A program made the translations under genes and the position numbers. This document shows positions 1 to 64,000 of a stretch of DNA of 64,000 nucleotides, one piece after another. The notes under the pieces are model-generated. The model did not search any database and was not told where the DNA came from. It worked only from the letters and a program-made list of their open reading frames with translations. Origin of the DNA: Actinomycetota bacterium (GTDB lineage Bacteria > Actinomycetota > Coriobacteriia > Anaerosomatales > Anaerosomataceae); contig SBEH01000004.1 in NCBI GenBank assembly GCA_009668945.1, positions 1 through 64,000 of the forward strand, written 5' to 3'. Every line of letters starts with the position of its first letter. The first letter of the stretch is position 1.

Positions 1-189
1 GGTCGGGGTCGGCGCAGGGGCGGCGGCCGTAGCGGCTTGAGGCGCCTGCCACGGCGGCGCCACCGGCTGGCCGGTCGTCGTGTCGTACCACGAGGTGACG
101 GCGTTCCATCCGTGCCCCTTCGGACAACTCCACTTGTCGTCCAGGAAGACGTTCTGCCCGCACTGACTGCAGAAGCCTGCGACTGCCAT
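1..189 (-). CDS. Zinc-ribbon protein, partial (cut by window start)
   Basis: The first 62 residues of a protein reading MAVAGFCSQCGQNV... lie on the minus strand. Residues 7-10 (CSQC) and 23-27 (CPKGH) form a short zinc-ribbon-like pattern, followed by a W-N-x-V-x-x-W-Y-D segment and a Pro/Ala-rich linker that runs off the window. The ATG is preceded by GGAGGGCCGAG, a good ribosome binding site. Such N-terminal ribbons followed by Pro/Ala linkers are common in actinobacterial proteins that end in a membrane or DUF2510-type domain. The rest of this protein is not visible, so no function is assigned. Confidence 0.7.
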   Translation of the reverse strand, partial: MAVAGFCSQCGQNVFLDDKWSCPKGHGWNAVTSWYDTTTGQPVAPPWQAPQAATAAAPAPTPT

Positions 190-238
190 CTCGGCCCTCC
201 GGCTCGACTTCGCGAGGCGAACGCTCGCGCTTGCCACG

Positions 239-268
239 AGTATATGCGAGCACTTCGCCTGGTGGCAG
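239..268 (-). promoter_or_regulatory. Putative sigma-70 promoter of the zinc-ribbon gene
   Basis: Read on the minus strand, CTGCCA (268-263) and TATACT (244-239) are separated by 18 bases. The expected start site would lie about 40 bases before the ATG at 189. TATACT is also the -10 of the tRNA-Ser promoter in this window. Confidence 0.45.
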
Positions 269-312
269 CGTGGGCCTGAACATGCGTCTGGGCGCCGGCC
301 GCGCGTTGCGCG

Positions 313-3300
313 TCAGTCGCCAGTCAGCCGCGCGATTTCCTCTGTCGTCCAGCGCCCGGGATCGAGGTACATGTCTCCCGGCGCGATGAACGCCTTCTGC
401 CCGCCTGTGTCCGGATTCATGATGACGACCTGCTGCTCTCGCTGGTCGAAGCAGGTGCCTCCGGGGGCGTCGTTCCAGTACTTCTGCACCTTCACCCAGA
501 CAAGGATGCGTACGTCTTCCACGGGCACGCCGAGCCGGTCGATGTCGAAGGTGCGGACACTGCTGTTTGCCGCCTCGTCGTCGGTGTACGAGAACCACTG
601 CGCCCGATCGGAGTAGTAGACCTCGCCCGTGTCCTTGTCCACGACGTCGATCCCGTCTACGCGCACCGCTGTCTGTTGTACGCTCGAGCCGCCGATCACG
701 ATTGGGATCGCGAAGCTCGTGGGGATGGCTTCCTTCAGGCTCTTCACCGAGTCGATCGGATGCTCCCAGTCCCACTCAGGCCGCACGTTGAAGTCGTCGA
801 GCGACTCCTTCCACGTGAGGATCTCGGCACCCTGGCCGAGGATGAGCCACTGGTCCTCGTCGGAGAACGCCTCGATGACATCCTGCACGCCGGTGTAGAT
901 CTCCTTCGCGAGCGTGATCGCCGGACTGTACTCCTTGTAGAGGCTGACCGCTGTCTTGGCTGCCGACTTCCACCACGACTGGCTGGCCGCATCCGTGGTC
1001 TTGGCCATGGCCGGCGGCAGCTTCTTGCCCTTGTTGCCGGTGAGGTCATCTCCGGAGACCGGGAATTCGATCTCGCCCTTGGTCACGTGCGTCTCGTACG
1101 TGCCGCCCCAGGTCGTGACCTGCACGCGGTTGAGATCGCGGCTGCCATCCCAGTACTGCGCGCCGACACGCACTGCGTAGTTGCCGTACCAGACGTAGAT
1201 CGACTGCCCGCCCACGTCGAGGAAGCCCGGCCACGCGGCCTTGAGCATCCACGACGTGTAGCCCTCTGTGGCGTCGCGCTGGGCCAGCTCGCCACGGTCG
1301 GGAACGAGCTCGATCATCACCGAGGCAACCTCGCCGCCGGAGAGCGAGATGGGCTCGGTCACGGTGAGTCCGGCGCCCGTGGCGGTGATCGAGTAGGCGC
1401 CGCTCGGCTTCACCGGCAGCTCGCCTGCGTCGAAATTCCCCTCGGCGTCGGTGGTGAGAGTTGCGACCGTCTCACCCTTGTTGTTGGCGGTGGTGACCGA
1501 CGCGCCTGCCACGCCGGTGCCGAGCCGGTCGATCACCCGGCCGGTGAGCTGTCCGCTCGTGGCCTCCTTGAGGACGACGGTTGCTTCCGTCTCCTCGCCC
1601 AAGCGCACCTCGAACTCCTGCGGCGCCAGGCCCTGGTATCCGCCCTTCCGGAAGGCGATGCGATAGGTGCCGAACGGCACCTCAAGAATCAGGTCGCCGT
1701 TCTCGTCGGTGTCCTCGGAGCGGTCGTAGCCGAGCAGGTAGCTGTCCACGCCCGAAAGCGCGCTTCCCGCTTCGTCGGTCACGTGCACCACCAGCGTTCC
1801 GTGGTTGTCCATCCGGATGCCCACCGAGGCGATCGGCTTCGTGCGCGTGGTCTCAACGGTCGTGCTGGCCGGGTTGAACCCTTCCTTCGTCGCGGTGAGC
1901 GTGCCGCTCCCGAACTCGACCTCCTCGATCGTGAAGCAGCCGCTGGCGTCGGTGAGCACGGTCTTGCCGCCGAAGCTTACCTCGACACCCTCGAGCCCGC
2001 CGGCCCACCACGAGAGGTCGGCGGCCATGGAGGCGTTCGTCACCCGGCCCTGCACCACGCCCTTCTGGATGACGGCCACCGTGCTCTCGGCGGTGTCGTT
2101 GCCGAGTGTGTACTGGTCGCTTGTCGTGGTGAGCGTGTAGGAGACGTCGACCGTCTCGGCCGTGAGATCGGCGGGCACCTCCCAGACCTTGGCGAAGGTG
2201 CTCGACTCGCCGACCTTGATCGTGCCGAGGTCGAGCGTGCCGATGCTCTCGCCGTCGACAGACACCTCCAGCACGACCTGCTTCGCGTCCCGGCTGCCAC
2301 GGTTCACGACCGCGCCGTTGAGCAGGCACGGCGAGCCGCACACCGCCTTCTTCGGGTTGCTCTTGAGGCTGGCGAGGTCGAACAGCACGTCCGCGAGTAT
2401 CGGCTGCCCGCCGTCGAGCACGATCGGATCACCTGATGGACCGTCCTCGGTGATCGGCTGCAGCACCCAGCGCGCCTGCTCGGCCAGCGTTCCGCCGAGC
2501 TCGTGGTGGCGCGTCTTGTCCGCGAACAGGATCGCTGGGCCACTCTCGAGCTGCACGAGCTCGAGGTCGCGCCCTTCGGCGGTGAGTGCCGGGATGCCCT
2601 CGCTCTCGCGGCTGGCGTACGTGTCCGTGATCTCGCCGGTCTCGAGGTCCACGAGCGAGATCCGCTGCGAGAGCGCGTCGGCGGTCTCCCAATACACGAG
2701 CGCGCGGCCGCCTTCGGCAAGCACGCTCACCGCCGAAGGAGCGGCTCCGCCGAACTCCTCGTTGCCGGCGAGTAGCACGTCGCGGGTGACCTGCATCGTG
2801 TCCGGGTTGACGATCAGGAAGCGCGAATCGTACTCGTTCGTGGCCGTGAAGTGGCGGATGTAGGAGACCGCGAGGAGACCGGTATCCGCGTCAAAGGCCA
2901 GGTCGAACGAGCCGTCGGACGCCCTCTCGGGCGGGTCGGTGATGACCGAGCTTCGCATGCGCAGCGGCGGCGTGCCGGGAGCGATCTCCATGATCGCGAC
3001 CGCCGGACGAAGCCCGGTCTGCTTCCCGAGGCTCTGCGCCGACGCTTCCTGAGTGACCATCCACAGCCGCTCACCGTCGGTGGCGAGTGCGCAGGTGTCG
3101 TTCCAGGGCGTGAGGTACGTCGGCGCGCCGAGCGGCCGCATGTCCAGGCTGTAGCCCGCGACGTACATCGCGGCGCTGGAGCGGAACGACGTGTAGATCG
3201 CATCTCCCACGCGGACTGCGTCCATCGGGTCGTACGTCTCGTTGGCGCCTCCAGGCACCCAGGGCGTGCGTCCCGCGCCGAGCTGCGGCGCGAGGACCTG

Positions 3301-3843
3301 CGTGCCGTCGGCGTTGTAGTGCTCCCACTGAATCTGGTGAGCCGTGCCACGTGCGTAAAAGAGCAGGTAGGAGCCATCATCGAGCGTGATGAGCGCTGGG
3401 TCGGCGTACTGCGCGCCGGCGATGCCGTACGGTGCCAGGCCGCCCTGCGTCTCGAAGTCGGTCTCGTCATACGCCGGGTTGCCGAGGGCGTTCACGGTGA
3501 GGGTGGCCCCTTGGGCGCCCACCTCGGACACGGCCAGTGTCGCGTCTGGCAGCGAATCGGCGTTCAGGTCGGCCTCGGCGGGCACGCCATCGGTGAGGAC
3601 GTACGTGGTGGGAGAGGAGGAGATCACGATCTCCGCCGAAGAGCCGACCACGCGCACGAGCTCGACGCTGTGCGTCTCGCCTGCGAACTCGAACTCCGCG
3701 GGTTCGCCGACGGCAAGCGAGAGCGTCTGCTCGCCCTCGCTCTGGTCGTCACCACCGTCCTTCGAGCACGACGACGGTGCGCATCCCGAGAGCGCGAGGA
3801 CGAACGCGAGGGCAACGGGCACGAGCGAGCGCAAACGCCGCAT
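313..3843 (-). CDS. Large modular lipoprotein with carboxypeptidase-regulatory-like repeats
   Basis: This is a 1176-aa secreted lipoprotein. Start ATG 3843 is chosen because it follows GGGGGAGGAATC and opens a lipoprotein signal (MRRLRSLVPVALAFVLALSGC, lipobox LSGC); the frame is open further upstream but reads into the divergent promoter. Roughly residues 130-490 look like a beta-propeller-like region with repeated D-P-x-x-I/D-G-x-Y-x-x-F strands. Residues 515-625 resemble a CARDB adhesion-like domain. Residues 630-900 hold about three CarboxypepD_reg-like beta-sandwiches (for example T-G-R-V-I-D-R-L-G-T-G-V-A-G-A-S-V). The C-terminal 270 residues are unrecognised. A surface-binding or scaffolding role is inferred; no catalytic motif was found. 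Confidence 0.85.
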   Translation of the reverse strand: MRRLRSLVPVALAFVLALSGCAPSSCSKDGGDDQSEGEQTLSLAVGEPAEFEFAGETHSVELVRVVGSSAEIVISSSPTTYVLTDGVPAEADLNADSLPDATLAVSEVGAQGATLTVNALGNPAYDETDFETQGGLAPYGIAGAQYADPALITLDDGSYLLFYARGTAHQIQWEHYNADGTQVLAPQLGAGRTPWVPGGANETYDPMDAVRVGDAIYTSFRSSAAMYVAGYSLDMRPLGAPTYLTPWNDTCALATDGERLWMVTQEASAQSLGKQTGLRPAVAIMEIAPGTPPLRMRSSVITDPPERASDGSFDLAFDADTGLLAVSYIRHFTATNEYDSRFLIVNPDTMQVTRDVLLAGNEEFGGAAPSAVSVLAEGGRALVYWETADALSQRISLVDLETGEITDTYASRESEGIPALTAEGRDLELVQLESGPAILFADKTRHHELGGTLAEQARWVLQPITEDGPSGDPIVLDGGQPILADVLFDLASLKSNPKKAVCGSPCLLNGAVVNRGSRDAKQVVLEVSVDGESIGTLDLGTIKVGESSTFAKVWEVPADLTAETVDVSYTLTTTSDQYTLGNDTAESTVAVIQKGVVQGRVTNASMAADLSWWAGGLEGVEVSFGGKTVLTDASGCFTIEEVEFGSGTLTATKEGFNPASTTVETTRTKPIASVGIRMDNHGTLVVHVTDEAGSALSGVDSYLLGYDRSEDTDENGDLILEVPFGTYRIAFRKGGYQGLAPQEFEVRLGEETEATVVLKEATSGQLTGRVIDRLGTGVAGASVTTANNKGETVATLTTDAEGNFDAGELPVKPSGAYSITATGAGLTVTEPISLSGGEVASVMIELVPDRGELAQRDATEGYTSWMLKAAWPGFLDVGGQSIYVWYGNYAVRVGAQYWDGSRDLNRVQVTTWGGTYETHVTKGEIEFPVSGDDLTGNKGKKLPPAMAKTTDAASQSWWKSAAKTAVSLYKEYSPAITLAKEIYTGVQDVIEAFSDEDQWLILGQGAEILTWKESLDDFNVRPEWDWEHPIDSVKSLKEAIPTSFAIPIVIGGSSVQQTAVRVDGIDVVDKDTGEVYYSDRAQWFSYTDDEAANSSVRTFDIDRLGVPVEDVRILVWVKVQKYWNDAPGGTCFDQREQQVVIMNPDTGGQKAFIAPGDMYLDPGRWTTEEIARLTGD

Positions 3844-3920
3844 GATTCCTCCCCCGGAGGACCTACGCTTCGATGGGACCCGTCGCGGGCGGGCGCGTGT
3901 CGCGCGCGGTCGCCTCAGCC

Positions 3921-3926
3921 TATACT
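3921..3926 (+). promoter_or_regulatory. Putative -10 element of small lipoprotein gene
   Basis: TATACT lies 33 bases upstream of the ATG at 3960, inside the 116-base divergent spacer. No convincing -35 was found at 16-18 bases, so support rests on the -10 match alone. Confidence 0.35.
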
Positions 3927-3959
3927 CGTGCCACCGGGTCGTCTCCGAAGGGAAGCCGA

Positions 3960-4355
3960 ATGAAGACGTCAGCGCGCACCGCCGCTCTGCTCCTGCTCGC
4001 GATTGCGCTCCTCGGCGCTGCCGGCTGCGGCGAGATGGCCGCGAAGGTCGAGGCCGCCGAGAATCCCGCACCCGCGGGTACGTACGAGGGCGTCTCGGTC
4101 ACCTCGTCGGTCTCCATCAACGAGAAGGCGAACTACGCATGGGAGTCCGACGGCGCGACGGTCGACGCGATCGCCAACGCCGACACGGAGTACTACGTCG
4201 ACGGCGAGTCGGTGAGCCGCTCGGTCTTCTCCGACGCCGACGGGAACACCGGCGTCTACGAGGGCGACAACGAGGACTCGATGGACGACACCTACGATTT
4301 CGAGGTCCGTCCCGACGGCGTGCTTTCGGCCGTGAACCTCAACATGGGCGACTAG
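3960..4355 (+). CDS. Small acidic lipoprotein, unknown function
   Basis: This is a 131-aa protein with a lipoprotein signal (residues 1-23, lipobox GAAGC) followed by an acidic beta-rich domain dense in Asp, Glu, Ser and Thr. The ATG at 3960 is preceded by GAAGGGA. It is transcribed divergently from the 1176-aa lipoprotein, and both are predicted to be surface-anchored. Its TAG stop (4353-4355) overlaps the stop of the convergent transhydrogenase gene in the palindrome CTAG. No family is recognised. Confidence 0.75.
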   Translation: MKTSARTAALLLLAIALLGAAGCGEMAAKVEAAENPAPAGTYEGVSVTSSVSINEKANYAWESDGATVDAIANADTEYYVDGESVSRSVFSDADGNTGVYEGDNEDSMDDTYDFEVRPDGVLSAVNLNMGD

Positions 4356-5512
4356 GCCCCACCCATCGCGTGTAGCGCGCCTGCATGCACGATCTTCCCG
4401 TCGCGCGTGACGAGCGCGTGGCGCACGATCTCGTCGTCCCAGTCGGGTGCATCGAGGCTGTTCTTGAAGAGGTTGCGCACGAACTCGAGCATGTTCTTGC
4501 CGTAGAGCCAGCTCGCGTGCACCGCCACCGAGCCGGGGATGTTGATGTAGCCCATCACGGTCACGCCGTGCACCACGCATTCCTCGGCGGGGCGCGTGAG
4601 CTCACAGTTGCCGCCCTGGTCGATCGACACGTCGACGATCACCGAACCCGGCCGCATCGAGGCCACCATTTCGTCAGTGAGCAGCTTCGGCGCGACCTCG
4701 CCGGGCACTAGCACGCTCGAGATGATGACGTCCGCCGTGCGAACGAGCGGCACGAGCGCCTCGCGCTCCTTCTCCAGCCAGTCCGACGGCAGCGCCTCCG
4801 CTGAGCCGACCTCGTCGAGCACGAGGTCCTGCGGCATCTCGAACCCGACGATCTCGGCGCCGAGTTCTGCGGCCTCTTTGCGCGAGCCCTCGCGGATGTC
4901 GAACGCCTTCACGCGTGCGCCGAGCATCCTGGCCGTGCGGATCGCCTCGAGGCCCACCACGCCGGCGCCGATGATCAGGAACTCGGCGGGCGCGGTGGTG
5001 CCCATCGGCGTGTCGACTGCCGGCACGAACCGGGGGAGTGACGCTGCGGCGAGGATCACGGACTTGTAGCCGGTCACGAGCGACATCGAGCTGAGCGCAT
5101 CCATCGGCTTCGCGCGCGGGATGCGGATGATGCCGTCCATCGTGAGTGAGGTGATGTTGCGGTCCCGGAGTGTGCGGATGATGTCGTGGTTGGCCGGCGC
5201 CGCGGGGTGAAGGAACGTGACCAGCATCGTGCCCTCGCGGAGCATGTCGGCCTCGTTCTTGCCGGCGACGGCGTTGAAGTGTGGCTGCTTGACCTTCAGG
5301 ACGATGTCGGAGTGAGAGAAGAGCTCCTCGGCGGTCGCGACCATCTGTGCCCCCGCGGCAATGTACTCGGCATCGCCGTGGAGCGTGTCGGCGCCGGCAC
5401 ACGACTCTACGAGCACCTCGAAGCCCATCTCGCGGTACGCGGCAACCTCCTCGGGCAGTGCTGCGACGCGGTGCTCGCGCTCGAGGATCTCCCTGGGGAT
5501 ACCGATGATCAT
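4352..5512 (-). CDS. pntAA: NAD(P) transhydrogenase subunit alpha-1 (PntAA-like), orphan
   Basis: This 386-aa protein starts MIIGIPREILEREHRVAAL, the AlaDH/PNT N-terminal domain, then has an NAD-binding Rossmann fold around residues 165-200 (I-I-G-A-G-V-V-G-L-E-A) and a C-terminal segment with D-Q-G-G-N-C-E-L-T and a terminal V-T-R-D-G-K-I-V-H. GGNCELT, HGVTVMGY-N and the V-T-R-D-G ending are hallmarks of PntAA rather than alanine dehydrogenase. The family is about 385 aa and provides the NAD(H)-binding, membrane-peripheral domain I of proton-translocating transhydrogenase. The membrane subunits PntAB and PntB are not adjacent, so partner and activity are uncertain. Start 5512 gives the family-length N-terminus; upstream in-frame starts add about 50 poorly conserved residues. 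Confidence 0.85.
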   Translation of the reverse strand: MIIGIPREILEREHRVAALPEEVAAYREMGFEVLVESCAGADTLHGDAEYIAAGAQMVATAEELFSHSDIVLKVKQPHFNAVAGKNEADMLREGTMLVTFLHPAAPANHDIIRTLRDRNITSLTMDGIIRIPRAKPMDALSSMSLVTGYKSVILAAASLPRFVPAVDTPMGTTAPAEFLIIGAGVVGLEAIRTARMLGARVKAFDIREGSRKEAAELGAEIVGFEMPQDLVLDEVGSAEALPSDWLEKEREALVPLVRTADVIISSVLVPGEVAPKLLTDEMVASMRPGSVIVDVSIDQGGNCELTRPAEECVVHGVTVMGYINIPGSVAVHASWLYGKNMLEFVRNLFKNSLDAPDWDDEIVRHALVTRDGKIVHAGALHAMGGA

Positions 5513-5715
5513 CGTCCGTCCCGACCCTTTCCCTACGGAGGCCGTGCCTCGGCCCGCTGAATGCATAGAACGCGACGCATATTGCATCAGGCACCGCCTC
5601 TTTCGGGTGCCGAGTTCTATGTTCCCATCGGCGTGTGCTGTGAGCCGGTTGGCGGGTATCATCATGTCCTCACGTGCATATTCCTTCTGTGGCGGTCCTG
5701 AAGGAGATCCGACGG
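5513..5715. promoter_or_regulatory. Divergent intergenic region with nested inverted repeats
   Basis: This spacer separates the pntAA-like gene from carbamate kinase. It contains CATAGAAC (5564-5571) pairing with GTTCTATG (5614-5621), and nested inside them GGCACC (5590-5595) pairing with GGTGCC (5606-5611). Read on the minus strand this could fold as a leader upstream of the transhydrogenase gene. TATCAT at 5657-5662 is a possible -10 for the kinase, without a clear -35. No known riboswitch class is recognised. Confidence 0.4.
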
Positions 5716-6675
5716 ATGTCGAAGAAGACGATCGTCATCGCACTCGGCGGGAACGCGCTCCTGAAACGCAGCGATCCCATGACCGCCGAGGCCCAGCGTG
5801 CGAACGTCCGCGTGGCGGTGGCGGAGCTCGCGCCACTCGCGGAGGAGTACGACCTCGTGCTCGCGCACGGCAACGGCCCGCAGGTAGGGCTGCTGGCGCT
5901 GCAGGCTGCCGCGTACGAGGGCGTGGAGCCGTATCCGCTGGACGTGCTCGGCGCCGAGTCGCAGGGGATGATCGCCTACATGCTCGAGCAGGAGCTCGGC
6001 AACGTGCTTCCCGCCGAGAAGCCCATCGCGACGGTACTCACGATGGTGGAGGTAGACCTCGCCGATCCTGCGTTCGTCGAGCCGACGAAGTTCGTGGGCC
6101 CCGGCTACGAGAAGGCCGAGGCCGAGGCGCTCGCCGGGCGCAAGGGGTGGGTCGTGAAGCAAGATGGCGAGAAGTGGCGCCGCGTGGTGCCGTCGCCCGA
6201 GCCCAAGCGCATATTCGAGATCCGCCCGATCAAGTGGCTGCTCGACCGCGACTGCATCGTGATCTGCGCTGGCGGAGGCGGCATCCCTACTGCGTTCGAT
6301 CCGAACAACGAGAACCGCCTGATGGGCGTGGAGGCCGTTATCGACAAGGACCTCGCAAGCGAACTCCTCGCCCGCGAACTCGACGCGCACATGTTCGTGA
6401 TGGCTACCGACACCGACGGCGTCTACGTCGACTGGGGCAGTCCGCAGCAGCGCCGGCTCGGCTGGGTCACGCCCGAGAAGCTCGACATGTACTCGTTCGC
6501 CGAGGGCTCGATGGGGCCGAAGGTCGAAGCCGCCAAGCGATTCGTGAAGGCCACCGGACGGCGCGCGGCGATCGGCCGGCTTGAGGACATCGCCGAGATC
6601 GTGGAGGGCAGGACGGGCACGAACGTGGTCGCGGGCATCCCGCGCGAGTACAAGCGCAACGCCGGCTTCGAGTAG
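5716..6675 (+). CDS. arcC: Carbamate kinase
   Basis: This 319-aa protein belongs to the amino-acid-kinase fold. It reads [16 protein letters not shown], the ArcC phosphate-binding N-terminus, then H-G-N-G-P-Q-V-G (near residue 55), C-A-G-G-G-G-I-P (near 195), D-K-D-L-A-S-E (near 220) and M-G-P-K-V-E-A-A (near 275). All are carbamate-kinase signatures, and length matches the family (about 310). It catalyses carbamoyl phosphate + ADP to ATP, bicarbonate and ammonia, usually the last step of arginine deiminase, agmatine or purine fermentation. No arcA or arcB homologue lies nearby. AAGGAGAT sits 9 bases before the chosen ATG. Confidence 0.95.
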
Positions 6676-6709
6676 CCAGCGGTACAGGCGAGGCGCTGCG
6701 GCGGAGCGG

Positions 6710-6738
6710 TTGTCGCGCCTCCACAGCGTCGGTATACT
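6710..6738 (+). promoter_or_regulatory. Sigma-70 promoter of tRNA-Ser
   Basis: TTGTCG (6710-6715), a 17-base spacer and TATACT (6733-6738) form a near-consensus promoter. It would start transcription about 35 bases before the tRNA-Ser 5' end. Confidence 0.75.
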
Positions 6739-6778
6739 GCGCTATTGCCGCCTCGAGCACTGGCGGCACCCACCTCGC

Positions 6779-6871
6779 GGAGAGGTGGCAGAGTGGTTGA
6801 ATGCGGCGGTCTCGAAAACCGTTCTGCGGGTATCCCCCGTAGCCAGGGTTCGAATCCCTGCCTCTCCGCCA
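6779..6871 (+). tRNA. tRNA-Ser (anticodon CGA)
   Basis: The acceptor arm GGAGAGG pairs with CCTCTCC, followed by discriminator G and an encoded CCA at 6869-6871. The anticodon stem CGGT/ACCG encloses loop CTCGAAA, giving anticodon CGA, which reads UCG. The long variable arm between anticodon and T stems is typical of class II serine tRNA. GGTTCGAATCC forms the T arm. All cloverleaf parts are intact. Confidence 0.97.
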
Positions 6872-6882
6872 GAAGAAGTGAT

Positions 6883-6911
6883 GAAGGGCCGCCTCAAGAT
6901 GGCGGCCCTTC
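6883..6911 (+). terminator. Hairpin after tRNA-Ser
   Basis: GAAGGGCCGCC (6883-6893) pairs perfectly with GGCGGCCCTTC (6901-6911) around a 7-base loop. The downstream sequence is only weakly T-rich, but the 3' arm ends CCCTTCT as in the other terminators in this window. It sits 12 bases beyond the tRNA. Confidence 0.7.
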
Positions 6912-6955
6912 TGGTATGTGACTCGGCGCCAGCAGGGGCCCTGTCTGCATGCGGA

Positions 6956-9370
6956 TCAAACGTGCACGCGCCGCTCCTGGGAGGTGGTGGCGATGGTCGC
7001 GTCGCGCTCCTGCGACACCGAGACACCCGCGACGTCTTCTATGAGCGTCGCCCAGTCACTGTCAAGGGCGTTCGTTCGAGAAGCCATGCGCATCAGATCG
7101 TGGGCCACCGGATCGCACTCCATCTTCCGCAGCGCGGTCTCGATCGCACCGGCCCACGCTGAAGCTCCCGCCTCGCGAACCACGGTGCCGGTCACTCCAT
7201 CGCGAACGATGTCCTTCGGACCGCCTGCGTCGCTGACCAGTGCCGGCAGCCCGCACGACTGTGCCTCGAGTACCACCATCCCGAAGGTATCGGTCCTGCT
7301 GGGGAACACCAGCAGATCGGCCGCCGAGTACAGCGCGGGCAGGGCCTCGTTGTCGAACACGCCTGCGTAGCAGAGGCCCGGCAGCTCGGCGGCGGCGGCC
7401 ACGATCTCCTCCTTGTACGGGCCGTCGCCAGCGAAGACCAGGTTCACGCCCGGTCGGTGGCTGGTGAGTTCACGGTACGCTTCGATGAGGACGTCGAGAT
7501 CCTTGTCGGGCGACAGCCGTCCCACGAACAGCAGTGTCGGGACGTCCGCCAGCCCGAGCGACTCCAGCATGATGTCGCGCGTGGGCAGCGGCACGAATAG
7601 CGAGGTATCCACTCCCCGTCGGAAAAGGCGCAGACGGCTCCGGTCGTACCCACGTTCCAGCAGGACATCCAGGTAGCTTGGCGTGGGCACCAGCACCTCG
7701 TCGGCAATCCGGTAGAACCAGTCCTGATAGGCGTCGACCAAGTCGGTCAACGACTCGTCTTTGGTGATGCTGCGAGTCTGTGCGGTGAAGTCGGTGTGGA
7801 AGACCATCTTGAGGGGAATGCCGAGGATTTTGGCGCACGCGGCGCCGAAGAGCCCCGTCGGCCCCGGCGTGGAGACGACGATCGAGTCGGGATCGACCTC
7901 CTGGACAAGCCGCAGTGAGCGGAGCACCGACGGTACCCCCAGCCGGTACGACTCATAGTAGGGGAGATCGAAGTACTGGGCGGCGGGGAGTCTGAGTACC
8001 CTTCCGGGGGTCTGAGGCTCGGCCGAGCCGCTCGTAACGACGGTCACCGGTAGGTCGTGTGCGTCCGCGCGAGCGGCCACCTGCCGCAATGTCACCGCGA
8101 CGCCGTTGAGGTCCTCGAGGGTGTCGGTGAACCATAGCGTCTTCGGGGGCGTGACGCTGGTGAGTCCCGTCTGCGCGGCGAAGAGGTCGGTGGCCGTTCG
8201 TCCCCGGGCAAGCTGACCAGCCGAAGTAACGAACGGTGCGGCGAAGAAGGCCACAGGGAGGGCGGCGGATGCGCTGCGCACGAGAGAAATGACATCCCCG
8301 CTGGCTAGACTCTTCGTGACCGAGTCTGTGAACTCGGTCAGAAGCTCGTCCGAGATGTCGGCGACGTTCTCGTACGCAATCTGGAGCCGGTCATCCAGCT
8401 CGAGATGACGGGCCCGTTCGAGGTCCTCGGCCATGCGCATGAACGAAGCCGCGATCGGGTCTCTTGATGCCTTGATCTTGGCGAGCCGCTGGCTGAGGCG
8501 CTTGGGGCTGAGCCGGGGTGTGGGTTCGCCGAACAGGAGGTCATGCGCCTGCGCCATTCCCCCGCCGTTACCCTTGCCCCGCTCACTTGTGCGGGAGCGG
8601 GAGAACTCGCTCGCGATCTTGTACACGGAGAATGCCAGCGTCGTGGAGTCGTTGTGCCGCCCCCCGGACCTCGACTGTCGAGATGCGATCGAGCGGAGGA
8701 ACTGCTGGGTCGACGCGCCGGCCGCCTCCGTCCACGCGCGGCCGATGAGCAACCCCGCGTGATCGTCCGAACCGCCCGTGTATCCCTTGATCCACGAGTT
8801 CTCTGAGAACGGCTGGATCCCGTGGGTCTCGGAGAGCGTTGTCACCAGGGCCGGGGTGAGATGATCCAGCATCGTCTGCAGCTGGGTGTTCTGGCGTCTC
8901 GTGCGAGCGCCGTTCACAGTCTCGAATACGTCGAAGAGGACGACGAGCTTCTCCAGGTGGGCGGGCGTCAGTCGATCGTTCACCGCGAACGTCGCATGGG
9001 CCACCGAGTGCGCGAGATCCTGGTCCCTCAGGAAGTCACGCAGCGCGACGACATCGTGACGAATACCCTGGATGCTGGCGAATTGCCACTCGCTCAGTCC
9101 CCAAACGAGTACGTGAACCTTGCAGCCATCGTCCGGGAAATACGTGGTCACCTCGGTGCCGACGATCACGTCGTCGTGTCGGGCGGCAAGCTCGAGCGCA
9201 CCGGCGATGCAGTTGTGATCGGTGAGCGCGACTACGTCCATGCCACGCGACTTGGCCATCGCATAGACCGTCTCGGGGTCGGTGTAGGACTCCGACGCAC
9301 CGAGTCGCTGCAGGAACCACTCCGACGGGTGATCAGAGAAGCGTGAGTGTACGTGCATGTCCGCCCGCAT
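6956..9370 (-). CDS. PHP-domain / GT4 glycosyltransferase fusion
   Basis: This 804-aa protein has two catalytic halves. Residues 1-210 form a PHP metal-dependent phosphoesterase domain with H6-x-H8, L-T-D51-H52-N, G-T-E73 and G-G-S-D202-D-H204. Residues 210-400 are a helical linker region. Residues 405-775 are a GT4 (GT-B) glycosyltransferase containing L-L-F-V-G-R-L-S-P-D-K-D, V-F-A-G-D-G-P-Y-K and the EX7E-type segment around S-R-T-D-T-F-G-M-V-V-L-E-A. PHP-GT4 combinations occur in some bacterial surface-glycan genes; the PHP half might hydrolyse a phosphoester or sense metal. The substrate is unknown. GGAGGT lies 8 bases before ATG 9370. The gene stands alone, next to the tRNA. Confidence 0.85.
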   Translation of the reverse strand: MRADMHVHSRFSDHPSEWFLQRLGASESYTDPETVYAMAKSRGMDVVALTDHNCIAGALELAARHDDVIVGTEVTTYFPDDGCKVHVLVWGLSEWQFASIQGIRHDVVALRDFLRDQDLAHSVAHATFAVNDRLTPAHLEKLVVLFDVFETVNGARTRRQNTQLQTMLDHLTPALVTTLSETHGIQPFSENSWIKGYTGGSDDHAGLLIGRAWTEAAGASTQQFLRSIASRQSRSGGRHNDSTTLAFSVYKIASEFSRSRTSERGKGNGGGMAQAHDLLFGEPTPRLSPKRLSQRLAKIKASRDPIAASFMRMAEDLERARHLELDDRLQIAYENVADISDELLTEFTDSVTKSLASGDVISLVRSASAALPVAFFAAPFVTSAGQLARGRTATDLFAAQTGLTSVTPPKTLWFTDTLEDLNGVAVTLRQVAARADAHDLPVTVVTSGSAEPQTPGRVLRLPAAQYFDLPYYESYRLGVPSVLRSLRLVQEVDPDSIVVSTPGPTGLFGAACAKILGIPLKMVFHTDFTAQTRSITKDESLTDLVDAYQDWFYRIADEVLVPTPSYLDVLLERGYDRSRLRLFRRGVDTSLFVPLPTRDIMLESLGLADVPTLLFVGRLSPDKDLDVLIEAYRELTSHRPGVNLVFAGDGPYKEEIVAAAAELPGLCYAGVFDNEALPALYSAADLLVFPSRTDTFGMVVLEAQSCGLPALVSDAGGPKDIVRDGVTGTVVREAGASAWAGAIETALRKMECDPVAHDLMRMASRTNALDSDWATLIEDVAGVSVSQERDATIATTSQERRVHV

Positions 9371-9432
9371 CCAGTACCTCCATCTCTCGCGCTGACAGTG
9401 GAGTGCTACGGCCGCGGATCGGCCGGGCGTCG

Positions 9433-10074
9433 CTAGCAGTCGGGCGCGACGCTCCCGGAGGATGTCGTACGATCGTGTGCGGCGCGCTCGAAGACGTCAT
9501 CGATCTGCTCGGCCAATGCGGCGTCCACGCGGATGCTGAACTCCGGGTATCCGCGGTGCGACCCGAAGCAGTCTCGTAGCAGTAGAGCCGCATCGGCATG
9601 ATCGCTCCAGCCGACGGCTGGCTTGCTGCCGAGTGTGCCCCGGAGGAGAACCGTACCGCTGAGCGCCTTGACAGCTGTTTGGAGGTCACCTATCCAGGTG
9701 TGCTGAACAATCGCGATGACCGCGGTGCTTCCGGTCGTCAGGGACTCCAGGGCCTGCCACGTGCTCTGGACGGCATGGCCGGTCCAGTACTCGTGCGCGT
9801 CCTGCTCGTTCTCGTTCTGTAGGTCGCGTACAGACAGCTCGGCAGCTTCCAGCTCCAGGAGCTCGCTGAGCGCAGTGCCGAACTCGATGTCCTCGTACGC
9901 GAGCGATACAGGTGTGGAGAATGACAGCCCCTCCTCGGTGACCGAGACAAGCAGCACGTCAAGCAACCGCACGGCCGCTGACTCGTGTGCGGCAACAAAC
10001 TCCTGAAGCACGGTTCCGCATCGCTCGTCGTCAGCCATTTCGATAACCACGATCTCGACGGGACACCGATCCAT
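9433..10074 (-). CDS. DUF6325-like cytosolic protein
   Basis: This 213-aa protein reads MDRCPVEIVVIEMADDERC, followed by alternating strands (V-R-L-L-D-V-L-L-V-S-V-T) and acidic helices. The arrangement 'P-V-E-x-x-V-I-E ... I/L-D-x-x-x-V' resembles the actinobacterial DUF6325 family, which has no established function. The family is usually shorter (about 150 aa), so the C-terminal 60 residues are extra. ATG 10074 follows GAGGGAG and was preferred to longer in-frame starts. It precedes the PHP-GT4 gene by 62 bases on the same strand and may be cotranscribed. Confidence 0.65.
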   Translation of the reverse strand: MDRCPVEIVVIEMADDERCGTVLQEFVAAHESAAVRLLDVLLVSVTEEGLSFSTPVSLAYEDIEFGTALSELLELEAAELSVRDLQNENEQDAHEYWTGHAVQSTWQALESLTTGSTAVIAIVQHTWIGDLQTAVKALSGTVLLRGTLGSKPAVGWSDHADAALLLRDCFGSHRGYPEFSIRVDAALAEQIDDVFERAAHDRTTSSGSVAPDC

Positions 10075-10365
10075 GGCAATCTCCCTCTCACGCGGCGGTT
10101 GGCGCATCGACGCCATCTTGGCAGCAGAAGGCCGGGATTTGGCTGCATCGATGTGGCACCCATGAAAGGGACTCGTAAAACGGGCGTGGACGGCGGGCGA
10201 GCGAAGCCGCAGGTTCGGCATCATGATGCGCCGGAGAGCCGGACCGCCCAGGCGGCGGCACCGCGCCCGAGTTCTCTATTCGCTTGATGGCTTCCGTTGC
10301 GCGCGCGGTAGAATCGCTGCGTCGAGTGATGAACGGCTTTCCATGTCGCCGGAGGATGAGGACTC

Positions 10366-10773
10366 ATGAAGACCGTGCGAGTGGCGGCGCTGGTGTTCGC
10401 CGTGACAACAGGTGTCGTCGTGGCCTTCCAGCTTGCCCTAGCCCTCGGGGCTCCCTGGGGCGCCTATGCGATGGGGGGCTCCTTCCCCGGCGTGTTTCCG
10501 ACGCCGATGCGCGTTGCCGCCGTCCTTCAGGCCGCGATTCTGGTGGTGCTTGCTCTTGTCGTGCTGTCGCGGGCCGGCGTTGCGCTTCCGCAGTGGGCGC
10601 GCCCGTCGGTCTGGGCGGTCTGGGTCGTGGTTGCCTTCAGTGCACTCTCACTGGTGCTCAACCTCATCACGCCGAGCGGCGGTGAACGTGCGATATGGGC
10701 ACCCGTCGCGGCGATTCTGCTTGGCTCGTGCGTAACCGTCGCGACTGGCGCGCGCAAGCACCAACCGCGCTGA
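10366..10773 (+). CDS. Four-TM integral membrane protein, unknown function
   Basis: This 135-aa protein is almost entirely hydrophobic, with TM helices near residues 6-28, 46-68, 80-101 and 108-127 and a short basic C-terminus (G-A-R-K-H-Q-P-R). The ATG follows GGAGGATGAGGACTC. TAGAAT at 10309-10314 with TTGATG 19 bases upstream is a weak promoter candidate. It lies 50 bases upstream of the flavodoxin gene and may share its transcript. No family is recognised. Confidence 0.65.
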   Translation: MKTVRVAALVFAVTTGVVVAFQLALALGAPWGAYAMGGSFPGVFPTPMRVAAVLQAAILVVLALVVLSRAGVALPQWARPSVWAVWVVVAFSALSLVLNLITPSGGERAIWAPVAAILLGSCVTVATGARKHQPR

Positions 10774-10823
10774 TTGGCCTGAGTTCCGCGAGGTCCGGTG
10801 CGGATCGTTCGGGGGAGTCCACG

Positions 10824-11327
10824 ATGTCCTCGGTCCTTGTCGTGCATGCAACCAAGTACGGTTCCACTCGTCAGGTGGCGCAGGCAATAGCCAAGCGGCT
10901 GTCGTCCGCGGGATTCGACGTTGACGTTCGCGCCGCCGCAGACTCAGGGGATGTCTCGAAGTACTCCGCGGTGGTCCTCGGCACCGCCCTCTACTTCTTC
11001 ATGTGGCGAGGCGACGCACACCGCTTCGTTCGCCGGAACCGCGCGGCACTCACTAGCGTGCCCCTTGCCCTCTTCGGCCTCGGACCGATAGAGGACAAGG
11101 CCGAACAATGGGCCGGCGCCCGCGCGAATCTGGAAAAGGGCCTGGCGAAGCATCCGTGGCTGAAGCCTTCAGCCATCACTGTCTTCGGCGGCAGGGTGGA
11201 GCCTTCGGCGCTGCGCTTTCCGGACAACAATCCGGCGTTTCGCGGAATGACGCCAACGGACTTGCGCGACTTCCAGGCGATCGACGCCTGGGCGGACACG
11301 CTTCCCGAGGCCCTCGGAATCGGCTGA
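10824..11327 (+). CDS. Flavodoxin-domain protein (HemG / protoporphyrinogen-oxidase-like)
   Basis: This 167-aa protein begins MSSVLVVHATKYGSTRQVA, the FMN phosphate-binding loop of flavodoxin-like proteins (T-K-Y-G-S-T), continues with V-V-L-G-T-A-L-Y-F near residues 50-60 and P-L-A-L-F-G-L-G-P near 80. Length and motifs match the flavodoxin_5/HemG group, which use FMN for electron transfer, including menaquinone-dependent protoporphyrinogen oxidation. No heme genes are nearby, so the specific substrate is not assigned. GGGGGAG precedes the ATG at 10824. Confidence 0.85.
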   Translation: MSSVLVVHATKYGSTRQVAQAIAKRLSSAGFDVDVRAAADSGDVSKYSAVVLGTALYFFMWRGDAHRFVRRNRAALTSVPLALFGLGPIEDKAEQWAGARANLEKGLAKHPWLKPSAITVFGGRVEPSALRFPDNNPAFRGMTPTDLRDFQAIDAWADTLPEALGIG

Positions 11328-11402
11328 GGCCACAAGGCTCCCTGGTCGGCAGCTCCTTCCATTAGGCGAGCGCCGGGCATCATCGACGCGCTTGGTCGAA
11401 GA

Positions 11403-11885
11403 CTAGCCGCAGCCCAGGAGCGAAGGCGTGGCGTACCACCGGAGGACGCCGGTCGACGGTGAGGCGGGATCAAGATCGATTCGCAAGAGTCCGCCCTTCT
11501 TCAGATCGAGCCGGCCTCCGCCCATCAGGCCAGCGATGGCCGTCGTCATCGAGGGATCGTGACCTACGAGAAGCAGCGATTCCTGCTCGGAGTATGGCTC
11601 CAGTATCGCCGCGAGGACGCCGGGGCCGAAAGTCCCGGGGCCGAGCCGTGCATCTTCGACACAACGTATCGACGGGATCTCCTCGCAGACAAGCAGGGCG
11701 GTGCGTAGAGCGCGCTCGCACGGGCTGGTCAGCGCAACCTCGATCCCCAGCCGCAGCCGGGCCATGTGTCTCGCGACCTCGCGGATCACCGAGACGCCGT
11801 GCTCTGAGAGGGGTCGCAAGTCGTCGTCCCCGGTCCACTCCTCGCGAGAGAGAGCGGGTCCATGCCTGAGGAAGTACAGCTTCAT
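11403..11885 (-). CDS. sixA: SixA-type phosphohistidine phosphatase
   Basis: This 160-aa protein reads MKLYFLRHGPALS with the catalytic R-H-G of the histidine phosphatase superfamily at residues 7-9, T-S-P-C-E-R-A near 55, and V-G-H-D-P-S near 108 carrying the second catalytic His. Small proteins with only this core are SixA-like and remove phosphate from phosphohistidine on HPt domains or the nitrogen PTS protein. ATG 11885 was chosen; a TTG immediately before it is also possible. No phosphorelay gene is adjacent, so the partner is unknown. Confidence 0.85.
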   Translation of the reverse strand: MKLYFLRHGPALSREEWTGDDDLRPLSEHGVSVIREVARHMARLRLGIEVALTSPCERALRTALLVCEEIPSIRCVEDARLGPGTFGPGVLAAILEPYSEQESLLLVGHDPSMTTAIAGLMGGGRLDLKKGGLLRIDLDPASPSTGVLRWYATPSLLGCG

Positions 11886-11968
11886 CAATTGTCAAACCCT
11901 CGTCGGTGTTCGACTTGGCCCGTCGGCCGACACGCGCGGTCCGCGCCGGCGGAGCACAGTCGCGATGA

Positions 11969-12847
11969 CTAAGCCTTCTTGAAGCCGAACACATGTGCCC
12001 AGATGGCATGCTCCAGGTCAGCTCGAGTCAGCTTCGGGGCGTGTTTGCGGAGATCGGAGAGGGCGCTCTCGAGCAGTTCGGCAGCTTCCGCCGGTTCAAC
12101 GTTCCTGCCCGTGACCGTCCCGATGAAGTCTACCGTCCACCTAGGCGGCTGTTCAGCCGCGTCGCATCCGGATACCAGGCGCAGGTGGGCCAGTGCAGCG
12201 GCTCCGACGCCGCGCGTAGCCTTGGCGGCTGCCAGCACGTCGGGGAGGCGGTTCGGATTGCACAGATCCTTCTTGGTCTCGATCCCGTTCTGGTGGAGGT
12301 TCCGCGCGAAGTCCACGGCGACGGCAGCGCGCGTAAGAGACGGAATCCCCAGGGCCCGCTGGTCGCTCATGAAGACCTTGTCGACGAGGGTGGACTCAGC
12401 GCGCCTGTCGAGTGCGGTTACGAACTCGCCCAGCTTGAGACGCCTCGATGTGATAGACGGCTTGCCCCCCTTGCGCTCCCAATAGGTCTGCAGGGAGCAG
12501 ACTGCACCAGAGGCGGAGCCGAATCGGGCTTGTCTTGTGAAGACCGCATCCACCACGCACAGTGCGAGATTCGGATACCCGATGTCCTTGAGGGGCTTCT
12601 TGGGCGGCTTGACTCCCAGCCCGAGAAGAGACTCGGCGACCAGATGCGCGTCACCGCCTGCCGGAGTCGCGGCAGCCACGGCTTCTTCGGATGCAGCAGG
12701 TGCGGGGATCTTGGCGGCGGCCTTCGTATTCTTCGCGATGCGGGACTCGTCGAGCCCCTTGGCACGCTTGGTGTCCTTGACCTTCCTCGGGCTGTTGGAC
12801 TTCTTGGGCGCAGATGCCTTTTCAGACGCCTTGGTCTTTTTGGCCAC
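11969..12847 (-). CDS. Lys-rich-tailed protein with helix-hairpin-helix (HhH-GPD-like) region
   Basis: This 292-aa protein has a Lys/Ala-rich, probably disordered N-terminus (residues 1-55) and a globular helical domain (68-292). Residues 202-226 (L-P-D-V-L-A-A-A-K-A-T-R-G-V-G-A-A-A-L-A) resemble the HhH motif of endonuclease III-like glycosylases, and W-T-V-D240-F could supply the conserved Asp; the catalytic Lys of bifunctional glycosylases is not evident and there is no C-terminal 4Fe-4S cluster. The tail resembles DNA-compacting actinobacterial tails. A DNA-binding role is inferred; catalysis is doubtful. It starts at GTG 12847 after AAGGGAGA. Confidence 0.6.
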   Translation of the reverse strand: MAKKTKASEKASAPKKSNSPRKVKDTKRAKGLDESRIAKNTKAAAKIPAPAASEEAVAAATPAGGDAHLVAESLLGLGVKPPKKPLKDIGYPNLALCVVDAVFTRQARFGSASGAVCSLQTYWERKGGKPSITSRRLKLGEFVTALDRRAESTLVDKVFMSDQRALGIPSLTRAAVAVDFARNLHQNGIETKKDLCNPNRLPDVLAAAKATRGVGAAALAHLRLVSGCDAAEQPPRWTVDFIGTVTGRNVEPAEAAELLESALSDLRKHAPKLTRADLEHAIWAHVFGFKKA

Positions 12848-12941
12848 GTCAGTCTCCCTTCGAGCCGACGTTTCACCCGGTTCTCCAAGTCTACGGCCGC
12901 AACGGCGCGCTCAGGGTCGCTCAGTTGTTGCTTTTGTGTTG

Positions 12942-13388
12942 CTAATGGCTTGCCTCGGCGCTCAGCTCGACCGTCTCGGCTGCTTCCGCGAGTTCCGCCG
13001 CCCGTTCGCCGGGCGAGTACACGACCGCCAGGGTGCGTACGATGCCCAAAGCGAGCACAAGCGCCGCGAGCGCCAGAAGTTCGGGGGAGCCGAAGTGCTC
13101 GCTGTACATGCCGACCCACACTTCGCGCAGCACGAAGGCAAGAGATGCATCGAGAAGATGCGTGACGCGTACCCGCTGGAAACGCATGTACTCGGACAGC
13201 GAGTGAAACAGCTCGATGAAGACGAACACGGTGAGGAGCTCTACCGACAGTGCCTTGAACCCGTCGGATGAGCTGGTGGTGATCGAGATCCACACGTCGC
13301 GCGCGACGCCGATCACCATCCACACGAGCACGACCAGCACCAGGACGACCAGCACGTCAACAAGCACGCGGATGATGGCCGACTGCAT
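12942..13388 (-). CDS. PsiE-family membrane protein
   Basis: This 148-aa protein has four predicted TM helices (roughly residues 7-28, 45-65, 82-100 and 105-125). The pattern L-x-F-I-E-L-F-H-S-L-x-E-Y and R-V-x-x-L-L-D-A-S/x-L-A-F-V-x-R-E resembles the phosphate-starvation-inducible PsiE family, whose function is unknown. ATG 13388 was chosen because the upstream extension to a GTG at 13454 reads as low-complexity Pro/Arg sequence; neither has a strong ribosome binding site. It lies 94 bases downstream of no same-strand partner. Confidence 0.65.
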   Translation of the reverse strand: MQSAIIRVLVDVLVVLVLVVLVWMVIGVARDVWISITTSSSDGFKALSVELLTVFVFIELFHSLSEYMRFQRVRVTHLLDASLAFVLREVWVGMYSEHFGSPELLALAALVLALGIVRTLAVVYSPGERAAELAEAAETVELSAEASH

Positions 13389-13708
13389 CGCAGCGACCGA
13401 CAATCCCGACAGGCGCCACCGCGGAGGCGTACGGCTTGAGCCTGTCGGGATCACCGCGTCGTACCCGTGGGCGCGGTATTGGTCGGCGCATGCATGGGGC
13501 CATCATCATGCGGTTCTGGCCTCGATTGGTGACATGTGGGTTGCATCTGCGATACCGCGATGTAAGCCAGGTCGACGGCGGAACATCCGGTAGGCGGATG
13601 CATGTTAGTAGGTGCTCCCTGCGAGGGCGCGCAATGCCTGCAGGTCAAGAGCACGCGTTTACGCGGGTGTAACTACTCATCCCCAGAATCCACAGGTCAG
13701 CGGCTTGA
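13389..13708. other. 320-base intergenic region, no convincing gene
   Basis: Short open frames exist on both strands but lack ribosome binding sites and sensible composition. GCGTTTACGC (near 13660) is a small hairpin. No RNA family or promoter was recognised with confidence. Confidence 0.5.
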
Positions 13709-14590
13709 TCAGCGCATCCTGAAACGGACGTAGCGCAGGATCTCGGCCGCGACGTTGATTCCCGTCGCCTTCTCGAACCCCTCGAAGCCGGGCGCCGAGT
13801 TGACCTCGATCACCGAGTACCCGCGCTCGCCCATCACAACGTCCACGCCAGATATGTCCAGGCCGAGTACCTCCGTTGCCCGGAGTGCGAGCCACTCGAG
13901 TTCCTCATCGAGGGGATGCGGCTCAACGTGAGCTCCCTGGTGGACGTTGGCCCGAAACGAACCGAGCTTCGCGGTGCGCTTCATGGCTCCCACGACTCGG
14001 CCGCCGATAGTGATGATGCGTATGTCCGTGCCGCCACATTCGACGTATTCCTGGATGAGCAGCGTTTCGTTGAGCGCCCACACGGTCTCGAGCGACGCCT
14101 GGATCTCATCGAAGTCCCGACCCAGCATCACGCCCTTGCCGTGGGTGCCGCTCATCAGCTTGAGGATCACCTGAGGGCCTCCGACGAGCCTGACCATCTT
14201 CGCGACATCGGAGGGCTGGCGGGCTAGCACCGTTCGGGGGAAGGGGATCCCTGCTTCCGCGAGCATCTGGTGGGCTATGAGCTTGTCACGCGCCGCCATG
14301 ATCGCTGCCGAGGAGTTCACGATGACCGGGCCGCCGGGCCGTTCCATGTGTCTGATGACGGCGCGCGCGAACATGGTGGTGTCGCTGCCGGTACGGGGAA
14401 CGAACGCCGCCGGCTGCACGAAGGACCGCGACTTGTAGAAGGCGCGCGGACTCTCGACGTCGACCAGCAAGTCGAATCCCTGCGGATCGAGCCAGGAGAC
14501 TCGCAGTCCGAGACCCCTAGCTTCCTCTTCGAACCTGGCTCGGCTGTGGGGACGCTTTTCCATCGATAGGAACGCGACGGTGGGCAACAT
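13709..14590 (-). CDS. RimK-type ATP-grasp ligase
   Basis: This 293-aa protein has the RimK/ATP-grasp order: an N-terminal preATP-grasp domain (1-95), then V-N-S-S-A-A-I-M-A-A-R-D-K (the start of the ATP-grasp domain), V-I-L-K-L-M-S-G-T-H-G-K-G-V near residue 145 (ATP-binding Lys and Gly-rich loop), L-I-Q-E-Y-V-E near 180, and V-x-E-V-N-S-A-P-G-F-E near 265 (metal-binding Glu/Asn). The family ligates glutamate or other amino acids to a carboxylate, as in S6 modification, gamma-glutamyl or lysine-biosynthesis pathways. The acceptor cannot be inferred because neighbours are unrelated. GGAGAGG precedes ATG 14590. Confidence 0.88.
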   Translation of the reverse strand: MLPTVAFLSMEKRPHSRARFEEEARGLGLRVSWLDPQGFDLLVDVESPRAFYKSRSFVQPAAFVPRTGSDTTMFARAVIRHMERPGGPVIVNSSAAIMAARDKLIAHQMLAEAGIPFPRTVLARQPSDVAKMVRLVGGPQVILKLMSGTHGKGVMLGRDFDEIQASLETVWALNETLLIQEYVECGGTDIRIITIGGRVVGAMKRTAKLGSFRANVHQGAHVEPHPLDEELEWLALRATEVLGLDISGVDVVMGERGYSVIEVNSAPGFEGFEKATGINVAAEILRYVRFRMR

Positions 14591-14834
14591 CGTGGGCCTC
14601 TCCTTCCGTGTGGCGCCGGGATTCTACGGCCTGACGCGCCGCAGAAGGTTGCATCGAAGTAAGGCCCGCCGGTCGCATGGCCTCACCTGCGCGCGTGGTG
14701 ACGGGGCGATTCGCGGCGTGAGGTCCGTCTTGTGAACGTGATGCAAGAAGTTCGTAAGAACTCCGTGAAGTCGCTTTGCTGACCCGCTCGCTTGCCGACA
14801 ATCAGCTCGTCGGTCATCAGACAAGGAGCGGTTT
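14591..14834. promoter_or_regulatory. Upstream region of first redox module
   Basis: This divergent spacer contains the dyad AGTTC-GTAA-GAACT (14749-14762), a possible regulator site for the downstream small-protein/HAMP/cytochrome genes. TTGCTG at 14776-14781 might be a -35, but its -10 partner is poor. Confidence 0.3.
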
Positions 14835-15041
14835 GTGGAGCTATACGACTTGTGCCGTAGGGTCGGCGAGGAACTGGAGCGGAGGCATGCCGGAGATCCG
14901 ATGGGGCTGGTGATGGCAAAGGGTGAGTTGGCGAGGCAGACCGGCTTCCTGGCTGGTCTGGTGGCACGGTCGGATCCCGACGATCCGGAGAAGATCAAGC
15001 AGCTGCGCAAGGCCGCGGCTGGCATCGGCATCTACGTATAG
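14835..15041 (+). CDS. 68-aa SDPDDP-motif protein (redox module A)
   Basis: This small soluble helical protein starts at GTG 14835 after AAGGAG. It contains L-Y-x-x-x-x-R near the N-terminus, K-G-E-L-A-x-x-x-G-F in the middle, and S-D-P-D-D-P-E-K-I-K-Q-L-R-K-A-A near the C-terminus. The same features, in the same order and spacing, occur in the 67-aa protein at 46382-46585, so the two are homologous. Both begin an operon holding a HAMP protein and a multiheme cytochrome. Only 13 bases separate it from the HAMP gene. I recognise no named family; a role as a soluble partner of the membrane HAMP protein or cytochrome is inference. Confidence 0.8.
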   Translation: MELYDLCRRVGEELERRHAGDPMGLVMAKGELARQTGFLAGLVARSDPDDPEKIKQLRKAAAGIGIYV

Positions 15042-15054
15042 GGTGGGAGCAGGT

Positions 15055-16101
15055 ATGTCACTGACTGTGAAGCAGCGTGTGGGCATCGCGATGGCCGCGG
15101 TCGTTCTCGTGAACCTCGTTACAGGCAGCATCGGCTGGGCGCTTCATCTGCGTGCCACCGAAAGCGAGCAGTCCGCGAGACGTGCCACCGAACGCGCCGA
15201 GTGGGTAGCCGCCGTCTCAGAGCAGGTCACCGTGTTCGTCAGCGAGGCCACTGAGCTCGCACTCAGCGTTGCCGCGGGCGTGAGCGAAGAGTCGTCCGCC
15301 GAGTACGGTGATCTGGTCGGAGCGGACAGGGCGGTCACCCGCCTGATCGATCAGGTACCGGCGGACTTGGATCCCGCGGTCGCCGCTGCGACCGCAGCCT
15401 CGTGGGAGTCACTCCGGCCGGAGGTGTTCGTCTGGGTGAACGCGGAAGCGGAACGCGCCGGTTCATCTCTCAGGCTGACGCTCAACGAGGACGGTCAGGT
15501 TCGTGCAAGCACGAGTTCCAACATCGGTGTGCCCGCACGTCTCGAAGGGCTGGACGCCGCTTCCGCCCGTCGCGTCGTCCGCAGCGACTTGGAGTCCTTC
15601 CATGAGGGGCGGCTGCGCCGGACGCTCGCTCAGGCGGGGGAGGACGCACGGGATTCTGTCCTGGAGTCGCAGCGGACTCGCCGGATTGCGGTCAACGTGA
15701 CGATCGCGGCGATCGGCGTGAGCGTCATCGTGGCACTGATGGCGGCCGTCTGGCTCTATCGGACGATCGCAGGACCGCTCGCAGCCGCACGGCAGGTCGC
15801 GCAGCGAGTGGCTGGCGGAGACTACTCGGCGACGTTCGATCGCCCGAACAATGACGAGATCGGCACGCTCGTCCACGCTGTCGAGGAGATGCGCGACGCA
15901 GTGGTCGGCAGTCTGAACGCGATGCGCGAGATGGCCGGGGCCGTGATAGCTACTGCCGGGGACGTAGCGGCCGGAGCGCGGACCGTCCGTAAGCTCACTC
16001 CGAATGCAGGCGAGGAGCTTTCCGAGGCGCTCGACGGCGTGGAGAAGGACTCCGAGACACTGCGGTCCCTGGCCGATCAGATGCTCAGAGCATCCTCGTA
16101 G
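15055..16101 (+). CDS. Two-TM HAMP-domain membrane protein without output domain (module A)
   Basis: This 348-aa protein has TM1 (9-31), an extracytoplasmic helical sensor region (32-208), TM2 (211-236) and a HAMP domain (237-290, P-L-A-A-A-R-Q-V... R-V-A-G-G-D-Y ... N-N-D-E-I-G). The remaining 58 residues are helical and contain no methyl-accepting signalling hairpin, histidine kinase or cyclase domain. This is the architecture of a receptor whose output must come from another protein. The HAMP core R-V-A-G-G-D is shared with the HAMP protein at 42331. The sensor region has no Cys, so unlike that paralogue it cannot attach heme covalently. ATG 15055 follows GGGTGGGAGCAGG. Confidence 0.85.
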   Translation: MSLTVKQRVGIAMAAVVLVNLVTGSIGWALHLRATESEQSARRATERAEWVAAVSEQVTVFVSEATELALSVAAGVSEESSAEYGDLVGADRAVTRLIDQVPADLDPAVAAATAASWESLRPEVFVWVNAEAERAGSSLRLTLNEDGQVRASTSSNIGVPARLEGLDAASARRVVRSDLESFHEGRLRRTLAQAGEDARDSVLESQRTRRIAVNVTIAAIGVSVIVALMAAVWLYRTIAGPLAAARQVAQRVAGGDYSATFDRPNNDEIGTLVHAVEEMRDAVVGSLNAMREMAGAVIATAGDVAAGARTVRKLTPNAGEELSEALDGVEKDSETLRSLADQMLRASS

Positions 16102-16215
16102 GGGCTGCGTGCGCTTCTGGACGTCTCGCCGCTGTCGGGCGACACGGTGCCTCGATGCGCTACGCTGGCGATGGAAGCCGTGTGATCGCGGGATCTCTTC
16201 GGCAGGAGCGGAGCG

Positions 16216-16572
16216 ATGCGACGGTACTTGAACGCTCACGAGGCACTGGTGCGCGCGCGTCTGGCACAGGGCGAGGACCGGGAGGCGCTCGCACGCTACC
16301 ACCTGACGCGGGTCGAGTTCCTCCAGCATGAGCGCCTCGTCCACCTCCTCGTCATGCTGTTCGTCGGCCTGTGCGTGCTGGTGATGTTCCTGGCGCTGAT
16401 ACTCGAGCCCAGCGTACCGATGGCGCTGCTGCTGTTGCTGTTCGTCGGCCTGCTTATTCCGTACGTGCTGCACTACTACCTGCTTGAGAACGGCGTGCAG
16501 CGCTGGTATCGCCTCGCCGACGAGATCGAGGCCAACACGGACACAGGCGCCGGGACGAGCGACGCGCAGTAG
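16216..16572 (+). CDS. Small two-TM membrane protein (module A)
   Basis: This 118-aa protein has an amphipathic N-terminus (1-38), two adjacent TM helices (about 41-62 and 67-92) and a short acidic C-terminal tail. The ATG follows GGCAGGAGCGGAGCG. It sits between the HAMP protein (114 bases upstream) and the multiheme cytochrome (27 bases downstream), so it is probably part of the same redox module, perhaps as a membrane partner. No homologue is present in module B at 42-46.6 kb, and no family is recognised. Confidence 0.7.
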   Translation: MRRYLNAHEALVRARLAQGEDREALARYHLTRVEFLQHERLVHLLVMLFVGLCVLVMFLALILEPSVPMALLLLLFVGLLIPYVLHYYLLENGVQRWYRLADEIEANTDTGAGTSDAQ

Positions 16573-16599
16573 CGGGCGGTCGCAGGGGGCGGGAGCTGC

Positions 16600-17958
16600 A
16601 TGTCAGGATCGCCGGGCGGCCTACCGGTGGCGTGCGGGCCCGCTCCGTGGGACACTCGCTGCATGGTGTACGACCGCGACCTGCCCGACGGCAGATACGA
16701 ACGTCCCGCACCGCGCCCGCGGCGCAGCGAGCGCAAGCGCTCGGCGAAGCGCCAGGCGAGCGCGCCGAAGCGCGCGAAGACCCGCCCGGCTCCCCGCTCG
16801 GGCCCACCCGCCGTCTCCGGGGCGCTTCGCACTCCCAAGCCGCACCGTCGCCGCCGCGTCGGGTGCCTTGCGATCGCGGTCGCCGTCGTTCTCGTCCTGC
16901 TCGCGACCGGGCTCGCCGCAACCTCGTCGGCCGGCTTCTGCACGCGCGCTTGCCACAGCGTCCACGGCGATGACGTGGCCGCGTTCGAGCAGAGCACGCA
17001 CAGCCGCACCTCGTGTCTCACATGTCACGTCGACGCCGATTCTGGCGGGTTCGGCCGCCTCGCATTCCGCCTCGGTGAGCTCGGCGGGTACGCTCCGATG
17101 TTGTTCGGCCGCGTCAAGCAGCCTGTCAACGCCGGGAGCCAGGTGGCTCTGTCGATGCCATCCGCCCAGTGCACCCAGTGCCACGTGATGGAGGTGCGGC
17201 GCGTCACGCCGAGCGTCGGCATGGTGATCGACCACGCTGCCCACGAGTCGGCCGGCATCGTGTGCACGGCATGCCACAACCGCGTGGCGCATCCGGAGGC
17301 GAGCATCACGCTCGAGGTCAAGGGCAACGCGCCCAAAGCGGACTTCATGTCCATGACTGCCTGCTATCGCTGCCACTCGTTGGGCGAGTTCTGGGCGAGC
17401 GAGTACCGCGCGTCGGGCGAGTGCGGCGTGTGCCACACGCCAGGCTTCGACCTCATCCCGCCATCGCACGATGCCGAGGGCTGGTACACGGAGCGCGGTG
17501 AGTCCGCGGGGCACGCGAACGCGTACAAGGCCGCGCTCGAGCGGGCGCAGCTCGTGCAGGCGAGTGGAGCCGGGGGCGACGCGCTGGTGAAGGTCCCACC
17601 TGTCGCGGCGGTGAACGAGTGCTACACGTGTCATCTCGCCGCGTTCTGCACGAACTGTCACGGTACGCAGATCCCGCATCCGGACGGATTCGGGGCAGCG
17701 CACGGTCAGGAGGTCACGACCGCGGACGCCACCGGCTGCGCGAAGTGCCACAACAAGACCGGTGACAAGGCCAACGACCGGTATGCGTGCACGCTCTGCC
17801 ACCATCCAGGCTTCAATCCCGCCGAGGGAGTCTGGCGCAAGCGTCATGACGACGTGATCGTCGGCGGCGTGAGCCCGCTCGATTCCTGCTACGGGTGTCA
17901 CGAGGAGACCTACTGCTCGAGCTGCCACGTCCGTGGTGAGCCAAGCACTCCGTACTAG
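16600..17958 (+). CDS. Membrane-anchored multiheme cytochrome c, 12 heme-type motifs (module A)
   Basis: This 452-aa protein has a basic, Pro-rich cytoplasmic N-terminus (1-86), a TM anchor (87-108), and then 12 heme-type motifs: one CX3CH at 114-119 (C-T-R-A-C-H) and eleven CXXCH at 139, 191, 222, 255, 275, 341, 350, 380, 397, 430 and 439. The single N-terminal anchor with a heme cluster resembles NapC/NirT-family quinol oxidoreductases, extended by extra hemes. It probably moves electrons from the quinone pool across the outside of the membrane. The CX3CH spacing is unusual. ATG 16600 follows GGGGCGGGAG; a later ATG at 16663 lacks a good site. No c-type maturation (Ccs/Ccm) genes lie in the window. 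Confidence 0.92.
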   Translation: MSGSPGGLPVACGPAPWDTRCMVYDRDLPDGRYERPAPRPRRSERKRSAKRQASAPKRAKTRPAPRSGPPAVSGALRTPKPHRRRRVGCLAIAVAVVLVLLATGLAATSSAGFCTRACHSVHGDDVAAFEQSTHSRTSCLTCHVDADSGGFGRLAFRLGELGGYAPMLFGRVKQPVNAGSQVALSMPSAQCTQCHVMEVRRVTPSVGMVIDHAAHESAGIVCTACHNRVAHPEASITLEVKGNAPKADFMSMTACYRCHSLGEFWASEYRASGECGVCHTPGFDLIPPSHDAEGWYTERGESAGHANAYKAALERAQLVQASGAGGDALVKVPPVAAVNECYTCHLAAFCTNCHGTQIPHPDGFGAAHGQEVTTADATGCAKCHNKTGDKANDRYACTLCHHPGFNPAEGVWRKRHDDVIVGGVSPLDSCYGCHEETYCSSCHVRGEPSTPY

Positions 17959-17996
17959 GCGCCCGCGCCAGGGACATGCCGCTCGTCGCGCTTCAC

Positions 17997-18024
17997 TTGC
18001 AACTATTGTTACAAAGCGTAGTGT
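17997..18024 (+). promoter_or_regulatory. Promoter overlapping an 18-bp dyad operator
   Basis: TTGCAACTATTGTTACAA (17997-18014) is an imperfect palindrome of the form TTGnAACnA/TnGTTnCAA. TTGCAA (17997-18002) and TAGTGT (18019-18024), 16 bases apart, make a promoter candidate, so a bound dimer would cover the -35. The arrangement suits a TetR- or LacI-type repressor of the following dehydrogenase gene; no such regulator lies adjacent. Confidence 0.55.
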
Positions 18025-18074
18025 GGTTCTCACTCAGACCGCCCCGGTGTCTGAAGTGAACAGGAGGTACCGGC

Positions 18075-18875
18075 ATGCCTCGCACTTGCGTCGTCACGGG
18101 GGCCGCATCAGGGATCGGCGCGGCCACCAAGCGCATCCTCGAGGAGCGCGGCAACAAGGCGATCGGCGTCGACATTCAGTCGACCAATGTGATCGCAGAT
18201 CTAAGCACGAAGCAGGGGCGCCTTGACGCTGCCGCGAAGGCGGTCGAAGCGGCTGGCGGCTCCGTGGATGCCGTGATCGCGTGTGCCGGCCTCGCACACC
18301 CCATCGCGAAGACCGTGTCGGTGAACTACTTCGGTATGACCGAGTTCCTGAACGCGCTCGTGCCGGTGCTCGCCAAGTCGTCATCGCCGCGGGTCGCGCT
18401 CATCAGCTCGATGGCCTCTCTGATGCCCAACGACGCCGATCTCGTGACAGCCATGTGTGTGGAGGACGACGAGGAGAAGGCAGTCGCTCGCGCCCAGCAG
18501 CTCGTCGACATCGGAGAGGGCATGGAGCAGCTCATCTACGGCTCCACCAAGCGGGCGATCAGCCGGTGGGTACGGCGCGAGTCGCCGAAGCCGCAGTGGG
18601 CCGGTGCCGGTATTCCGCTGAACGCGGTTGGTCCGGGCATTGTGAGGACGCCGATGACGGCGGAGATGATCGCCACTGCTGAGGCGCGTGCCGGCCTCGA
18701 CCAGGTTGTCCCGATGCCGCTCAACTACTACCTCGAGCCCGAGCAGGTAGCCTACCTGCTCATCTGGCTCACGAGCGAGGAGAACACCCATCTCTGCGGT
18801 CAGACGATCTACATCGATGGCGGCTCCGATGCGGTGCTCCGCGGCGACAACATCTGGGAGCTGGCGGAAAGCTAG
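18075..18875 (+). CDS. Short-chain dehydrogenase/reductase (3-alpha-HSD-like)
   Basis: This 266-aa classical SDR has the cofactor motif T8-G-A-A-S-G-I-G15, acidic D33 suggesting NAD preference, a N-A-G-like C-A-G-L segment, catalytic S111/S112, Y155-x-x-x-K159 and P-G-I-V-R-T-P-M after the active site. The compact family with I-A-D-L-S-T-x-x-G-R and the inserted helical region before YxxxK resembles bacterial 3-alpha-hydroxysteroid dehydrogenases, but steroid or alcohol substrate cannot be decided from sequence. AACAGGAGG lies just before the ATG. An operator-like palindrome lies upstream, suggesting substrate-responsive control. Confidence 0.85.
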   Translation: MPRTCVVTGAASGIGAATKRILEERGNKAIGVDIQSTNVIADLSTKQGRLDAAAKAVEAAGGSVDAVIACAGLAHPIAKTVSVNYFGMTEFLNALVPVLAKSSSPRVALISSMASLMPNDADLVTAMCVEDDEEKAVARAQQLVDIGEGMEQLIYGSTKRAISRWVRRESPKPQWAGAGIPLNAVGPGIVRTPMTAEMIATAEARAGLDQVVPMPLNYYLEPEQVAYLLIWLTSEENTHLCGQTIYIDGGSDAVLRGDNIWELAES

Positions 18876-18905
18876 GCGAGGCTTCGCGGGGCGGGCGGCG
18901 CGGTA

Positions 18906-19151
18906 CTAGCCCCCGCCGACCTCCTCGCCCTCATACCCGAATATGCCGACTCCCGGTTTGGACTCCTCCAGGACCAGGTCCTCGGCGCTGTCCGGATCGC
19001 AGGGTTCCCGCGCGATATCGGGACCCCGCGGTTCGCACGCTTCCCCGCCGAGTCCGGCGGGGTTGGCGAACTCCTCGGGCGGCGGGTCAGTGTGCGGTGT
19101 TCGGCGCCTCGCGTTGACGACGTTCTCGTCCGCGGATTCGTTCGCGTCCAT
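18906..19151 (-). CDS. Small acidic protein, unknown function
   Basis: This 81-aa protein is rich in Glu, Asp, Pro and Gly, with an ordered-looking C-terminus (P-G-V-G-I-F-G-Y-E-G-E-E). AAGGGGG lies 8 bases before the ATG at 19151. The start codon lies in the loop of a perfect 6-bp hairpin (GTTCGC/GCGAAC, 19140-19157), which could affect initiation. The frame continues upstream, but that sequence is Arg-rich and unlikely to be coding. No family is recognised. Confidence 0.5.
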   Translation of the reverse strand: MDANESADENVVNARRRTPHTDPPPEEFANPAGLGGEACEPRGPDIAREPCDPDSAEDLVLEESKPGVGIFGYEGEEVGGG

Positions 19152-19276
19152 GCGAACCCCCTTCGCCTCGGGTGTCCGTGTCACCGAACCTTCATACCCC
19201 GGCTCCGGGTGTGGGAGACGACCTACTCGCAGACACTCGGTCGCTGCGCGCACCGTCCGGCGGATATGCCCGAGCC

Positions 19277-19296
19277 GGTTGTGGGCAATCACAACC
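19277..19296. promoter_or_regulatory. Inverted repeat upstream of ABC exporter
   Basis: GGTTGTG (19277-19283) and CACAACC (19290-19296) are perfect 7-bp arms around GGCAAT. It lies 66 bases before the ABC ATPase start and could be an operator; no adjacent regulator gene is seen. Confidence 0.4.
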
Positions 19297-19361
19297 TAGA
19301 GCGTGTGTCCGGCATCGCGCGGTAGGCGCGGCGGAGCCGGTGCGCTTTTGGGGGAGGGCTC

Positions 19362-20276
19362 ATGGCTGAAGTGCTGGGGGATGATTCGCGCCACGGCGCG
19401 ATCGTGACGTCCGGTCTCACGAAGGACTATGGACAGAGCCGGGGCCTGTTCGACCTCGACCTCGAGATCGCTCCGGGCGAGGTCTTCGGCTTCATCGGTC
19501 CGAACGGGGCAGGCAAGACGACGACCATCCGCCTCCTGATGGGCCTCATCCGCCCGGACCGGGGCAGCGCGACGCTGCTGGACATGGACTCGCAGCGCGA
19601 CAACATCGCGATCAAGCGCCGCGTCGGCTATCTGCCGGGCGAGCTGCCGCAGTTCCCCCGCCTGAAGGCGAGTCACGTGATCACGCTGCTGGCTGGACTG
19701 CGGGGCGGCGTCGATCCCGCTGTGATCGCCGGTCTCGCCGAGCGCCTCGACATCGACCTCGGCCGCAGGTACGAGGACCTCTCTCACGGTAACAAGCAGA
19801 AGGTCGGGCTCATACAGACCTTCATGCACAGGCCCGACGTGATCATCATGGACGAGCCCACGCTCGGGCTCGACCCGCTCATGCAGCGCGAGTTCTGGCG
19901 GCTGGTGCAGGAGGCGTCTTCGGCGGGTTCGACGGTGCTGCTCTCGTCCCACGTCCTGGCCGAAGTGGAACTCGGCTGCCACCGCATGGGTCTGATCCGC
20001 AACGGCCACCTTCTGCGCGTCGGTTCGCTCGAGGAGCTTCGGACCACACGCGTTCACCGCGTCGATGCCATCGTGCACGATCACCCCGATGCAGCCGGAC
20101 TGAACGCGATCGAGGGCGTGTCCGAGGCCGTCGTGCAGGGCGACCGCTTGAGCTGCTCGGTGCACGGATCGATCGGCCCGCTTCTCGCGTGGCTCGCGGC
20201 GCGCGATGTCGTCGAACTGGACAGCCGCGAACTCTCTCTCGAGGAGGTGTTCTTCACTGAGCTCGAAGCCGAGTGA
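19362..20276 (+). CDS. ABC transporter ATP-binding protein
   Basis: This 304-aa ATPase has Walker A G-P-N-G-A-G-K-T-T near residue 47, the Q-loop-equivalent region G-Y-L-P-G-E, signature L-S-H-G-N-K-Q-K (about 140), Walker B V-I-I-M-D-E-P-T and switch S-S-H. The L-S-H-G-N-K-Q-K signature and C-terminal regulatory tail are typical of DrrA/BcrA-type drug or polyketide exporters. GGGGAGGGC precedes ATG 19362. It is the first gene of an operon with the permease that overlaps its end. Confidence 0.95.
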   Translation: MAEVLGDDSRHGAIVTSGLTKDYGQSRGLFDLDLEIAPGEVFGFIGPNGAGKTTTIRLLMGLIRPDRGSATLLDMDSQRDNIAIKRRVGYLPGELPQFPRLKASHVITLLAGLRGGVDPAVIAGLAERLDIDLGRRYEDLSHGNKQKVGLIQTFMHRPDVIIMDEPTLGLDPLMQREFWRLVQEASSAGSTVLLSSHVLAEVELGCHRMGLIRNGHLLRVGSLEELRTTRVHRVDAIVHDHPDAAGLNAIEGVSEAVVQGDRLSCSVHGSIGPLLAWLAARDVVELDSRELSLEEVFFTELEAE

Positions 20277-21921
20277 AGGGCGCGGATCGAGTTTCGCGCT
20301 GGTCGCCGATACGATTCGCACCCGCCGCACCACGATCCTGGTGTGGATGCTAGGCGGCGCTGCGGTGATGTACTTGATGGGCCTGGCGATCGCCCAGGAG
20401 TTCGCCGACTTCCCCGGCGGAGCCGCAGCGCTTGCCGGCAGCATCACGCGGGCGGCCGAGGGGATGCGGATCATGCGCTGGCCCGCCGAGCGGCTGGACA
20501 CCCTGGGCGGGTATCTCACCTACCACAATGTGACGATGCTGATGCTCGGCCTCGCGATCTATAGCGCCGTGCAGGGGACCCGGATGGTGCGTGGGGAAGA
20601 GCAGCGGCACGCCCTTGAGGAGATACTTGCGACCGGCTGGTCGCGCTGGGCTGTCATCCGCGACCGGACCGTGGGCTTCGCGATCATCACGGCGGTGGTG
20701 TCGCTCGCCCTTGCTGTCGGCACGGCCGCCGCCATGGCGGCGGGCGGCGAGTCGGACCTCGCGGGCTCGCTCGTCACGATGGTGGGGGTTGGCCTGTGCG
20801 GGATGGTCGGATACGCGCTGGGCTTGCTGGTTTCGCAACTTGTGCCCACCGCTCGCGGCGCTGCAGGTGTGAGTTCCATCATCCTGACCGCGCTCTACGT
20901 GCTGAACAACACGTGGGAGGAGCTGGGCTGGTTCGGCGCGGTGCGGTTCGCCTCGCCGTTCTACTACGCGAACTACCTGCGCGCGCTCGTTCCCGGCTAC
21001 GGCTTCGACCTTCTCGCGACACTCGCGCTCGTGGTGATGGCGGACGTGCTCATCGGCCTCGCGGGGCTGGCGTTCGGCCGACGCTTCTATGGAGCTGCTC
21101 TGTGGCATCGCCGTCGCCGTAAGGAACTCCCAGCTGCGCTTCCCGGGGTGCGGCGCCAGCGGCTCTTCGGCTTCCCGTCGATGGCGCTGCTGTTCCGCGG
21201 CCGCGTGGGCCTGATCGCGTGGGCGGGGGGCGCTGGCTCCTTCGCGGGACTGATGATGGCGCTGGAGCCGAGCGTGATCGACATGTGGTCCACGTTCAGC
21301 AAGTACATGCCCGGCGCCGGCACCGACTCGGGTGTTTCTATCGAGACGATCTACGCGGGCTTCTCCGGCGAGATCGTGGCGCTCGTCATCGTCGCCTACG
21401 TGATCGTGCAGACGGCCGCGTGGACGGCTGATCTCGCCGAAGGCAGGGTGGAGGCCGTTCTCGCGACGCCGGTGTCGTGGTCGCGACTGGTGCTGGAACG
21501 GCTGGTGGCCCTGGTCTCCGGCGTAGCCTGCGTGACCGCCGGCGCGATCGTCGGGCTTGTGATAGGCGCCGCCGGTGTCGACTTCGAGCTGGCAGGCGCT
21601 GGTCTCGCGAGGCTGGCGGCGGATTCCGTCCTCTTCGGCGCGGCGCTCGGCGGGGTGGCTGCGGTCGTGGTCGCCGCGTTCCGCCGAGGCGCGGGCGTGA
21701 CCGCGATGGCGGTGCTGATGACCGCCTCATACCTCCAGGGCTACCTCGCGAAGATGTTCGAGTGGCCGGAGTGGGTCCAGAAGTACTCGCTGTTCAGCGC
21801 GTTCGGCAATCCGTACGTCGAGTGGCCCGGGTCAGGACAGACCGTGCTGCTCGCGGTGCTGGCGATCGCCGGTACGGCGGTCGCACTCGCAATCGCCGAG
21901 CGTACTCCGAAGGTGGCCTAG
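20206..21921 (+). CDS. ABC-2 type exporter permease (polyketide-antibiotic-exporter type)
   Basis: This protein of about 571 aa has roughly 12 TM helices in two repeats, with T-G-W-S-R-W, V-L-A-T-P-V-S-W-S-R and the E-E-I-L-A-T / E-A-V-L-A-T paired motif typical of the TnrB3/COG3559 exporters. It works with the preceding ATPase. The start is uncertain: ATG 20206 overlaps the ATPase gene by 71 bases and has no clear ribosome binding site, while the next ATG (20347) would fall inside TM1. A non-ATG start near 20260 is possible. Confidence 0.85.
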   Translation: MSSNWTAANSLSRRCSSLSSKPSEGRGSSFALVADTIRTRRTTILVWMLGGAAVMYLMGLAIAQEFADFPGGAAALAGSITRAAEGMRIMRWPAERLDTLGGYLTYHNVTMLMLGLAIYSAVQGTRMVRGEEQRHALEEILATGWSRWAVIRDRTVGFAIITAVVSLALAVGTAAAMAAGGESDLAGSLVTMVGVGLCGMVGYALGLLVSQLVPTARGAAGVSSIILTALYVLNNTWEELGWFGAVRFASPFYYANYLRALVPGYGFDLLATLALVVMADVLIGLAGLAFGRRFYGAALWHRRRRKELPAALPGVRRQRLFGFPSMALLFRGRVGLIAWAGGAGSFAGLMMALEPSVIDMWSTFSKYMPGAGTDSGVSIETIYAGFSGEIVALVIVAYVIVQTAAWTADLAEGRVEAVLATPVSWSRLVLERLVALVSGVACVTAGAIVGLVIGAAGVDFELAGAGLARLAADSVLFGAALGGVAAVVVAAFRRGAGVTAMAVLMTASYLQGYLAKMFEWPEWVQKYSLFSAFGNPYVEWPGSGQTVLLAVLAIAGTAVALAIAERTPKVA

Positions 21922-21970
21922 AAGGGGAATCTCGGCGTACCGCTTAACCTGCGCGGGCCGCACACGCCCG

Positions 21971-22438
21971 CTAGGGCATGGCGTCGGCCGGGGCCGCCAC
22001 CTCGGGCTTCGCCGCAGACAAGTCGCGCAGCAGCCGCACCGCGACTGCGATCAGCGCGATCTGTCCGATGATCGAGACTACGGCGAAGCCGATCACGACT
22101 GCGTACCGCCAGGTCTCGAGCGTCTCCACCGAGTTCGCGATGCCGGTCACCTGAGCTGCGACCGCGGCCAGCAGCACTCCGCCGATCATCATGCCGATGC
22201 AGATTCCGACGGCGCCTCTTCGGTGATGGGCTGCGAGTGATGCGACCAGCACCAGGATCGTGCCGAGCAGCGCGATCGGATAGGCTTCGAACGGCATCAG
22301 GTAGTCGAACCGGAAGCCTCTGCCCTGCCCGATAGCGAGTACTCCGAAGACCGCCGGCGCCAGTATCGGCAGGGCTAGAAGCACGATGCCGACGAGGGCA
22401 AGCACCTTGGCCAGACCGCTACGTTTCCCCACGGTCAT
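21971..22438 (-). CDS. Four-TM membrane protein, unknown function
   Basis: This 155-aa protein has TM helices near residues 12-36, 52-70, 77-99 and 112-137 and an Ala/Pro-rich C-terminal tail. ATG 22438 is preceded by AAGGGGG at short spacing; GTG 22441 immediately before it is also possible. It lies convergent to the ABC exporter and 57 bases downstream of the RlpA-like gene. No family is recognised. Confidence 0.6.
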   Translation of the reverse strand: MTVGKRSGLAKVLALVGIVLLALPILAPAVFGVLAIGQGRGFRFDYLMPFEAYPIALLGTILVLVASLAAHHRRGAVGICIGMMIGGVLLAAVAAQVTGIANSVETLETWRYAVVIGFAVVSIIGQIALIAVAVRLLRDLSAAKPEVAAPADAMP

Positions 22439-22495
22439 CACCCCCTTACGGTGTGTTTCCCCCGCAACGGGACGTCGTACGCACGTGGTGTGGTG

Positions 22496-23419
22496 CTACT
22501 GAGAGATGATGCGATACCGCACCTGTCGCACGCCCGAGAAGCCGAGGACGCGCGCCACGCCGGGACCCAGGTCCCAGTCTCGGCCCGGTATGAAGGGACC
22601 GCGGTCGGCCACGCGCGCCACCGCGCGTTTGCCGTTGTACTCGAACTCCACGAGCGTGCCGAACGGCAGGGTCTTGTGCGCCACCATCATCGAGTACGGC
22701 CCTATCACCTCGCCACTCGCCCCCTTGCCCGTGAAGTTGTAGCCGTAGTGGGACGCGACGCCGACCTGCCACTCGCCGCTTCCGGTGAGTCCCTGATCCG
22801 GCGCCGCTTTCGCCTGCTGCGCGGCCTTCGCCGCCGCGGCACGTGCCGCCTCAGCGGCCACACGGGCCTCGTACTCGCGCAGCGCAGCGCTGCTGTTCGC
22901 GAACTCCCGTTTCGCGCGGTCGAGCTCCTGGGTCACGGCCTCAAGCGCCTGCGCCTGTCCGGCCTGCAGCGCCATGAGCTCCTCGGCCGACTTCGCCGCC
23001 GCCGCGCGAGCGGCCTTGAGCGCCTCGATGTTCTCGGCGTCCTGGCGGGCCATGCGGTCTATCACGTCGAGACGCCGGGTGAGCTCGGGCAGCGATGATG
23101 CGCCGAGCAGCAGTTCGAGGGCGCCCGCATCGCCCGAGCGGTACATCGCGACGACGCGGGTCTGCAGCCGGTGCTGGTAGACGGTCTGGTCAGCGATTAT
23201 GCGGTCCAGTTCGGCCGAAGCAGCGGCAACCTGGGCGTCTATCGCGTCGGCCTGAGCCTGCACCTCGTTGTACCGTGCGGTCGCGGCGTCGAGTGCGGCG
23301 CGGTCGATCGCGACCTCGTCGGCAAGGGGGGTGGCCATCGCGGGCGCGGCTGCTGCTGCGGCGGCTCCGGCTGCGATCACCGTGGCAATGGCAACGGCGA
23401 CTGTCTTTCGGAGAGACAT
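22496..23419 (-). CDS. Secreted coiled-coil protein with RlpA-like barrel
   Basis: This 307-aa protein has an Ala-rich signal peptide (1-29), a long coiled coil (about 38-205) like the N-terminal helices of CwlO/RipA-type NlpC proteins, and a C-terminal double-psi beta-barrel (about 218-305) with G-V-A-S-H-Y-G-Y, L-P-F-G-T-L-V-E-F and V-A-R-V-A-D-R-G-P-F-x-x-x-R-D-W-D-L. RlpA-type barrels bind or cleave denuded glycan strands, and 3D/MltA-like barrels are used in actinobacterial resuscitation factors. A role in peptidoglycan remodelling is likely. ATG 23419 has no ribosome binding site; TACACT ends 7 bases before it, so the mRNA may be leaderless. Confidence 0.82.
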   Translation of the reverse strand: MSLRKTVAVAIATVIAAGAAAAAAAPAMATPLADEVAIDRAALDAATARYNEVQAQADAIDAQVAAASAELDRIIADQTVYQHRLQTRVVAMYRSGDAGALELLLGASSLPELTRRLDVIDRMARQDAENIEALKAARAAAAKSAEELMALQAGQAQALEAVTQELDRAKREFANSSAALREYEARVAAEAARAAAAKAAQQAKAAPDQGLTGSGEWQVGVASHYGYNFTGKGASGEVIGPYSMMVAHKTLPFGTLVEFEYNGKRAVARVADRGPFIPGRDWDLGPGVARVLGFSGVRQVRYRIISQ

Positions 23420-23501
23420 GTCGGCAAGTGTAGCACCGCGCAGCGACGCGCAGGACGGCGCGGGTCCGCGTGACCCGCGGTCACGTCACGCGACGCCGCG
23501 G

Positions 23502-23786
23502 CTAGAAGTAGCTCCGGACCCTGCAGCCTAGACGCTCGAGGTGCTTCGGCAGGTTCTCGAAGTGCTTGCTGCTGCCCGGGAACGCCTTGCCGACGCTGAC
23601 TCCGCCCTGGCTCAGGTTGAGGGGCATAGCGCAGACCTCGGTCACGCGCTTCCGGAACTCCTCGTCGGCCTCATCCGTCCACTCGAAGCCGATGTCCAGC
23701 ATCTTGCCGTTCTCGTCGAGCGCATGCCACGTGAGCGTGGCGAGAAGCACGTCGTTCCTGGTGAGATCCATGTGTGCCTTGAGCAC
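23502..23786 (-). CDS. Small conserved-looking cytosolic protein, unknown function
   Basis: This 94-aa protein has no recognised motif. It contains an acidic centre (W-T-D-E-A-D-E-E-F-R-K-R), a hydrophobic strand L-T-W-H-A-L and a basic C-terminus (L-G-C-R-V-R-S-Y-F). GTG 23786 follows GGAAGG and was preferred; ATG 23771 with a weaker site is the alternative. It lies 28 bases downstream of the alpha-glucosidase gene on the same strand and may be cotranscribed. Confidence 0.6.
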   Translation of the reverse strand: MLKAHMDLTRNDVLLATLTWHALDENGKMLDIGFEWTDEADEEFRKRVTEVCAMPLNLSQGGVSVGKAFPGSSKHFENLPKHLERLGCRVRSYF

Positions 23787-23814
23787 GGCTGCCTTCCGCC
23801 TTCCCGGGCCGGTT

Positions 23815-25446
23815 CTATCGCTGCGCTTCGTCAGGAGCAGTCGCACCGAATACCAGCACCTCGTAAGGAGCAAGCCGAAGTCCGTCACGTCCGCCTGCTA
23901 CGCGCTTCCTGCGGCGCGACGATAGTAGCACCTCGGTACTGGACGCCGCGTGCTCGGCCAGCCGGAGCGGTTCTGACGTTCGGCCGCGGAAGTTGAGCAG
24001 CACCGTCACGGTTCGCCCGTCGGCCTCACGGACGTACCCGAAGACGCCCCGGGGCATCGAATCGAGAGCCCGGTAGGTGCCGGTCTGCAGGGCGAGGTGC
24101 TTGCGCCGCAGGCCGAGAAGCGCCCGGTACCAGTTCAGGACCGAGTCCGGGTCCTCCCGCTCCCCCTCCACGTTCCAGTACGGGTACGAGGGGTCCACGG
24201 GCAGCCAAGGCGTGCCGGTAGTGAACCCGGCGCCAGGATCGGCGCTCCACTGCATCGGCGTCCGCGAGCCGTCACGGCCCTTCTCGAGCGGCCAGTAGCG
24301 CTTGCCGACCGGGTCGTCGAGTGCCCCGCGCGGAACCGCGCTCTGCCGCATGCCGATCTCCTCGCCGTAGTAGAGGATCGGCGTGCCTCTAAGGGTAAGC
24401 AGCATGGCTGCCGCGACTTTGACCCGCAGGTCGGCGTCGGACCCTCCGCCGAAGCGGGTGAAGGTGCGCTTGAGGTCGTGGTTGTTGAGGTAGTAGCAGG
24501 GCCAGCCGCCCGAAGGGACGTGTCCCTCCATCCACGCCACAGCATCGCGGAACGGTTTCGCGCCCCAAGGGCGCAACGCGAAGTCCAGGTAGAACGGCAG
24601 ATGAAGCGTGTCGCCTCCGTCGCCCGCGTACGCGAGGGCTTCGGCGGGGTCGTCCGTGCATACCTCGCCGAGCATCGCGCGGTCCTCGAACCGGTCGGTC
24701 AGCCGGCGCAGTGCGCGCGCGGTCTCCAGACTCTCGGGCAGCGACCGGTCACGCACGTGCTTCTGCCAGAAGTACGGCCGCCAGCCGAAGGACCGCGGGT
24801 TGTCGCGGCAGGCCTCGTCTTCGAACAGGAAGTTGATGAGGTCGAGACGGAACCCATCCACGCCCTTCTCGAGCCAGAACTCCACCACGCGAAGCATCTC
24901 GTTCCTGACCGCCGGGTTGCGCCAGTTGAGGTCGGGTTGGAAGGGGAGAAAGGCGTGGTAGTAGTACTGGCCGGAGGCGGCGTCGAACTCCCAGGCGCTG
25001 CCCTCGACCATCGCCACCCACCGGTTCGGCGGCCTGCCGGGCCTCCGGCCGTCGCGCCAGACGTACCAGTCGCGCTTGGGGTTGTCCCGCGAGGAGCGCG
25101 ATTCGGCGAACCACGGGTGCTGCTCCGAGGTATGGTTGAGCACCATGTCCATGATCACGCGGATCCCGCGCGCGTGGCACTCCCCTAGCAGCTCATCGAA
25201 GTCGGCCATCGTCCCGAACCGCGGGTCGACGGCGTAGTAGTCGGCCACGTCGTAGCCGAAGTCCTGCAGGGGAGACGTGTTGACCGGCGTCAGCCAGACC
25301 GCATCGACGCCGAGTGTGTCGGAGAGGTAGTCGAGCTTGCCGATGATGCCGCGGAGGTCGCCGCGTCCGTCACCGTCCGAATCGGCGAAGCTGGACACCG
25401 CGATCTGGTAGATGACTCCCGACTTCCACCACGGCATCGCTGTCAT
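23815..25446 (-). CDS. GH13 alpha-glucosidase (oligo-1,6-glucosidase type)
   Basis: This 543-aa enzyme has the GH13 order: M-V-L-N-H-T (101-106), G-F-R-L-D202 (nucleophile), L-G-E261-V (acid/base) and N-N-H-D324 (transition-state stabiliser), plus a calcium-site-like D-S-D-G-D-G-x-G-D near 22-30 and a C-terminal beta domain. The opening W-W-K-x-x-V-I-Y-Q-I and Y-Y-x-H-x-F-L-P-x-Q-P-D-L-N-W place it with intracellular oligo-1,6-glucosidases/sucrase-type enzymes. It has no signal peptide. It hydrolyses alpha-glucosidic bonds in short saccharides; precise specificity is not decidable. ATG 25446 is preceded by a GGAG about ten bases away. Confidence 0.93.
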   Translation of the reverse strand: MTAMPWWKSGVIYQIAVSSFADSDGDGRGDLRGIIGKLDYLSDTLGVDAVWLTPVNTSPLQDFGYDVADYYAVDPRFGTMADFDELLGECHARGIRVIMDMVLNHTSEQHPWFAESRSSRDNPKRDWYVWRDGRRPGRPPNRWVAMVEGSAWEFDAASGQYYYHAFLPFQPDLNWRNPAVRNEMLRVVEFWLEKGVDGFRLDLINFLFEDEACRDNPRSFGWRPYFWQKHVRDRSLPESLETARALRRLTDRFEDRAMLGEVCTDDPAEALAYAGDGGDTLHLPFYLDFALRPWGAKPFRDAVAWMEGHVPSGGWPCYYLNNHDLKRTFTRFGGGSDADLRVKVAAAMLLTLRGTPILYYGEEIGMRQSAVPRGALDDPVGKRYWPLEKGRDGSRTPMQWSADPGAGFTTGTPWLPVDPSYPYWNVEGEREDPDSVLNWYRALLGLRRKHLALQTGTYRALDSMPRGVFGYVREADGRTVTVLLNFRGRTSEPLRLAEHAASSTEVLLSSRRRKRVAGGRDGLRLAPYEVLVFGATAPDEAQR

Positions 25447-25491
25447 TGCATCACGTCTCCGCTCGGTCGCGCGCCGGCCTCCCGGGTCATG

Positions 25492-27006
25492 CTACCCGCT
25501 GCGCCCTCGCACGCGAATCGCTGCCTCTCGCGGTACCGGGCAGTGGGTCTCGCACACGCCACAGCCGATGCAGCGCTTCTCGATGACATGCGGGCGCTTG
25601 ATCGTGATGGGTTCGCCCTCCGGCCTGCTGACCGTCTCCTCCGTCAGCACGATCGCCTTGTCTGGGATCGGGCACAACTCCTGGCAGACCAGGCACGTGC
25701 GGTAGTCGGTCCACGGTATGCAGCGCGCGGTGTCGATGTAGGCGCGACCGATGACGGTCTTCCGCTTCGTCTCGAGTTCGAGCGGTCGAATCGCCGACGA
25801 GGGGCAGACCTTGCCGCACTCGGCGCAGTTCCAGTCGCACGACCCGACCCGATAGTCGAGCTCAGGTGTGAAGAGCCCCTCGATGCCGGACTTCGAGAGC
25901 GACGGCTGAAGGACGTTCGAGGGGCAGACCTTCATGCACTGCCCGCAGCGCGTACACAGCGCGAGGAACGCGCTCTCGTCTCTGGCGCCGGGCGGGCGGA
26001 CGAGGTAGCGGTCGGGGGTCCGTCGGGAGAGGCCGGTGAAGGTGAAGAACCCGGCGAGCAGTCCAGCGCCACCCGCGGTCAGAAACGCGCGCCGCGACGG
26101 CGTGTAGAGCGACCTGCGCGGGCGGGCAGCGGTTGAGATCGCGTCGGCCGGGCAGACGTCGGCGCACTTCATGCACATCTGGCAGCGTGACGTATCGGTC
26201 GCGCGGTAGCCGTCTCGCACTGCGTCGAGCGGGCAGACTTGCTCGCACTTGCCGCACGAGATGCAGGCCTCGGCATCTACCACCCGGCCACGGATGGCGC
26301 CACGGCCGACGAGACCGAAGAGCGCTCCGAGCGGGCAGAGGTGCCGGCACCAGAAGCGCCGCTCGACGAGACTCGCTGCAAGCATCAGCGCGAGCATCCC
26401 GAGCACGAGCAGGGCGAGCCCGTACACGCGCGGCTCGGCGTAGATGATGCGGCCGCTGAGCGCGGTCGTCACGGAGTCGACGGCCCCTCGGAGCGGCGGC
26501 GCGAGGTAGGCGATATCGCCGGCCAGCCGGACGGTGCGGTCGATCGCGGGAAAGAGCAGCGTCGTGGCCGCGCGTGTCGCGGTGGTCAGCGGATCGAACA
26601 CCAGGTAGGCGCCGGTGCCGAACAGCAGTAGGCCAGCTACGAACAGAAGCACGATCGTCGGCATCCTGCGCCACACGTCGCGCGCACTCTCGGACAGGCC
26701 GATACGACGCTTCGCAGTGGATGTCCACTCGATGAGTGTGCCCATCGGGCAGACGTAGCCGCAGAAGGCGCGACCCAAGAACAGCGGTGCCACGAGGACC
26801 ACCAGCGCGAGCCACATCTCGACGCGGAGCACTCCGTTCACGAGTGAGTTGATGGCCACGAGCGGGTCGGCAACCAGGAACGAGCCGAGGAACACGTTGC
26901 CCAGAGGCCAGACGGTGAGCGCGAGCAGGCCGAGGAACAGCGCAAGGAAGGCGAGCTGAGACCAGCGGCGATACCGGTGCAGCCCCTTGCGCTCCCGCGC
27001 TGCCAT
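25492..27006 (-). CDS. NapH-NapG-type fusion iron-sulfur membrane protein
   Basis: This 504-aa protein joins two modules. Residues 1-235 are a NapH/NosR-like membrane domain with several TMs and two C-x3-C-P motifs (C82/C86 and C220/C224), followed by two 4Fe-4S clusters (C248-C258 and C275-C285). Residues 304-325 hold S-R-R-A-F-L-T followed by a hydrophobic stretch, like an embedded Tat signal. Residues 351-490 carry further [4Fe-4S] sites (C351..C361, C390..C401, C438..C445, C479..C489) as in NapG/MauM. The likely role is electron transfer from quinol or a cytoplasmic donor to an exported acceptor. It starts immediately after the DUF362 gene, so the pair is an operon. Confidence 0.85.
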   Translation of the reverse strand: MAARERKGLHRYRRWSQLAFLALFLGLLALTVWPLGNVFLGSFLVADPLVAINSLVNGVLRVEMWLALVVLVAPLFLGRAFCGYVCPMGTLIEWTSTAKRRIGLSESARDVWRRMPTIVLLFVAGLLLFGTGAYLVFDPLTTATRAATTLLFPAIDRTVRLAGDIAYLAPPLRGAVDSVTTALSGRIIYAEPRVYGLALLVLGMLALMLAASLVERRFWCRHLCPLGALFGLVGRGAIRGRVVDAEACISCGKCEQVCPLDAVRDGYRATDTSRCQMCMKCADVCPADAISTAARPRRSLYTPSRRAFLTAGGAGLLAGFFTFTGLSRRTPDRYLVRPPGARDESAFLALCTRCGQCMKVCPSNVLQPSLSKSGIEGLFTPELDYRVGSCDWNCAECGKVCPSSAIRPLELETKRKTVIGRAYIDTARCIPWTDYRTCLVCQELCPIPDKAIVLTEETVSRPEGEPITIKRPHVIEKRCIGCGVCETHCPVPREAAIRVRGRSG

Positions 27007-27999
27007 CTACGTCGTCAGCTCGTCTATCCGCAGCTGCGTGAGGTCGGTCACGCCCACACCCCGCTCCTGGGCGTTGCGCAGGTACGGGAGGTCTTGCGCG
27101 GTCAGGCCGAAGAGCGTGGCGCCGTACGCATCCACCGAAGGCATGCTCGTGCCGGCGATCACGGTCTTCGGCGTCTCAACGTCGGCGAGCGATCCTCCCG
27201 TGGGGCCGTTGCGTACCATGATCCGGTAGGCGTCCAGGATGACGAGATGCGGTCTGACGACCGTGGCCAGATCCACGATCTTCTGGTCGAACTCCTGATG
27301 GATCTCGCCCCGCTCGCCCCCCATGATCCCCATCAGGTTCTTCATCGCCATCGTGAGTATCGCCATGCCGTGGTGCTTGGCGATCGGCATGTTGATGAAG
27401 GTGTCCGCCTCGAAGACATCGGTCACGAGCGGCCAGGAGGTCAGCGCGACGCCTCCGGGGATCTCGACGCGCTCGAAGTTGCGGTCGGTGAGCGTCCTCA
27501 TCGCCCCGCCTGCCGCGTTCACTGCGGCCTCGATGCCCGAAACGGAGTAGGCGGTGCGAGGATCGCTCGTCGGCCGGTCGAAGACGACGACCTCGGCGGC
27601 GCCGGCCTCGTAGGCCATGCTCACCACTGCCGCTACGACGGCCGGGTTCGTTGTCGTCGCGAACTCGGGCTCTCTTCCGACGATCACGTTCGGCTTGATC
27701 GCCACGCGCCCGCCGGATTTGACGAACCGCTCCATCCCGCCGAGCGAAGCAACGGCGGCGCGGACGTTGGTGGCGGGGTCCTCGCCACGGCGGACCGCAA
27801 GGTCGGGAGGCGGCTCGGTCTGCGGTGTGGCGGTCGCCTCGACAGTGGCGGTAGAGGTGTCACCCGACATGCTCACCGCACGGCCGGCGTCGCTCCCGCC
27901 TGACGACCAGTCCAGCAGGCGTGCGCAGCCCGCGAGTCCGCCAGAGCATCCGATGACGGTGCAGCCCAGTGCGATCCGGCAGAATTCGCGACGGTCCAC
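27007..27999 (-). CDS. Tat-exported DUF362 protein
   Basis: This 330-aa protein opens M-D-R-R-E-F-C-R-I-A-L-G with a twin-arginine signal and a lipobox-like L-A-G-C near residue 25, so it is probably Tat-exported and lipid-anchored. The DUF362 domain (about 65-320) contains V-A-I-K-P-N-V-I-V and F-I-N-M-P-I-A-K-H-H and lacks its own ferredoxin cluster. DUF362 proteins often pair with ferredoxins and their function is unknown. The stop abuts the start of the NapH-NapG fusion. GTG 27999 follows GGAGGAAGCC. Confidence 0.85.
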   Translation of the reverse strand: MDRREFCRIALGCTVIGCSGGLAGCARLLDWSSGGSDAGRAVSMSGDTSTATVEATATPQTEPPPDLAVRRGEDPATNVRAAVASLGGMERFVKSGGRVAIKPNVIVGREPEFATTTNPAVVAAVVSMAYEAGAAEVVVFDRPTSDPRTAYSVSGIEAAVNAAGGAMRTLTDRNFERVEIPGGVALTSWPLVTDVFEADTFINMPIAKHHGMAILTMAMKNLMGIMGGERGEIHQEFDQKIVDLATVVRPHLVILDAYRIMVRNGPTGGSLADVETPKTVIAGTSMPSVDAYGATLFGLTAQDLPYLRNAQERGVGVTDLTQLRIDELTT

Positions 28000-28169
28000 G
28001 GCTTCCTCCGGGTGGTCGGCCGACTGATCGGTTCACGATGGTACTTACCCCCGCCGACGGCGCTGAGCCTTCCGCGACCTGGGTACGAGTATCCGAGGAA
28101 GGAACTACACAGACCCTACGGGCGTGGGACATCCCGGTTCCCAGGGAGCGGCATGGAGGAGGCGGTACC

Positions 28170-29564
28170 GTGAGCGGTTCAAGTACCCGGATTCGACAGG
28201 TGCTGGCGGGCGTGTTGACGCTGATGATCGTGGCGCTCCCGGCGCAGGCGTTCGCCATAGCGGCCGACCCGGCTGCCAATGGGTCCTTCGAAGTGCAGGT
28301 AGAGCGCGACGGTGTCTGGGTCGATGCCGGTTCTCTGGCATTTGGCATGCAGTACACCACCGGCACGCTCGATCTGCCCGCCGCATGTGACAGCGTTCGC
28401 CTCCTGCCGAAGGGCGGCACGGCGGCGCACCTCGACAGCGTCGCGCTCGGCGGGAGCGCGCCAGTGGCTGTCGAGGGATCGACGGATCCGCTGGCAGTAG
28501 CCAAGCTGAAGGCTGCCGACAACGACGTCACGGGCGTGTCCGGCGCGATCGTCATCACGTTCCCGTGTGCCGCCAAGCGGCTTGAGATCAACGCCCGCAT
28601 CCAGGGCGACCTCACGTACGCGTATCCGTTCGAGTACCCCGTCGAGAACACGTTCTCGCCGGTCACCGCGGACTCGGCGTTCTACGCCTATGACACGGGT
28701 GCAGGTCCGCAGGCGATCGATACGGCGTCGGCCCCGTTCGTCTCGGCGTTCACCACACCGGGGACGGGGCATCCGGCCGGCTATACGTACGTCTGGGTCG
28801 CTGATGACGACGAGAACCTCCTCGTCACCGTCGACTTCACCCCGGACAACACGATGGACGACAACGAGGACTACGCCATCGTCCATGTGAACACCCCGTC
28901 GGGTGTGAGGGACTTGAAGATCACGGCTGGCGGCAGCCCCTGGGGCAGCGTCGAGTTCGCGTACACGGACAAGGTGACTTACCAGCACAAGGTCTACTCG
29001 TTCGTGATCCCGTGGTCCGAGATCGGCGGGAAGGCCGATGACGTCCACCTGGCGTTCACGACGTACGGCACGGCCGCGATCATGATAGGCAAGCCCGTAT
29101 TCCGCTTCTACAACGCGAAGGCCGCTACGCACTTCTACACCGCGTCGGCCGCGGAGCGCGACACGGTGATCGCGACATGGCCCGACGTATTCACCTACGA
29201 AGGCATCGCGTTCAGCGCACTCGGCGATGCCCCATTCCCTCCGGCCGAGCCGTACCGTGCCTCGCTGTATCGCTTCTTCAACATGCGGAACGGCAGCCAT
29301 TTCTACACCATCTCAGCCGAGGAAAAGGCGAGCATCGAAGCGAAGTACCCGCTCGTCTACCGGTACGAAGGTGTGGCATTCGATGTCGTCCGCCCGAACA
29401 CCGAGTATTCATTGACGCCGGTCTACCGCTTCTACAACGTGAAGAACGGCGCGCACTTCTACACCGCATCGGATGTGGAACGAGCGTCGGTGATGCTCCT
29501 GTATCCCGACACGTACCGGTTCGAGGGCATAGGGTTCGAGGTCTTCGGAGGTGCTGCGAACTAG
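28170..29564 (+). CDS. Secreted protein with three C-terminal DUF5648-type repeats
   Basis: This 464-aa protein has a signal peptide (1-32), an unrecognised beta-rich N-terminal region (33-310) and three tandem repeats of about 40-45 residues near 313-460: V-F-R-F-Y-N-A-K-A-A-T-H-F-Y-T, L-Y-R-F-F-N-M-R-N-G-S-H-F-Y-T and V-Y-R-F-Y-N-V-K-N-G-A-H-F-Y-T, each ending Y-E/F-G-I/V-A/G-F. These match the DUF5648 repeat of secreted hydrolases and surface proteins, probably a carbohydrate- or wall-binding element. GGAGGAGG precedes the GTG start at 28170; in-frame upstream sequence is not signal-like. Confidence 0.85.
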   Translation: MSGSSTRIRQVLAGVLTLMIVALPAQAFAIAADPAANGSFEVQVERDGVWVDAGSLAFGMQYTTGTLDLPAACDSVRLLPKGGTAAHLDSVALGGSAPVAVEGSTDPLAVAKLKAADNDVTGVSGAIVITFPCAAKRLEINARIQGDLTYAYPFEYPVENTFSPVTADSAFYAYDTGAGPQAIDTASAPFVSAFTTPGTGHPAGYTYVWVADDDENLLVTVDFTPDNTMDDNEDYAIVHVNTPSGVRDLKITAGGSPWGSVEFAYTDKVTYQHKVYSFVIPWSEIGGKADDVHLAFTTYGTAAIMIGKPVFRFYNAKAATHFYTASAAERDTVIATWPDVFTYEGIAFSALGDAPFPPAEPYRASLYRFFNMRNGSHFYTISAEEKASIEAKYPLVYRYEGVAFDVVRPNTEYSLTPVYRFYNVKNGAHFYTASDVERASVMLLYPDTYRFEGIGFEVFGGAAN

Positions 29565-29590
29565 GCAGGGAGCTCGGCGGGTTCAAGCGC

Positions 29591-29614
29591 AGCGCCGTCC
29601 GCCCGGGCGGCGCT
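29591..29614 (+). terminator. Hairpin after DUF5648 gene
   Basis: AGCGCCG (29591-29597) pairs with CGGCGCT (29608-29614) 27 bases after the stop. It lacks a T tract, so termination is only probable. Confidence 0.4.
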
Positions 29615-29639
29615 GCTGCGCCTGACCGTTCATCGGAAA

Positions 29640-29830
29640 GACGTCCTGCGAGTGTGATGGCTGCACACATAGCGGGAAGCAAATACTCGGAGGGTTCGTC
29701 GAGGAATCGACGAGCGGGAGACAGAGATCCATCGGCGCAAGTTCGGTCACCGACTGCTGATGGGGAGTCAATGGTGAGACCGGCCTCCCGGTTGGAAACT
29801 CAACAGAAGCCCAACCGGGCCTTTCCTTGT
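29640..29830 (+). ncRNA. Candidate structured RNA, class unknown
   Basis: This stretch has no convincing open frame but several helices on the plus strand. TCGTCGA (29696-29702) and TCGACGA (29707-29713) pair perfectly around a GGAA tetraloop. CCATC (29729-29733) pairs with GATGG (29759-29763), enclosing a smaller CGG/CCG hairpin. CCCGGTTGG (29787-29795) pairs with CCAACCGGG (29811-29819), followed by CCTTTCCTTGTCT as a terminator. It does not fit RNase P, tmRNA, SRP RNA or cobalamin-riboswitch signatures that I know. An independent small RNA is inferred; the strand could also be wrong. Confidence 0.4.
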
Positions 29831-29832
29831 CT
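29787..29832 (+). terminator. Rho-independent terminator of the candidate RNA
   Basis: A 9-bp GC-rich stem (29787-29795 with 29811-29819) is followed by CCTTTCCTTGTCT. It is read on the plus strand and ends the candidate RNA or the DUF5648 transcript. Confidence 0.55.
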
Positions 29833-29850
29833 GGGGCCCCTTCGGGCCCC
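29833..29850 (-). terminator. Hairpin at the end of the cNMP gene
   Basis: GGGGCCC (29833-29839) and GGGCCCC (29844-29850) form a 7-bp stem with a 4-base loop directly after the cNMP stop. It has no clear U tract on the minus strand. Confidence 0.4.
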
Positions 29851-29852
29851 TT

Positions 29853-30197
29853 CTACATGTGCTCGAGGCCGAGTTCGCGAATCCGGCGCGCCATCTCCGC
29901 CAGCATCTCCTGGACGTCGGGCTCGTCCATCGCCGCGAGGAAGCTGCCACGGTCTACTGCCTCGAGTTCGACGTCCGTTGCGGCGGTGGCGGTGGCCGAG
30001 CGGGGCCCCGGATCGAAGATCGCCATCTCCCCGAAGAAGCTGCCGGGACCGAGCTCGGCGAGCACGCGTTCGCCGTGCGAGTCCGTGCGCACGATGCGCA
30101 CGGATCCGGTGCGGATCAGGTAGAGATCGGCTGCGCCGTCCCCCTGGCGGAAGATGACCGCGCCGGATTCGAACCGGACCGGGATCCCGCTTAGCAT
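29853..30197 (-). CDS. Cyclic-nucleotide-binding-domain protein without DNA-binding domain
   Basis: This 114-aa protein is a stand-alone cNMP (Crp-type) beta-roll: F-E-S-G-A-V-I-F-R-Q-G-D near 8-20, L-Y-L-I-R-T-G-S-V-R-I, G-P-G-S-F-F-G-E-M-A-I-F near 55 (phosphate-binding cassette), and a C-terminal helix. It lacks the CRP-type HTH, so it is likely a sensor or scaffold rather than a transcription factor. Downstream residues of the cassette include P-R-S-A-T-A. GAGGAGG precedes ATG 30197. Confidence 0.82.
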   Translation of the reverse strand: MLSGIPVRFESGAVIFRQGDGAADLYLIRTGSVRIVRTDSHGERVLAELGPGSFFGEMAIFDPGPRSATATAATDVELEAVDRGSFLAAMDEPDVQEMLAEMARRIRELGLEHM

Positions 30198-30376
30198 CGT
30201 TGGCCTCCTCGTGGCACAGCGACAGTGCGTACATACACACGGGATACCCAAGCGGGGCCTCGGTCAGCGCATCGGGACGGTGGACCGCGGGTGCAAGTCG
30301 GTTCGCATACCGCGTTCTGCTACCGTAGTAGGCAGGGACTTCCGTCGAGCATCGCGAGGACTTCGAGCAGTACGTG

Positions 30377-30424
30377 ATGGACGTCCCGCCGGAGGTGCTT
30401 GCGGCAGGGCCTGAGGTGAGGTGA
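30377..30424 (+). pseudogene. Possible gene remnant or very short peptide
   Basis: An open frame here reads M-D-V-P-P-E-V-L-A-A-G-P-E-V-R; the codons before it in the same frame extend the coding-like sequence (E-H-R-E-D-F-E-Q-Y-V) back to a stop just upstream. It resembles the C-terminal end of a larger protein that has lost its start. No ribosome binding site supports an independent start. Confidence 0.25.
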
Positions 30425-30428
30425 TCGC

Positions 30429-30644
30429 ATGGCCGGGACCGAGTACGCCCACGAGCTGGGACGGATGCTCGATGCGTCCACCGATCCGGGGGAGCGAATC
30501 ACGCTCTGCCGGCTGCTGTCCGCCACGAATTCACCTGATGCGCAGGGCTACCTGCTCGACGCGCTGGCAGAGGAGTCGGACGAGGGCGTCATCGCCGCCA
30601 TAAAGGCGGCACTCGCATCCCTCGAGCTGCCGCCCTGGGGCTGA
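30429..30644 (+). CDS. 71-aa helical protein (HEAT-like), unknown function
   Basis: This small protein has two alpha-helical segments (A-H-E-L-G-R-M-L-D-A and G-Y-L-L-D-A-L-A-E-E-S-D-E-G-V-I-A-A-I-K-A-A-L) reminiscent of a single HEAT-like repeat pair. GAGGTGA lies 8-9 bases before the ATG. It overlaps no neighbour. No function is assigned. Confidence 0.5.
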   Translation: MAGTEYAHELGRMLDASTDPGERITLCRLLSATNSPDAQGYLLDALAEESDEGVIAAIKAALASLELPPWG

Positions 30645-30657
30645 GCCGCCCCTGCCC

Positions 30658-30732
30658 ATGACCGACACGGTGGTCTACTGCGTCGACATGAAGACCGGCC
30701 TAGCTCTGACCGGGTCCCTCGCCGAGGACTAG
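30658..30732 (+). other. 24-codon open frame, doubtful
   Basis: A short frame (M-T-D-T-V-V-Y-C-V-D-M-K-T-G-L-A-L-T) lies between the 71-aa gene and the SPFH gene. It has coding-like composition but no ribosome binding site, so it may be a remnant. Confidence 0.2.
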
Positions 30733-30735
30733 ATG

Positions 30736-31512
30736 CTACCCCTCGGCCTTCTCCTTGAACTTGCCTGCGATGCTCTCCGCCAGGGTCACGAACTCGCTCG
30801 GCATCATCACGATGGTGGTCGTGTTCTGCTCGGCGCCTACCTCGGTGATCATCTGCATGCGACGGAGCTCGAGTGACAGCGGATCGGCGGCCATGAGCTT
30901 CGACGCGTCGGCCAGCTTCTTCGAGGCCTCGTACTCGGCATCGGCCTTGATGAGCCGGGCGCGCTTCTCGCGAACCGCCTGCGCCTCCTGAGCCATGGCT
31001 CGCTGCATCCCCTCGGGCAGCTCCACGTCCTTCATCTCCACCATCTCGACCTTGATGCCCCAAGGGTCGGTGGCCTTGTCCACGACCTGCTGGAGGATCT
31101 CCGAGATCTTGTCGCGCTCTTTCAGGATCTCGTCGAGGTTGTGCTGCCCGATGATGTTGCGGAGGGACGTGAGCGCGATCTGATACGTGGCAGCGTAGTA
31201 GTTGGCGACCGCCGTCACCGAGAGTACAGGGTCCATGATCTTGAACCACAGCACCGCGTTGACCTTGATCGTGACGGAGTCCTTCGTGATGGTCTCCTGG
31301 CGCTCGACGTCCACGGTGTTGGTGCGGAGGTCCACCCTGCGCTGCGTTTCGATGCCGAGCGGAATGAGCCAGTAGAGGCCCGGTCCCTTGAGGCCCTTCA
31401 GGCGCCCGAGCCGGAATACGACCGCGCGCTCGTACTCCTTCGCGATGCGCAGTCCGGAGAGCAGGATGGCGATGACGGTGACGATGATCGGGAACCAGAC
31501 TTGCCAGAACAC
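30736..31512 (-). CDS. SPFH/Band 7 membrane protein (slipin)
   Basis: This 258-aa protein has an N-terminal membrane hairpin (about 5-22) followed by a prohibitin-homology domain: E-Y-E-R-A-V-V-F-R-L-G-R (about 26-37), G-P-G-L-Y-W-L-I-P, V-D-L-R-T-N-T-V-D-V, and a long coiled-coil C-terminus (A-M-A-Q-E-A-Q-A-V-R-E-K-R-A-R-L-I-K-A-D-A-E). Slipins form membrane scaffolds, often with an NfeD partner; none is adjacent. GTG 31512 after AGGAGCGAC is the start; longer upstream frames read as Arg-rich noise. Confidence 0.9.
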   Translation of the reverse strand: MFWQVWFPIIVTVIAILLSGLRIAKEYERAVVFRLGRLKGLKGPGLYWLIPLGIETQRRVDLRTNTVDVERQETITKDSVTIKVNAVLWFKIMDPVLSVTAVANYYAATYQIALTSLRNIIGQHNLDEILKERDKISEILQQVVDKATDPWGIKVEMVEMKDVELPEGMQRAMAQEAQAVREKRARLIKADAEYEASKKLADASKLMAADPLSLELRRMQMITEVGAEQNTTTIVMMPSEFVTLAESIAGKFKEKAEG

Positions 31513-31568
31513 AGTCGCTCCTCTCTGGTGCGCCTTGGAGGCGCACGTCCGATGATGCGGGGCGCAGC

Positions 31569-32084
31569 CTACGATGCGCCCTGGGGGTCCACGGCGGTCT
31601 GTCCCGCGTCCGCGACGTTCGCGGTCCACTGTGCGCCATCCCAGTACCGTTGCTCGTGACGAGCTGCGGGATCGGGGTACCAGCCGGCCGCGACCGCGCC
31701 GGGTGAGGCTGCCTCGGGGTTGGAAGCAACGGCGCCCGCGACCGGCGTTCCGCCCAGACGCGCCTCGAGCTCCCTGACCTTCTTCATGAGTGCCGCCTTG
31801 ACGGCGAAGCCGTACGCTCCCTCGCTCGGATCCATTTCGCCACCGTACACACCGGGCATCAGCGCCATTCCTGCCATCCAGGACTCGATATGCGCTGTAC
31901 CATCGGCAGCCGCCTCCACCTTCATGAACTGCGGTGCCGCGAGCGCCCCCACGCCCTTGCGCCAGCACATCTCGCCTCGCTCGTCCTTGTAAACGAATCC
32001 GGCGCTCTGCAAGTACTCCGAGGCTATGCGCATGATCTCGTCCGCAGAGCGTCCCGTGGCCAAGTTCTTCACGTACCTGGACAT
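31569..32084 (-). CDS. DUF2510-domain protein
   Basis: This 171-aa protein has an N-terminal beta-rich domain (1-110), a short helical linker and a C-terminal DUF2510 (A-G-W-Y-P-D-P-x-x-x-x-x-x-R-Y-W-D-G-x-x-W near residues 132-153), a small domain frequent in actinobacterial membrane-associated proteins. The N-terminal part (S-R-Y-V-K-N-L-A-T ... A-S-E-Y-L-Q-S-A-G-F) is unrecognised. GGGGGAGGACAG precedes the ATG. It lies 56 bases upstream of the slipin gene and probably shares its transcript. Confidence 0.8.
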   Translation of the reverse strand: MSRYVKNLATGRSADEIMRIASEYLQSAGFVYKDERGEMCWRKGVGALAAPQFMKVEAAADGTAHIESWMAGMALMPGVYGGEMDPSEGAYGFAVKAALMKKVRELEARLGGTPVAGAVASNPEAASPGAVAAGWYPDPAARHEQRYWDGAQWTANVADAGQTAVDPQGAS

Positions 32085-32137
32085 CTGTCCTCCCCCTGTA
32101 GCCGACCCTGGTAGTGGATACCCGAATGAGATGCGCC

Positions 32138-32752
32138 CTACCTGCCGAACATCCCGCTCATCGATGCCGAAGCGATCACGTGTCCCTCGATGGCCGAGGC
32201 GATATCGTCCGCCGTCGGCTGCTCGGGCATGTCGATGTTGGCGGTGTCGAGGGCGTACAGCGTGATCACGTACTCGTGGTCTCCGCTGCCGGGAGGCGGA
32301 GCCGGTCCGCCGTAGCCCTTGCCGCCGAAGGTGTTCACCAGCTCGGCGGAACCGGAAGGCATGCTGCCGGAGGTGCCTGCGGCAAGCGCGGTCGCGTTCG
32401 CCGGGATCCCGATGACCGCCCAGTGCACCCACTCATCGGCGATCGGGTGCATATCGATCATAGTCAGGGCGAACGTCTCCGTATCGGCTGGTGCGCCGCT
32501 CCATTCGAGCGGAGGTGATTCGTTGCGTCCTCCGTCGACTGTGTCGAGGCAGTACTCGACGGGGATCGCACCGCCGTCGTCGAATGCCGACGAAGACACG
32601 GCGAACGCCGCGGTATCGCCCGCGGGCGCCGCGGTTTCGCCGGCGTTCTCGCGGTCACCTGTCGAGGTCGGCGCTGCGGAACACGCCTGCGCAAGGAGTG
32701 TCGGTCCAAGAATGATGGCTGCCATCACGCGGAGCCTGAACGCCGAGTTCAT
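32138..32752 (-). CDS. PEBP / YbhB-like lipoprotein
   Basis: This 204-aa protein has a lipoprotein signal ending L-A-Q-A-C24 and a phosphatidylethanolamine-binding-protein fold: S-P-P-L-E-W-S-G-A-P, F-A-L-T-M-I-D-M-H-P, W-V-H-W-A-V-I-G-I-P and G-Y-G-G-P-A-P-P-P-G-S-G-D-H-E-Y, which supply the conserved ligand-site residues. Bacterial YbhB/YbcL-type members have unclear ligands. GGGAGA precedes ATG 32752. The next gene upstream is divergent. Confidence 0.88.
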   Translation of the reverse strand: MNSAFRLRVMAAIILGPTLLAQACSAAPTSTGDRENAGETAAPAGDTAAFAVSSSAFDDGGAIPVEYCLDTVDGGRNESPPLEWSGAPADTETFALTMIDMHPIADEWVHWAVIGIPANATALAAGTSGSMPSGSAELVNTFGGKGYGGPAPPPGSGDHEYVITLYALDTANIDMPEQPTADDIASAIEGHVIASASMSGMFGR

Positions 32753-32917
32753 CGTCGTCTCCCGTCGGTTGCGAACCGCTTGGTCATGCCACTGTTGGTG
32801 TACCCAGCGGGGAGCGCCGCCAGTCCGTTCGGGTCCAGCTTGGCCGGGGATTCGCGCTGTCGCAACGCGGGTACGCACACATGCAGGGGATGTGCGCGTC
32901 GACGGAGGGAGAGGATC

Positions 32918-33202
32918 ATGGCCACGTTCGTCATGCTGACAAGGCTGACCGATCAGGGGGCCCGCACGGTCAAGGAGAGTCCGGGACACATTCTGGAAGT
33001 GAACGAGCAGCTCGCGGCGATGGGCGTGAAGGTCGTTCAGCAGTACGCCGTCTTGGGCCGCTACGACTTCGTGAACGTCGTGGACGCGCCCTCTGTCGAC
33101 GCTGTGATGAAGGCCTCGCTGGAACTAGGCGCGCGGGGCTCGATCAGGATCGAGACTCTGCCGGCCACGCCTGTCGCTGACCTGATAGGCATGCTGAAGT
33201 AG
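32918..33202 (+). CDS. GYD-domain protein
   Basis: This 94-aa protein reads M-A-T-F-V-M-L-T-R-L-T-D-Q-G, then Y-A-V-L-G-R-Y-D-F-V near residue 44 and I-R-I-E-T-L-P near 80. It matches the small GYD (dimeric alpha/beta, PF08734) family of unknown function. GGAGGGAGAGG precedes the ATG. Confidence 0.85.
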   Translation: MATFVMLTRLTDQGARTVKESPGHILEVNEQLAAMGVKVVQQYAVLGRYDFVNVVDAPSVDAVMKASLELGARGSIRIETLPATPVADLIGMLK

Positions 33203-33254
33203 GCGCAACCCGCCGAGCGGCCGCGCTCCTCGAGCATCGTCGTTTGCGTCTGTG

Positions 33255-35324
33255 CTACACCGCCTCGTCGTACGCCTCCGCGAACTGGCTGTTGTAGAGC
33301 TCGGCGTAGAACCCGCCCTCGGCCATGAGCTCGACGTGCGTGCCCTGCTCGATGATCGCGCCCTCGTTCATCACCAAGATGAGGTCGGCGTCGCGGATCG
33401 TAGAGAGCCGGTGGGCGATCACGAAGCTCGTGCGGCCCTGCATCAGACGCGCCATCGCCTGCTGGATGAGCGTTTCGGTGCGGGTGTCGACCGAGCTCGT
33501 GGCCTCGTCGAGGATGAGCACGGGCGGGTCGGCGAGGAACGCGCGCGCGATGGTGAGCAGCTGGCGCTGACCGGCCGAGATGTTGGAGCTGTCGTCGTTG
33601 AGTTCGGTGTCGTAGCCCTCGGCAAGCGTGCGGACGAAGTGGTCCACGTGCGCCGCCTTCGCGGCCTCAATGATTGCCTCATCGGAGGCGCCTTCGCGTC
33701 CGTATGCGAGGTTCTCGCGGATCGTGCCCTTGAACAGCCACGTGTCCTGCAGCACCATGCCGAAGGTCCGACGCAGGTCGTCGCGGGTCATGTCACGCGT
33801 GTCCACACCGTCCACCAGGATTGCGCCGTCGGCGATCTCGTAGAAGCGCATGAGCAGGTTCACGAGCGTGGTCTTGCCCGCGCCCGTGGGGCCTACGATC
33901 GCGACCGTCTGCCCGGGCCTCGCCTCGAGGCTCAGCCCCTCGATGAGCCGCTTGTCGGCCGAGTAGCTGAACGTGACGTTCCGGAACTCCACGTGCCCTT
34001 CAGCAGCGGCAAGGCGGATCGGCGTTGCGGCCTCGGGCACTTCTTCGGGCGCGTCGAGAAGCTCGAAGACGCGCTCGGCCGAGGCTGCCGCCGACTGCAG
34101 GACGTTGGCGATCGACGCGGTCTGCACGATCGGTTGCGTGAACTGCCGCGAGTACTGGATGAACGCCTGCACGTCGCCGAGCGAGAGCGTGCCGCTCGCG
34201 ACCTTAAGGCCGCCGATCACGGCCACGCCGACGTAGTTGAGGTTGTTGAGGAAGCTCAAGGAGGGATGGATCGTCCCCGAGATGAACTGAGCGCGGAATG
34301 AGGCTTGATACAGGCGCTCGCTCTCGGCGTCGAAGACCTCCACGGCTTCGGCCTGGCGCCCGAAGACCTTCACGATGCTGTGGCCGGTGAACATCTCCTC
34401 AACGTGCCCGTTGAGCTTGCCGGTGGTCTCCCACTGCGCCGCGAACTGCTTCTGCGAGCGCCTGGCGATGAGCATCGTGACCACCACGGAGAGCGGGATC
34501 ACGAGGAGCGAAATGCCGGCGAGAAGCGGGCTGATCCAGAACATCATGCCGAGCACGCCGACGATGGTGAGCACGGCGGTCACGATCTGCGTGGCCGACT
34601 GCTGGAGCGTCTGCGCGATGTTGTCGATGTCGTTCGTCACACGCGAGAGCGTGTCGCCGCGCGCGTTGTCGTCGAAGTACTTGAGCGGGAGGCGGGCGAG
34701 CTTCTCGTCCACTTCCTTGCGCAGGCCGTAGATCGTCTTCTGTGTGATGCCGGCCACGAGGTAGCCTTGGCCCCAGCTGAAGAGCGCCGAGAGCAGGTAC
34801 ACGCCTGCAAGCAGCAGCAGCCACTTCCCGATCTCGCCGAAGTCGACGCCCTCTCCGATGGTCACGTTCATCTTCGAGACCATATCGGCGAGCCGCTCGG
34901 TCTGGCCGGCGGCGGTCTCATCGCCTTGCGCTCGCTGCATCTCCGCCGCGCCGCGCAGCATCTCCGCGGCCTGCTCTTGCGTGGTTCCTTCAGGCAGCCG
35001 TTCGGCCATGGCCTTGCCCACCACGCCCTCGAAGAGCAGGTTGGTGGCCTTGCCGAGCAACCGGGGGCCGACGACGCTGCACGCGACGCTCACGATAGTG
35101 AGCACGACAACGACGGCGATCATCGCAGAGTGCGGCTTGAGGTAGCCCGCGAGGCGCTTGAGCGAGCCCTTGAAGTCCTTGCTCTTGGCGCCGCCGCCGC
35201 CCATCAGCCCGTGGCCGCCCGGGCCCATCATCGGGCCGCCTCCACCGGGTCCGCGGCCGCCGCCGGGTCCTGGCCCGAAGCCGCGCTGCTGCGTGGCGGT
35301 CGCGGGAGACTTGTTCTCGCTCAT
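33255..35324 (-). CDS. ABC exporter subunit (TM-ATPase fusion), second of pair
   Basis: This 689-aa half-transporter has a Gly/Pro-rich low-complexity N-terminus (about 10-45, repeated P-G-G-G), a large extracytoplasmic-side insertion in the TM domain around residues 100-160, six TM helices and a C-terminal ATPase: Walker A G-P-T-G-A-G-K-T-T, signature I-S-A-G-Q, Walker B V-L-I-L-D-E-A-T and H-loop I-A-H-R. Start ATG 35324 overlaps the stop of the partner gene by 4 bases (ATGA), indicating translational coupling and a heterodimeric transporter like LmrCD/BmrCD. The extra loop between TM1 and TM2 is typical of one partner of such pairs. Confidence 0.95.
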   Translation of the reverse strand: MSENKSPATATQQRGFGPGPGGGRGPGGGGPMMGPGGHGLMGGGGAKSKDFKGSLKRLAGYLKPHSAMIAVVVVLTIVSVACSVVGPRLLGKATNLLFEGVVGKAMAERLPEGTTQEQAAEMLRGAAEMQRAQGDETAAGQTERLADMVSKMNVTIGEGVDFGEIGKWLLLLAGVYLLSALFSWGQGYLVAGITQKTIYGLRKEVDEKLARLPLKYFDDNARGDTLSRVTNDIDNIAQTLQQSATQIVTAVLTIVGVLGMMFWISPLLAGISLLVIPLSVVVTMLIARRSQKQFAAQWETTGKLNGHVEEMFTGHSIVKVFGRQAEAVEVFDAESERLYQASFRAQFISGTIHPSLSFLNNLNYVGVAVIGGLKVASGTLSLGDVQAFIQYSRQFTQPIVQTASIANVLQSAAASAERVFELLDAPEEVPEAATPIRLAAAEGHVEFRNVTFSYSADKRLIEGLSLEARPGQTVAIVGPTGAGKTTLVNLLMRFYEIADGAILVDGVDTRDMTRDDLRRTFGMVLQDTWLFKGTIRENLAYGREGASDEAIIEAAKAAHVDHFVRTLAEGYDTELNDDSSNISAGQRQLLTIARAFLADPPVLILDEATSSVDTRTETLIQQAMARLMQGRTSFVIAHRLSTIRDADLILVMNEGAIIEQGTHVELMAEGGFYAELYNSQFAEAYDEAV

Positions 35325-37048
35325 GCGACCTCCTCCTCGGTCAGCTGGCTTCGGACGATCTCGACATAGGTCGGGCACGCGGCCATGAGCTCCTCGTGGT
35401 TTCCGGCACCGACGATCCCACCCTCGTCGAGGACGATGATCTTGTCGGCGTGCATGATCGTGCTGACGCGCTGGGCGACGATGATCACCGTCGCGTCGCG
35501 CGTGTCGCGGGCGAGCGCGGCGCGAAGGGCTGCATCGGTCTTGAAGTCGAGCGCCGAGAAGCTGTCGTCGAAGACGTAGACCTCCGGGCGTTTCACGAGC
35601 GCGCGAGCGATCGCGAGGCGCTGGCGCTGGCCGCCGGAGATGTTCGTGCCGCCCTGGGTGATCGGCGCCTCGAGTCCGCCCTCCATCGCCGAGACGAACG
35701 CCTTGCCCTGCGCCACATCGAGCGCATGCCAGAGCTCCTCGTCGGTGGCGTCCCCTCGGCCGTAGCGCAGGTTGCTTGCCACGGTGCCGCTGAACAGGAA
35801 CGACTTCTGCGGGATGAATCCCACCCGGCTCCAGAGCTCGTCCTGGGTCATGCTGCGGACGTCCACGCCGTCTACCAGCAGCTTTCCGCCGGTGACGTCG
35901 TAGAAGCGCGGGATGAGGTTGATGAGCGTCGACTTGCCGCTGCCGGTGCTGCCGACGATCGCGGTGGTCTGCCCAGGCTGCGCGGTGAAGCTGATGCCGC
36001 AGAGCACCGCGTCCTCGGCACCCGGGTACCGGAACTCGACGCCTGAGAACTCGACGATTCCGGTCGATGCTGTCGGCACCACCGGTTCGGCCGGATCAGC
36101 GATCTGCGGCTCGACGTCGAGCACTTCGTTGATGCGGTCGGCCGAAGCCGCAGCCCTCGGCACCATAACGATCATCATGCTCGCCATCATCACGGACATC
36201 AGGATCTGCGTGATGTAGGTGAGGAAGGCGGTGAGGTTTCCGATCGGCATCGCGCCGCTGTCGATGCGCAGGCCGCCGAACCACATCGTGGCGACGAGCG
36301 TGAGGTTGAATACCGCCATGACCACCGGGAGCATCACGGCGAACAGCCGTCCGACGCCGAGCATGGTCTCTGAGAGATCGCGGTTGGCCACGTCGAAGCG
36401 CGCTTCCTCGAAATCGCTGCGAACGAACGCGCGAATGACCCGAATGCCGGCGAGCTTCTCGCGCATCACCTGGTTCACGCTGTCCATGCGCCGCTGCATG
36501 CTACGGAAGAGCGGCATCGCCACGCGCACGAGCGCGCCGATGATCGCGGCGAGCGCGGGCAAGACCACGAGGATGATGAGCGAAAGCGGGCGGTCCATGC
36601 GTACCGCCATGATCACGCCGCCGATGGCCATGAAGGGTGCGAGCACCATGACGTTCAGGCCCATCACCACGACCATCTGCACCTGTTGGACGTCATTGGT
36701 GGTGCGCGTGATGAGCGACGGCGCGCCGAAACGGTTGACCTCGGAAAGCGCGAAGCTCTGCACCTTGTGGAAGACGGCGTGCCGGATGTCCCGGCCGAAT
36801 GCCATGGCGGTCTTGGAGCCCCAGTAGACCGAAACGATCGAGACGATGCCGAGCACGAAGGTCACCGCGAGCATCAGGCCGCCTCGGTTGAGGATCACGG
36901 CCGTATCTCCTTTGGCCACGCCGTCGTTGATGATGCTCGCATTGAGGTCGGGAAGGTAGAGGTTCGCGATCGCCTGTACAAGCAGGAGTGCCATCACCAG
37001 CAGCAGCTGCTTCCAGTACGGCTTCAGGAACGACAGGATCTTCGCCAT
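35321..37048 (-). CDS. ABC exporter subunit (TM-ATPase fusion), first of pair
   Basis: This 575-aa half-transporter has six TM helices (1-310) and an ATPase with Walker A G-S-T-G-S-G-K-S-T, signature I-S-G-G-Q, Walker B V-Y-V-F-D-D-S-F with Asp in place of the catalytic Glu, and H-loop V-A-Q-R with Gln in place of His. The degenerate catalytic site is typical of one member of heterodimeric exporters, with the other subunit supplying the competent site. It lies directly downstream of a MarR regulator (stop of MarR abuts its start), so regulated drug or metabolite export is likely. Confidence 0.95.
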   Translation of the reverse strand: MAKILSFLKPYWKQLLLVMALLLVQAIANLYLPDLNASIINDGVAKGDTAVILNRGGLMLAVTFVLGIVSIVSVYWGSKTAMAFGRDIRHAVFHKVQSFALSEVNRFGAPSLITRTTNDVQQVQMVVVMGLNVMVLAPFMAIGGVIMAVRMDRPLSLIILVVLPALAAIIGALVRVAMPLFRSMQRRMDSVNQVMREKLAGIRVIRAFVRSDFEEARFDVANRDLSETMLGVGRLFAVMLPVVMAVFNLTLVATMWFGGLRIDSGAMPIGNLTAFLTYITQILMSVMMASMMIVMVPRAAASADRINEVLDVEPQIADPAEPVVPTASTGIVEFSGVEFRYPGAEDAVLCGISFTAQPGQTTAIVGSTGSGKSTLINLIPRFYDVTGGKLLVDGVDVRSMTQDELWSRVGFIPQKSFLFSGTVASNLRYGRGDATDEELWHALDVAQGKAFVSAMEGGLEAPITQGGTNISGGQRQRLAIARALVKRPEVYVFDDSFSALDFKTDAALRAALARDTRDATVIIVAQRVSTIMHADKIIVLDEGGIVGAGNHEELMAACPTYVEIVRSQLTEEEVA

Positions 37049-37582
37049 CTACTCGGCCTCTCCCTCGAACGGGCGACCGTGCGGGTGCGACCAGGGGTTC
37101 ACGCCACGCTCCTTCAGCACGTCCTCGACGTGGTCGTTGTGCGAGCCGAGGATACGGGCGAGTTCGCGCTTGTCGGAGTCGGGAAGCCATCCGATGCTGG
37201 TCTTGAGCATGTCGACGAAGCCGGCGCGCATCCGCTCGGCCACGCTGCGACCTTCCCCGGTGATGTAGACGCGCGTGATGCGAGAGTCGGCCTCGTCAGC
37301 GCGCCGCTCGATGAGCCCCGCGGTCTCCATGCGCTGCAGCATCGTGGTCACCGAGGGCCGGGACACGTGCAGCATCTCGGCGAGATCACTCTGGCCCATG
37401 CCGTCGCGGTGCGCGAGCGCCTGGAGGCAGCCGGCCTGCGCGGGGTGGATGGGCTCCTCGGGGAAGCTTGCCATCAGCAGCCTGCGGTGGAGCATCATCG
37501 CGCGCTTGAACGCTCGGAACGCATCGATAGAGGCGGCGTCGACGCCCTCGGCTCGGAAGTCGAACATCCTGTGGTGGTGCAT
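37049..37582 (-). CDS. MarR-family transcriptional regulator
   Basis: This 177-aa regulator has the MarR winged helix: M-G-Q-S-D-L-A-E-M-L-H-V-S-R-P-S-V-T-T-M-L (recognition helix) and the wing D-E-A-D-S-R-I-T-R-V-Y-I-T. The His-rich N-terminus (M-H-H-H-R-M) is unusual. ATG 37582 follows GAGGAAGTG; a longer frame runs into the operator region. It is the first gene of the ABC exporter operon and two SlyA-like palindromes lie just upstream, so it probably represses its own operon and responds to a small ligand. Confidence 0.92.
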   Translation of the reverse strand: MHHHRMFDFRAEGVDAASIDAFRAFKRAMMLHRRLLMASFPEEPIHPAQAGCLQALAHRDGMGQSDLAEMLHVSRPSVTTMLQRMETAGLIERRADEADSRITRVYITGEGRSVAERMRAGFVDMLKTSIGWLPDSDKRELARILGSHNDHVEDVLKERGVNPWSHPHGRPFEGEAE

Positions 37583-37617
37583 GCGGATCACTTCCTCGAG
37601 TGGTGGAACACAAACCA

Positions 37618-37644
37618 TTAGTGTTCTAACGATTAGTTTACTAA
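37618..37644 (-). promoter_or_regulatory. Tandem MarR/SlyA-type operators
   Basis: Two 12-bp near-palindromes lie 15 bases apart centre to centre: 37618-37629 (TTAGAACACTAA on the minus strand) and 37633-37644 (TTAGTAAACTAA). They closely match the SlyA/MarR consensus TTAGCAAGCTAA. Position, 36 bases upstream of the MarR start, fits autoregulation of the marR-ABC-ABC operon. Confidence 0.7.
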
Positions 37645-37773
37645 CGATATATCCCTGGGCTGTGGAGCGCAAGTCCGTTGCGTAGGGCGGAGTCGGAGCC
37701 GGCTACGCTAGGAGGGTCGCCGCTGCGCTACACTCGGCGATGAAGCTTGGCCCGGAACGGGAGGCGGTCTGGC

Positions 37774-38217
37774 GTGAACAAGGACCTCATCGTTGCGGAG
37801 ATCACGGCGGCCATGCGTGCGCACGACAAGCCGCGGCTCTCGATTCTCCGACAGGTCAAGAACGAGATCGACATCAAGGAGAAGGACACCCGGCGCGATG
37901 CCACCGACGAGGATGTCGTCGCCGCGCTCAAGAAGGTACTCAAGCAGACTGGTGAGACGCTTGAGGGCTCGATCAAGGTCGGCACCGACGACGCGCGCAC
38001 CGCGCTTCTGACCGAGCAAGTCGGCATACTCGAGGCGTATCTGCCGGCCCAACTGGCAGGTGATGCGCTCGCGCAGCTGGTGGATCGCGCGATCGCCGCG
38101 GGCGGGTTCACAGAGAAGCGCGATATGGGCCGCGTGATCGCAGCAGTGGTTGCCGAGTGTGGAGGCAACTGTGACAAGGCGGAGTTGGCGAAGATCGCTA
38201 GCGGGAGACTGGGGTGA
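37774..38217 (+). CDS. yqeY: GatB/YqeY-domain protein
   Basis: This 147-aa protein matches YqeY, a stand-alone version of the C-terminal tail domain of GatB: D-K-P-R-L-S-I-L-R-Q-V-K-N-E-I-x-x-K-E, E-x-D-V-V-x-x-L-K-K and Y-L-P-A-Q-L near residue 90. YqeY proteins may interact with aminoacyl-tRNA or amidotransferase complexes; function is not established. GTG 37774 follows GGGAGG with 8-base spacing. Confidence 0.92.
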   Translation: MNKDLIVAEITAAMRAHDKPRLSILRQVKNEIDIKEKDTRRDATDEDVVAALKKVLKQTGETLEGSIKVGTDDARTALLTEQVGILEAYLPAQLAGDALAQLVDRAIAAGGFTEKRDMGRVIAAVVAECGGNCDKAELAKIASGRLG

Positions 38218-39041
38218 TGGGAGTGGCGTCGATGGGCCAGAGCAAGGCCACAGCCGCCTGGAGGCGGCTGCTTCCAGTAGCGCTTGGCGTCGTGATCCTG
38301 CTCGCAACGGTTGCGGCATGCAAGCCCGACGAGGATACCGTCACAGGCGAGCCAGAGAGCAGCACCGCCTCACAGCCTGCCGAACCGACGGGTGAGTGGG
38401 TCAACACGCTGCCTACCGAGCCCGGGACCTCGTGGGACATCGCCCGCTACTACACCGGCGACGGGACGATACCGGTGCAGCTCACCGTAGCCGGCCCGTG
38501 GGCATTCGAGGTCACTGGCGATGGCTGGACGTCTGTCACCGAGCAGATCGCCGAGCCCGCTGACGTACCGGACCTCGACCAGTTCGCGGACATCACCTAC
38601 GTCCTCAAGGGCGCCGAAGGGACGACGACCGCCTACTACGTGCGCCGCATAACCGATGAGTGGATGTTACAGCTCGGCAAGATCACAGACGACGGTACGA
38701 ACGTGACAGCCGAACCCTACGAGCAGCCGCTGCAGCTGTGGCCGGTGGACATAGAGGTGGGCGACTCGTTCCCCGTTGGCGAGGGCCAGAGCTTCAGCAC
38801 GGTCGCAACCGTGCTCGCGCGGAACTCCGTGACGACTCCGGCAGGCACGATGGATGACGCGTATCTCGTCCGCTTCGAGTACACGGCGATCGCCGAAGGC
38901 GCGCCAAGCGGCACGCAGTACTACGTACTCTCGCCCGATGTGGGAGTTGTCGCGGTGTTCAGCGTGGCTGCCGGCGTCGAGACCGCCGGCTTCACCGCGC
39001 TCGACATGGCGAACGTGATGACGCGGCTGCCCGGGAAGTAG
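38217..39041 (+). CDS. Lipoprotein, unknown function
   Basis: This 274-aa protein has a Lys/Arg-rich start, hydrophobic core and lipobox V-A-A-C (Cys near residue 36), then a beta-rich domain with alternating Y/T strands and no catalytic motif. Its ATG overlaps the yqeY stop (TGATG), so the two genes are translationally coupled. GGGAG lies 9 bases before it. The S-G-T-Q-Y-Y-V-L-S-P-D-V-G-V-V-A-V motif near the C-terminus resembles outer-surface 'DUF3108'-like lipoproteins but no assignment is made. Confidence 0.7.
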   Translation: MGVASMGQSKATAAWRRLLPVALGVVILLATVAACKPDEDTVTGEPESSTASQPAEPTGEWVNTLPTEPGTSWDIARYYTGDGTIPVQLTVAGPWAFEVTGDGWTSVTEQIAEPADVPDLDQFADITYVLKGAEGTTTAYYVRRITDEWMLQLGKITDDGTNVTAEPYEQPLQLWPVDIEVGDSFPVGEGQSFSTVATVLARNSVTTPAGTMDDAYLVRFEYTAIAEGAPSGTQYYVLSPDVGVVAVFSVAAGVETAGFTALDMANVMTRLPGK

Positions 39042-39073
39042 GATCGCGCCCAGGGACGATCGCAGGAGACCGG

Positions 39074-39142
39074 ATGGACGTCACCGAGCAGGTGCTCAAG
39101 GCTATGCGGTCGGCCGTTCGCTGCAAGTGGCAGCCGGCGTAG
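39074..39142 (+). pseudogene. Probable internally deleted winged-helix gene
   Basis: A 22-codon frame with a GCAGGAGAC ribosome site encodes M-D-V-T-E-Q-V-L-K-A-M-R-S-A joined directly to V-R-C-K-W-Q-P-A. The first part looks like the opening of a small winged-helix protein (helix 1, as in M-D-V-x-E-x-V-L-x-A-x) and the last part like that type's C-terminal strand; the recognition helix is missing. Deletion of the middle would explain this. It could alternatively be a bona fide short peptide. Confidence 0.35.
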
Positions 39143-39149
39143 CGGCGCG

Positions 39150-39641
39150 CTACACGTTCTCGGGCAGCGGGCGCTCGTCGGCGAACCACTCGGCGCCGAA
39201 GTCGCCTTCGGTGATCTTGTCGATGGGAAGCCTCAGATAGCGCCCACTCGCCTCGACGGCCACCGTGCCGTCGTCGAGGAGGATCTCGCCGGTACCCTCG
39301 AACAGCCGGCCCGAGTCCTTGGTGATGCGCCCGCGTGCCACGACCTCACCGTCGAGTGGGACCGGCTTCCGGTACCGCACGTTGAGCTCCACCGTGACGC
39401 CCCAGGCGGCGGGATCCGAAACGTTGATGGCTCGTCCGATCGTCTCGTCGAGGATGGTCGACGCGAGGCCGCCATGAAGCCGGCCGGGATAACCTTGGTG
39501 CTCGATGCGTGGTGTGAAGACCCCCGCCAGGTCGCCGGACTCGAGCTCAAGGAACCGGGCGTGGAGACCCGCGCTGTTCTCGACCCCGCAGACCATGCAC
39601 ATGCGGCTCACGTTCTGTGCCGAGTTCACCCGCGCGGCCAT
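39150..39641 (-). CDS. PaaI-type hotdog thioesterase
   Basis: This 163-aa protein has a hotdog fold: H-Q-G-Y-P-G-R-L-H-G-G-L-A-S-T-I-L-D-E-T near residues 49-68 (the H-G-G-x-x-x-x-x-D-E motif of PaaI-like thioesterases), W-G-V-T-V-E-L-N-V-R-Y-R-K-P-V (about 79-93) and V-A-V-E-A-S-G-R-Y. It probably hydrolyses an acyl-CoA or aryl-CoA ester; substrate unknown. The N-terminal C-M-V-C-G region (about residues 15-19) adds a CxxC pair typical of this subgroup. AAGGGA lies 9 bases before the ATG. Confidence 0.88.
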   Translation of the reverse strand: MAARVNSAQNVSRMCMVCGVENSAGLHARFLELESGDLAGVFTPRIEHQGYPGRLHGGLASTILDETIGRAINVSDPAAWGVTVELNVRYRKPVPLDGEVVARGRITKDSGRLFEGTGEILLDDGTVAVEASGRYLRLPIDKITEGDFGAEWFADERPLPENV

Positions 39642-39738
39642 AGGACGCGTCCCTTCGTCGGAGGACCCTATTGTATCGGTGCACCGGAAGGCGAGGCGAA
39701 CGGGGACATTCTGAGGGTAGGCGCAAAGGAGGCACCAG

Positions 39739-40209
39739 TTGGACCACGTGGGCTTCATGCAACGGGCGATCGCGCTGAGCCGGGAGAAGATGCGCGAAGA
39801 CGAGGGCGGTCCGTTCGCCGCCGTCGTCGTACGCGATGGTGCGATCGTGGGAGAGGGCTGGAACCAGGTGACCGGCCACAACGACCCCACCGCACATGCC
39901 GAAATAGTCGCCATTCGCGAGGCATGCCGGACTCTCGGCAGTTTCTCCCTCGAAGGATGCGTCATCTACACGAGCTGCGAACCGTGTCCGATGTGCCTCG
40001 CGGCGATTCACTGGGCGCACATCGAGCGTGTCTACTTCGCGAACACCGCCGAGGATGCTGCAGCCATCGGGTTCGACGACGCGCGGTTGTATCGCGAACT
40101 CGCACTGCCACGTGACGAGCGCTCTCTTCCGCTCGAGCGCCTGTGTGCCGAGGAGGCGATCGAGGTCTTCCGCGAGTGGGCCGCCGACCCCGGGCGGATC
40201 CAGTACTGA
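39739..40209 (+). CDS. guaD: Guanine deaminase
   Basis: This 156-aa protein is a cytidine-deaminase-fold nucleobase deaminase with H53-A-E55 (zinc ligand and general base) and P-C83-P-M-C86 (zinc ligands). The whole length, G-G-P-F-A-A-V-V-V-R-D-G, N-D-P-T-A-H-A-E and the C-terminal acidic region align with GuaD, which converts guanine to xanthine. A neighbouring nucleobase pathway is not evident. Start TTG 39739 follows AAAGGAGG. Confidence 0.9.
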   Translation: MDHVGFMQRAIALSREKMREDEGGPFAAVVVRDGAIVGEGWNQVTGHNDPTAHAEIVAIREACRTLGSFSLEGCVIYTSCEPCPMCLAAIHWAHIERVYFANTAEDAAAIGFDDARLYRELALPRDERSLPLERLCAEEAIEVFREWAADPGRIQY

Positions 40210-40347
40210 TGCCGGCGCGGTGCGATCCGCGCTCGATCGTCTTCGCCGTTTGTCGTTTCAGCCGGGCAGTCTGTGATATCGGACACCGCAGACGGCCGGA
40301 TTCGGGCGTACGATTCGCGAAAGTCCCTTCCGGCAGAGGAGACTGGC

Positions 40348-40899
40348 ATGGCATGCCCCGTCAGCGGGTCTTGTGTGTTCTATCGGACGATAGAACCGAG
40401 CATCATCAAGAGGGTAAGGTACGCATCCCAGTACTCGTACTGTCGCGGAGGCATGCACGACACATGCGCTCTGATCAGGCAGGTCGAGACCGGGGTCCCG
40501 GTCCAGCACAACCTCATGCCCGACGGTTCGGTCGGCGACTACCTTGACGAGGACCGCTTCGTGGTCCACCGGTTCCTGGTGATCGAAGACTCACCGGTGT
40601 TCGCGACGCTCGCTTCGAGCACGATCGCAACGCACTTCAACGGCGCGCAGGTGGTCACCAAGTCCACGTACCAGGATGCCGCCGAGGAACTCGAGCAGGG
40701 CATGTTCTCAGCCGTCATATGCGGGTATGGGCTCGGCGAGGGACGGACGGTGCACGACGTTCGAACACTCACCGCCTCGCCGATCGTGGTGCTCACCGGG
40801 CGTCCCGGACACGTGGATGTACCGCAGGGCGCGCAAGTCGTCAGAAAGGGCGCCGGGCCGGAAGCACTGGCCGCCGCCCTTCGGGCCTGCGTCGCCTAG
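40348..40899 (+). CDS. Cys-rich N-terminal domain plus degenerate receiver
   Basis: This 183-aa protein has a Cys-rich N-terminus (C3, C9, C32, C40) spaced C-x5-C-x22-C-x7-C that could bind a metal or iron-sulfur cluster. Residues 74-180 look like a receiver domain (F-L-V-I-E-D-S at 76-82, V-V-L-T at 147-150, K167), but the phospho-acceptor position in S-A-V-I-C-G-Y-G-L has no Asp, so it cannot be phosphorylated in the usual way. AGAGGAG precedes ATG 40348. A metal- or redox-responsive signalling role is inferred. The stop overlaps the convergent helicase stop in CTAG. Confidence 0.72.
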   Translation: MACPVSGSCVFYRTIEPSIIKRVRYASQYSYCRGGMHDTCALIRQVETGVPVQHNLMPDGSVGDYLDEDRFVVHRFLVIEDSPVFATLASSTIATHFNGAQVVTKSTYQDAAEELEQGMFSAVICGYGLGEGRTVHDVRTLTASPIVVLTGRPGHVDVPQGAQVVRKGAGPEALAAALRACVA

Positions 40900-42110
40900 C
40901 GCCTGCGTCGTCCGCGATTCCGGCTAGAGCTGTACACGGTCCGCACGGGCCGTGAAGCCGCGCGCTCGGGATTCGGCACGAGCCGGTGGTCCGAGTAGTC
41001 GAAGCCCTCGGCGTCGTGGGTGTCCAGCACAGCGCCGATCTTCACTTCGATATCACGCAGGGCCTCATGCTCTTCGGGAGAGAGAAGCGATACTGCAGTA
41101 CCGCTCTTGCCGGCGCGGGCGGTGCGCCCGATCCGATGGACGTAGTCCTCCGGCGAATTCGGCAGGTCGTAGTTGACCACATGACTGACGTCGTCGATGT
41201 CGATGCCTCGCGCCACGACATCGGTAGCCACGAGCACGCGACATCTGCCAGACTTCAGGCTCTCCAGTGCGCTCTGCCGTTGGCTCTGCGAGCGGTCGCC
41301 GTGGATCGCGGCGCTCTTGATCCCGTGTTGGTGGAGGACCTTGGCGACGCGGTCCGCTCGGTGCTTCGTGCGGGTGAAGACGATCACGCGGTCGAGGTCG
41401 TCCTCGCGGATGAGATGCACGAGCAGCTGCGCCTTCTGCATGCCGCCAACTGGGTACACGCGCTGGTCGATCGCCTCGATCGGTTTGGCGGCCGGCGCCA
41501 CCTCCACGCGCACCGGGTCGTGGAGCGTGGAGCTCACGATGCGCATGACGTCTGAGGTCATCGTCGCCGAGAAGAGCAGGTTCTGACGCTCGGCGGGAAC
41601 CGCGGCGATGATCTTGCGCACTTGCGGCCAGAAGCCCATGTCGAGCATCCGGTCGGCCTCGTCGAGTACGAGCACATCGACGTGGGACAGGTCCGCGACC
41701 TTGCGCTCCATGAGATCCAGCAGCCGTCCCGGTGTTGCCACTAGAAGGTCGACGCCACGCTTCAGGGCCTTGATCTGCGGCTCGTAACCGACGCCTCCGT
41801 ACACCACCGCCACGCGGTGCTTGGTGTGCTTGGCCACCTGTCCGGCGACGTCCTCGATTTGCACTGCGAGCTCGCGAGTGGGCGTGACGACGAGGGCGCG
41901 GGGACCACCGGGGTTGGCGGCGATGCGCTGCATGACCGGGAGCACGAACGCTGCCGTCTTGCCAGTGCCTGTCTGTGCGCAGCCGACAACATCGCGGCCC
42001 TCGAGGACCGTGGGTATCGCGTCGCGCTGGATGGGGGTCGGGCTGGTGTAGCCCATCGCGGCCACCGCCTCGAGGAGGCGGGGCGCAAGACCCAGGTTGT
42101 CGAAACTCAA
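40896..42110 (-). CDS. rhlE: DEAD-box RNA helicase (RhlE-like)
   Basis: This 404-aa helicase has all core motifs: Q-motif P-T-P-I-Q (25-29), Walker A A-Q-T-G-T-G-K-T (45-52), P-T-R-E-L, D150-E-A-D, S-A-T, and C-terminal V-x-H-R-I-G-R-T-A-R. The short C-terminus with basic N-R-G-R-R-R-R matches RhlE-type helicases, which unwind short RNA duplexes and aid ribosome assembly or RNA decay. Start TTG 42110 follows AAGGAGAA; the upstream frame extends through low-quality sequence. Confidence 0.93.
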   Translation of the reverse strand: MSFDNLGLAPRLLEAVAAMGYTSPTPIQRDAIPTVLEGRDVVGCAQTGTGKTAAFVLPVMQRIAANPGGPRALVVTPTRELAVQIEDVAGQVAKHTKHRVAVVYGGVGYEPQIKALKRGVDLLVATPGRLLDLMERKVADLSHVDVLVLDEADRMLDMGFWPQVRKIIAAVPAERQNLLFSATMTSDVMRIVSSTLHDPVRVEVAPAAKPIEAIDQRVYPVGGMQKAQLLVHLIREDDLDRVIVFTRTKHRADRVAKVLHQHGIKSAAIHGDRSQSQRQSALESLKSGRCRVLVATDVVARGIDIDDVSHVVNYDLPNSPEDYVHRIGRTARAGKSGTAVSLLSPEEHEALRDIEVKIGAVLDTHDAEGFDYSDHRLVPNPERAASRPVRTVYSSSRNRGRRRR

Positions 42111-42245
42111 GTACTTCTCCTTCCTTGTGCGCCGATCAGGCTGCACTGCGGGCAGACGCAGTTGTCCTGACACCAGCACAAGGAAAGCGAAGGACGACCG
42201 AGTCTTGGGTTAGGCGCCCACTACTGGGGCACGGTTGCTCGGCAC

Positions 42246-42251
42246 AGTATA
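42246..42251 (-). promoter_or_regulatory. Putative -10 of the helicase gene
   Basis: TATACT on the minus strand lies about 136 bases before the helicase start, implying a 125-base 5' leader. The -35 position (TCGCTC) is poor. Confidence 0.35.
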
Positions 42252-42272
42252 GCGGCCAAAGGGGAAAAGAGC

Positions 42273-42306
42273 GACCCCGGGCGGCTGAAGCTGGCCTCCC
42301 GGGGTC
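42273..42306 (-). terminator. Rho-independent terminator of redox module B
   Basis: GACCCCGGG (42273-42281) pairs with CCCGGGGTC (42298-42306). On the minus strand it is followed by GCTCTTTTCCCCTTT, so it terminates the operon ending at 42331. Confidence 0.8.
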
Positions 42307-42330
42307 AGGGCGGGTCGTGCCGTGCAGGTG

Positions 42331-43248
42331 TTACTTCTGTCCGGAGAGTGCTTTCAGTGTCATCGAGATGAGGTTCACGAACTCCGAGTAGAACCTCTCG
42401 AAGGAGCCGATCTCGTCACCGCTGCCGTCGGGCTCGAAGTGGGCATTGAAATCGCCGCCGGCGACGCGGAGTGAGATGTCCTGGATGTGTCGGGTCATGA
42501 GGGCAAGCCGCTTGAGAACCAGCAGATCGATGATCATGCCGATGGTCAACATCGCCGCGAGGAGGGTAGCGCCTACGGCACCGAGTGTCTGCATCATGCT
42601 CCGGTTGGCCGAGTCCGCCTGTGCCGAGATGTCCTCTATGGCGTAGACGACGCCCACTGCCTGGTGAGCGGGGCCGTAGATTGGAAAGACCGCGTGGCCC
42701 TTGGTAGTACGGTCGCGGCTCCAGCGAACCACCCAGTAGTCGCCTTCACCCTCCACGCCGTTGTGGCAAGTCTTGGTGCATGCGCCGACCTCGACGCCGA
42801 TGATGCGGCTGTTCTCCGGAACCTCGGTGGGCGACAGGTTGAACTGCATCTGCTCGGCCACGCCCTCATCGGTGGCGGCTAGGAGCGCGTAGGACTCGCG
42901 CTCGGGCCACACAGAGGGCTCGCCGAGTACTTCACGCGCCGCCGAGTACGTCGCCTCGTCTACAGCGGTCTTGTCCAGCAGCACGCCGTAGTCGGCATTC
43001 GTGATCGCCTTCATCGAGTCGAGGATCTTGAGCGTGCGAGCCGGATCTGCCGCCGGATCCACACCCTCGGGCCCAGCGAACTCCTCCCACGCTGCCACCC
43101 CATGGATGCCGGTTGCGGCGACCGTCGTGTCGAGCCCGCGCGAGTACGACTGGTGCAGGTAGACCACCAGGACCGCGCCTCCCAGCAAGTTCACGATCAC
43201 CACGCTTGCCAGGATCTTCGTCCGTACCGACATGTTCTTTAGCTTCAT
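42331..43248 (-). CDS. HAMP membrane protein with CX3CH heme-type motif in its sensor domain (module B)
   Basis: This 305-aa protein has TM1 (11-31), an extracytoplasmic domain (32-218), TM2 (219-242) and a HAMP domain (243-295, R-V-A-G-G-D-F ... D-E-I-G) that ends the protein with about ten residues left; no kinase, cyclase or MCP domain follows. The sensor domain contains C157-T-K-T-C161-H162, a CX3CH c-type heme motif, resembling Tll0287/DUF3365-type heme sensors. It is cotranscribed with the 1025-aa cytochrome (35-base gap). ATG 43248 reads M-K-L-K-N-M-S-V-R-T-K. Confidence 0.88.
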   Translation of the reverse strand: MKLKNMSVRTKILASVVIVNLLGGAVLVVYLHQSYSRGLDTTVAATGIHGVAAWEEFAGPEGVDPAADPARTLKILDSMKAITNADYGVLLDKTAVDEATYSAAREVLGEPSVWPERESYALLAATDEGVAEQMQFNLSPTEVPENSRIIGVEVGACTKTCHNGVEGEGDYWVVRWSRDRTTKGHAVFPIYGPAHQAVGVVYAIEDISAQADSANRSMMQTLGAVGATLLAAMLTIGMIIDLLVLKRLALMTRHIQDISLRVAGGDFNAHFEPDGSGDEIGSFERFYSEFVNLISMTLKALSGQK

Positions 43249-43283
43249 ACTCCGCCGCCCCCTTGCTCGTGTTTCCCTCGACG

Positions 43284-46200
43284 CTACTCCTCGTTCACGA
43301 TCCGGATACCGTCCTCACCCATGTGGTCGTTGCACGCCTGGCAACTCGGTTCGGACCAGTATGCCGCACCGGTGAGATACTGCCGTGCGGGATTCGTGGC
43401 ACTCCCGCTGCCTGCCCACAAGTAGTGGTTGTCCACCGCGCTCAGGGTCATCATGCCCATCTTGTTCCAGCTGTTGACGGGGAAGACCGGGAAGGTCCAT
43501 GCGCCGGCGCTCCACACGGCGTCGGCTTCGGTGGTGGTGCCCGCTTCGACCCAACGTCCGTCTGTGTACCCGTACCACTTCATGGTGTAGTTCTCGGGAG
43601 TACCCATGGTCAGGTTGCCGCGCGACGTTCCGAGGTGATCGGGATCGAGATAGGGTGCCTGGTCGCCGACAACGGCGTTCTCGTAGAGGCCCTGCAGCGC
43701 CGAGACGCCAGTGTTGACCAGCAGTCGCGGACGCTTCCAGCCGTGCGGGATGCCGATGTGGCAGTTCACGCACTGCGGTGAGCCGTCGGCGTTGTCCTGA
43801 TGATGGCTGGAGTGCGCTGTGTTGCTGGAGCCGACCGTCCCGGACGTGAAGGTCCCCGCTGCGCCCTGCCTCCAGGGCTGTGCCTGCGGATTCGTAGATG
43901 ACCAGGTCTGGCTGGTCGGACCTCCGCCGATGGTGATGGCGCTCAGCGGAACCATACGACCGGCGTTGTCCGTCCACACGTAGAAACCGTCGTTGCGTGT
44001 GCCGATCATGTTCAGGTACACCGGGTCGTAGGTCTCGCCGTCATGGTCGAATAGCGCGTCGCCAGAGGACCAGATCGGGAGCGGGTTGTTGACCGTGGTA
44101 CCGGACTGGTAGTTCTCCAGATCGTGGCACTTCGCGCAGATCATCGTGCTGCCGTCGGCGTACGTTGGCGTCCTGGTGAAGTCCGACCGCAGCTTGATGC
44201 CGGACGGGTACTGGTCGATCCGTTTGGTGAGCTCGCCCTTGGAGTAGTCGTCCGGGAATGCCGGATCGATGCCCCAGTTATCGTTTGCACCGTGCGGTCC
44301 GGCCGCGCGAAGGCCGGTGTGGCAGTCCTGGCAGGTGATCACCGAGGTCGAAGTCAGGCCCTTGATCGCGCCGGCGGGTGCCCCAGTCGAATCGACGCTC
44401 CAGAATACGTTGACCGTCGGGAACTCCCAGTGGGTGGTGACGACTCCGGTGTCGCCGACGGCTATCGGTCGACCGGCCCAACCGTCGGGAGCCTCAGCCC
44501 ACTGGAAGCCGGCTTCGACCTGCCAGGTGGAGGGCAACGCGGGGTTCGCTATCTCGGATTCCCATGTGAGGGTGACCCCTTGGGATCCATCGAACTTCGT
44601 CTTCGCGCCAATTGAGCCATACGTTGTCGTGTTGTGGCCGGACGCAGCCAGCCAACCTTCGCCGTTGGCGGCGATGCCGTTGACGAACCCGTGCGGCCCG
44701 TGCAAGCCCTTGTGGCAGGCGGCGCACTCCCGGTTCCCAGGCTTTGCCACGCCGTAGGTGTGACACAAGCAGCCCCGGTGCTCACCTGCTGCTACAGCGA
44801 ACACCTGGGAGCCATGACACGCGGTGCAAGCCGAACTCTTCGTCCCGGCCATGCCGGCCTCGAGCGCATCATGTGCCCCGACGTGCCGCGTGCTGTTCGA
44901 GTGGCAGTTCCGGCCCTCACGGGTGTCGGGACCGCCGCAGGTCATCTTCATGCCGGTGATGGCCCCGCCGCTCGAGTGGCACGCCGAGTTCGCGCAGCCC
45001 ACTCCGGCGTGCAGAACGCGCACGTCCGCGGTTGCATGACACCCGGACTGCACGCACGCACTCGTCGAGGGCGTGCCCGTATCGTCGAGCTGAACCGCGG
45101 TATGGACCGCGTCGGCGTCCTCGTGCTTCGAGTCATGACAGGTTGCACAGGCGTCGGCGCCGAGGCGATCCGGCCAGGAGTCTCGAACCGCCCGTATCGT
45201 GTTCTCGTTCTTGTTGTGGCACTCCACGCAGGCGTCCGCCCCGAGGCCGACGTGCGCGCGGGTGTGCTCGGCAGTCAGGTCCATCCGGTGGCACGAGGCG
45301 CACGTGATGCGAACGCCGGAGACCGCGTCTGCCCACTCGGTCGAGCCCTGCACCGATGCCGTGTGCACCTTGGAGTCGTTCTTGTGGCTGTAGTCGTCGT
45401 TGACGTAGGCCGGGTGGCAGCTTCCCTCACCCGTGGCGCACGCGGTCACGGTCGGCTCGTGTGACTGCAGCTCGAGGTCGTGGCACCCGGGCTCGCCCTC
45501 GGCAGCGGCGCCGGAGCATGTTGCGGGGACGTCGGGATGAAGCGCGTGCAGGTCGTTCACCCCGTGACATCCCTCGCCGGTGCTGCCACAGCCGGACTCC
45601 CCTGTTGCCTCGAAGACCGTTGCGATGTCAATCGCATGCATGGGCGAGCGGGTCTTCTCTCCGTGGCAGTCTTCGCAGCGGTGCTTCTTCCACTTGGCCT
45701 GCACCTGCTTGAGAGCGCCGGACTGCTCGTCGTTGTGGCACTCGTAGCATCCGATCTCGGTGCCGTAGTCGCTGCCCTCGACCTCGGGCACGCCGGTGTG
45801 GGCAGCTTGCAGGTCGCGCGCGTGGCAGTCTTTGCACGCAGCCTTGGCCTCTCCACCGGGCGCGGCTAGCATGACCTGCTTCATGTCCGTGCCGATCGCC
45901 TCGTGCAGCGATCCCCTGTAATGGCCCTTGGGATACGGGTCGATGAGTCGCACGCAGTCCGACGCGCCCTCCATGCTGCCGTCGTGGCAGCCCGTGCATT
46001 CGCGCTGGGATGGGCCGTGGCAGGGGATGCAGCCGACCCCCGTGTACTCGTGGCAGATGTTGCACTCTGTATCGGGGTGGTAGCGATTGAAGTCCTGGTA
46101 CCGCTCGTCGCTGCCGTGGCAGCCATCGCCGGAGTTGGTGCAGCCGGACTCGCGCCGGGCGCTATAGTCGCTGGCCTCGCTGAATGAGTGGACGGTGGTC

Positions 46201-46361
46201 GTCGGCGGGTTCCAGCCCGCGGCGAATCCGAGTCCCGCGACAATGAAGGCTGCGATCAGGAGCGGGGTTCTCCGCGCCTTCACCCAGGCCTTCCAGGATC
46301 GATCCGGGTTGTCGGAACCATGCGGTTTGACCCGCAGATCCTCGTAGAGGTCAGCGCCCAT
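43284..46361 (-). CDS. Large membrane-anchored multiheme cytochrome c, 14 CXXCH (module B)
   Basis: This 1025-aa protein has an N-terminal TM anchor (32-49) and a large exported part. Canonical CXXCH occurs 14 times: residues 100, 111, 122, 176, 205, 229, 354, 378, 405, 512, 546, 677, 742 and 864. Eight further Cys-His pairs have other spacings: CX6CH (74, 258, 308), CX10CH (282, 475), CX4CH (436, 456) and CXCH (531). Several recur as G-C-x-x-S/T-G-x-G-C-H-G. Residues 560-1025 are heme-poor and beta-rich, perhaps a surface-binding domain, ending C-Q-A-C-N. It probably conducts electrons away from the membrane to an external acceptor. GGGGG lies 7 bases before ATG 46361. Confidence 0.92.
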   Translation of the reverse strand: MGADLYEDLRVKPHGSDNPDRSWKAWVKARRTPLLIAAFIVAGLGFAAGWNPPTTTVHSFSEASDYSARRESGCTNSGDGCHGSDERYQDFNRYHPDTECNICHEYTGVGCIPCHGPSQRECTGCHDGSMEGASDCVRLIDPYPKGHYRGSLHEAIGTDMKQVMLAAPGGEAKAACKDCHARDLQAAHTGVPEVEGSDYGTEIGCYECHNDEQSGALKQVQAKWKKHRCEDCHGEKTRSPMHAIDIATVFEATGESGCGSTGEGCHGVNDLHALHPDVPATCSGAAAEGEPGCHDLELQSHEPTVTACATGEGSCHPAYVNDDYSHKNDSKVHTASVQGSTEWADAVSGVRITCASCHRMDLTAEHTRAHVGLGADACVECHNKNENTIRAVRDSWPDRLGADACATCHDSKHEDADAVHTAVQLDDTGTPSTSACVQSGCHATADVRVLHAGVGCANSACHSSGGAITGMKMTCGGPDTREGRNCHSNSTRHVGAHDALEAGMAGTKSSACTACHGSQVFAVAAGEHRGCLCHTYGVAKPGNRECAACHKGLHGPHGFVNGIAANGEGWLAASGHNTTTYGSIGAKTKFDGSQGVTLTWESEIANPALPSTWQVEAGFQWAEAPDGWAGRPIAVGDTGVVTTHWEFPTVNVFWSVDSTGAPAGAIKGLTSTSVITCQDCHTGLRAAGPHGANDNWGIDPAFPDDYSKGELTKRIDQYPSGIKLRSDFTRTPTYADGSTMICAKCHDLENYQSGTTVNNPLPIWSSGDALFDHDGETYDPVYLNMIGTRNDGFYVWTDNAGRMVPLSAITIGGGPTSQTWSSTNPQAQPWRQGAAGTFTSGTVGSSNTAHSSHHQDNADGSPQCVNCHIGIPHGWKRPRLLVNTGVSALQGLYENAVVGDQAPYLDPDHLGTSRGNLTMGTPENYTMKWYGYTDGRWVEAGTTTEADAVWSAGAWTFPVFPVNSWNKMGMMTLSAVDNHYLWAGSGSATNPARQYLTGAAYWSEPSCQACNDHMGEDGIRIVNEE

Positions 46362-46381
46362 TAGGCCCCCAATCGGCTGTC

Positions 46382-46585
46382 TCAGTCGAGGCGCAGTCCA
46401 AGTACGGACTCCGCGGCCGACTTCAGTGCCGCGATCTTGATGGGATCGTCAGGATCAGATGGCTGGATGAGCGAGATGATGAACCCGGCGCGCATGGCGA
46501 TAGCGCCCCGGGTCTTGAATACGTCGAGGTTGTTGCGCTGGATGTGCTCCTCGATGCGCTGCGAGTACTCGTAGAGCTTCCCCAC
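46382..46585 (-). CDS. 67-aa SDPDDP-motif protein (redox module B)
   Basis: This small soluble protein is homologous to the 68-aa protein at 14835: shared L-Y-x-x-x-x-R, A-x-x-x-G-F, and S-D-P-D-D-P-x-K-I-x-x-L-K/R-x-A-A at the same spacing. It starts the operon containing the 1025-aa cytochrome (20-base gap) and the heme-motif HAMP protein. Start GTG 46585 follows a G-rich stretch (GGGGGGTGGGG). It has no signal peptide and is probably cytoplasmic, so it could act on the HAMP side of the receptor. Function is inference. Confidence 0.8.
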   Translation of the reverse strand: MGKLYEYSQRIEEHIQRNNLDVFKTRGAIAMRAGFIISLIQPSDPDDPIKIAALKSAAESVLGLRLD

Positions 46586-46915
46586 GTGTCCCCACCCCCC
46601 GGAGGTGTCTTCCTACCTAGTTCGGCATTTTCGCCGTGACAGTCAAGAGGCAGTCTGTCCATTCGCGCGTGAACATCATGCCACGTACGCCGCAGGGCTG
46701 CACCACGAAGATGTCGTGGGGAAGCCGTTGAGACCACGGCGCTCTCTCCCTCAGTTGTTCTCGTGATGATTCCCGAATCGAGGCCCGCTTCTGCGCTCCG
46801 CGTCGAACTACCCGATCCGATGCCGACAACTACCCGGTCAGGCGCTGTTCTGCGAGCGGCCTCTCGGGCTTGGCGTGCATCGCGGAAGCCACGCCGCTCG
46901 TGCTACGGTGCCCGC
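46586..46915. other. 330-base intergenic region with module B promoter area
   Basis: No convincing gene is present. On the minus strand TTGACT (46646-46641) is a good -35-like hexamer, followed by a CGGC/GCCG hairpin (46623-46636), but no consensus -10 at 16-18 bases was found. Confidence 0.4.
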
Positions 46916-49114
46916 ATGACCACGACGCTCCGATATGCCGCCACGTGCCCGAAGGGCGTCGGGCCGATGCTGGCGACGGAGATCCGCGCGCTCGGCGGCG
47001 CGGACGTGTGCGAGACGCGCTCGGCTGTCACGTTCGGAGGACCGCTCCCCGTCGGCTACCGCGTGTGCCTGTGGTCGCGCTTGGCGAGTCGCGTACTGCT
47101 CGCGCTGGCTGACTTTCCCGCAGCCACGGCCGAGGATCTGTATGCAGGCGTTTCCGAGGTGCCGTGGGAGGAGTATGTGTCGCCCGAGGGCACGCTTGCC
47201 ATCGACGCTACGGGAACGACGTCAGGACTCTCGAACTCCCGTTTCTCAGCGCAGAAGGCGAAGGATGCGATCGTCGATCGCATCCGAGATCGCACGGGCG
47301 TCCGCCCGAGCGTGGATCTCGACCGCCCGGACGTGCGGGTCAACTTGCGGCTCGCCCGCGATCGCGCGACGTTGTCGCTCGATCTCTCGGGCGCGCCGCT
47401 ACACGAGCGCGGCTACCGTACGCCAGGGGAGCAGGCCGAGGCGCCGCTGAAGGAGAACCTCGCGGCCGCGGTGCTCGTGAGCGCGGGCTGGCCGGAGGTC
47501 GCCGCGGCCGGAGGTGCGCTTGTGGACCCGATGTGCGGTTCGGGAACGCTGCTCGTGGAAGGTGCACTCATCGCCGCGGACCAGGCGCCGGGGCTTCTAC
47601 GTGAGTACTGGGGGTTCACCGGCTGGCTGGGGCACGATCCGAATGCGTGGCACGAACTGCTCGACGAAGCCGATGGTCGCGCGGAGGCGGGTCGGGCGAA
47701 CATGCCGCCGATCATGGGCTTCGACGCTGATGCGAGTGCGATCGAGCTGACGCGCGCTTGCGCGAAGCGGGCTGGGTTCGGCGGGGTCATCAGCGCGGAA
47801 CAACGGGAGCTGTCTAGGCTCGCGGCGCCCGGGGGCGCGAGTACCGGACTAGTAGTGACGAATCCGCCGTACGGTGTCCGCCTCGGAGAAGCGGCGGCCC
47901 TCCAGCCGCTGTACGAGACACTCGGCCAGAAGCTGCTTGCCGGGTTCACCGGATGGCGAGCGGCCGTCTTCACGAGCGATGAGAGCCTAGCTCGCGCGAT
48001 CGGGCTGCGGAGCACTTCCGCTCGCACCCTCTACAACGGCGCGATCGAGGCGAAGGTGTACCGGTTCGAGGTATCGCAAGAGAGGGTGCGCGCCCAGGTG
48101 CGTCGCGCTCCGGCCGCGCGCTCGGCCGGAGCCGAGATGCTAGCGAACCGGATCGGCAAGAACCTGCGCCACCTCGGAAAATGGGCGCGCCGGGAGGGCG
48201 TCACGTGCCTCAGGGTCTACGACGCCGACCTGCCCGAGTACGCGGTGGCGGTCGACCTCTACGAGGGTTCTGGGCGTGACGCCGGGCGGCGCTTTGCCCA
48301 CGTGGCCGAGTATGCGCCGCCGCCGGAGATCCCTCCGGCTGTGGCCGAGGCGCGGCTCGCCGACGCGACCCAGGTCGTCGCTGACGTGCTCGAAGTGGCG
48401 CCTGATGATGTGGTCGTGAAGGTGCGCATGCGCCAGCGAGGAACCTCGCAGTACGAGCGCGTCCAGAATCGCGGCGAGTTCGTGGAGGTCTCCGAGGGCG
48501 GCCTGCGCTTCGAGGTCAACCTGTACGACTACCTCGATACCGGCCTGTTCCTCGACCATCGTCCGGTTCGTGCGATGGTGCGCGAGTTAGCGGCGGGGAC
48601 CCGGTTCTGCAACCTCTTCGCGTACACCGGTACCGCCAGTGTGTACGCGGCGGCGGGAGGCGCGCGCGCCATCAGCACCGCGGACCTCTCGGAGAAGTAC
48701 CTTGCGTGGGCACGCCGCAACATGGAGCTCAACGGCTTCGGTGAGATGAAGGGTGCCCGGTACTTCGCCACGGATGCGCTGCGCTGGCTTGCAGAGGAAC
48801 GACGGCGCATCGTGGAGGGGCTGGCGGACCCCTACGGGCTCGTCTTCTGCGACCCCCCGACGTACTCGTCGAGCCAGAAGATGACCGCGCGGACCTTCGA
48901 CGTCCAGCGCGACCACGTCCGGCTCATCAGCGATGCCGCGGCGCTCCTGGAACCCGGCGGTGTACTCGTGTTCTCCACGAACCTGCGCACGTTCAGGCTG
49001 GATGCGGAAGCGCTTCCGCACTTGAGCATCGAGGACATCACGCCTGCGACCGTCCCGCCCGATTTCGCACGCACGCCGCGCATCCACCAGTGCTTCCTGG
49101 TACGAGGCGCTTGA
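46916..49114 (+). CDS. rlmKL: 23S rRNA methyltransferase RlmK/RlmL fusion
   Basis: This 732-aa protein has an N-terminal THUMP region (about 45-160), a first methyltransferase (about 165-390) with [13 protein letters not shown] near 200 and T-N-P-P-Y near 315, and a second SAM domain (about 440-730) with [11 protein letters not shown] and C-D-P-P-T-Y-S-S-S near 640. The family makes m2G2445 and m7G2069 in 23S rRNA. Start ATG 46916 (M-T-T-T-L-R-Y) lacks a ribosome binding site and is chosen by family length; earlier starts add low-quality sequence. Confidence 0.92.
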
Positions 49115-49141
49115 AGCCGAAGGACCGGCGGCGCGTGCGCG

Positions 49142-49411
49142 CTAGTAGCGGATCGCGAACGAACGTAGGTCCTCCGGCGCGCTCCACTCGACGTCGACAC
49201 GCTCGACGGCTGCCCTCGGCGGGCCCTGGCGGCACCAGGCGATCATCTGTTCCACGGCTCCCCGCGGTCCCTCGAAGACGGCCTCGACGTCATCACCGGC
49301 GTTGCGTACCCACCCCGCGAGGCCGAGTGCGCGGGCCTGCTCGGCGGCGCTTGCGCGGAAGTAGACACCCTGTACGCGGCCGCCGACAACCACATGCGCT
49401 TGTACCGACAT
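49142..49411 (-). CDS. acyP: Acylphosphatase
   Basis: This 89-aa protein carries the acylphosphatase signature G-x-V-Q-G-V-Y-F-R19-A and G-W-V-R-N37, including the catalytic Arg and Asn. It hydrolyses acyl phosphates such as acetyl or carbamoyl phosphate in the cytosol. GAGGAGC precedes the ATG. It is convergent to rlmKL. Confidence 0.95.
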
Positions 49412-49547
49412 CGGCGCTCCTCGGGGTCGAGACCGAACGCTCCGGACTCACAGTACCACCTCGTGTGAGGACCGCACTCGCCGGCGGGTCCCGGGCTCTC
49501 GGCACGCCGCATGATGAGCTCCAGCCTGCCGCTTGGGGCGCCGGCAG

Positions 49548-49576
49548 TTGGCAGAATGCCGTTCGTCGCTTACACT
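49548..49576 (+). promoter_or_regulatory. Promoter of cspA with long 5' leader
   Basis: TTGGCA (49548-49553) and TACACT (49571-49576) are 17 bases apart. The inferred transcript start near 49583 leaves a leader of about 107 bases containing a CCCGCG/CGCGGG hairpin (49622-49636), typical of cold-shock genes. Confidence 0.65.
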
Positions 49577-49689
49577 CATTCGCGCGGACCAGAGGAGGTC
49601 CGTGGGATCTGCGGCGTGACACCCGCGATTCGCGGGGGACGAGTCGCGCCGCAGTTGTTTTGCCCTACGGGGCGAGAGGATGGGTTTGC

Positions 49690-49893
49690 ATGGCACAGGG
49701 TACCGTCAAGTGGTTCAATCCGGACAAGGGCTACGGCTTCATCTCGCGTGAGGATGGCGACGATCTTTTCGTCCATTTCTCCGAGATCCAGAGCGAGGGC
49801 TTCAAGACCCTCGACGAGGGCCAGGCCGTCGAGTTCGACGTCACCGCCGGTCAGAACGGCAAGATGCAGGCGAGCAACGTTCGCAAGCTCTAG
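49690..49893 (+). CDS. cspA: Cold-shock protein
   Basis: This 67-aa OB-fold protein has RNP1 K-G-Y-G-F-I-S and RNP2 L-F-V-H-F, the single-stranded RNA/DNA-binding motifs of the CspA family, and begins [10 protein letters not shown]. It acts as an RNA chaperone. The long leader and strong promoter fit post-transcriptional cold control. GAGAGGATG precedes the ATG. Confidence 0.97.
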
Positions 49894-49918
49894 CCTTCGG
49901 CGTACAGAGCAACCACAG

Positions 49919-49950
49919 AGAGCGGCCCCTTCCGGGGCCGCTCTTCTTGT
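49919..49950 (+). terminator. Rho-independent terminator of cspA
   Basis: AGAGCGGCCCC (49919-49929) pairs perfectly with GGGGCCGCTCT (49934-49944) around a TTCC loop, followed by TCTTGT. It lies 26 bases after the cspA stop. Confidence 0.9.
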
Positions 49951-49985
49951 GCCCGGCCGGTCGCGCGGGCCCGATGCGGCGATGG

Positions 49986-50753
49986 TCAGATCTGCCGCGC
50001 GGCGTTCGCCAGAATCGCGTCGTGCCAGTACTGCGCCATGCCTTCTCGCATCTTCTCGTAGGTCGCCGTGAATCGAGGATCGGCGACGTACATCTCTGCG
50101 AGACTGGTGTGCATCCCGCGCGAGCACGGGTAGAACCACGTGTGGATCTGCAGCCGGGCCTGCTCGGCGAGGTCCATGGCTCTCGGATCGTCGGCAGGAA
50201 CGCCGGCTTCCATCAGCGCGATCGTGTCGGCTCCGATCTGAAGCGATTCGGCCTTGAACCGCTCCCAGTCGGCCTTCGTGTACCTGGCCGTGCGCCGCGC
50301 CGACTCCTTGTATAGGTCGGTCTCGCCCCAGCGTTCCTTCACCTCGTCCTGGTACGCGGCTGGGTCGAAGTCGCCGAACACCCCGAACATCTCCTCGTCG
50401 GACATGCGCACTCCCGTCCTTTCGGCGTTGATGGCCCGCTCTACCGAGGCGATGAGCGCCTGGAGCCGGACCGACTTCTGAGCGAGCATCTCGCGCTGGA
50501 GCTCGAGTGCAGCCGCGCGGTCGAACGCACCGCCCGCCAGCAGCACGGCTATGTCGTCGAGCGGGATTTCGAACTCGCGGAAGAGCAGAATCTCCTGGAG
50601 TCGCTTGAGGTCCTCGCGCGAGTAGAGGCGGTATCCGGCGGCGGTCCGCGCTGAGGGGCACAAGAGGCCTATCTCGTCGTAGTGGTGGAGGGCGCGAACG
50701 CTGACACCAGCCAGTACGGCCACCTCACTCACGGTATGTGTCTCTTCCGGCAT
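49986..50753 (-). CDS. MerR-family regulator with TipAS ligand domain
   Basis: This 255-aa regulator has a MerR HTH (V-S-E-V-A-V-L-A-G-V-S-V-R-A-L-H-H-Y-D-E-I-G-L-L, about 8-31), a coiled coil (about 75-115) and a C-terminal TipAS domain (about 130-255, W-F-Y-P-C-S-R-G-M-H near 205), which binds thiopeptide-like or other ligands in TipA regulators. ATG 50753 follows GAGGT. A promoter with the MerR-type 19-base spacer and a perfect dyad lies just upstream, so it likely autoregulates and may activate an unlinked target. Confidence 0.92.
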   Translation of the reverse strand: MPEETHTVSEVAVLAGVSVRALHHYDEIGLLCPSARTAAGYRLYSREDLKRLQEILLFREFEIPLDDIAVLLAGGAFDRAAALELQREMLAQKSVRLQALIASVERAINAERTGVRMSDEEMFGVFGDFDPAAYQDEVKERWGETDLYKESARRTARYTKADWERFKAESLQIGADTIALMEAGVPADDPRAMDLAEQARLQIHTWFYPCSRGMHTSLAEMYVADPRFTATYEKMREGMAQYWHDAILANAARQI

Positions 50754-50774
50754 CCGGACCTCGCCTCCATTGAG

Positions 50775-50805
50775 AGCGTAAACCCTCACGCTACGTGAGG
50801 GTCAA
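50775..50805 (-). promoter_or_regulatory. MerR-type promoter with 19-base spacer and perfect dyad
   Basis: On the minus strand TTGACC (50805-50800) and TACGCT (50780-50775) are exactly 19 bases apart. Within the spacer lies ACCCTCACG-CTA-CGTGAGGGT (50782-50802), a perfect 9-bp inverted repeat. This is the classic architecture in which MerR proteins untwist a long spacer. Confidence 0.85.
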
Positions 50806-51098
50806 GAGGAGTTCGAGCAGTCGCGCGTCGCTCCGCCGGCTTCGGGTACCTTCATGTTTGTTGCGTGCGAATCGGCGTGAACGGAGTGCAGACGATCGAG
50901 CAGGCGCACTTGAGCAGCTCTGGCGCCGGCGACGCGATCACTGCGGGGGACGGCCTGGGGATTGGCGACAGGCATGCCGCTGCGTCAGACTTCCGAATGG
51001 GCGAGTGTGATGGCGACGATCGTGTGTGAGACGGACCGTACGGTGAGCGAGGGGATCGACGCCGACGGGGTGCGGTCGAGAATGGAGGCGGGGAGGCC
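50806..51098. other. Intergenic region, no convincing gene
   Basis: Short frames exist, including a 50-codon plus-strand one from a GTG near 50876, but it lacks a ribosome binding site and homology-like features. GGGGAGG before 51099 is the ribosome site for PsuG. Confidence 0.5.
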
Positions 51099-52043
51099 AT
51101 GAGACCTCATCTGCGATTCACCGACGAGGTGAAAGAGGCACTCGATGCCGGGCGTCCGGTAATCGCACTCGAGTCGACGATCATCTCGCACGGCTTCCCG
51201 TATCCCGCGAACGTCGAGTGCGCGCGCGAGTGCGTGCGCATCGCGCGCGAGGAAGGCGTCGTCCCCGCCACGATCGCCGTGATCGGCGGGCAGATGGCCG
51301 TCGGGCTCTCGGAGGCAGAGGTCGAGCGGCTGGGCTCGAACCGCGACACACCCAAGGCGAGCCGGCGCGATCTCCCCATCCTGATGGCGCGCGGTTCTGA
51401 TGGCGCCACCACGGTCGCAGGTACGATGGCAGTGGCCGCGATGGCGGGCATCAGCCTCTTCGCGACCGGCGGCATAGGTGGCGTCCACCGAGGGGCCGAG
51501 CGCTCCTTCGACATCTCGGCGGACCTCGAGGAGATAGCGCGCACGAGCCTTGCGGTGGTCTCGTCGGGGGCGAAGTCCGTACTCGACCTCGCGCTCACGC
51601 TGGAGTTTCTGGAGACCCGCGGAGTGCCCGTTCTCGGCTATCAGACCGATGCGTTCCCGGGGTTCTACACGCGCGACAGCGGCCTGCCGGTGGACGCACG
51701 GTTCGACACACCCGACGAGGTCGCCAGGGTGCTTCAGACCAAGTGGGAGATGGGCCTCCAGGGCGGGGTGCTGGTGACGAATCCGATTCCCGAGGAGTAC
51801 GCGCTCGACCCCGTCCAGATCGAGGAGATCATCGAGCGTGCAATCGCCGAGGCCCGGGAGACCGGCGTCCGGGGCAAGGCCATCACTCCCTTCCTGCTCG
51901 CACGCATCCACGAACTCACGGGGGGCGCTAGCGAGGCGGCGAACAAGGCGCTGGTCTGGTCCAATGTTCGGCTGGCATCGAGGATCGCGGTGGCGCTCGC
52001 TTTGCGCGTGCGCACCCGGCAGATCGGCGGGAGGCAGCAGTGA
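51099..52043 (+). CDS. psuG: Pseudouridine-5'-phosphate glycosidase
   Basis: This 314-aa enzyme matches PsuG: A-L-E-S-T-I-I-S-H-G near residue 24 (catalytic Glu), F-A-T-G-G-I-G-G-V-H-R-G-A (about 122-134), V-V-S-S-G-A-K-S-V-L-D (Lys near 156) and L-G-Y-Q-T-D-x-F-P-G-F. It cleaves pseudouridine 5'-phosphate to uracil and ribose 5-phosphate. A PsuK kinase is not adjacent. It overlaps the following LOG gene by four bases (GTGA). Confidence 0.93.
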   Translation: MRPHLRFTDEVKEALDAGRPVIALESTIISHGFPYPANVECARECVRIAREEGVVPATIAVIGGQMAVGLSEAEVERLGSNRDTPKASRRDLPILMARGSDGATTVAGTMAVAAMAGISLFATGGIGGVHRGAERSFDISADLEEIARTSLAVVSSGAKSVLDLALTLEFLETRGVPVLGYQTDAFPGFYTRDSGLPVDARFDTPDEVARVLQTKWEMGLQGGVLVTNPIPEEYALDPVQIEEIIERAIAEARETGVRGKAITPFLLARIHELTGGASEAANKALVWSNVRLASRIAVALALRVRTRQIGGRQQ

Positions 52044-52762
52044 CAGACGCACCCAGGGGCGGCTCGGCCTTCAACGAGTCGCTGCTCGAGATGGTCCGCG
52101 GCACCGAGGCCGAGTTCCTGGCGGGCAAGCACGGCAGATACGGGGATGTGGAAGGCGCCGTGCGCGTCTTCCTGGAGTTCCTGCGCGGGTTCGAGTTCAT
52201 GCAGCTCGACCGGCCGTGCGTGACCGTCTTCGGATCCGCCCGCTTCCGCGAGGGCGACGAGCACTACGAACGCGCCCGCGAGATGGGCCGCGCGCTAGGG
52301 GAGGCCGGCTTCTGCGTGATGACCGGCGGCGGCCCAGGGATCATGGAGGCCGCCAACCGCGGCTGCAAGGAGGCGGGTGGCCTCTCGCTTGGCGTGAACA
52401 TCCACCTGCCGAGCGAACAGAAGCCCAACGAGTACGTCGACCGCTTCATGGAGTTCGAGCATTTCTTCGTTCGCAAAGTGATGATGGTGAAGTACTCGTG
52501 TGCCTTCATCGTGTTCCCTGGCGGGTTCGGCACCCTCGACGAAGTCTTCGAGACGCTCACACTCATACAGACGCACAAGATCGCCGACTTCCCCGTGATT
52601 ACTTTCGGCGCTGCGTTCTGGCAGCCGATGGTCGATTTCTTCCAGACCAGGATGGTGGCCGAGGGCACGATCTCGGCGGGCGACATCGACCTGCTTCGCA
52701 TAACCGATTCCGTGGACGAGGCGATGGTGCACGTGCTCGCCAGTCCGTACAACGGACTCTGA
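52040..52762 (+). CDS. LOG-family (TIGR00730) protein
   Basis: This 240-aa Rossmann-like protein contains T-G-G-G-P-G-I-M-E-A-A-N-R-G (about 94-107) and P-G-G-F-G-T-L-D-E (about 160-168), the two motifs of the lysine-decarboxylase-like/LOG family, which remove phosphoribosyl from nucleotides. The family includes cytokinin-activating and nucleotide-5'-monophosphate nucleosidases such as PpnN; which one is unclear. It overlaps psuG, fitting a nucleotide-salvage operon. Confidence 0.9.
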   Translation: MTDAPRGGSAFNESLLEMVRGTEAEFLAGKHGRYGDVEGAVRVFLEFLRGFEFMQLDRPCVTVFGSARFREGDEHYERAREMGRALGEAGFCVMTGGGPGIMEAANRGCKEAGGLSLGVNIHLPSEQKPNEYVDRFMEFEHFFVRKVMMVKYSCAFIVFPGGFGTLDEVFETLTLIQTHKIADFPVITFGAAFWQPMVDFFQTRMVAEGTISAGDIDLLRITDSVDEAMVHVLASPYNGL

Positions 52763-52854
52763 TCCCGCGGCTCGCCTGGATGGCGCGGAGGTTGCTCGCC
52801 CGTATCGGCGTGGGTATACGCTAAGCGCAACAGTGCCGAAGCGGCAGGTGCGCC

Positions 52855-53895
52855 ATGCTTGCGAAGTACGTCCAACGGTTGCGTTCCCGCCCCGTCCGAA
52901 CGGGCCTCGCTACCGCCTGCTGGCTCTTCGCCATCTGGCTGGCCGCCTCGAACCTCGTGGGGTACCTGGGCTTCCTCGGCTTCCGCGCCGATCTGGCGCG
53001 AGAGCTCGAGCGCGAGCCGTCAGGGCGCACTATCGAAGCGGCATGGAGCTTCCCGTTCCAGGAAAGCCGCTGCGCTGTGACCGTCGCGGTCGACGAGGCG
53101 GAGATCGCGGCGGGCGAGGCGCTCGACATGCGCGGCGTATTCGGCTCGAGCGGTTGGATCCGGCGCCTGTACGTGACCGAAGTGGTTGCCGCTCAGGCCG
53201 ACAGTGCACTCATCGACCGGCTGGCATCTGCGTTCCAGGAGATCCGTAGAGAACGCGGCCTGGACTCCGACGAGTACCTCGAGCTCATGTGCGCGGGGAT
53301 CCAGGCGATCCCGTACGGCGAGCGCACGCGCGAGACGATGCTCGCATCCGAGGTGCTCGCGGGCGATCGCGGGATATGCACCGACAAGAGCTTACTGCTC
53401 GGCAGCCTTCTCGTTCACGAGGGGTATCAGACCGTGCTCTGGGTCTTCGAGCAGCAGCGGCACGTGGCATTGGGCGTTGAGAGCGACGCGACGCGGTTTC
53501 AGGGCGGCCGGTATGCGTTCGTCGAGACCACAGTGCCGTCGTTCGTCGGACAGGCGGCTGCCGAGTACGTCGCGGCAGGCCCGGTGGTTCGCCCTCCTGC
53601 CGAGATCATGCTCGGTGGGACGCGCTCTTACGGCTCTGGCAAGCAGGTCGAGGTCATCCTGGCGGAGCTAGGCAGGGCCCAGGCGGTTGCGTCCAGGAAC
53701 GCGTCCTACTCGGAGTTCACGGAGGCGACGACGCAGTACCGCGACATCTACGCCGAGTATGCGATGGAGTGTTGGATCGCGGACACCACCGCCGCGTTCA
53801 TCCTAACGAACGCGCACGACCGCCCGGGCGTCTACGCGATCGTGTCCGCTTCGAGGGTGCCGGCCGGCTCAGAGCCGCAGCTCTCGGCCCTCTGA
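52855..53895 (+). CDS. Transglutaminase-like membrane protein
   Basis: This 346-aa protein has an N-terminal TM (about 18-42) and a transglutaminase/protease-like core with G-D-R-G-I-C175-T-D-K-S and H203 (R-H-V-A-L-G-V), the catalytic Cys-His pair; the third residue (Asp) is not certain. Its function could be peptidoglycan or protein processing outside the membrane. Its 3' end overlaps the convergent MFS gene by 64 bases, so one of the two C-termini has extra sequence. The ATG follows GGCAGGTG. Confidence 0.72.
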   Translation: MLAKYVQRLRSRPVRTGLATACWLFAIWLAASNLVGYLGFLGFRADLARELEREPSGRTIEAAWSFPFQESRCAVTVAVDEAEIAAGEALDMRGVFGSSGWIRRLYVTEVVAAQADSALIDRLASAFQEIRRERGLDSDEYLELMCAGIQAIPYGERTRETMLASEVLAGDRGICTDKSLLLGSLLVHEGYQTVLWVFEQQRHVALGVESDATRFQGGRYAFVETTVPSFVGQAAAEYVAAGPVVRPPAEIMLGGTRSYGSGKQVEVILAELGRAQAVASRNASYSEFTEATTQYRDIYAEYAMECWIADTTAAFILTNAHDRPGVYAIVSASRVPAGSEPQLSAL

Positions 53896-55103
53896 CGGTC
53901 GAGCCAGCGGCCCGAGACGAGCAGCGCCAGCGCGCAGCTGCCCATGAGTGTGGCGCTCAGCAGGAATGGCGTCGAGTGAGACACCGTGTCCCACAGGATG
54001 CCCGCGATCGTACTCGACGGTAGCGCCGCGAACCCGAGGACGAACGTGTACGCGCCGAGCACGGTGCCGCGACGTTCGGATCCGGCGAGGTCACAGACGT
54101 AGGCGCGCGTCATGCCCTCGGTGGCGGCGTACGGGATGCCGTATAGGGCGAACAGCCACCACGGTGAGATGGCGCCTCTTGCCAGCGAGAAGCCCAGGTA
54201 GACCAGCGCGTACCCGAAGAATCCGAAGGTGATGAGCCTGCGTCGGCCGATTCGGTCGGAGCGCGCGCCGAACGGGCCCGATAGCAGCGCTCCTACCAGG
54301 TTGAAGACGACGTACATCAACGGAATCAATGCGGGGGCGGCCCCAAGGTCCTGCGCGCGAAGGATGAGCATGGCATCCGATGAGTTCGCAAGGGCGAAGA
54401 CGCCCGAGATCGCCGTGAACGCTACGAGCGGTCGGCCGAACCCTCGGAACGAGGGCCGGGGCGAGCGGCCGGAAGCGGTACGCGTGCCGGTGTCGCGGAC
54501 GAACGCCAACACCACCACTATCGCCAGCGTTCCCGGGATCGCCGAAATCAGGAAGACCGTACGGTACGCCTCGGGCGAAAGCGTGAGGATCGCCCATGCT
54601 ACGAGTGGGCCGATGGCCGCTCCCAGCGTGTCGAGAGCCCGGTGCACGCCGAAGCTGCGGCCGCGCTCGGCCTCGGAGGCGCTCTCGGAGATGAGCGCGT
54701 CTCTCGGCGCCGTGCGGACGCCCTTCCCGAGACGGTCGGTGAGGCGGAGGGCGAGCACGGCCGGCCAAGTGGCCGTGAGTGCGAGGACGGGCTTGGCGAG
54801 GTTGGACAGCGCGTAGCCCAGTGCGATGAGCGGTTTGCGCCTGCCGAGGTGGTCAGAGTACCAGCCCGAGGCGATCCTCATGAACGAAGCCGCCGCCTCG
54901 GCAAGTGATTCGATGATGCCGATGGCAGCCACGGGCGCGCCGAGGACGTTAGCCAGGAAGAGCGGGAGCACCGGATAGACCATCTCGGAAGAGGCGTCGG
55001 TGAGCAGGCTCACGAGCCCCATCATGCGGACGTTGCGCGGGACGCGTGAGCGCGCTGCACTCGGTCCGGCAGACTTGGCGTGCTCTGAGCCTGCCCGTTG
55101 CAC
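53832..55103 (-). CDS. MFS transporter
   Basis: This 423-aa protein has 12 predicted TM helices, G-x-x-S-D-x-L-G-R-R (cytoplasmic loop 2-3, near residue 80), and G-A-R-S-D-R-I-G-R-R in the second half. Its R-x-x-R-T-A-P-R-D-A-L-I loop and D-x-x-G motifs match multidrug-efflux MFS subfamilies. It follows the thioredoxin reductase by 2 bases on the same strand, so the two are cotranscribed. Start GTG 55103. The C-terminal 20 residues overlap the transglutaminase gene. Confidence 0.85.
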   Translation of the reverse strand: MQRAGSEHAKSAGPSAARSRVPRNVRMMGLVSLLTDASSEMVYPVLPLFLANVLGAPVAAIGIIESLAEAAASFMRIASGWYSDHLGRRKPLIALGYALSNLAKPVLALTATWPAVLALRLTDRLGKGVRTAPRDALISESASEAERGRSFGVHRALDTLGAAIGPLVAWAILTLSPEAYRTVFLISAIPGTLAIVVVLAFVRDTGTRTASGRSPRPSFRGFGRPLVAFTAISGVFALANSSDAMLILRAQDLGAAPALIPLMYVVFNLVGALLSGPFGARSDRIGRRRLITFGFFGYALVYLGFSLARGAISPWWLFALYGIPYAATEGMTRAYVCDLAGSERRGTVLGAYTFVLGFAALPSSTIAGILWDTVSHSTPFLLSATLMGSCALALLVSGRWLDRQRAESCGSEPAGTLEADTIA

Positions 55104-55105
55104 GG

Positions 55106-56032
55106 CTACTGTCTCTTGAGATCGCGCGCGGCCGAGACGGCGGCAAGCGCGCCCGAGCCGGCTGCGATGATGATCTGCTTCGCGGGCGTGTCGGTGACGT
55201 CACCGGCGGCGTAGATGCCCGGCGCGCTCGTCGCGCCGCGCTTGTCCACCACGATCTCGCCCTGCTCGTTCAGGTCGACGAGGCCTGCGGTGAAGTCGGA
55301 CACAGCGATCGCTCCGGACTCGATGAACACGCCGGCCACCGGCAGGAGATCCTCGGCACCCGCGGGGTCGTGGACTCTGACGCCGGTCACCCGCGTGTCG
55401 CCTATGATCGCGGCGACCGACCACCCCTCCCGGACTGCGATCGTCGAGGTGGATCGCACTCTCTCGAGTAGTGCTTCAGGTGCGCGGAGCGGCATCTCGG
55501 AGATGAGCGTGACGCGCGCGCCGAGGGCGGCGAGCTCGAGCGCCGCGTCGGCGGCCGACTCGCCCGGGCCCACGACGACGACCGCCGAGTCGCGGAAGAA
55601 CGCGGCGTCGCACGTCGCGCAGTAGGAGACGCCACGGCCGGTGAACTCCTGCTCGCCGGGCACGGTAAGACGGTTAGGGGTCTTGCCCGTGGCGATGATC
55701 GCCGTACGGGCGGCAAGACGTGAGCCCTCGCGGGTGTAGATGTCGTATCCGTACTCGGCGGGGACGATGGCGTTCACGAGTTGTCCCTCGAGGCACGTGA
55801 CGTCGAACTGCGACACGTGGTCACGGAAGTTGCGCACGAGTTCCGCGCCCGTCACGAGTCTCCAGCCCGGGTAGTTCTCGATCTCTCCCGCCCATGCCGC
55901 CTGTCCGCCGACTTGTCCGCCGACGATCGCGGTCTTGAGGCCCTGACGCGAGGCGTACATGCCGGCGGTGAGCCCGGCGGGCCCCGCGCCGATCACCACC
56001 ACGTCGTAGAGCCCGGGCATAGCCTCGCTCAC
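55106..56032 (-). CDS. trxB: Thioredoxin reductase-like flavoprotein
   Basis: This 308-aa protein has FAD site G-A-G-P-A-G (15-20), redox-active C138-A-T-C141, NADPH site G-P-G-E-S-A-A-D (155-162) and FAD C-terminal site A-G-D-V-T-D. These match thioredoxin reductase, which reduces thioredoxin with NADPH. No thioredoxin gene is adjacent. GTG 56032 after AGGAGG is preferred; ATG 56020 is a second choice. It is divergent from the DUF362-ferredoxin gene across a spacer with a strong dyad. Confidence 0.88.
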   Translation of the reverse strand: MSEAMPGLYDVVVIGAGPAGLTAGMYASRQGLKTAIVGGQVGGQAAWAGEIENYPGWRLVTGAELVRNFRDHVSQFDVTCLEGQLVNAIVPAEYGYDIYTREGSRLAARTAIIATGKTPNRLTVPGEQEFTGRGVSYCATCDAAFFRDSAVVVVGPGESAADAALELAALGARVTLISEMPLRAPEALLERVRSTSTIAVREGWSVAAIIGDTRVTGVRVHDPAGAEDLLPVAGVFIESGAIAVSDFTAGLVDLNEQGEIVVDKRGATSAPGIYAAGDVTDTPAKQIIIAAGSGALAAVSAARDLKRQ

Positions 56033-56063
56033 GTTCCGCGACCTCCTCCGGCGGCAAGTGCCG

Positions 56064-56082
56064 GCCCGACGTGACGTCGGGC
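56064..56082. promoter_or_regulatory. 19-bp palindrome in divergent promoter
   Basis: GCCCGACGTGACGTCGGGC is a perfect dyad with 9-bp arms around a central G. It lies between the divergent trxB and DUF362-ferredoxin genes and could be an operator for a shared redox regulator. Confidence 0.6.
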
Positions 56083-56133
56083 GGTACCGCGCTTCGTGCA
56101 ACAATACACCCGCAACCTGCGGAAGGGACGAGC

Positions 56134-57267
56134 ATGCCGAACGCCCGCGTCGCGGTTATCCGGTGCGACACATATGACTCTCGAGGCGTCGATGCCGCAG
56201 TGGCGCGGGGTCTTTCACTTCTCGGCGGAGCCGCTGAGTTCGTGCGGACTGGCGAGCGTATCGTACTCAAGCCGAACCTGCTCGTGGCGAGCGCTCCCGA
56301 GAGGGTGGTCACGACGCACCCCGCGGTGTTCTCGGCCGTCGCGCGCGAGCTCGCAGCTGCCGGCGCGGTCCTCTCCTGGGGCGACTCGCCGGGATTCGGG
56401 ACGACGCTCGGCGTAGGGAAGCGCGCCGGAATCGCGGCTGCCGCCGGGCAGCTCGGTATACCTCTCGCCGACTTCGACCGCGGTCGCGTGATCTCCTTCC
56501 CCGACGGGCGTCTCATCAAGCAGTTCACGCTTGCAGAAGGGGTGGCCTCGGCAGACGGGCTTGTCACACTGCCGAAGCTCAAGACGCACGCGCTGACGCG
56601 CATGACGGGCGCGGTGAAGAATCAGTTCGGCTGCATTCCCGGCCTGCTCAAGAACGAGTTCCACTCGCGCATGCCGGACGTCGAGCGCTTCAGCCAGATG
56701 CTCGTCGACCTGAACCGCCTGATCCGCCCGCGCCTGACGGTGATGGATGCGATCGTGGCGATGGAAGGGAACGGTCCGCGCGGTGGTGATCCGCGTCAGG
56801 TGGGCGTGCTCTTGATCTCCGACGATCCGGTGGCGGTCGACGCGCTGGGCTGCCGGATCATGGCACTCGACGCCGGGCTGGTCGACACGGTGACCTATGG
56901 CGAGCAGTGGGGCCTGGGCAGCTCAACGGAGATCGAGATCCTCGGAGACGAACTGCCCGTGCTGGCAGACTTCGTCGTGAACCGCCGCCACGTCTCCACC
57001 ACCGGTGGGGCGATGAGCGGTCCGCTGGTGAAGCGCCTGATCACGCCGCGGCCGTTCATCGCGCCCGAGCGCTGCACCCGGTGTGGCACCTGCGTCAAGG
57101 TGTGTCCGGTGCAACCGAAGGCGGTCGGCTTCCCTGCGGGCGATACGACCCGCGTGCCCGAGCACGATTACGGCCACTGCATCCGCTGCTACTGCTGCCA
57201 GGAGATGTGTCCCGAGCGCGCGATCGGGGTGAAGGTTCCGCCGCTGGGGCGCCTCATCAGGCGGTAG
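56134..57267 (+). CDS. DUF362 protein with C-terminal 2[4Fe-4S] ferredoxin domain
   Basis: This 377-aa protein has a DUF362 domain (about 8-280; I-V-L-K-P-N-L-L near residue 45, L-P-K-L-K-T-H-A near 145) followed by a ferredoxin pair: C-T-R-C-G-T-C-V-K-V-C-P (about 314-325) and C-I-R-C-Y-C-C-Q-E-M-C-P (about 349-360). It lacks a signal peptide, unlike the DUF362 protein at 27007, so it is cytoplasmic. DUF362-ferredoxin proteins probably act in electron transfer to an unknown partner. GGAAGGGACGAGC precedes the ATG. Confidence 0.9.
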   Translation: MPNARVAVIRCDTYDSRGVDAAVARGLSLLGGAAEFVRTGERIVLKPNLLVASAPERVVTTHPAVFSAVARELAAAGAVLSWGDSPGFGTTLGVGKRAGIAAAAGQLGIPLADFDRGRVISFPDGRLIKQFTLAEGVASADGLVTLPKLKTHALTRMTGAVKNQFGCIPGLLKNEFHSRMPDVERFSQMLVDLNRLIRPRLTVMDAIVAMEGNGPRGGDPRQVGVLLISDDPVAVDALGCRIMALDAGLVDTVTYGEQWGLGSSTEIEILGDELPVLADFVVNRRHVSTTGGAMSGPLVKRLITPRPFIAPERCTRCGTCVKVCPVQPKAVGFPAGDTTRVPEHDYGHCIRCYCCQEMCPERAIGVKVPPLGRLIRR

Positions 57268-57273
57268 CCGCCC

Positions 57274-58743
57274 TCACTCGTACGCCAGCCGCCCCTCGAC
57301 CTTTCTGCCGATGTTCTGGTGCGCGCGCAGCCATTCGTCGAGAACGTCCTGCGCCGAGGTCGCCACTACCTTGCTCTGACCGGCCGCGGCGAGTTCCTCC
57401 GCCGTCACCCCCAGGTACGAGGCGCTGTTCGCGACGTGGTATCCCTGCAGACCGACCGTGTACAGCGCGTCGTCCGCTACCGGCGCCCCCTTGATGCCAA
57501 GCGACACTAGGGTCTCGTCGGCGTCGCGGTACTTCGCCCGGACTGCGCCGTTGACCTGGTAGCACTCGCCCTCGCCCGAGCAGCGGTTCTCGGTGCGCAT
57601 CCACCTCGAGAACATCGTCTTGAGCGTCTTGCCGGTCACAGTGAAGCGCGTGACGCTGTCGTCGTACGGGAAGCAGCCCATGAAGTCCATCAGCGTCACC
57701 GTCGGGCCGAGCGTCTTCACTCGGACCGATCCGGCGCCGAGGAACATCACGTCGAGCTGCAGCGACTCGGCGAGCGCGTCGGCGAGCAGGTTCCCGAGTG
57801 GCGTCTCCTCACATCGCTCCGGGTGCACGAGCGCCTCGGTGAACTTGCAGATCACCACTCCGTACTTGCGATCGACCACGTCCTTGAACGAGTCGATGAA
57901 CTCGGTGAGCTTGAGGTCGGGCTCGGCGAGGTCCTCATCGATCGGGATGAGCTGCCACTTCCACTCCACGATCGAGTTCGTGTCGTCGTCCACCACGATG
58001 TCGAATCGTCCGATCTGGTTCGTGCCCGTACCGGCCTGCGTGATGAGTACGCCGTTTACCAGCTCGGGCTCGTTCAACAGCGTGTGCGAGTGACCGCCGA
58101 TGATCATATCCACGCCCCAGGCCGGGTCTAGGTGCTCGGCGAGCTCCTTGTCACTCTCGAAGCCGATGTGCGTGAGGACGACCGTGAGGTCGATGTCGTC
58201 GTTCTTGTACGCGTTGCAGATCCGCCCGACCTCCTCCGCTGCCTCGTGGATGTCCACGAACGTCCCGATGAGTTCGTCGAGCTTGATGGCGTCGAGCGCC
58301 TTCTCGGTCAAGATGCCGGTGAACAGGATCTCGAAGCCGGCCTTCTGCATCACGTAGTGCGGCCGCATCATCCGCTTGTTGAACGGCTTGATGTAGATGT
58401 TCGCGTTTACGATGGGGAAGTTGGCGATCTTCTCGAGGAACAGCAGGTGCGGAACGCCGTAGTCCACTTCGTGATTGCCGAGGGCCACGATGTCCGGAGC
58501 GAGGTAGTTCATGACCTCGATGGTGGAGACGCCCTTGAAGTCCGAGTCGATGATCGAGCCCTGCAGCATGTCGCCCGAGATGCAGTAGATGACGTTCTCC
58601 TCCTCGGCACGCACCTTGTTGAGGTAGCCCGAGAGGAGGGGGAGACCGCCGGTGAGCGGTCCGCCTCCCGCCACCTGCTCGGCGAAGAAGTCGCCGTGCA
58701 TGTCGTTGCTGTGCAGGATCGTGAACTTCCGCGTCTCGCCCAT
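57274..58743 (-). CDS. 5'-nucleotidase / 2',3'-cyclic phosphodiesterase-type metallophosphoesterase
   Basis: This 489-aa protein has the UshA/NutA layout. The N-terminal metallophosphatase has L-H-S-N-D14-M-H16 (metal ligands), G-D-M (near 58), G-N-H-E (near 93) and G-G-H-S-H (near 230). The C-terminal substrate-binding domain (about 320-489) contains G-N-L-L-A-D-A-L. It has no signal peptide or LPXTG anchor, which is unusual for an otherwise extracytoplasmic family and implies a cytoplasmic role, or a missed start. GGGGGGAACC precedes ATG 58743. Confidence 0.88.
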   Translation of the reverse strand: MGETRKFTILHSNDMHGDFFAEQVAGGGPLTGGLPLLSGYLNKVRAEEENVIYCISGDMLQGSIIDSDFKGVSTIEVMNYLAPDIVALGNHEVDYGVPHLLFLEKIANFPIVNANIYIKPFNKRMMRPHYVMQKAGFEILFTGILTEKALDAIKLDELIGTFVDIHEAAEEVGRICNAYKNDDIDLTVVLTHIGFESDKELAEHLDPAWGVDMIIGGHSHTLLNEPELVNGVLITQAGTGTNQIGRFDIVVDDDTNSIVEWKWQLIPIDEDLAEPDLKLTEFIDSFKDVVDRKYGVVICKFTEALVHPERCEETPLGNLLADALAESLQLDVMFLGAGSVRVKTLGPTVTLMDFMGCFPYDDSVTRFTVTGKTLKTMFSRWMRTENRCSGEGECYQVNGAVRAKYRDADETLVSLGIKGAPVADDALYTVGLQGYHVANSASYLGVTAEELAAAGQSKVVATSAQDVLDEWLRAHQNIGRKVEGRLAYE

Positions 58744-58843
58744 GGTTCCCCCCGCCGATAGAAGCTGCCGCCAGAGGAGATGGTACCCCGCGGGGCGGCG
58801 CGACATCCTACTGAGACGGTTGAGGCGGCGGAGCGGGCGCGCG

Positions 58844-59614
58844 CTAGACGATCACGCGCGGTGGGAGGAACGGACCCACGCACATCCACAGGTAGTACAG
58901 CAGCAGCAGGATGCAGAAGCAGCCTGTCGGGACCGCGGCCAGGCAGACCCACCACCGCTTCGCCTCCGAACCGAGGGGCGCCGCGTTCTGGGCGATGTCC
59001 CGTTCCCGCACCACGATGCGGTCGTCGTTCACGCGGACCGCCCTGAGCCCGGCCATCCACATGCCGAGGCTCGAGGAGTGCGTCCGCCGGAGTGTCAGCC
59101 AGTAGAAGGCAGCCCAGCCGGTGAGGCCGGCGGCCAGCAGCCACTCCCACACCAGGATCGGCTCGGGCGCAGCAAGACCCTCGTAGCCGAGGGCGGTGAG
59201 CCACCAATGTGCAGCTGTGTCGGATATGTGTATCCACACCGGTTGGAGACCCGCTTCGGTCGCGAAGAACATCCAGACGATGAGCGTGATGGCCGTTGGC
59301 ACGAGCAGCATCGGTCCGAAGCCCACCAGAACGTCGGTCGCCCACGCGCTGTAGCGCCGCCCGAGTGACGCCTGCGGGACCGGTGCGCTGTCCTCGGGAC
59401 GTACACGGCGCTCGACGATCGCCGAGGCGACTTCGAGTGCGCCGCCGAAGTCCGCAACGACGGCGGCCGCGTCGCCTCGCTCACCGATCTCCTCGAAGAG
59501 GTGCGCTCGCATCTCCTCGATGGTGTCGTCGGCATCCGCTGTCGGCAGGCCCCTGAGGCCACGGCGCACCTCCCTCAGGTACCTGTCCACGAGTTTGCGC
59601 TCGGCCTCGGTCAT
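58844..59614 (-). CDS. HAAS/DUF1700-type N-terminal domain with RDD-like membrane domain
   Basis: This 256-aa protein has an N-terminal helical domain (1-70; M-R-A-H-L-F-E-E-I-G-E-R-G-D near 36-48) like the HAAS/DUF1700 signalling-regulated domain, then four TM helices with R-R-Y-S-A-W-A-T-D near residue 86, matching the RDD membrane domain. Its ATG overlaps the stop of the upstream PadR gene (ATGA). PadR and HAAS-membrane pairs are common two-gene stress operons; the output is unknown. Confidence 0.75.
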   Translation of the reverse strand: MTEAERKLVDRYLREVRRGLRGLPTADADDTIEEMRAHLFEEIGERGDAAAVVADFGGALEVASAIVERRVRPEDSAPVPQASLGRRYSAWATDVLVGFGPMLLVPTAITLIVWMFFATEAGLQPVWIHISDTAAHWWLTALGYEGLAAPEPILVWEWLLAAGLTGWAAFYWLTLRRTHSSSLGMWMAGLRAVRVNDDRIVVRERDIAQNAAPLGSEAKRWWVCLAAVPTGCFCILLLLYYLWMCVGPFLPPRVIV

Positions 59615-59976
59615 CGGCTGCCGCCCCCTAGATCTCCTAGCGCGGACGATACGGAGTCCCACTCGGCCCAGGCACGCTCGAGGAACGCGTGACCGGCGTT
59701 GGTGATTCGGTAATACTTGCGCGGTCCTGCGGGCCCCTCATCCGACCAGGCGGCCGAGACCAATCCGTCGGATTCGAGTCGGCGCAGCACCGGGTACACC
59801 GTGCCTTCGCCGGCCACGAGGCCGCCCCGCTCCTTGAGTTCGCGCACTATCGCATAGCCGTAGAGCTCCTGGCGGTCCACCAGGCTCAAGATCATCAGCT
59901 CGACTATGCCTTTGCGCAGCTGAGTGGCCCACGACGCGAAGTCGTCGGGCGGGTTCGGCGGAGGTGTCCTTGCCAC
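59611..59976 (-). CDS. PadR-family transcriptional regulator
   Basis: This 121-aa regulator has the PadR winged helix: L-M-I-L-S-L-V-D-R-Q-E-L-Y-G-Y-A-I-V (helix 1-2), E-G-T-V-Y-P-V-L-R-R-L-E-S-D-G-L-V (recognition helix and wing start), and G-P-R-K-Y-Y-R-I-T. It controls its own operon with the following HAAS/RDD gene. Start GTG 59976 has a weak ribosome site; an in-frame longer start would overlap the promoter. Confidence 0.92.
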   Translation of the reverse strand: MARTPPPNPPDDFASWATQLRKGIVELMILSLVDRQELYGYAIVRELKERGGLVAGEGTVYPVLRRLESDGLVSAAWSDEGPAGPRKYYRITNAGHAFLERAWAEWDSVSSALGDLGGGSR

Positions 59977-59996
59977 GGGCAGCCCGTCTCGAGGTG

Positions 59997-60024
59997 ATAC
60001 TATGCAATAGACAGTACCAGGCAA
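59997..60024 (-). promoter_or_regulatory. Promoter of the padR operon
   Basis: On the minus strand TTGCCT (60024-60019) and TAGTAT (60002-59997) are 16 bases apart, placing the start about 14 bases before the padR GTG. No clear PadR palindrome was confirmed. Confidence 0.5.
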
Positions 60025-60105
60025 TGCGAGGTACGCGCAAGGAATCGCAAGTGCGGTAGACTGCACGGACGGCATCTGTCCGGCTCCGCACCCGGAGGCG
60101 ACTCC

Positions 60106-60894
60106 TTGAGCATCATCGATGTCCACACGCATGCGTTCGCCGACAGCATCGCCGGGGCGGCGCTCTCGACGCTCCTCGGGGCGGCCGAGGTCAATGCGTA
60201 CTACGACGGCACCATCGCCGGTTTGGTCGCGGCGATGGACCGAAGCGGTGTGGACTGTTCCGTCGTCGCTCCGGTCGCCACCAAGCCGTCACAGGTTGCG
60301 ACCATCAACCGCTGGGTGACCTCGATCTCGAACCCCAGGATCATCCCGTTCGGCGCCATGCATCCCGACTTCGAGGACCCGGGGACCGAACTCGCCAGGC
60401 TCAAGGCTCTCGGCGTGAAGGGCATCAAGCTCCACTCGCAGAATCAGGAGTTCTGTCCCGATGAGCCGCGGCTGGATCCCGTGTACGAGGCCGCGAGCAA
60501 TCTCGGCATGGTCATCCTCTTTCACGCGGGCGGCTTCGTCGTGAAGCAGGGTACCGAGGCACGACCGGCCGAATTCGCACGGATGCTCGACCGTTTTCCG
60601 CGCCTGACCTGCATCCTTGCACACATGGGCAGCTACCTGTACTGGGACGAAGTCCGCGAGTACCTCTGCGGCCGGGACGTCTACCTCGATACGGCGTATG
60701 TACCGCGACACCTGCCCGACCCGGAGTTCCTGGCACTCATCCGCGACCACGGCGTTCACCGGGTGCTCTTCGGCTCCGACGGACCGTGGACGGATGCCGG
60801 GGTAGAGATCGGCCATCTTCGCGGGCTCGGGCTGACCTCCGCCGAGCTGGAGGCCGTGCTTGGCGGCAACGCGGAGCGTCTTCTCGGGCTGTAG
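60106..60894 (+). CDS. Amidohydrolase (TIM-barrel metal hydrolase)
   Basis: This 262-aa protein belongs to the amidohydrolase-2 family: M-S-I-I-D-V-H-T-H (metal ligands H7/H9), G-I-K-L-H-S near 113, I-L-F-H-A-G near 144, L-A-H-M-G-S near 175 and V-L-F-G-S-D-G-P near 230 with catalytic Asp. Such enzymes deaminate or hydrolyse cyclic or aromatic substrates; none can be assigned. Start TTG 60106 follows GGAGGCGACTCC. Confidence 0.85.
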   Translation: MSIIDVHTHAFADSIAGAALSTLLGAAEVNAYYDGTIAGLVAAMDRSGVDCSVVAPVATKPSQVATINRWVTSISNPRIIPFGAMHPDFEDPGTELARLKALGVKGIKLHSQNQEFCPDEPRLDPVYEAASNLGMVILFHAGGFVVKQGTEARPAEFARMLDRFPRLTCILAHMGSYLYWDEVREYLCGRDVYLDTAYVPRHLPDPEFLALIRDHGVHRVLFGSDGPWTDAGVEIGHLRGLGLTSAELEAVLGGNAERLLGL

Positions 60895-60958
60895 GGGGCG
60901 CGGTGCCCCCGTCGCTCACGAGGGGTACATACTCAACAGGGCGAGCCGGGGGTGCGCG

Positions 60959-61327
60959 ATGGCAGCGCTCATCATGGTGGTCGAGGACGACCAACTGAAC
61001 CGCTATCTGGTGACCTACCTGCTGGAGAAGAGCGGGTACGAGATCGAGGTAGCCGTAGACGGTGTCGAGGCGCTTGCCCTGCTCGAGAAGAGAATGCCCC
61101 GCCTGATACTCATGGACATGCAACTGCCACTACTCGACGGCTATGAAGCCACGCGCCGCATCAAGGCGGACGAGCGGTTCAGGTCCATTCCGGTCGTTGC
61201 GATCACCGCGCACTCGACGCCGCGCGACCAACGGCGCGCGATTGAAGCGGGCGTCGACGACTTCGTGTCGAAACCCGTGGATGCCGATGGTCTTCTCGCG
61301 CTGGTGAAGCGCCTCGTCGGGGAGTAG
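60959..61327 (+). CDS. Single-domain response regulator (REC only)
   Basis: This 122-aa receiver has E9-D10-D11 (metal site), phospho-acceptor D53 (L-I-L-M-D-M-Q-L-P), T83 and K105 (V-S-K-P-V-D), all intact, and no output domain. It is similar in layout to DivK/CheY-type receivers that act by protein interaction. Its kinase is not in the window. The ATG at 60959 follows a G-rich site. Confidence 0.93.
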   Translation: MAALIMVVEDDQLNRYLVTYLLEKSGYEIEVAVDGVEALALLEKRMPRLILMDMQLPLLDGYEATRRIKADERFRSIPVVAITAHSTPRDQRRAIEAGVDDFVSKPVDADGLLALVKRLVGE

Positions 61328-61346
61328 GCACCGGCCTCCACGCCAG

Positions 61347-61375
61347 TTGCGTTCGCTCCTGCCGAACGGTACTCT
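61347..61375 (+). promoter_or_regulatory. Sigma-70 promoter of tRNA-Phe
   Basis: TTGCGT (61347-61352), 17 bases, then TACTCT (61370-61375) lie about 17 bases before the tRNA 5' end. Confidence 0.6.
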
Positions 61376-61391
61376 CTTGCAGCACCATCAC

Positions 61392-61467
61392 GGCCAGGTA
61401 GCTCAGTTGGTAGAGCAGGGGACTGAAAATCCCCGTGTCGGCGGTTCAAGTCCGTCTCTGGCCACCA
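61392..61467 (+). tRNA. tRNA-Phe (anticodon GAA)
   Basis: This 76-base tRNA has a GGCCAGG acceptor arm pairing with TCTGGCC (including one G-U pair), a D loop with GGTAGCTCAGTTGG, anticodon stem GGGGA/TCCCC enclosing CTGAAAA with anticodon GAA, and a T arm GGTTCAAGTCC. The CCA end is encoded (61465-61467). Discriminator A is at 61464. Confidence 0.97.
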
Positions 61468-61475
61468 GCGAACAC

Positions 61476-61510
61476 AAGAAGGGCCGCCCCGATACCGGGC
61501 GGCTCTTCTT
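61476..61510 (+). terminator. Rho-independent terminator after tRNA-Phe
   Basis: AAGAAGGGCCGCCC (61476-61489) pairs with GGGCGGCTCTTCTT (61497-61510) with one G-U wobble around a 7-base loop. It is read on the plus strand; the reverse strand also forms a hairpin, so it may end the convergent ABC operon too. Confidence 0.8.
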
Positions 61511-61539
61511 CGTCATGCTCGCGTGCTGTGCGCGACCGG

Positions 61540-62334
61540 CTATATGCTCAAATCGCGCGCCGAATAGAACCGGTAGGTGCCTACGACCGACGCGCCGATG
61601 ATGACTGCGGACAGCGCCACGAACACCGGGTCCAGCCCGTCCTTCATGACGAGTGCCGCGTCGAAGTACTTGAACGGCGTGAAGTACTTCATGAAGTCCA
61701 GCTTCTCGTTCAGGTTCACCACGTAGTACAGCACGAACATCACGAGCATCACGGTGGTTGCCCGGCCTGAGGCGAAGCGCGGCTTGCGGGCACTTCCGGC
61801 GATGACTGCGCCGATTGACAGGAACATGAGCTGCAAGAAGAGCAGCCCTACCATGAGCAGCGCGATCTCGTGGCCTACCGACTCGCCTTTGCCGTAGTAG
61901 CCCACGAAGTACACCGACGACCACCAGGTCACGGCGTTCAGGATGACAACGTTCGCCAACCCGGCCAGTAGCTTGCCGGTGATCACCCGGTGCCGAGATG
62001 CTGGCTTGGCGAACAGGAACTCGGACGTCCTGTCCCGCTCCTCCTTGGAGATAAGGTTCGCGCCGAGCAAGACGGCGTGAACGGCGCCCATCACCGCGAG
62101 GTACAGGAACAACACCCCGTAGAAGCCGCTCGCCTTCAGCAGGTCGAAGCCGGTCAGGCCGAAGATCACTTGCATCCCCTTGGGCAGGCCGGCCATGATT
62201 TCGGCCGCCGACTGCCCGGCTTGCTCGTAGGCGGCGAACTTGGCCATACCGGCCATCACCATGAAGACCATGCCGAGCGACCAGAAGACCAGGTTCCAGC
62301 GGTGCGCCTTCATCTCTCGTCTGAAGATGTTCAT
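61540..62334 (-). CDS. ABC-2 type permease subunit
   Basis: This 264-aa protein has six predicted TM helices and the N-terminus M-N-I-F-R-R-E-M, with R-D-R-T-S-E-F-L-F-A-K-P-A-S-R near residue 100, an ABC-2 permease coupling motif. It is the third gene of an ATPase-permease-permease operon read leftward from the window end. ATG 62334 was chosen; GTG 62343 immediately after the upstream stop is an alternative. Confidence 0.88.
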   Translation of the reverse strand: MNIFRREMKAHRWNLVFWSLGMVFMVMAGMAKFAAYEQAGQSAAEIMAGLPKGMQVIFGLTGFDLLKASGFYGVLFLYLAVMGAVHAVLLGANLISKEERDRTSEFLFAKPASRHRVITGKLLAGLANVVILNAVTWWSSVYFVGYYGKGESVGHEIALLMVGLLFLQLMFLSIGAVIAGSARKPRFASGRATTVMLVMFVLYYVVNLNEKLDFMKYFTPFKYFDAALVMKDGLDPVFVALSAVIIGASVVGTYRFYSARDLSI

Positions 62335-62343
62335 GTCCTCCAC

Positions 62344-63156
62344 CTAAGCTGCGGCCCGGATGTCCTTCCTCTGGAAGAGCACGTATGTCGCGGCTACGAA
62401 CACCACGACAAGAACGGCTTCGAGGACGAGGTAGCGGCTCTCGAAGGCCGTGTTGTTGATGATGTACATCGAGTCGAAAAACTTGAACGGCGTCATGTAC
62501 CGGACCTTGTCGTTGCCTAGGATCTCACCGAGCATGCCGATGATGAAGAAGGTGAAGACCGTCGGAAGCGAGACGGCGACCGCGGTCTTGATCTTCGGGA
62601 TGAGCACCGCGAACAGCGCCCCGAGCGCCATGAAGAACAGCTGGATGAGAAGCATCGTGAGCGACAGCAGGACGAAGGTGCTTGTGGTCACCGTCTCGCC
62701 CGTGCTCGACGTGGCGATCTGCGCCGCGACGTAGCCTGCGAGTGCGAACGCCAGGCTCACGGCCACGACAGAGACGAGCGCTGCGGCAAGCTTGGCCGTG
62801 AGGATCTTCGGTCGCGTGACCGGCTTGGAGATGAGGAAGTCGGCGGTCTTGCCGGCGAACTCCTTGGCGATCGACCCGGCGCCGATGTTCATCGCCTGGA
62901 TAGCTCCCGCCACCGTGGCGAAGCTCAGGAAGTATGCGTAGAAGCCGAAAATCGTGAAGAAGTTCGAGAGTGAGATGGCGAACGCGGCGCGCACCGCCTC
63001 GGGCAGGCCGCCGATCATCTGTTTCGACGCCTCCACGTCCGAGCTGAACGCGGGGTACATCCCGATCATGAACAGCGCGACCATGCCCGCGAGCGACGCC
63101 ATCCAGATGAGCGTCGACTTGCGGTAGGCCACGATCTCACGGAGGAAGACGTTCAC
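62344..63156 (-). CDS. ABC-2 type permease subunit
   Basis: This 270-aa protein has six TM helices and a matching coupling motif (F-A-G-K-T-A-D-F-L-I-S-K-P-V-T-R, about 95-110), so it is a paralogue of the downstream permease; the two probably form a heterodimeric channel. GTG 63156 follows a GGAGG site. The gene spacing is 4 bases to the ATPase and zero to the next permease. Confidence 0.88.
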   Translation of the reverse strand: MNVFLREIVAYRKSTLIWMASLAGMVALFMIGMYPAFSSDVEASKQMIGGLPEAVRAAFAISLSNFFTIFGFYAYFLSFATVAGAIQAMNIGAGSIAKEFAGKTADFLISKPVTRPKILTAKLAAALVSVVAVSLAFALAGYVAAQIATSSTGETVTTSTFVLLSLTMLLIQLFFMALGALFAVLIPKIKTAVAVSLPTVFTFFIIGMLGEILGNDKVRYMTPFKFFDSMYIINNTAFESRYLVLEAVLVVVFVAATYVLFQRKDIRAAA

Positions 63157-63160
63157 GGAG

Positions 63161-64000
63161 TCACTCCTCCTTCTGGTAGTAGTGCAAGAAGATCTCCTCC
63201 AGGTCTGGCTCGATGACCTGCAGGTCCACGAGGTCGAGTCCTGCGAGCAGTTTCGTCATGTCGTTCAAGCGTCCGTGGAAGAGGAAGTCCACCGAGTGGT
63301 TCGATATTGCGAGGTCGGTGACGCCGGACAGCGTGAACATCGAGGGATCCGGTGCGCTCACCAGGTCGAGCTTGAAGCGCTTGGTCGCGGTCTCGAGCAG
63401 CGTCTTGATCTCGTCGACGCGGATGATCGACCCGTCCTTGATGATCGCCACGCGGTCGCAGAGCTTCTGGACCTCGGACAGGATGTGCGAACTGAAGAGC
63501 ACGGTCGCGCCTTCGGCGTTCTCCTCGCGCAGCAGGTGGAAGAACTCCTGCTGGATGAGCGGATCAAGGCCGCCGGTCGGCTCGTCGAGCATGATCAGCT
63601 TCGGTTTGTGTGCCAGGCCCTGAATGATGCCGACCTTCTTCTTGTTGCCGTAGGAGAGGTCGTCAATCTTCCTCTTGAGGTCGAGATCGAACCGCTCGGC
63701 GAGCTCCCTAGCGCGTGCCTCGGTCTGCTTCACGTCCCTGTCGTAGAAGCTGGCCGAGTAGCGAAGCAGGTCGATGGCTCGCATGTCGTCGTAGTAGAAG
63801 ACCTCGGAGGGGAGGTAGCCCACCTCCTGACGGATCTCGGGGCCGGATGTGACGATGTCCTTGCCGAACACCGTGGCCGAGCCGCTCGTGAGGTGGATGA
63901 GGCCGAGCAGTGTGCGGATGGTGGTGGACTTTCCTGCGCCGTTAGGACCGATGAAGCCGTAGATCTCACCTTCTCCGACGGCCATGTCGAGGTCGACGAT
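63161..64000 (-). CDS. ABC transporter ATP-binding protein, partial (cut by window end)
   Basis: The visible 279 residues include Walker A G-P-N-G-A-G-K-S-T, Q-loop region V-G-Y-L-P-S-E, signature L-S-Y-G-N-K-K-K, Walker B L-I-M-L-D-E-P-T and switch S-S-H. The N-terminus continues beyond position 64000. It supplies the motor for the two following permeases. A promoter cannot be seen because the gene is cut. Confidence 0.93.
   Translation of the reverse strand: MVDLDMAVGEGEIYGFIGPNGAGKSTTIRTLLGLIHLTSGSATVFGKDIVTSGPEIRQEVGYLPSEVFYYDDMRAIDLLRYSASFYDRDVKQTEARARELAERFDLDLKRKIDDLSYGNKKKVGIIQGLAHKPKLIMLDEPTGGLDPLIQQEFFHLLREENAEGATVLFSSHILSEVQKLCDRVAIIKDGSIIRVDEIKTLLETATKRFKLDLVSAPDPSMFTLSGVTDLAISNHSVDFLFHGRLNDMTKLLAGLDLVDLQVIEPDLEEIFLHYYQKEE

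Follow-up and report, generated by a model that had tools for sequence, protein, structure and literature searches.

Does a cytochrome in which Cys-His pairs of unusual spacing stand among ordinary heme motifs hold heme at all of them, or only at the ordinary ones? The question is raised by a 1025-aa protein encoded in a 64-kb window (the whole stretch of DNA analysed, 64,000 nucleotides), which lies on contig 5 of a host genome of 1.92 Mb that is 99% complete. From our comparisons with related proteins we conclude that the atypical sites are very probably heme c sites, in which case the protein would carry 22 hemes rather than 14.

Cysteines and histidines of the 1025-residue protein

The open reading frame starts with ATG and has no internal stops; its features are collected in Table 1. 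A motif count over the whole protein gave 47 Cys and 22 CH dipeptides, the latter corresponding to 14 CXXCH, three CX6CH, two CX10CH, two CX4CH and one CXCH. From site 1 to site 22, the spacing to the nearest upstream Cys is 6,2,2,2,2,2,2,6,10,6,2,2,2,4,4,10,2,1,2,2,2,2. This recount agrees exactly with the tally of an earlier sequence-only reading of the window (14 CXXCH and eight atypical sites), and the spacing pattern is kept in relatives. The sites take up 44 of the 47 Cys, leaving C136, C1007 and C1010. Shuffling the protein yielded a mean of 2.6 CH and a maximum of nine (2000 shuffles), versus the 22 observed. Likewise, all eight non-CXXCH CH have a spare Cys within ten residues upstream, compared with 0.9 on average and at most five in 20,000 shuffles. 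Neither the number of CH nor that of the spare upstream Cys is due to chance.

With its 14 CXXCH, the protein has the several canonical motifs that characterize multiheme c-type cytochromes. Basic residues precede the hydrophobic stretch near the N-terminus, which could direct export and is probably a membrane anchor that would remain uncleaved.

Table 1. Position of the cytochrome gene, its modules and selected sites, and the downstream membrane protein gene
Feature	Position	Strand	Basis or remarks
Multiheme cytochrome c, 1025 aa, apparently fused, 22 CXnCH sites	43284..46361	-	ORF and motif count
Probable signal anchor, hydrophobic, aa 32-52, TPLLIAAFIVAGLGFAAGWNP	46206..46268	-	Most hydrophobic stretch; conserved in family
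N-terminal module, aa 27-490, sites 1-16	44892..46283	-	47-63% identical to orthologous domains
Site 1, CX6CH (CTNSGDGCH)	46116..46142	-	Invariant in 16 proteins
Six-site module, aa 254-432, sites 8-13, spacing 6,10,6,2,2,2	45066..45602	-	Module alignment
Site 8, CX6CH (CGSTGEGCH)	45564..45590	-	Invariant
Site 9, CX10CH (CSGAAAEGEPGCH)	45480..45518	-	CX4CH or CXXCH at homologous position of other modules
Site 10, CX6CH (CATGEGSCH)	45414..45440	-	Spacers 4-8 in homologs
Site 14, CX4CH (CVQSGCH)	45036..45056	-	Motif count and relatives
Site 15, CX4CH (CANSACH)	44976..44996	-	Motif count and relatives
Site 16, CX10CH (CGGPDTREGRNCH)	44901..44939	-	Spacers 8-10 in 4,4,9 arrays of relatives
C-terminal module, aa 492-1025, sites 17-22 (2,1,2, then three CXXCH) and terminal CXXC	43287..44888	-	
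Site 18, CXCH (CLCH)	44760..44771	-	CXCH in 8/8 aligned proteins
CQACNDH (C1007, C1010), conserved Cys pair without adjacent CH	43323..43343	-	Alignment
Membrane protein downstream, two hydrophobic stretches, periplasmic CX3CH (CTKTCH), weak HAMP match	42331..43248	-	

Conservation of the atypical sites

Residues ~1-490 match a family of membrane-anchored cytochromes, here called the N-family. A search of 60 related genomes placed it in 16 genomes that represent 11 families of a single order; with looser matches included, 18 genomes among 398 of the class have it, every one of them in the same order. The ordered spacing 6,2,2,2,2,2,2,6,10,(5-7),2,2,2 is identical in the 16 genomes, and is followed by triads such as 4,4,9 or by further modules. 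In this 13-site N-domain, comprising four atypical sites and nine CXXCH, every motif Cys and His is invariant across the 16 proteins. The domain also has exactly 13 conserved His columns outside the motifs, 12 of them at 100% and one at 94%. We conclude that these extra His would provide one distal ligand per site, the atypical ones included; this bis-His arrangement holds by count, the His being matched to the sites in number and not mapped to pairs.

A regression of extra His on site types over whole proteins was confounded by protein length, and we therefore relied on counts per domain and on arrays composed entirely of atypical sites. Relatives with long 4,4,9 arrays have 9 to 18 sites in succession without any CXXCH, and about one extra His per site: sites and other His amount to 18/19 in L037, 15/15 in L036, 9/10 in L041, 13/16 in L045 and 18/21 in L038.

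The six-site module allowed a wider comparison. Across 60 aligned modules, with a mean column identity of 28%, the only invariant columns are Cys and His, including those of the CX6CH and of the third site, and six His columns outside the motifs exceed an occupancy of 70% (72-100% of the modules), against six sites. We also tallied motifs by position in 74 modules selected by their motif pattern. Positions 1 to 3 were occupied, respectively, by CX3-7CH, CX2/4/5/6/10/13CH and CX4-8CH, and positions 4-6 by CXXCH; position 2 was CXXCH in 23 modules, CX4CH in 24 and CX10CH in 17. At homologous positions, CX6CH, CX10CH, CX4CH and CX5-8CH thus swap with plain CXXCH, with the proviso that the alignments lean in part on the Cys and His themselves, and the exchange could be overread at weakly similar modules. 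For instance, a paralog of 1550 aa in the same genome (contig 11; L115, 4801-9450) has 44 CH sites, mostly CXXCH and arranged in six-site modules, one of which is spaced 2,2,2,2,2,2 (HMM E = 3e-10) and another 4,2,4,2,2,2. The other cytochromes of the host genome were sampled by pattern and profile, so their counts are not exhaustive; among them, the window contains a further multiheme cytochrome at 17014-17928 (+), with eleven matches to the CXXCH pattern in less than 1 kb.

Six-site modules also build giant relatives (L067-L072), which are 2650-4305 aa long and have 67-108 CXnCH sites. The largest (L067, 5678-18592), whose reading frame is still open where the contig stops, has 108 sites in 4305 aa, followed by proteins with 80 sites in 2937 aa (L068, 4181-12991) and 79 sites in 2819 aa (L069, 8025-16481). 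A sample of 396 genomes across the phylum contained the module in no further genome.

Structure prediction with AlphaFold2 gave no usable model of the N-domain (16 alignment rows; pLDDT 34). For the six-site module (60 rows), the pLDDT was 67, and near 50 in the atypical half, and the model had no meaningful fold match in Foldseek or VIA-align. The solved relatives retrieved in profile searches align mainly to the CXXCH half of the modules, and the match to Cytochrome_C7 (PF14522) reached 21.7 bits, below the curated Pfam cut-off of 24.8.

Together, the sequence comparisons show that the atypical CXnCH motifs (n = 1, 4, 6, 10) are conserved ligand sites, and that those of the N-domain match, by homology, canonical CXXCH positions of related modules, with one conserved extra His each. 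That canonical and stretched motifs share one place in one architecture is our main argument that the stretched ones would hold heme. The invariant Cys and His, the one extra His per site and the exchange with CXXCH lend good support to the proposal of the sequence-only reading that the atypical pairs are functional; from the roles that it offered, extra hemes are retained, and disulfides and metal sites are not.

In the arrangement that we favour, each atypical site would have a heme c bound by thioether bonds to both Cys, with the His after the second Cys as the proximal ligand and the extra conserved His as the distal one; the residues between the two Cys would loop out, like the 14-residue loop of heme 1 in OmcZ. 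It is unlikely that heme is attached through the second Cys only, the first being free or otherwise bonded and the spacing unconstrained. Such attachment would account for the free variation of n and make CXCH easier to understand, and a single-Cys motif has been suggested elsewhere, AX2CH beside the membrane helix of CymA (PMC6295460); however, the atypical sites of the N-domain never lack the first Cys, and orphan Cys are scarce (92 of 2616), as expected if both Cys are used.

We consider it quite unlikely that heme is confined to the 14 CXXCH, and that the atypical CXnC pairs are structural disulfides bracing the polypeptide between hemes. Spacings of 4-10 fit disulfide loops, the spacers are Gly-rich in many cases, and heme at such sites has been seen in no structure. 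Nevertheless, a disulfide would render superfluous the His after the second Cys, which is invariant at all atypical sites of the N-domain; the numbers of distal His track total sites, not CXXCH; stretches of ~470 aa with 18 sites would stay empty in relatives; and the replacement of atypical motifs by CXXCH at homologous positions would have to be accounted for. The terminal pair C1007/C1010, the one conserved Cys pair not followed by CH, offers a contrast within the protein: it does resemble a disulfide and is likely to be one, and its sequence context varies, as that of a disulfide may. Finally, it is scarcely credible that the Cys-Cys-His sets bind Zn or Fe-S: adding one more His to C-x(n)-C-H could give a C2H2 site, but such sets and CXXCH heme sites replace each other in the same modules, the protein has an N-terminal anchor and is exported, and there were no matches to metal-binding families.

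Origin of the gene, its neighbours and heme attachment

The remainder of the protein (residues ~492-1025) corresponds to the final part of another family of cytochromes, here called the C-family, found for example in a genome of the same genus (G001). Judging by both matches, an N-family cytochrome was fused to the C-terminal portion of a C-family one to give this gene. Gene order supports this: the genes on either side are arranged as at the N-family loci of G005, G015 and G010, which contain a DEAD-box helicase, a CX3CH/HAMP-like membrane gene, the cytochrome and rlmKL. The C-family locus of G001 comprises an H+-PPase, the cytochrome, a second cytochrome-like gene, a further gene, ResB, CcsA and dnaG; contig 11 of the host keeps the PPase, ResB, CcsA and dnaG of such a locus, without the cytochrome. 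Since the surroundings are those of an N-family locus on each side, we judged that the fusion is unlikely to be an assembly chimera. Elsewhere in the window, 29049-29537 (+) encodes a stretch sharing 45% identity with the N-terminal part (a DUF5648 match) of the C-family cytochrome in G001. C-family cytochromes are also followed at several loci (L039, 7683-8324; L053, 2799-3446; and others) by a small protein with a few Cys-His motifs, one copy of which weakly matches C_GCAxxG_C_C redox proteins.

The last ~460 residues are heme-poor, as had been noticed in the sequence-only reading, but with three CXXCH, at 677, 742 and 864, they are not free of heme sites; rather than as the binding domain that it proposed, they are better described as a conserved three-CXXCH domain, pieces of which (CXXCH...GPHG and CXXCH...PHGWKRPRLL) recur in many large cytochromes of the order. 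The CXCH of the C-terminal module, though conserved in the C-family, appears to be the weakest and least certain heme site, and we know of no precedent for such a heme motif.

A CX3CH/HAMP-like membrane gene lies near the N-family cytochrome in the five relatives checked, and the copy downstream of the 1025-aa cytochrome gene possibly encodes a monoheme partner or a sensor. In two relatives, a CX3CH cytochrome is encoded close to the N-family cytochrome (L042, 13413-14798; L040, 657-2102). The one tested, from L042, is NapC/NirT-like, and both are candidate quinol oxidases; ImcH quinol oxidases typically have CX3CH beside the membrane (PMC6295460). The anchor, the conserved CX3CH membrane partner and the nearby CX3CH cytochrome would fit an outward transfer of electrons from the membrane. 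Electrons would leave the membrane perhaps via the CX3CH membrane protein encoded alongside, or via a quinol oxidase, and the hemes would form a wire leading to an acceptor outside the cell, for example Fe(III); an obligate Fe(III) reducer is among the cultured Anaerosomatales (PMC9686372). In all, the protein is likely a membrane-anchored multiheme c cytochrome of the envelope, originated by fusion and acting as an electron wire with 22 (at least 14) bis-His hemes.

Heme would be attached outside the membrane by System II (ResB/CcsA), for which the host genome has three ResB and five CcsA-domain matches, with ResB sets on contigs 11, 13 and 32. A dedicated lyase beside the 1025-aa cytochrome gene was ruled out, as the ResB sets are all on other contigs. 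Of 16 C-family or giant cytochromes, 12 have ResB no more than ~3 kb away (distances from gene tables), namely the C-family cytochromes of G001, G002, G007, G012, G019, G021 and G059 and the giant ones of G039, G042, G048, G049 and G056. It is absent within that distance at G055, G028, contig C59 of G056 and L068, and at all N-family genes examined. This proximity is far above chance, because these genomes have two to three ResB per 2 Mb, and is unspecific to atypical motifs, because a cytochrome with 33 CXXCH on host contig 32 also adjoins ResB/CcsA. The ResB on contig 11 is 53% identical to its G001 counterpart; only this identity and the synteny were used, the ResB tree being weakly resolved and its G042 row apparently in the wrong frame. 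Dedicated synthases are known for CX15CH and CXXCK (PMC6976685, PMC10663686), and one for the atypical motifs is only suggested in this genome, where the search for unusual lyases proposed in the sequence-only reading led to the three System II sets.

Should heme indeed be bound at the atypical sites, the motifs accepted by cytochrome c synthases are far looser than those of the textbook, and the natural swaps of CXXCH, CX4CH and CX10CH at one module position are a ready experiment on what the synthase reads. The broader proposal has about an even chance of being right: that the order has a cytochrome family with relaxed Cys spacing (n = 1, 3-10), up to ~108 hemes per polypeptide, a third or more of them non-canonical, and System II synthases that are not limited to CXXCH and also take variable loops. 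To count hemes in genomes, CXXCH is searched for, sometimes CX2-5CH (PMC12545173); in this family, up to two thirds of the sites escape a search for CXXCH (only 10 of 32 are CXXCH in L037), and such sites are routinely overlooked.

Comparison with known systems

CX6CH and CX10CH had been described as not standard, in agreement with the open-access papers searched, where CX5CH, CX6CH, CX8CH and CX10CH are unmentioned and the single match to CX9CH is unrelated. Stretched heme motifs are known from OmcZ, the octaheme nanowire of Geobacter sulfurreducens, whose heme 1 motif has a 14-residue loop between the Cys (PMC9473688) and has been named CX14CH (PMC11208441). OmcZ is likewise a multiheme c-type cytochrome, but it has one atypical site in eight, whereas here there are eight in 22, with several spacings and in repeating modules; no OmcZ chain was named among the profile matches to the PDB. 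The sulfite reductases MccA/SirA also carry a c heme on a stretched motif, CX15CH (also CX12NKGCH), with its own lyase in Wolinella (PMC6976685, PMC10663686). Unlike the 1025-aa cytochrome, they are catalytic enzymes with one special site and a dedicated synthase, and we saw no homology. A synthase gene in the same cluster, as with MccA, is found beside the C-family and giant relatives, and not beside the 1025-aa cytochrome gene.

Compared by description only, the large multiheme cytochromes of ANME archaea, with up to 86 motifs (PMC9012536), resemble the relatives found here as very large envelope cytochromes proposed to carry electrons outwards, and have been described in terms of S-layer domains and CxxCH motifs. 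Matches to MtrC/MtrF/OcwA-type and cytochrome c7 domains (PF22113, PF14522) fall on the CXXCH halves of the modules, and the atypical half has no counterpart in the alignments displayed. The host shares its class, and probably its order, with Anaerosoma and Parvivirga (Anaerosomatales), whose genomes each have 17-18 multihemes; these have been tied to Fe(III) reduction in a paper that does not mention heme-binding motifs or CXXCH (PMC9686372), and the wealth of multiheme cytochromes in the host agrees with this. Single atypical heme motifs were thus already known, and a cytochrome family built on them is a new variation.
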